The notes under the pieces were generated by a model. That model saw only the letters and a program-made list of their open reading frames with translations, was not told the origin of the DNA and ran no database searches. The position numbers and the translations under genes are program-made. Below are positions 1 through 12,114 of a DNA stretch of 12,114 bases, in pieces; position 1 is the stretch's first letter; each line of letters starts with the position of its first letter. Source of the stretch: Candidatus Poribacteria bacterium (GTDB lineage Bacteria; Poribacteria; DTPJ01; WJIO01); NCBI GenBank assembly GCA_014730235.1, contig WJIO01000339.1:1-12114 (forward strand). Direction: 5' to 3'.

Positions 1-1584
1 GGTGAGGCAGAAGCCGGGGGATACTGGGGCGCAGAATTAAAAAGGACAGGCTACGATGCAATTATATTTGAGGGAAAATCCGAAAAACCTGTCTATCTCT
101 GGATCGGTGAGACTGGAGAACCGAAGTTAAGAGATGCAACGCATTTATGGGGCAAAACCACCCATGAAACAGAAGAAACCATAAGAGAAGAGTTAGGCAA
201 TAAACTCATAAGAACAGCACTGATCGGCCCTGCTGGTGAAAATCTGGTAAGAGTCGCGTGTATACTCAACGATCTAAGTCATTCTTATGGTCGTTCCGGT
301 CTTGGAGCTGTTATGGGATCAAAAAACCTGAAAGGTGTTGCCGTTAGAGGTAAAAAACCTCCAGCCATGGCCGATCCTGCAAAGATAAAGGAATTTGGTA
401 AGTGGATCAACGAAAATTATTCCAAAGGCTTCCAGGATGTAGGAACAGCCGGCGGAGTAATGGGTCTTAACGAAGGTGGCGGTTTACCAACCCGGAATTT
501 CCAGGAAGGTCAGTTTGAAGGCGCAGAAGCTATTTCAGGGCAGACTATGCGAGATACAATATTAATTGATCGGGGTACATGTTATGCCTGTCCGGTTAAG
601 TGTAAGCGTGTAGTAAAGGTGGATGAACCCTACCAGGTAGATCCCATATACGGGGGGCCGGAATATGAGACTATAGGCTCTCTGGGATCCAACTGTGGTA
701 TTGATGACCTTGCCGCAATTGCCAAGGGAAACGAGCTTTGCAACGCTTATTCCCTGGATACAATAGGTGTAGGCACAACTATTGCCTTTGCTATGGAGTG
801 TTTTGAAAACGGCATTTTAACCGAAAAAGACACCGACGGCATAGAACTTAAGTTTGGTAACGCTGACGCTATGGTGAAAATGGTGGAGATGATCGCAAAA
901 CGTCAGGGTATAGGTGATCTGCTGGCGGAAGGTTGTTATCGGGCATCGAAGAAGCTGGGTAAAGACGCTGAAAAATTCGCCATGCACGTTAAAGGCCAGG
1001 AATTTCCCATGCACGAACCCAGGTATAAGCAGGGAATGGGCCTTGGTTATGCTGTATCACCCACAGGTGCAGACCACATGCAGTCTATACATGACGCTGG
1101 CGAAGGAAAACACCCGGGTGGATTATTAAGACTTGGTGTATTGGAAGGTCTACCGGGAAAAGACTTGAGTCCGGGTAAAGTAAGGATGTTTACATATCAA
1201 CAACACTGGAACAGCTTCCGCAACTGTGCGGGTATGTGCGTTTTTCTTCCTTACAACTATAACCAGATGCCTGAGATCATCCAGGCTATGACTGGCTGGG
1301 ATGTTACCAATTGGGAACTTATGAAAGCCGGTGAACGTGGAACTACAATGGCCAGGGCTTATAATGTGCGGGAAGGTTTTACAAAAAAAGATGATATATT
1401 CCCGGATCGCATATATAAAGCCTTTCCGACAGGACCTTTAGCCGGTGTTGAATATGGTGAAGATAGATTAAGCGATGCAGTCAACGTATATTATGATATG
1501 ATGGGATGGGATAAAGAAACAGGTAAACCTACAAGAGGAAAACTTCAGGAATTAGGTATCGAGTGGGTAGCAGACTTGCTGTAA
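1..1584 (+). CDS. Aldehyde ferredoxin oxidoreductase family protein (5' end missing)
   Basis: The reading frame is open from base 1, so the gene starts before the window; 527 residues are present and about 90-100 N-terminal residues are missing against the usual 600-640. Family members are cytoplasmic tungsten-pterin enzymes that oxidise aldehydes (or related substrates) to acids and pass electrons to ferredoxin. Visible signatures are the N-terminal domain pattern GGYWGAELKRTGYDA, the SGLGAVMGSKNLKG motif around residues 99-112, and the cubane ligands C194-x2-C197-x3-C201 with the fourth Cys probably C413 in GMCVF (C409 is nearby). GPEYETIGSLGSNC and the pterin-region KGQEFPMHEPR and SPTGADHM stretches follow. 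MHEPR replaces the YDPR-like form I recall from well-studied AORs, so the substrate should not be assumed to be a simple aldehyde. The transketolase begins 17 bp downstream, so the two are probably cotranscribed. Family assignment is firm; substrate is unknown. Confidence 0.95.
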   Translation, partial: GEAEAGGYWGAELKRTGYDAIIFEGKSEKPVYLWIGETGEPKLRDATHLWGKTTHETEETIREELGNKLIRTALIGPAGENLVRVACILNDLSHSYGRSGLGAVMGSKNLKGVAVRGKKPPAMADPAKIKEFGKWINENYSKGFQDVGTAGGVMGLNEGGGLPTRNFQEGQFEGAEAISGQTMRDTILIDRGTCYACPVKCKRVVKVDEPYQVDPIYGGPEYETIGSLGSNCGIDDLAAIAKGNELCNAYSLDTIGVGTTIAFAMECFENGILTEKDTDGIELKFGNADAMVKMVEMIAKRQGIGDLLAEGCYRASKKLGKDAEKFAMHVKGQEFPMHEPRYKQGMGLGYAVSPTGADHMQSIHDAGEGKHPGGLLRLGVLEGLPGKDLSPGKVRMFTYQQHWNSFRNCAGMCVFLPYNYNQMPEIIQAMTGWDVTNWELMKAGERGTTMARAYNVREGFTKKDDIFPDRIYKAFPTGPLAGVEYGEDRLSDAVNVYYDMMGWDKETGKPTRGKLQELGIEWVADLL

Positions 1585-1601
1585 TAAGGAGAAGGTAATT
1601 T

Positions 1602-3614
1602 ATGAAAGTTAAAAACAGTTTGGATCAATTATGCGTAAATACTATTAAAACCCTGGCAATAGATGCGGTACAAAAAGCAGACTCAGGGCATCCAGGTGCA
1701 CCTATGGGTCTTGCACCTGTTGCTTATACTCTCTGGACGAGATTTCTTAAACATAACCCCAAAAACCCAAACTGGCACAACCGAGATAGGTTCGTTTTAT
1801 CAGCAGGCCATGCCTCAATGCTGCTTTACAGCCTTTTGCATTTAACCGGCTATAATCTTCCACTGGAACAGTTGAAACAGTTCCGCCAGTGGGAAAGTAA
1901 GACACCTGGACATCCGGAACATAGCTTAACACCCGGTGTTGAAACTACTACGGGCCCTCTCGGCCAGGGTTTATCAAACTCAGTAGGTATGGCTATAGCA
2001 GAGCGCTGGTTGGCTGAATATTTCAACAAACCCGGTTATGATATAGTAGACCATTATACCTACGTAATTGCCAGCGATGGGGATATGATGGAGGGTATAA
2101 CCAGTGAAGCCTCTTCCCTGGCCGGTCATCTTGGCCTTTCTAAGCTTATAGTTATGTATGACGATAACAGGATCAGCATTGAAGGTAGCACCGATCTAGC
2201 TTTTAGCGAAAGCGTAAAAGATAGATACAAGGCCTATGGTTGGCACGTTCAGAATATAGATGAAGACGCAGATATGGATGATGTAGCAGAAGCCATCAAA
2301 GCCGCCCAGGATGAGAAAGATCGACCCTCAATAATCGTTATTCACACCCATATTGCTGATGGCAGTCCTAACATGCACGATACAGCCGATGCTCATGGTT
2401 CACCTTTGGGAGAAGAGGAAGTACTGCTGACCAAAAAAAACATAGGCTGGCCCACAGAAGAGACTTTCTTTGTTCCTGAAGAAGCATTGAATAAATTCCG
2501 AAAGGCCATCCAGAAAGGCGAGGAGCAAGAAGCCGAATGGAGCATGATGTTTGATGCATACACCAAAGACTATCCAGAACTTGCAAAAGAATGGAATATG
2601 TTTATGGAAAGGGATTTGCCCGAAGGTTGGGAAAAATCTCTCCCGATTTTCCCCGGTGATGACAAACCCGATGCTACCAGATCCCGCTCAGGAAAAGTCC
2701 TTAACGCTATAGCACCGGTTATTCCAAATCTAGTAGGTGGTTCGGCTGACCTGGCGCCGTCAACCAAGACATATCTTGACGATTTTGAAAGTATAAGCAA
2801 AGGTAAATTCGGTGGACGCAATCTCCACTTTGGAGTCCGGGAACACGGTATGGGCGGAATTGTCAACGGAATGACCCTACATGGTGGACTCATACCCTAT
2901 GGTGCGACATTTCTGGTATTTTCCGACTATATGCGTCCAACATTGCGACTGGCTGCAATTATGGAAATTCCATCTATCTTCGTATTCACCCATGACAGCA
3001 TTGGAGTTGGTGAAGACGGACCCACACATCAACCAGTTGAACATTTTGCAGCTTTAAGGGCTATTCCCAATCTGTTATTTATCCGACCAGCCGATGGAAA
3101 CGAAACCGCTATGGCCTGGAAAGTAGCCCTGGAAAGCAAAGACCGGCCTGTGACATTTGCCTTTACCCGTCAAAAACTGCCCACAATTGACCAGGAAGAA
3201 TACGGTTCTGCCGAAGGGCTGACCAAAGGTGCATATATACTTTCCGATTGTGAAGATGGTAAACCCGATATAATTATCATGGCCACGGGTTCTGAAGTTA
3301 CCCTTGTTCTGGATGCTGCGAAGGAATTAGAGGAAAAGGATATAAAAGTCCGGGTTGTCAGTATGCCTTGCTGGAACCTTTTTGAAGAACAGGATGAAGA
3401 ATACAAAAATCATGTCCTGCCTCCATCCATAACAGCGCGTCTGGCAGTTGAAGCTGGTATAAGTATGGGATGGTATAAATATATAGGTGAGTCCGGTGAT
3501 GCTCTCACTCAGGAACAATTTGGTGCTTCTGCTCCTGGTGATAAAGTTTACGAAGAGTCCGGTTTCACCGTTGAAAATATAGTTAATAGGGCCATGAAGC
3601 TCCTCAAAGACTAG
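1602..3614 (+). CDS. tkt: Transketolase, full length
   Basis: This 670-residue protein is a cytoplasmic thiamine-diphosphate enzyme that moves two-carbon ketol units between sugar phosphates in the non-oxidative pentose phosphate pathway. The length matches single-chain bacterial transketolases (about 660). Residues expected at the active site are visible: H30 (SGHPGAP), H70 (SAGHASM), H104 (PGHPE), the ThDP/metal motif SDGDMMEG at 158-165 with N189, H265 (DAHGSPLG), R360, S387, the catalytic Glu E414 in VREHG, H476 (THQPVEH) and R523. The metal-binding, pyrimidine-binding and C-terminal domains occur in the usual order. The start is fixed by AAGGAGAAGG about 8 bp before ATG. It lies 17 bp behind the AOR gene. 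The segment [16 protein letters not shown] departs somewhat from the commoner GYGSPN...GTHEAHG form but keeps its His. Confidence is high. Confidence 0.98.
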
Positions 3615-3636
3615 CTTTGATTTTTAAAATGCAATA

Positions 3637-3666
3637 AGGGCATGTTTAATACATGCCCTCTTTTTT
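3637..3666 (+). terminator. Intrinsic terminator-like hairpin after transketolase
   Basis: A 9-bp stem (AGGGCATGT, 3637-3645, with ACATGCCCT, 3651-3659) encloses a 5-nt loop, and a run TCTTTTTT follows. This is a standard Rho-independent terminator form. The Shine-Dalgarno of the next gene (AAGGAG) begins right at the end of the T-run, so no separate promoter fits between. It may act as a partial terminator lowering expression of the downstream gene. Confidence 0.8.
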
Positions 3667-3680
3667 AAGGAGTGTAAAAA

Positions 3681-4469
3681 ATGAAATATGGTGCAAGAGA
3701 TGGCGTATTGAGACAGCCATGGGATAAGCTGTTTGAAGAAGCGGCAAAAATAGGTTTTGATGGCGTTGAGCTTGATTTGGGGGCGAATTACGCAGATACG
3801 ATGATGTGGAGTCAAAAGGGCCGGGATCATCTAAAGAAATTATCTGAAAGATCCGGCGTAGAGCTTGCCGCTGTATGTCTTGGGGTTATGTGGGGAACCA
3901 GCCTTGCCAATCCAGATCCTCAGGTGCAGCAGGAAGCAAAAGATATTATTAAAAGTACCATCATGTTTTGCAAAGAATTAGGTGCGGGATTTATTCTTGT
4001 TCCTATAACACCTTTTCGGGATGGTGATATAGAACCGGATCAGGCGGTTGATAACTGGATCGAAGGGCTTAAGCCATGCGCTTCACTGGCTGAAGAAAAC
4101 AAGGTTTTCCTGGCTGTTGAAAATGTAGGCGGCGGGGTGTGTCCATCGGCTAAAAGACAGATGCAGATTATAGAAGGTGTGGATTCACCTTATGTTCAGG
4201 CCTATTATGATTTTGGTAATGGCTTAGGTCTGGGAAATGATCCGGTGGAAGAAATAAACTTGCTGGGCGAAGAACACATAGCGGCAATACACGCAAAAGC
4301 CCCGGGTGGAACATATCTCGGAGAGGGAAAACTGGATTTTGACGCTGTAGCTGAAGCTATAAAGGGAATTGGCTACGATGGTTATGTTATCCTCGAGACA
4401 GCAGCTACGGACAACCCGTCAGAAGCCGCATCCAAAAATCTCGCTTACTTGAAGAAAATGTTTGAATAG
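3681..4469 (+). CDS. Sugar phosphate isomerase/epimerase, TIM-barrel (AP_endonuc_2 fold)
   Basis: A 262-residue protein of the xylose-isomerase-like TIM-barrel superfamily, which includes UlaE-type L-xylulose-5-phosphate and ulose 3-epimerases. These are cytoplasmic divalent-metal enzymes that isomerise or epimerise sugars and sugar phosphates. The four likely metal ligands appear in order: E147 (VENVGG), D177 (YYDFGN), H204 (IHAKAPG) and E239 (ILETAA). The segments IGFDGVELD (24-32) and GYDGYVILE (231-239) are typical first- and last-strand motifs. The start follows AAGGAGTG with 7 bp spacing. A terminator-like hairpin separates it from transketolase, yet only about 14 bp lie between the T-run and ATG, so it is probably reached by readthrough or by a promoter inside the transketolase gene. 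The neighbour suggests a pentulose- or hexulose-phosphate substrate; this is inference. Confidence 0.88.
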   Translation: MKYGARDGVLRQPWDKLFEEAAKIGFDGVELDLGANYADTMMWSQKGRDHLKKLSERSGVELAAVCLGVMWGTSLANPDPQVQQEAKDIIKSTIMFCKELGAGFILVPITPFRDGDIEPDQAVDNWIEGLKPCASLAEENKVFLAVENVGGGVCPSAKRQMQIIEGVDSPYVQAYYDFGNGLGLGNDPVEEINLLGEEHIAAIHAKAPGGTYLGEGKLDFDAVAEAIKGIGYDGYVILETAATDNPSEAASKNLAYLKKMFE

Positions 4470-4470
4470 A

Positions 4471-4510
4471 TATAAAACGGGCGCATGGTATACCATGCGC
4501 CCGTTTTATA
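4471..4510. terminator. Bidirectional terminator, perfect 40-bp palindrome
   Basis: Bases 4471-4490 are the exact reverse complement of 4491-4510, with no spacer. As RNA this gives an 18-bp stem with a TATA loop, a GC-rich core (CGGGCGCATGG) and A/T-rich ends that read as an A-tract before and a T-tract after on either strand. It lies 1 bp after the stop of the plus-strand isomerase gene and 7 bp from the stop of the converging minus-strand gene, as expected for a shared terminator. Confidence 0.92.
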
Positions 4511-4517
4511 AATAAAT

Positions 4518-5039
4518 CTATTTCTGCAAAGCCTTTTGATAAAGTGCGGTGCTGTAAAATTCATACGAAGCCGCTTTATCCGGAACATCCACCAGATGCA
4601 CGGTAAACCGGGCAGGAACTCCGTTATCCGGCAAATAATCCCTGAAGAAATTGCGATAACCTTCGGCATAAGCCTTGCGCAGTCTTTCCTGTTCTTCCGC
4701 GTAACCAACCGGATCTACCAGCGGATTTGGTGACTTGGGTTGACAACCGAAAGCGTGGACTTCGATAAAGTCTATGTCTTTCAGAGAATCACATATCCCC
4801 GCGTCCCGCAGCCACTTTTCCCAGCTTTTAAATACCAGAGGTATCTCTTCTTCTGGTTCCATTGATGTCAATTCATCCAGGTCCAATACCCCTTTTGCAG
4901 AATATCCCCCGGTCAATCCTGCGAAGTATATTTTCAAATCCCCATCCGGCAGTTCCTCCGTAACAAGTGCAGAAAGAACAGGATGCTCTCCGTTATAATA
5001 ATATGTAACTTTTCCTCGTTTTTTTACGTTGAAGGCCAT
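4518..5039 (-). CDS. Hypothetical protein, 173 aa
   Basis: I do not recognise the family. The protein is 173 residues, acidic to neutral, with no signal peptide or membrane segment, so probably cytoplasmic. It has a beta-rich N-terminal half (MAFNVKKRGKVTYYYNGEHP; then LKIYFAGLTGGYS), an acidic middle (LDLDELTSMEPEEEIP), a Trp-containing helix (FKSWEKWLRDAG) and a Tyr/Arg-rich helix (EEQERLRKAYAEGYRNFFRDYL). ATG at 5039 is chosen because AAGAGG precedes it by about 9 bp. A start 26 codons further upstream (5117) is possible on paper, but those codons lie mostly in the terminal repeat of the mobile-type element at 5062-5184, so they are unlikely to be original. The gene's promoter appears to sit inside that element. 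It ends 7 bp from the shared palindromic terminator. Confidence 0.75.
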   Translation of the reverse strand: MAFNVKKRGKVTYYYNGEHPVLSALVTEELPDGDLKIYFAGLTGGYSAKGVLDLDELTSMEPEEEIPLVFKSWEKWLRDAGICDSLKDIDFIEVHAFGCQPKSPNPLVDPVGYAEEQERLRKAYAEGYRNFFRDYLPDNGVPARFTVHLVDVPDKAASYEFYSTALYQKALQK

Positions 5040-5061
5040 TATCAATACCTCTTTTATTTTT

Positions 5062-5184
5062 GTAATCGTTAAAAAATGAAAAATGTGTTTATAATAATTG
5101 CTTTTTTCTATAGTCAATTATAGAATTTGCTATTCCTGCGAAAGCAGGAATGACAACTAAATATATTCATTTTTTAACGATTAC
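5062..5184. repeat. Miniature inverted-repeat element, short form (123 bp)
   Basis: Perfect 19-bp terminal inverted repeats, GTAATCGTTAAAAAATGAA at 5062-5080 and its reverse complement at 5166-5184, enclose a non-coding AT-rich core. The core has a hairpin ATTCCTGC-GAAA-GCAGGAAT at 5132-5151 (8-bp stem, GNRA-type loop). The left 85 bp align without gaps to the left end of the second copy at 6695-6898 with roughly 80% identity. Flanks are T-rich and show no certain target-site duplication. There is no transposase, so mobilisation would have to be in trans. Confidence 0.8.
5088..5117 (-). promoter_or_regulatory. Sigma-70-like promoter inside the inverted-repeat element
   Basis: On the minus strand TTGACT (5117-5112, 5/6 to consensus) is followed after 18 bp by TATAAA (5093-5088, 5/6). 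It lies within the element at 5062-5184 and points outward at the hypothetical gene that starts at 5039, giving a leader of about 40 nt. The equivalent position in the second element carries TTAAAC-N18-TATAAA. No transcript data; sequence match only. Confidence 0.5.
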
Positions 5185-5245
5185 TTTATAGAAATTTCAA
5201 CCTTTTTTACAGATGCTGGATTGATCTTTATCTTTGCCAAGGTAT

Positions 5246-5767
5246 TTATTTCTTCCAGATATCCACAGGATTAGGAACAGAAATCTGGCTTGTTGTAGGA
5301 ACACCGCTCCATACATCCTGAGGTGCTGGAATTGTAACAGGTCTTGATGCTGCCGTATTCCGCCAGAAATTCTCAGGTGGTGGTACATGTATCTGGCTGT
5401 TAGCAACAGTTGGAGGTGATGTTGGCTGGCTCAAAACCTGTTGAACCCGTCTTCTTTGCTCTCCCTGGGCCACTTCCTGCGCTAAGGCTGGTTTGGGAAG
5501 ATACTGACCCAAAGCCGGTGTGCCTGATTGAGTAACCTGCGTATACTGTCCTGTTTCAGCAACACTGGTAGTTTGCATTGGCAGATAATATTGATCAACT
5601 GTAGCCGTACCCGGTAATACAGCAGGTTTGGGAAGCTGGCCTGGTTGTGCAATAGGATTGGGCTGAGGTAAAGGTGTAGGTGGAGATATTGGCATAGGTT
5701 TTGGTATGGGTATTAAGCCTTGTGTAAAACCTGTCTCTATTAACGTAGTCTTTTTCTCAAATAACAA
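5246..5767 (-). CDS. Proline-rich protein with three 18-residue Trp repeats, TTG start
   Basis: I do not recognise this 173-residue protein. It lacks a signal peptide and membrane segments and looks largely disordered. Residues 18-52 are dominated by Pro (for example LIPIPKPMPISPPTPLPQP), 53-115 are Gln/Thr/Ala-rich with YLP twice (61-63, 89-91) and a QGEQRRRVQQ basic patch, and the C-terminus has three tandem units with Trp at 135, 153 and 171, exactly 18 residues apart. Each unit ends in hydrophobic-x-[VI]-P-x-P-x-[ND]-hydrophobic-W (IHVPPPENFW, VTIPAPQDVW, ISVPNPVDIW). The start is TTG at 5767, preceded by AAGGGGTG at 7 bp; no upstream ATG fits. It lies 104 bp downstream of the LOG-family gene on the same strand. 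Whether the C-terminus is intact is discussed in the findings. Confidence 0.65.
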   Translation of the reverse strand: MLFEKKTTLIETGFTQGLIPIPKPMPISPPTPLPQPNPIAQPGQLPKPAVLPGTATVDQYYLPMQTTSVAETGQYTQVTQSGTPALGQYLPKPALAQEVAQGEQRRRVQQVLSQPTSPPTVANSQIHVPPPENFWRNTAASRPVTIPAPQDVWSGVPTTSQISVPNPVDIWKK

Positions 5768-5807
5768 TTCAAAACACCCCTTTCAGGAATGCTTAAAAAG
5801 CTTAACA

Positions 5808-5813
5808 ATTATA
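5808..5813 (-). promoter_or_regulatory. Candidate -10 box for the proline-rich gene
   Basis: TATAAT reads on the minus strand at 5813-5808, about 41 bp before the TTG start, in the AT-rich 104-bp gap behind the LOG-family gene. The best -35 (TTAGAA, 16 bp upstream) matches only three positions, so this is weak; the gene could instead be transcribed from the LOG-family gene. Confidence 0.3.
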
Positions 5814-5871
5814 ATTATTCAACAATTTATTCTAAGTATATCACATAACATGCACTAAATAAAGCCAAATT

Positions 5872-6636
5872 CTAAATTACCAATGACAGTTTTCCTTTGA
5901 TATAATCAAATGCCTTTTCAGTGTCATCACAAAAATCAAATAGATCCAAATCTTCCTTGCTTATTACACCTTCCTCCAACATTATATCAAAATTCACTAC
6001 CTTTTTCCAGTATTCTGATCCATACATTAAAATCGGTATTCGGGTTGGCAGTTTTTTTGTTTGTTCAAGGGTTAAAACTTCAAACAATTCGTCAAATGTG
6101 CCAAAACCCCCGGGAAACACTAAAACACATTTAGCCAGATGTACAAACCATAGCTTTCGCATAAAAAAGTAATGAAATTCAAAACCCAGTTCTTCAGAAA
6201 TATATGGATTGGGTTTCTGTTCAAAAGGAAGGGATATATTCAGACCAATAGATTTCCCCCCTGCCTTTGAAGCTCCAAGGTTCGCCGCTTCCATAATACC
6301 TGGTCCACCTCCAGAACATACAACAAATTGTCGTTCTTCCGGTAGTGATAAAGACCATTCAGTAAGCCTTTGCGACAGGATAACAGCATCTTTATAGTAC
6401 CTCGATAGATCCAGTTTTGAATTGGCCTGCTTCTCGGGCCGAATTCTAGCAGAACCAAAGAATACAACGGTATTTTTAATATTATATTTGGCAAACCTTG
6501 CAGAAGGTTCTGTATATTCACACAATATCCTGATAGTTCTGGCAGCCGGACTGTTAAGAAAATTAAGATTCTTATAAGCTTTTTTCGGTCTTTTAATATT
6601 AAATCTTCTATTTTTAGCATCAAATTTTTTTTCCAA
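5872..6636 (-). CDS. LOG family / TIGR00730 Rossmann-fold protein, TTG start
   Basis: A 254-residue cytoplasmic protein of the LOG family, often mislabelled lysine decarboxylase. Characterised members are nucleoside 5'-monophosphate phosphoribohydrolases, including the cytokinin-activating enzymes; the true substrate here is unknown. Family signatures are visible: VVFFGSARI (57-65) for the first Rossmann strand, GGGPGIMEAANLGA (109-122), FFMRK (157-161), and the diagnostic PGGFGTFDELFEV (175-187) with the catalytic Glu E183. An extra basic N-terminal stretch of about 50 residues (KNRRFNIKRPKKAYKN) precedes the core and puts this in the longer subgroup. The start is TTG at 6636 behind a strong GGGAGGT at 8 bp; no in-frame ATG has a comparable site. 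The inverted-repeat element ends 58 bp upstream and may supply its promoter. Confidence 0.9.
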   Translation of the reverse strand: MEKKFDAKNRRFNIKRPKKAYKNLNFLNSPAARTIRILCEYTEPSARFAKYNIKNTVVFFGSARIRPEKQANSKLDLSRYYKDAVILSQRLTEWSLSLPEERQFVVCSGGGPGIMEAANLGASKAGGKSIGLNISLPFEQKPNPYISEELGFEFHYFFMRKLWFVHLAKCVLVFPGGFGTFDELFEVLTLEQTKKLPTRIPILMYGSEYWKKVVNFDIMLEEGVISKEDLDLFDFCDDTEKAFDYIKGKLSLVI

Positions 6637-6689
6637 TATTTATACCTCCCGTTTAAAACCTTTATCTCAATAATAGATGTTTTAATTAT

Positions 6690-6903
6690 GTAATGTAATC
6701 GTTAAAAAATGAAATTTATGTTTATAACAATCGCTTTATTCTATGTTTAACTACAGAATTTGTCATTCCTGCGAAATCAGGAATCCAGAAGATCCGACTA
6801 AAGACTGGATTTCTGATTTCGCAGGAATCACAGCATAAAGAAGTTTCTTATCTTTACCACACTGAAGCCGGAAGAGCCATATATTTTTTAACGATTACGT
6901 AAT
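6690..6903. repeat. Miniature inverted-repeat element, long form, with flanking 5-bp direct repeat
   Basis: The element proper spans 6695-6898 (204 bp). Its ends share 16 bp of perfect terminal inverted repeat (GTAATCGTTAAAAAAT at 6695-6710 and its complement at 6883-6898), the same termini as the copy at 5062-5184. GTAAT flanks it on both sides (6690-6694 and 6899-6903), which fits a 5-bp target duplication, though the flank equals the first five bases of the repeat. Inside, 24-nt arms (6765-6788 and 6805-6828) form a hairpin with a single mismatch that is a G-U pair in one RNA strand, with a 16-nt loop. No coding capacity is seen. Confidence 0.8.
6721..6750 (-). promoter_or_regulatory. Possible outward promoter in the long element, toward the LOG-family gene
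   Basis: At the position equivalent to the promoter of the short element, the minus strand reads TTAAAC, 18 bp, then TATAAA. The -10 is good and the -35 is degraded. It faces the TTG start at 6636. Weak by itself; the conserved placement in both copies gives it some support. Confidence 0.3.
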
Positions 6904-6947
6904 TGATAAAAATTAATATCATTTACAATTATAAAACAATTTCATAG

Positions 6948-6977
6948 TTGCATATAGTCCGACTAATTTGTTATACT
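6948..6977 (+). promoter_or_regulatory. Candidate promoter for the leu operon (distal)
   Basis: TTGCAT at 6948-6953, an 18-bp spacer and TATACT at 6972-6977. The -10 matches 5/6, the -35 only TTG. If used, the leader to leuC would be about 300 nt and would include the third repeat element. Confidence 0.3.
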
Positions 6978-7054
6978 TTCAATCAATATGCAATTTTGCA
7001 GTAAAATAAAAAATTCTGGATAAACAAAACTGGTTCTTTTGGCTTTAGTGTAGT

Positions 7055-7060
7055 TATAAT
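7055..7060 (+). promoter_or_regulatory. Candidate -10 box for the leu operon (proximal)
   Basis: A perfect TATAAT lies about 220 bp before leuC, just ahead of the third repeat element. No convincing -35 is seen 16-18 bp upstream, and the extended -10 TG is absent (AGT instead), so this is a weaker alternative to the distal candidate. Confidence 0.3.
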
Positions 7061-7076
7061 TGAAAATTCTCTCAGC

Positions 7077-7237
7077 TTGTCATTCCTGAGAAACTCTTAT
7101 TCCTTTTTGCTCAAGCTTTTTGAAAAAGCTTGAAGCAGGAATCCAGTAGAGCCGCCTAAAGACTGGATTTCTGATTTCGCAGGAATCACAGCATAAAGAA
7201 GTTTCTTATCTTTACCATGCTGAACCCAGAAGAGCCA
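7077..7237. repeat. Third, rearranged copy of the repeat core with a nested palindrome
   Basis: This stretch shares the hairpin core and right-hand part of the element at 6695-6898 but lacks the GTAATCGTT termini. A block of 62 bases is identical between 7156-7217 and 6798-6859. The left hairpin arm is split: after ATTCCTGAGAAA about 40 bp are inserted, containing a palindrome with 11-bp arms around one base (TCAAGCTTTTT-G-AAAAAGCTTGA, 7111-7133), before the arm resumes as CAGGAATCCAG. It lies in the probable leader of leuC. Confidence 0.75.
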
Positions 7238-7283
7238 CAAAACTTTTATTAAGTTTTATTTTAAATGCTCGAGGTAAACAAAA

Positions 7284-8543
7284 ATGGGTATGACAATTAC
7301 ACAAAAAATACTTGCAGCTCATGCGGGTAAAGAATCAGTTGATCCCGGTGAGTTGATTATGGCAAAGCTTGATGTAGTGTTAGCTAATGATATAACTGCT
7401 CCTATAGGGATAACAGAATTCAGAAAGGCCGGAGCGAAGAAAGTCTTTGATAAAGATAAGATCGTGTTGGTAGCGGATCATTTCGTTCCTAACAAAGATA
7501 TCGCATCAGCCCAACAGACAAAGCTAATGAGAGATTTTGCCAGGGAACATGAAATTACAAATTATTTTGATGTAGGGAATATGGGTATCGAACATGCTCT
7601 GCTTCCCGAACAGGGGTTGGTCTTACCCGGTGATACTGTCCTTGGCGCGGACTCCCATACATGCACCTACGGTGCGCTGGGAGCTTTTTCCACAGGTTCC
7701 GGCAGTACCGATTTTGCCGCAGCCATGATTACAGGAGAGGCATGGTTTAGAGTTCCTGAGTCAATGAAATTCATATTCTATGGTAAAAGACAAAAATGGG
7801 TCAGTGGAAAAGACCTGATCCTGCATCTGATAGGTGACATTGGAGTAGACGGCGCGCTCTACAAGGCAATGGAATTCACCGGCGAGGCCATCGCTGATCT
7901 CTCAATGAGCAGCAGACTTACAATGTGCAATATGGCCATTGAAGCCGGCGGGAAATCGGGTATAATTGCACCGGATAAAGTCACCCTGGATTATGTGGAA
8001 TCCAGAGCTAACCGGGGATACCGTATATACGAAAGTGATCCTGATGCTGAATACTGTGAAGTCAGAGAATATGACGTAAGTAAAATCAAGCCCCAAGTCG
8101 CTCTGCCGTTCCTTCCTGAAAATACCGTTCCCATAAGTGAAGTCACAGATATTAAGATCGATCAGGCAGTTATCGGATCATGCACCAACGGCAGATTGGA
8201 AGACCTGAGAATTGCAGCCCAGATACTGCGGGGTCACAATATTCATCCTGATGTTCGTCTCATAGTTATTCCAGCCACCCAGAGCATATACATGCAGGCA
8301 TTATATGAAGGCTTAATCGAGATATTTATCGAAGCCGGTGGTGTAGTCAGCACGCCTACATGCGGACCCTGTCTTGGCGGATATATGGGTATACTGGCCG
8401 AAGGTGAAAGGGCCATATCCACCACCAACAGAAATTTCCGAGGACGTATGGGACATGTTGACAGCGAGGTATATCTTTCAGGCCCGGCCGTGGCCGCCGC
8501 ATCGGCTGTTTTAGGCAAAATCGCAAGCCCAGAGGAGTTGTAA
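7284..8543 (+). CDS. leuC: 3-isopropylmalate dehydratase large subunit
   Basis: A 419-residue aconitase-superfamily protein of the short LeuC type (about 420 residues, shared with archaeal isopropylmalate/homoaconitate hydratases). With LeuD it isomerises 2-isopropylmalate to 3-isopropylmalate in leucine synthesis. The [4Fe-4S] ligands are C300 (GSCTNGR), C360 and C363 ([13 protein letters not shown]); other signatures are [34 protein letters not shown] and [12 protein letters not shown]. The start at 7284 has GAGGT 8 bp upstream; ATG two codons later is an alternative. The stop is followed after 1 bp by leuD, whose Shine-Dalgarno lies within the end of leuC, so the two are translationally linked. 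The short LeuC type also includes homoaconitases and dimethylmalate or citramalate dehydratases, so leucine synthesis rests partly on the leuB-like gene downstream. Confidence 0.95.
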
Positions 8544-8544
8544 A

Positions 8545-9036
8545 ATGAAATTAGCAGGTAAAGCATGGAAATTTGGTGATGATGTAAATACTGACGAAAT
8601 TATTCCGGCTCGTTATCTTAATACCAGCGATCCCGATGAATTGGCATCCCACTGTATGGAGGATATTGACCCGGATTTCATGAATAAAATGTCTCCCGGT
8701 GACATTATTGTTGCTAACAAAAATTTTGGATGCGGCTCTTCCCGGGAACATGCTCCTCTGGCTATCAAGACAGCAGGTATATCCTGTGTCATAGCAAAAA
8801 GCTTTGCAAGGATTTTCTATCGTAATTCAATAAATATAGGTCTGCCGATCCTGGAAAGTGAAGAGGCAGCAGCAAAGATACAGGAAGGCGACAGGTTAGA
8901 GATTGATCTGGCATCCGGGGTTATAAAAAACCTGACTAAGGATGAAACATACCAAGCTCAACCCTTTCCCGGTTTTATGCAACAAATCATATCGTCTGGA
9001 GGACTTTTGAATTATGTAATGTCCAGACAGAACTGA
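8545..9036 (+). CDS. leuD: 3-isopropylmalate dehydratase small subunit
   Basis: A 163-residue swivelling-domain subunit that pairs with LeuC, of the short form usual with this LeuC type. Signatures are [16 protein letters not shown] (10-25), [12 protein letters not shown] (60-71) and [20 protein letters not shown] (84-103). The specificity loop reads YLNT at 24-27. Homoaconitases of this group are known for YLRT, whose Arg binds the longer substrate, so lack of Arg favours isopropylmalate or a similar small substrate. GAGGAG ahead of the ATG lies inside the leuC 3' end. The beta-barrel gene starts 15 bp downstream. Confidence 0.95.
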
Positions 9037-9051
9037 AAAGAGGGGATTTAA

Positions 9052-9693
9052 ATGAAAAAACTAATATTAATCAGCTTTGTTCTTTTACTGGTAACAGTTT
9101 CCTATACAAGTGCCAGGGATTTTGCCATAGGAGTAAAAGGCGGCCTTAATCTGGCAAGGGTAGTGGAAAAAGAAATAGAACAGGATACGGATTTCAGAAC
9201 AGCAGGGATCGCCGGGATTTTTGTAACCATAAAAATGGGCGGAGAAATGCTGGCTATACAGCCTGAAGTTTTGTTTTCTATGAAAGGTGCGGAAACTGAT
9301 TCAGACTTACTCAGCAATAATATTCTGGACGTAAGTATGCAGTTGGACTATGTGGAAATACCTATACTGGCTAAAATCTCTTTTCCCATTAGTGAAACCC
9401 TTACGCCCAATATATTTATAGGCCCGGTTATTGCACTAAATACAAAAGCGAAAGCCAAATATGAAATACTTGGCGTTGAGCGAGAGGATGATCTGGAAAA
9501 TATAACTGATTTAGACATGGGGCTTGTTTTAGGCGGTGGAATAAAAATAAACAAGCTATTAGTGGAAGTCCGATACACCATGGGCCTTAAATCCATATAT
9601 GAATTGGATACAGCAGAAGACATATTCGATTTTGACAGCGAAGCTGATGTAAGAAATCAGGTAATATCCATTATGGCCGGATTTTCATTTTAA
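9052..9693 (+). CDS. PorT-like outer-membrane beta-barrel protein
   Basis: A 213-residue protein with a clear Sec signal peptide (MKK, a hydrophobic stretch 4-17, probable cleavage after SYTSA at 21). The mature part begins FAIGVKGGLNLARV, typical of PorT-like/OMP_b-brl_2 barrels, and has alternating amphipathic strands: MLAIQPEVLFSMKGA, LDYVEIPILAKISFPI, LTPNIFIGPVIALNTKAK, MGLVLGGGIKINKLLVEVRYTMGL. It ends in VISIMAGFSF, with the terminal Phe common in outer-membrane barrels. About 8 strands are plausible. It is expected in the outer membrane; its function is unknown. It sits between leuD (15 bp gap, GAGGGG site) and the leuB-like gene (23 bp gap) on the same strand, so it looks cotranscribed with leucine genes, which is unexpected. 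Confidence 0.85.
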   Translation: MKKLILISFVLLLVTVSYTSARDFAIGVKGGLNLARVVEKEIEQDTDFRTAGIAGIFVTIKMGGEMLAIQPEVLFSMKGAETDSDLLSNNILDVSMQLDYVEIPILAKISFPISETLTPNIFIGPVIALNTKAKAKYEILGVEREDDLENITDLDMGLVLGGGIKINKLLVEVRYTMGLKSIYELDTAEDIFDFDSEADVRNQVISIMAGFSF

Positions 9694-9716
9694 TAGATTT
9701 TTACTGGAGGATATTA

Positions 9717-10781
9717 ATGTATAAAATAGCAGTGCTTCCCGGCGATGGAATCGGTCAGGAAGTGGTAAACGAAGGTTTGAAGTGCATAAAAACCGCAGCT
9801 GAAAAAACAGGCTTTGACTACGAAACTGTTGACTACGATTTTGGCGCGGAGAGATACGCCGCCGAAGGAATGAAAGGCGAACCTCTCCCGGATTCTGCAC
9901 TGTCTGAATTAAGAGAAATGGATGCAATATTCCTGGGTGCAATAGGCGATGAAAGAAAAGTTCCACGTGGTGTATTGGAAAAAGGCATCCTGTTGAAAAT
10001 GCGCTTCAGCCTTGATCTATATATAAACCTGCGTCCTATCAAGCTGTACCACGGTGTAGATACTCCCCTGAAAGACAAAGGTCCGGAGGATATTGACTTT
10101 ATTGTTGTAAGAGAAAACACCGAAGGACTATACGCGGGCGTAGGCGGCTTCCTGAAAAAGGGAACACCAGACGAGGTAGCCATTCAGGAGATGGTCAATA
10201 CCCGGAAGGGTGTTGAAAGATGCGTAAGATACGCCTATGAATTGACAAAGAACGATCCTGATCGCAAGCGTCTTACCCTGTGTGACAAGGCCAATGTCCT
10301 GACTTACGCCCACGATCTATGGCGTCGAACTTTTGATGAAGTAGGCGGGGAATACCCGGAAGTTGAAAAAGACTACGCCTATGTTGACGCCACAACCATG
10401 TGGATGGTAAAAAATCCCGAATGGTTTGAAGTAATAGTAACATGCAACATGTTTGGTGACATTATTACAGATCTTGGGGCCATGATCCAGGGGGGAATGG
10501 GTATCGCCGCATCGGGAAACATTAATCCCCATGGAGTTTCTATGTTTGAACCGATTCATGGTTCTGCTCCTAAATACAAAGGCACCAACAAGGCCAATCC
10601 CCTGGCAGCTATATGCGCCGCAGGGATGATGCTGGATCATCTGGGTGAAAAAGATGCCGCTAAAAGCATTGATAAGGCCATTGCCGAATCATTGTCCAGC
10701 GGGAAGATCAAAGACCTGGCAGCCGGTAAGATGGGCATGGGAACCACAGAAGTTGGTGACCTTGTGGCTGAAATGATATAA
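9717..10781 (+). CDS. leuB: Isocitrate/isopropylmalate dehydrogenase family, probable 3-isopropylmalate dehydrogenase
   Basis: A 354-residue beta-decarboxylating dehydrogenase that would oxidise and decarboxylate 3-isopropylmalate to 2-oxoisocaproate. The signatures are LPGDGIG (7-13), the substrate-binding arginines R96, R106 ([16 protein letters not shown]) and R132 ([12 protein letters not shown]), catalytic Y139 and K191 (CDKANVL), D224 (YVDATTMW), metal ligands D248 and D252 ([17 protein letters not shown]), and the nucleotide loop HGSAPKYKG at 281-289. Position and partners (leuCD upstream) favour leuB, but family members include tartrate, isocitrate and homoisocitrate enzymes. K286-Y287 in the nucleotide loop resembles NADP-type isocitrate dehydrogenases, whereas Thermus LeuB has Asp-Ile there. 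The start has GGAGG at 6 bp. It is the last gene of the compact leu block. Confidence 0.88.
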
Positions 10782-10793
10782 TGTCTACCGCTA

Positions 10794-10849
10794 ATTAACC
10801 ACAGACATTTTAAGCAAAATATCTGTAGCTAGCCATATCAGAGGTTAAT
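10794..10849 (+). promoter_or_regulatory. Structured leader ahead of the MFS transporter
   Basis: A hairpin with 11-nt arms (10801-10811 and 10816-10826, one mismatch, loop AAGC) is followed by no T-run, so it is not a standard terminator. Directly before it, ATTAACC (10794-10800) can pair with GGTTAAT (10843-10849), enclosing the hairpin and covering part of the AGAGG ribosome-binding site of the mini-cistron at 10853. This could control translation; seven A/T-rich pairs may also arise by chance. Confidence 0.4.
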
Positions 10850-10852
10850 ATT

Positions 10853-10888
10853 ATGAAATGTGAGTATTATAACTGGTATTATGAATGA
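10853..10888 (+). CDS. Putative 11-residue Tyr/Trp-rich leader peptide
   Basis: The frame reads MKCEYYNWYYE then TGA: four Tyr and one Trp in eleven residues. AGAGG (10840-10844) stands 8 bp before the ATG. The stop overlaps the start of the transporter in the four bases ATGA (10885-10888), the usual arrangement for translational coupling. The transporter has no Shine-Dalgarno of its own, so ribosomes finishing this mini-cistron probably start it. The composition suggests sensing of charged tRNA-Tyr or tRNA-Trp, as in leader-peptide attenuation; that is inference. No family is recognised. Confidence 0.5.
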   Translation: MKCEYYNWYYE

Positions 10889-12018
10889 TTTCACTCCGTA
10901 AAGATCTTATATACCTTCCGGCTTTACTCATGGATATGTGCGTAGGCAGTATAATCCTGGGTGTTACTTACTTTGCGTCCCGACTAGGTGCTTCACCGCT
11001 GCAAATAGGCGTAATGGCATCAGTAAATACCGTAATGTATGTAATATTCTGCCGCATATTTGGTAAGCTTTCCGATAGAGTTCAACGCAAGCGAGTGCCC
11101 CAGTTGGCCTGTCTTAGCCTTTCTGCTTTGTATCTTGCTTTGCCTTTATGCAAACAGCTTTACCAACTTATGGTTTTGTTTCCCCTCAATGGTGTTGCTC
11201 TGGCTGGTTTGTGGCCTGCCTTGGAAGCCTGGATTGGTGAACGTGACGATGGTCGTCCTTTAATCCGACGGGTGCAGATGTTTAATGTGGCCTGGAGCCT
11301 TGGGCTTGTTATAGGATATGTTTCAGGGGGTTATATATACGATCTTAATGTATTTGCACCTTTTTATCTTGGTTCATCTGCCGCTTTTATAGCGGCTTTG
11401 GCTTTGACTATCCAGCCCAGTGCTCCGGTTACAAAAAATTTCCATGAGGAAACTGTTGAGGTGGAAACCGGTAGAAAATTGACCATGAAATACCTTATGG
11501 TAAGTTGGGCTTCTATATTCATCGGCTGGATGACTTTGGGCATCCTGCGTTACATTTTCCCAAAATTCATAGAACAACTGGGTATGCCTCCCAGGGTTGC
11601 TGGACTGTTGATGCTATGCCAGACCGGGGCCCAGTTGATTATGTTCTCAATCCTTGGTTCAACTGAACGTTGGCATTATAAGTTTTATCCCCTTATAATC
11701 TTCCAGGTTCTGGCTGCTGTGGGTTTTATTTCTATATGGTTTATAGATATTCCCTATATGTGGGCTTTTGGCTTAATTCTAATAGGTTTAAACACCGGAA
11801 TGGCTTATTTTTCCAGCATGTATTACAGCCTTAGCGGTCATGCCGATCTTGGCAACAAAACCGGATGGCATGAATCCATACTTCACAGCGGCGCGTTGGT
11901 CAGTACCATCACCGGCGGAGCTTTGGCCAATTACGTTGATTTGAAAGCACCTTATTTATTTTGCGCTGTTGTATTAATTGTAGGTATACCTGTGCAGATG
12001 TTTATATTGAAAAGATAA
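10885..12018 (+). CDS. Major facilitator superfamily transporter
   Basis: A 377-residue inner-membrane protein with about 11-12 hydrophobic segments in two halves joined by a hydrophilic loop (about 177-203, PSAPVTKNFHEETVEVETGRK). The MFS motif A is present after the second segment: GKLSDRVQRKR at 60-70. A polar stretch before the last helices (SMYYSLSGHADLGNKTGWHES, in part 311-331) resembles that of other small MFS carriers but does not identify the substrate. An in-frame TGA lies directly before the ATG, so translation cannot start earlier; starting at Met1 keeps the first helix (LIYLPALLMDMCVGSIILGV) whole. No Shine-Dalgarno is visible, and the start overlaps the stop of the upstream mini-cistron. 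The Tat-signal gene follows 18 bp later, a possible operon partner. Substrate is unknown; aromatic compounds would fit the leader only by inference. Confidence 0.9.
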   Translation: MISLRKDLIYLPALLMDMCVGSIILGVTYFASRLGASPLQIGVMASVNTVMYVIFCRIFGKLSDRVQRKRVPQLACLSLSALYLALPLCKQLYQLMVLFPLNGVALAGLWPALEAWIGERDDGRPLIRRVQMFNVAWSLGLVIGYVSGGYIYDLNVFAPFYLGSSAAFIAALALTIQPSAPVTKNFHEETVEVETGRKLTMKYLMVSWASIFIGWMTLGILRYIFPKFIEQLGMPPRVAGLLMLCQTGAQLIMFSILGSTERWHYKFYPLIIFQVLAAVGFISIWFIDIPYMWAFGLILIGLNTGMAYFSSMYYSLSGHADLGNKTGWHESILHSGALVSTITGGALANYVDLKAPYLFCAVVLIVGIPVQMFILKR

Positions 12019-12036
12019 TTTGATCTGGAGTTAGTC

Positions 12037-12114
12037 ATGAATAAAATATCACGCCGGGAATTTCTAATCTCATCGGCTGCTGGCTTAACCGCAGTTTCCA
12101 TTACTCCATATATA
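12037..12114 (+). CDS. Tat-exported protein, N-terminal fragment
   Basis: Only the first 26 codons are in the window. They encode a twin-arginine signal peptide: SRREFL (5-10), close to the S/T-R-R-x-F-L-K consensus, followed by a mildly hydrophobic run ISSAAGLTAVSI. GGAG stands 6 bp before the ATG, and the MFS gene ends 18 bp upstream, so the two are probably cotranscribed. Such signals occur on folded periplasmic redox enzymes, Gfo/Idh/MocA-type oxidoreductases and metallophosphatases; the mature domain is off the window, so the function cannot be given. Confidence 0.8.
   Translation, partial: MNKISRREFLISSAAGLTAVSITPYI

Follow-up and report, generated by a model that had tools for sequence, protein, structure and literature searches.

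The M. tuberculosis ppe2 gene, which has no Shine-Dalgarno (SD) sequence, depends on translation of the upstream open reading frame (uORF) uPPE2, mainly by termination and reinitiation at an AUGA overlap, and its expression was found to be strictly uORF-dependent (PMC11260477). Coupling at overlaps is widespread and was strict in 13 of the 14 overlapping pairs tested in H. volcanii and E. coli (PMC6728339), and short leader genes lying a small distance ahead of structural genes have been proposed as a general means of raising translation (PMC4833913). The short leader ORF of E. coli iraD also ends in a stop codon that overlaps the target start and is translationally coupled to it (PMC5574718). 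As for transporters, translational attenuation has been described for cmlA (PMC8876359) and fexA (PMC5418344).

The window, i.e., the whole stretch of 12,114 nucleotides analysed here, contains an 11-codon mini-ORF immediately before the gene of an MFS transporter (Table 1). The mini-ORF begins with ATG at 10853-10855, 8 nt after the AGAGG motif that constitutes its own initiation signal, and ends with TGA at 10886-10888, within the ATGA shared with the transporter start. Its peptide contains four Tyr and one Trp. The ribosome-binding site, the peptide and the ATGA overlap had all been placed correctly in the preliminary description.

Table 1. Features of the mini-ORF/transporter locus, with positions in the window.
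Feature	Position	Strand	Basis
3-Isopropylmalate dehydrogenase (leuB-like), upstream neighbour	9717..10781	+	NF002898 above cut-off
Shine-Dalgarno-like AGAGG for mini-ORF	10840..10844	+	Sequence; duplex -5.3 kcal/mol
Mini-ORF MKCEYYNWYYE, 11 sense codons	10853..10888	+	Sequence
Two tandem 12-nt units, GTATTATAACTG / GTATTATGAATG	10864..10887	+	10/12 identical; create both YY pairs
ATGA stop/start overlap, 4 nt	10885..10888	+	Sequence
MFS transporter (377 aa) with a very weak SD of its own (-1.1 kcal/mol)	10885..12018	+	PF07690, E=5.4e-31; start supported by alignment with L003

We regard ordinary termination-reinitiation, with the mini-ORF acting as a generic ribosome-loading cistron for the transporter, as the probable, though by no means assured, explanation of this layout. 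Ribosomes would bind AGAGG at 10840, translate the 11 codons, terminate at the TGA ending at 10888 and then reinitiate at the overlapping ATG at 10885; we thus infer both translation of the mini-ORF and reinitiation at the transporter start. The peptide itself is probably irrelevant, and the Tyr run would be a reflection of a duplicated AT-rich 12-nt unit. Dependence of transporter translation on the mini-ORF is plausible, the weak downstream SD (-1.1) being consistent with it.

The locus resembles uPPE2-ppe2 in having a uORF with an SD, an AUGA overlap and an SD-less downstream gene; however, uPPE2 is controlled by a B12 riboswitch and the dependence of ppe2 was shown by mutation, whereas no riboswitch match was found at the mini-ORF and its coupling is predicted from sequence. 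The likeness to iraD lies in the short ORF, the stop codon over the target start and the coupling (probable here), but iraD is regulated by CsrA and its SD is sequestered by structure, while the transporter has neither an SD nor a stable structure. A stop/start overlap or a short distance, with coupling or raised translation shown or proposed, is also shared with the overlapping pairs and leader genes mentioned above, although those are mostly full genes, or leaders located 10-11 bp away. The attenuators of cmlA and fexA lie before exporter genes and act at the level of translation, the cmlA leader peptide being 9 aa long; they differ in being drug-induced, and in cmlA alternative stem-loops mask the target SD, whereas no such stems or SD are present at the transporter. 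The layout had been put forward as a previously undescribed arrangement. That claim was wrong, because AUGA-coupled uORF control in ppe2 (PMC11260477) and leader attenuation of the transporters cmlA (PMC8876359) and fexA (PMC5418344) precede it, and the mini-ORF and transporter are probably an ordinary case of translational coupling, of a kind already known.

The position of the transporter start was then evaluated. The start codon (ATG, 10885-10887) is directly preceded by an in-frame TGA at 10882-10884, as had been reported, and the frame contains no alternative ATG, GTG or TTG before residue M16. The N-terminus MISLRKDLIYLPALL aligns from its first residues with MTIKRNLIFLPALL of the nearest homolog, L003, which belongs to the same order and is 50% identical. 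A start at ATG 10885 is therefore credible, as the homolog begins at the same place, a stop lies immediately upstream and the reading frame offers no other start. A programmed frameshift fusion was discarded as the main route, as this TGA stands in the transporter frame and a slip at GAA would have no re-pairing option. By family the protein is an MFS_1 transporter; it passed no substrate-specific NCBIfam cut-off, and no PDB relative was found by sequence at E 0.001.

SD strength was scored as pairing energy with CCUCCUUU at genes called in two samples of the 5.5 Mb genome that carries the locus, one of 1.03 Mb (genes of at least 180 aa) and an enlarged one of 1.44 Mb (genes of at least 150 aa); an SD above -3 kcal/mol was defined as weak. 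In the 1.03 Mb sample the chosen starts had a median of -6.5, indicating that SD sequences are strongly used, and a duplex of -5 or better was reached at 7.8% of random positions. Against this background the contrast between the mini-ORF (-5.3) and the transporter (-1.1) argues for coupling, and the earlier remark that the transporter lacks a ribosome-binding site was borne out by an almost absent SD. In the 1.44 Mb sample, weak SDs occurred at 82 of 872 genes (about 9%), nearly all of which have no such uORF, a point that weighs against coupling. Among the 34 long-gene pairs with an ATG stop/start overlap, instead, the second gene had a weak SD in 13, so SD-poor reinitiation looks ordinary in this genome. 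Part of the difference between 13/34 and 82/872 may be methodological, because the chosen starts came from a simple SD-favouring rule from which overlap starts were exempt, and some weak-SD genes are probably mis-started. By eye, several weak-SD genes in the sampled contigs begin in an AT-rich ...ATATG context devoid of an SD.

Although these data are in favour of coupling, the frequency of the architecture is not. SD-bearing ATG uORFs of 5-45 codons overlapping a gene start were found at 7 of 570 genes in the 1.03 Mb sample, against 10.35 +/- 2.5 in shuffled upstream regions, and the architecture is therefore not enriched; the larger sample contained 11 among 872 genes. Exact overlaps were also not concentrated at weak-SD genes, occurring at 1 of 82 (the mini-ORF discussed here) and at 10 of 790 strong-SD genes. 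When a loose distance was allowed, nearby uORFs seemed commoner at weak-SD genes (5/50 vs 19/520), but this difference was discarded since it disappeared with exact overlaps in the larger sample. These counts also speak for a chance uORF, i.e., an AT-rich intergenic stretch that happens to contain an ATG...TGA over the start of a transporter initiated directly through its weak SD in an unstructured AU-rich region. This alternative is possible, if less likely than coupling. It is in line with the shuffle expectation, with the absence of enrichment at weak-SD genes and with the lack of conservation: no match to 10770-10900 was detected in the other 96 genomes searched, an absence that also counts against coupling. 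On the other hand, AGAGG is well spaced for the mini-ORF and the transporter SD is almost absent in an SD-using genome. A chance uORF stays a serious rival because close orthologs are lacking, none having been found by scans of genome contigs, and the same-order comparison consists of one other genome. The region is single-copy in its own genome, which excluded a repeat element.

In that one same-order genome, a xylose-isomerase-like gene precedes the homolog, which possesses an SD of its own (-5.5). The start of the homolog is overlapped by the frame MHGLTHENGDK (SD -3.1), which lies partly in the upstream gene and has nothing in common with MKCEYYNWYYE; no aromatic leader peptide was found at this homolog, which is 50% identical and sits at another locus. 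Orthologs with unrelated upstream sequence or with their own ribosome-binding site had been named in the preliminary description as evidence against its reading, and the only same-order homolog presents both, although with 50% identity and another genomic position its orthology is uncertain. At phylum homologs elsewhere, 42% identical or less, no SD-bearing frame overlapping the likely start was detected. The leuB-like gene, a member of the leucine pathway, ends 71 nt before the mini-ORF; in the same-order genome leuB (80% identical) precedes what we read as a WD-repeat-like protein and not the transporter, so the leuB-transporter linkage is not conserved. Positions 7284-10781 of the window hold leucine-pathway genes, namely the large and small subunits of isopropylmalate dehydratase, as we interpret them, followed by leuB; they are interrupted at 9052-9693 by an outer-membrane beta-barrel gene, TDE1717-like and below the curated cut-off.

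The trp, phe and his leader peptides, each enriched in one type of residue, regulate biosynthesis operons by means of a transcription terminator. The mini-ORF shares the enrichment but neither the terminator nor the control of a biosynthesis operon. The preliminary description had proposed stalling or attenuation at the Tyr and Trp codons, and we rate as very unlikely an aromatic-amino-acid-responsive leader in which pausing at these codons or nascent-chain arrest would set reinitiation at the transporter. Five aromatics in the ten codons after the start have a probability of about 0.001 under the amino-acid use of the genome, and at least five were counted in 0.27% of the shuffled and 0.85% of the real short ATG frames of 8-15 residues. 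The aromatic content is thus moderately unusual for one short frame; nevertheless, in about 13% of short frames some single class accounts for half or more of the residues, and multiplying the rate of the layout by that of the aromatic content over some thousands of genes would give roughly 0.5 frames of this layout and aromatic content per genome by chance. Moreover, if the 12-nt units are a duplication, the two Tyr pairs would represent one event and not independent selection for Tyr.

The RNA and the gene context also argue against such a leader. A trp-type attenuator has a terminator/antiterminator after the leader, whereas no + strand terminator was predicted between 10782 and 10930 and the fold of this region was no better than shuffles (z = 0.31). 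It also controls genes for the amino acid concerned, while the product here is an MFS_1 protein assigned to no substrate-specific family, whose homologs adjoin enolase-superfamily and xylose-isomerase-like genes, not aromatic metabolism. In ermC/cmlA-type translational attenuators a stem-loop sequesters the target SD; at the transporter the SD is almost absent, leaving nothing to mask, and no unusually stable structure was predicted. No Rfam family was found in the whole window at gathering thresholds, and a riboswitch or known RNA was accordingly set aside. A Tyr/Trp-responsive leader throttling reinitiation by codon pausing alone, with no RNA switch, in this poorly studied phylum is highly improbable. 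That the transporter needs the mini-cistron for its translation, as originally proposed, is plausible and fits the ATGA pairs of the genome, while stalling or attenuation at Tyr/Trp codons found no support in fold, terminator, conservation or context. The neighbours of the homologs suggest that the substrate may be a carbohydrate or sugar acid rather than an aromatic amino acid. Members of the transporter family (L003 2660-3817; L004 2645-3790, - strand) have mandelate racemase/enolase-superfamily genes as neighbours in two phylum families that are divergent from each other, a hint of sugar-acid transport.

Two further alternatives were considered. TATTAT (10865-10870) or TATAAC (10868-10873) might be a -10 box, in which case transcription would start just ahead of ATG 10885, by a few bases, and the mini-ORF would never be on the transporter mRNA. 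These hexamers match at five of six positions 17-20 nt upstream of the start, and TTAATA-N17-TATAAC can be read in the region; however, -10-like hexamers close upstream were not enriched at weak-SD genes (9.8% vs 9.2% at strong-SD genes) and promoter-like sites in the region were near the shuffle number (7 vs 5.6), leaving a leaderless transcript a slim prospect. The mini-ORF might also be a former N-terminal extension, once in frame with the transporter, the ATGA overlap having arisen through an indel of one base. A single base separates any such overlap from a fusion, and N-terminal extensions of about 20 residues are present in some phylum homologs, but such extensions in other families differ in sequence and the nearest homolog has its start at the equivalent position, a short way after a stop, so that this origin is hardly credible.

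If the coupling of mini-ORF and transporter is real, this would be one more gene with a poor SD that receives its ribosomes from a short cistron in front of it, which is of importance mainly when start sites are annotated or when such genes are to be expressed elsewhere; the case points to no new sensing mechanism. Finally, in transporter homologs of other phylum genomes, several of them related (L008, L014, L016, L026), a three-codon frame consisting of ATG-AAG-CGN or AGA-stop was observed directly before the likely transporter ATG (e.g., ATGAAGCGGTAGATGCGC).
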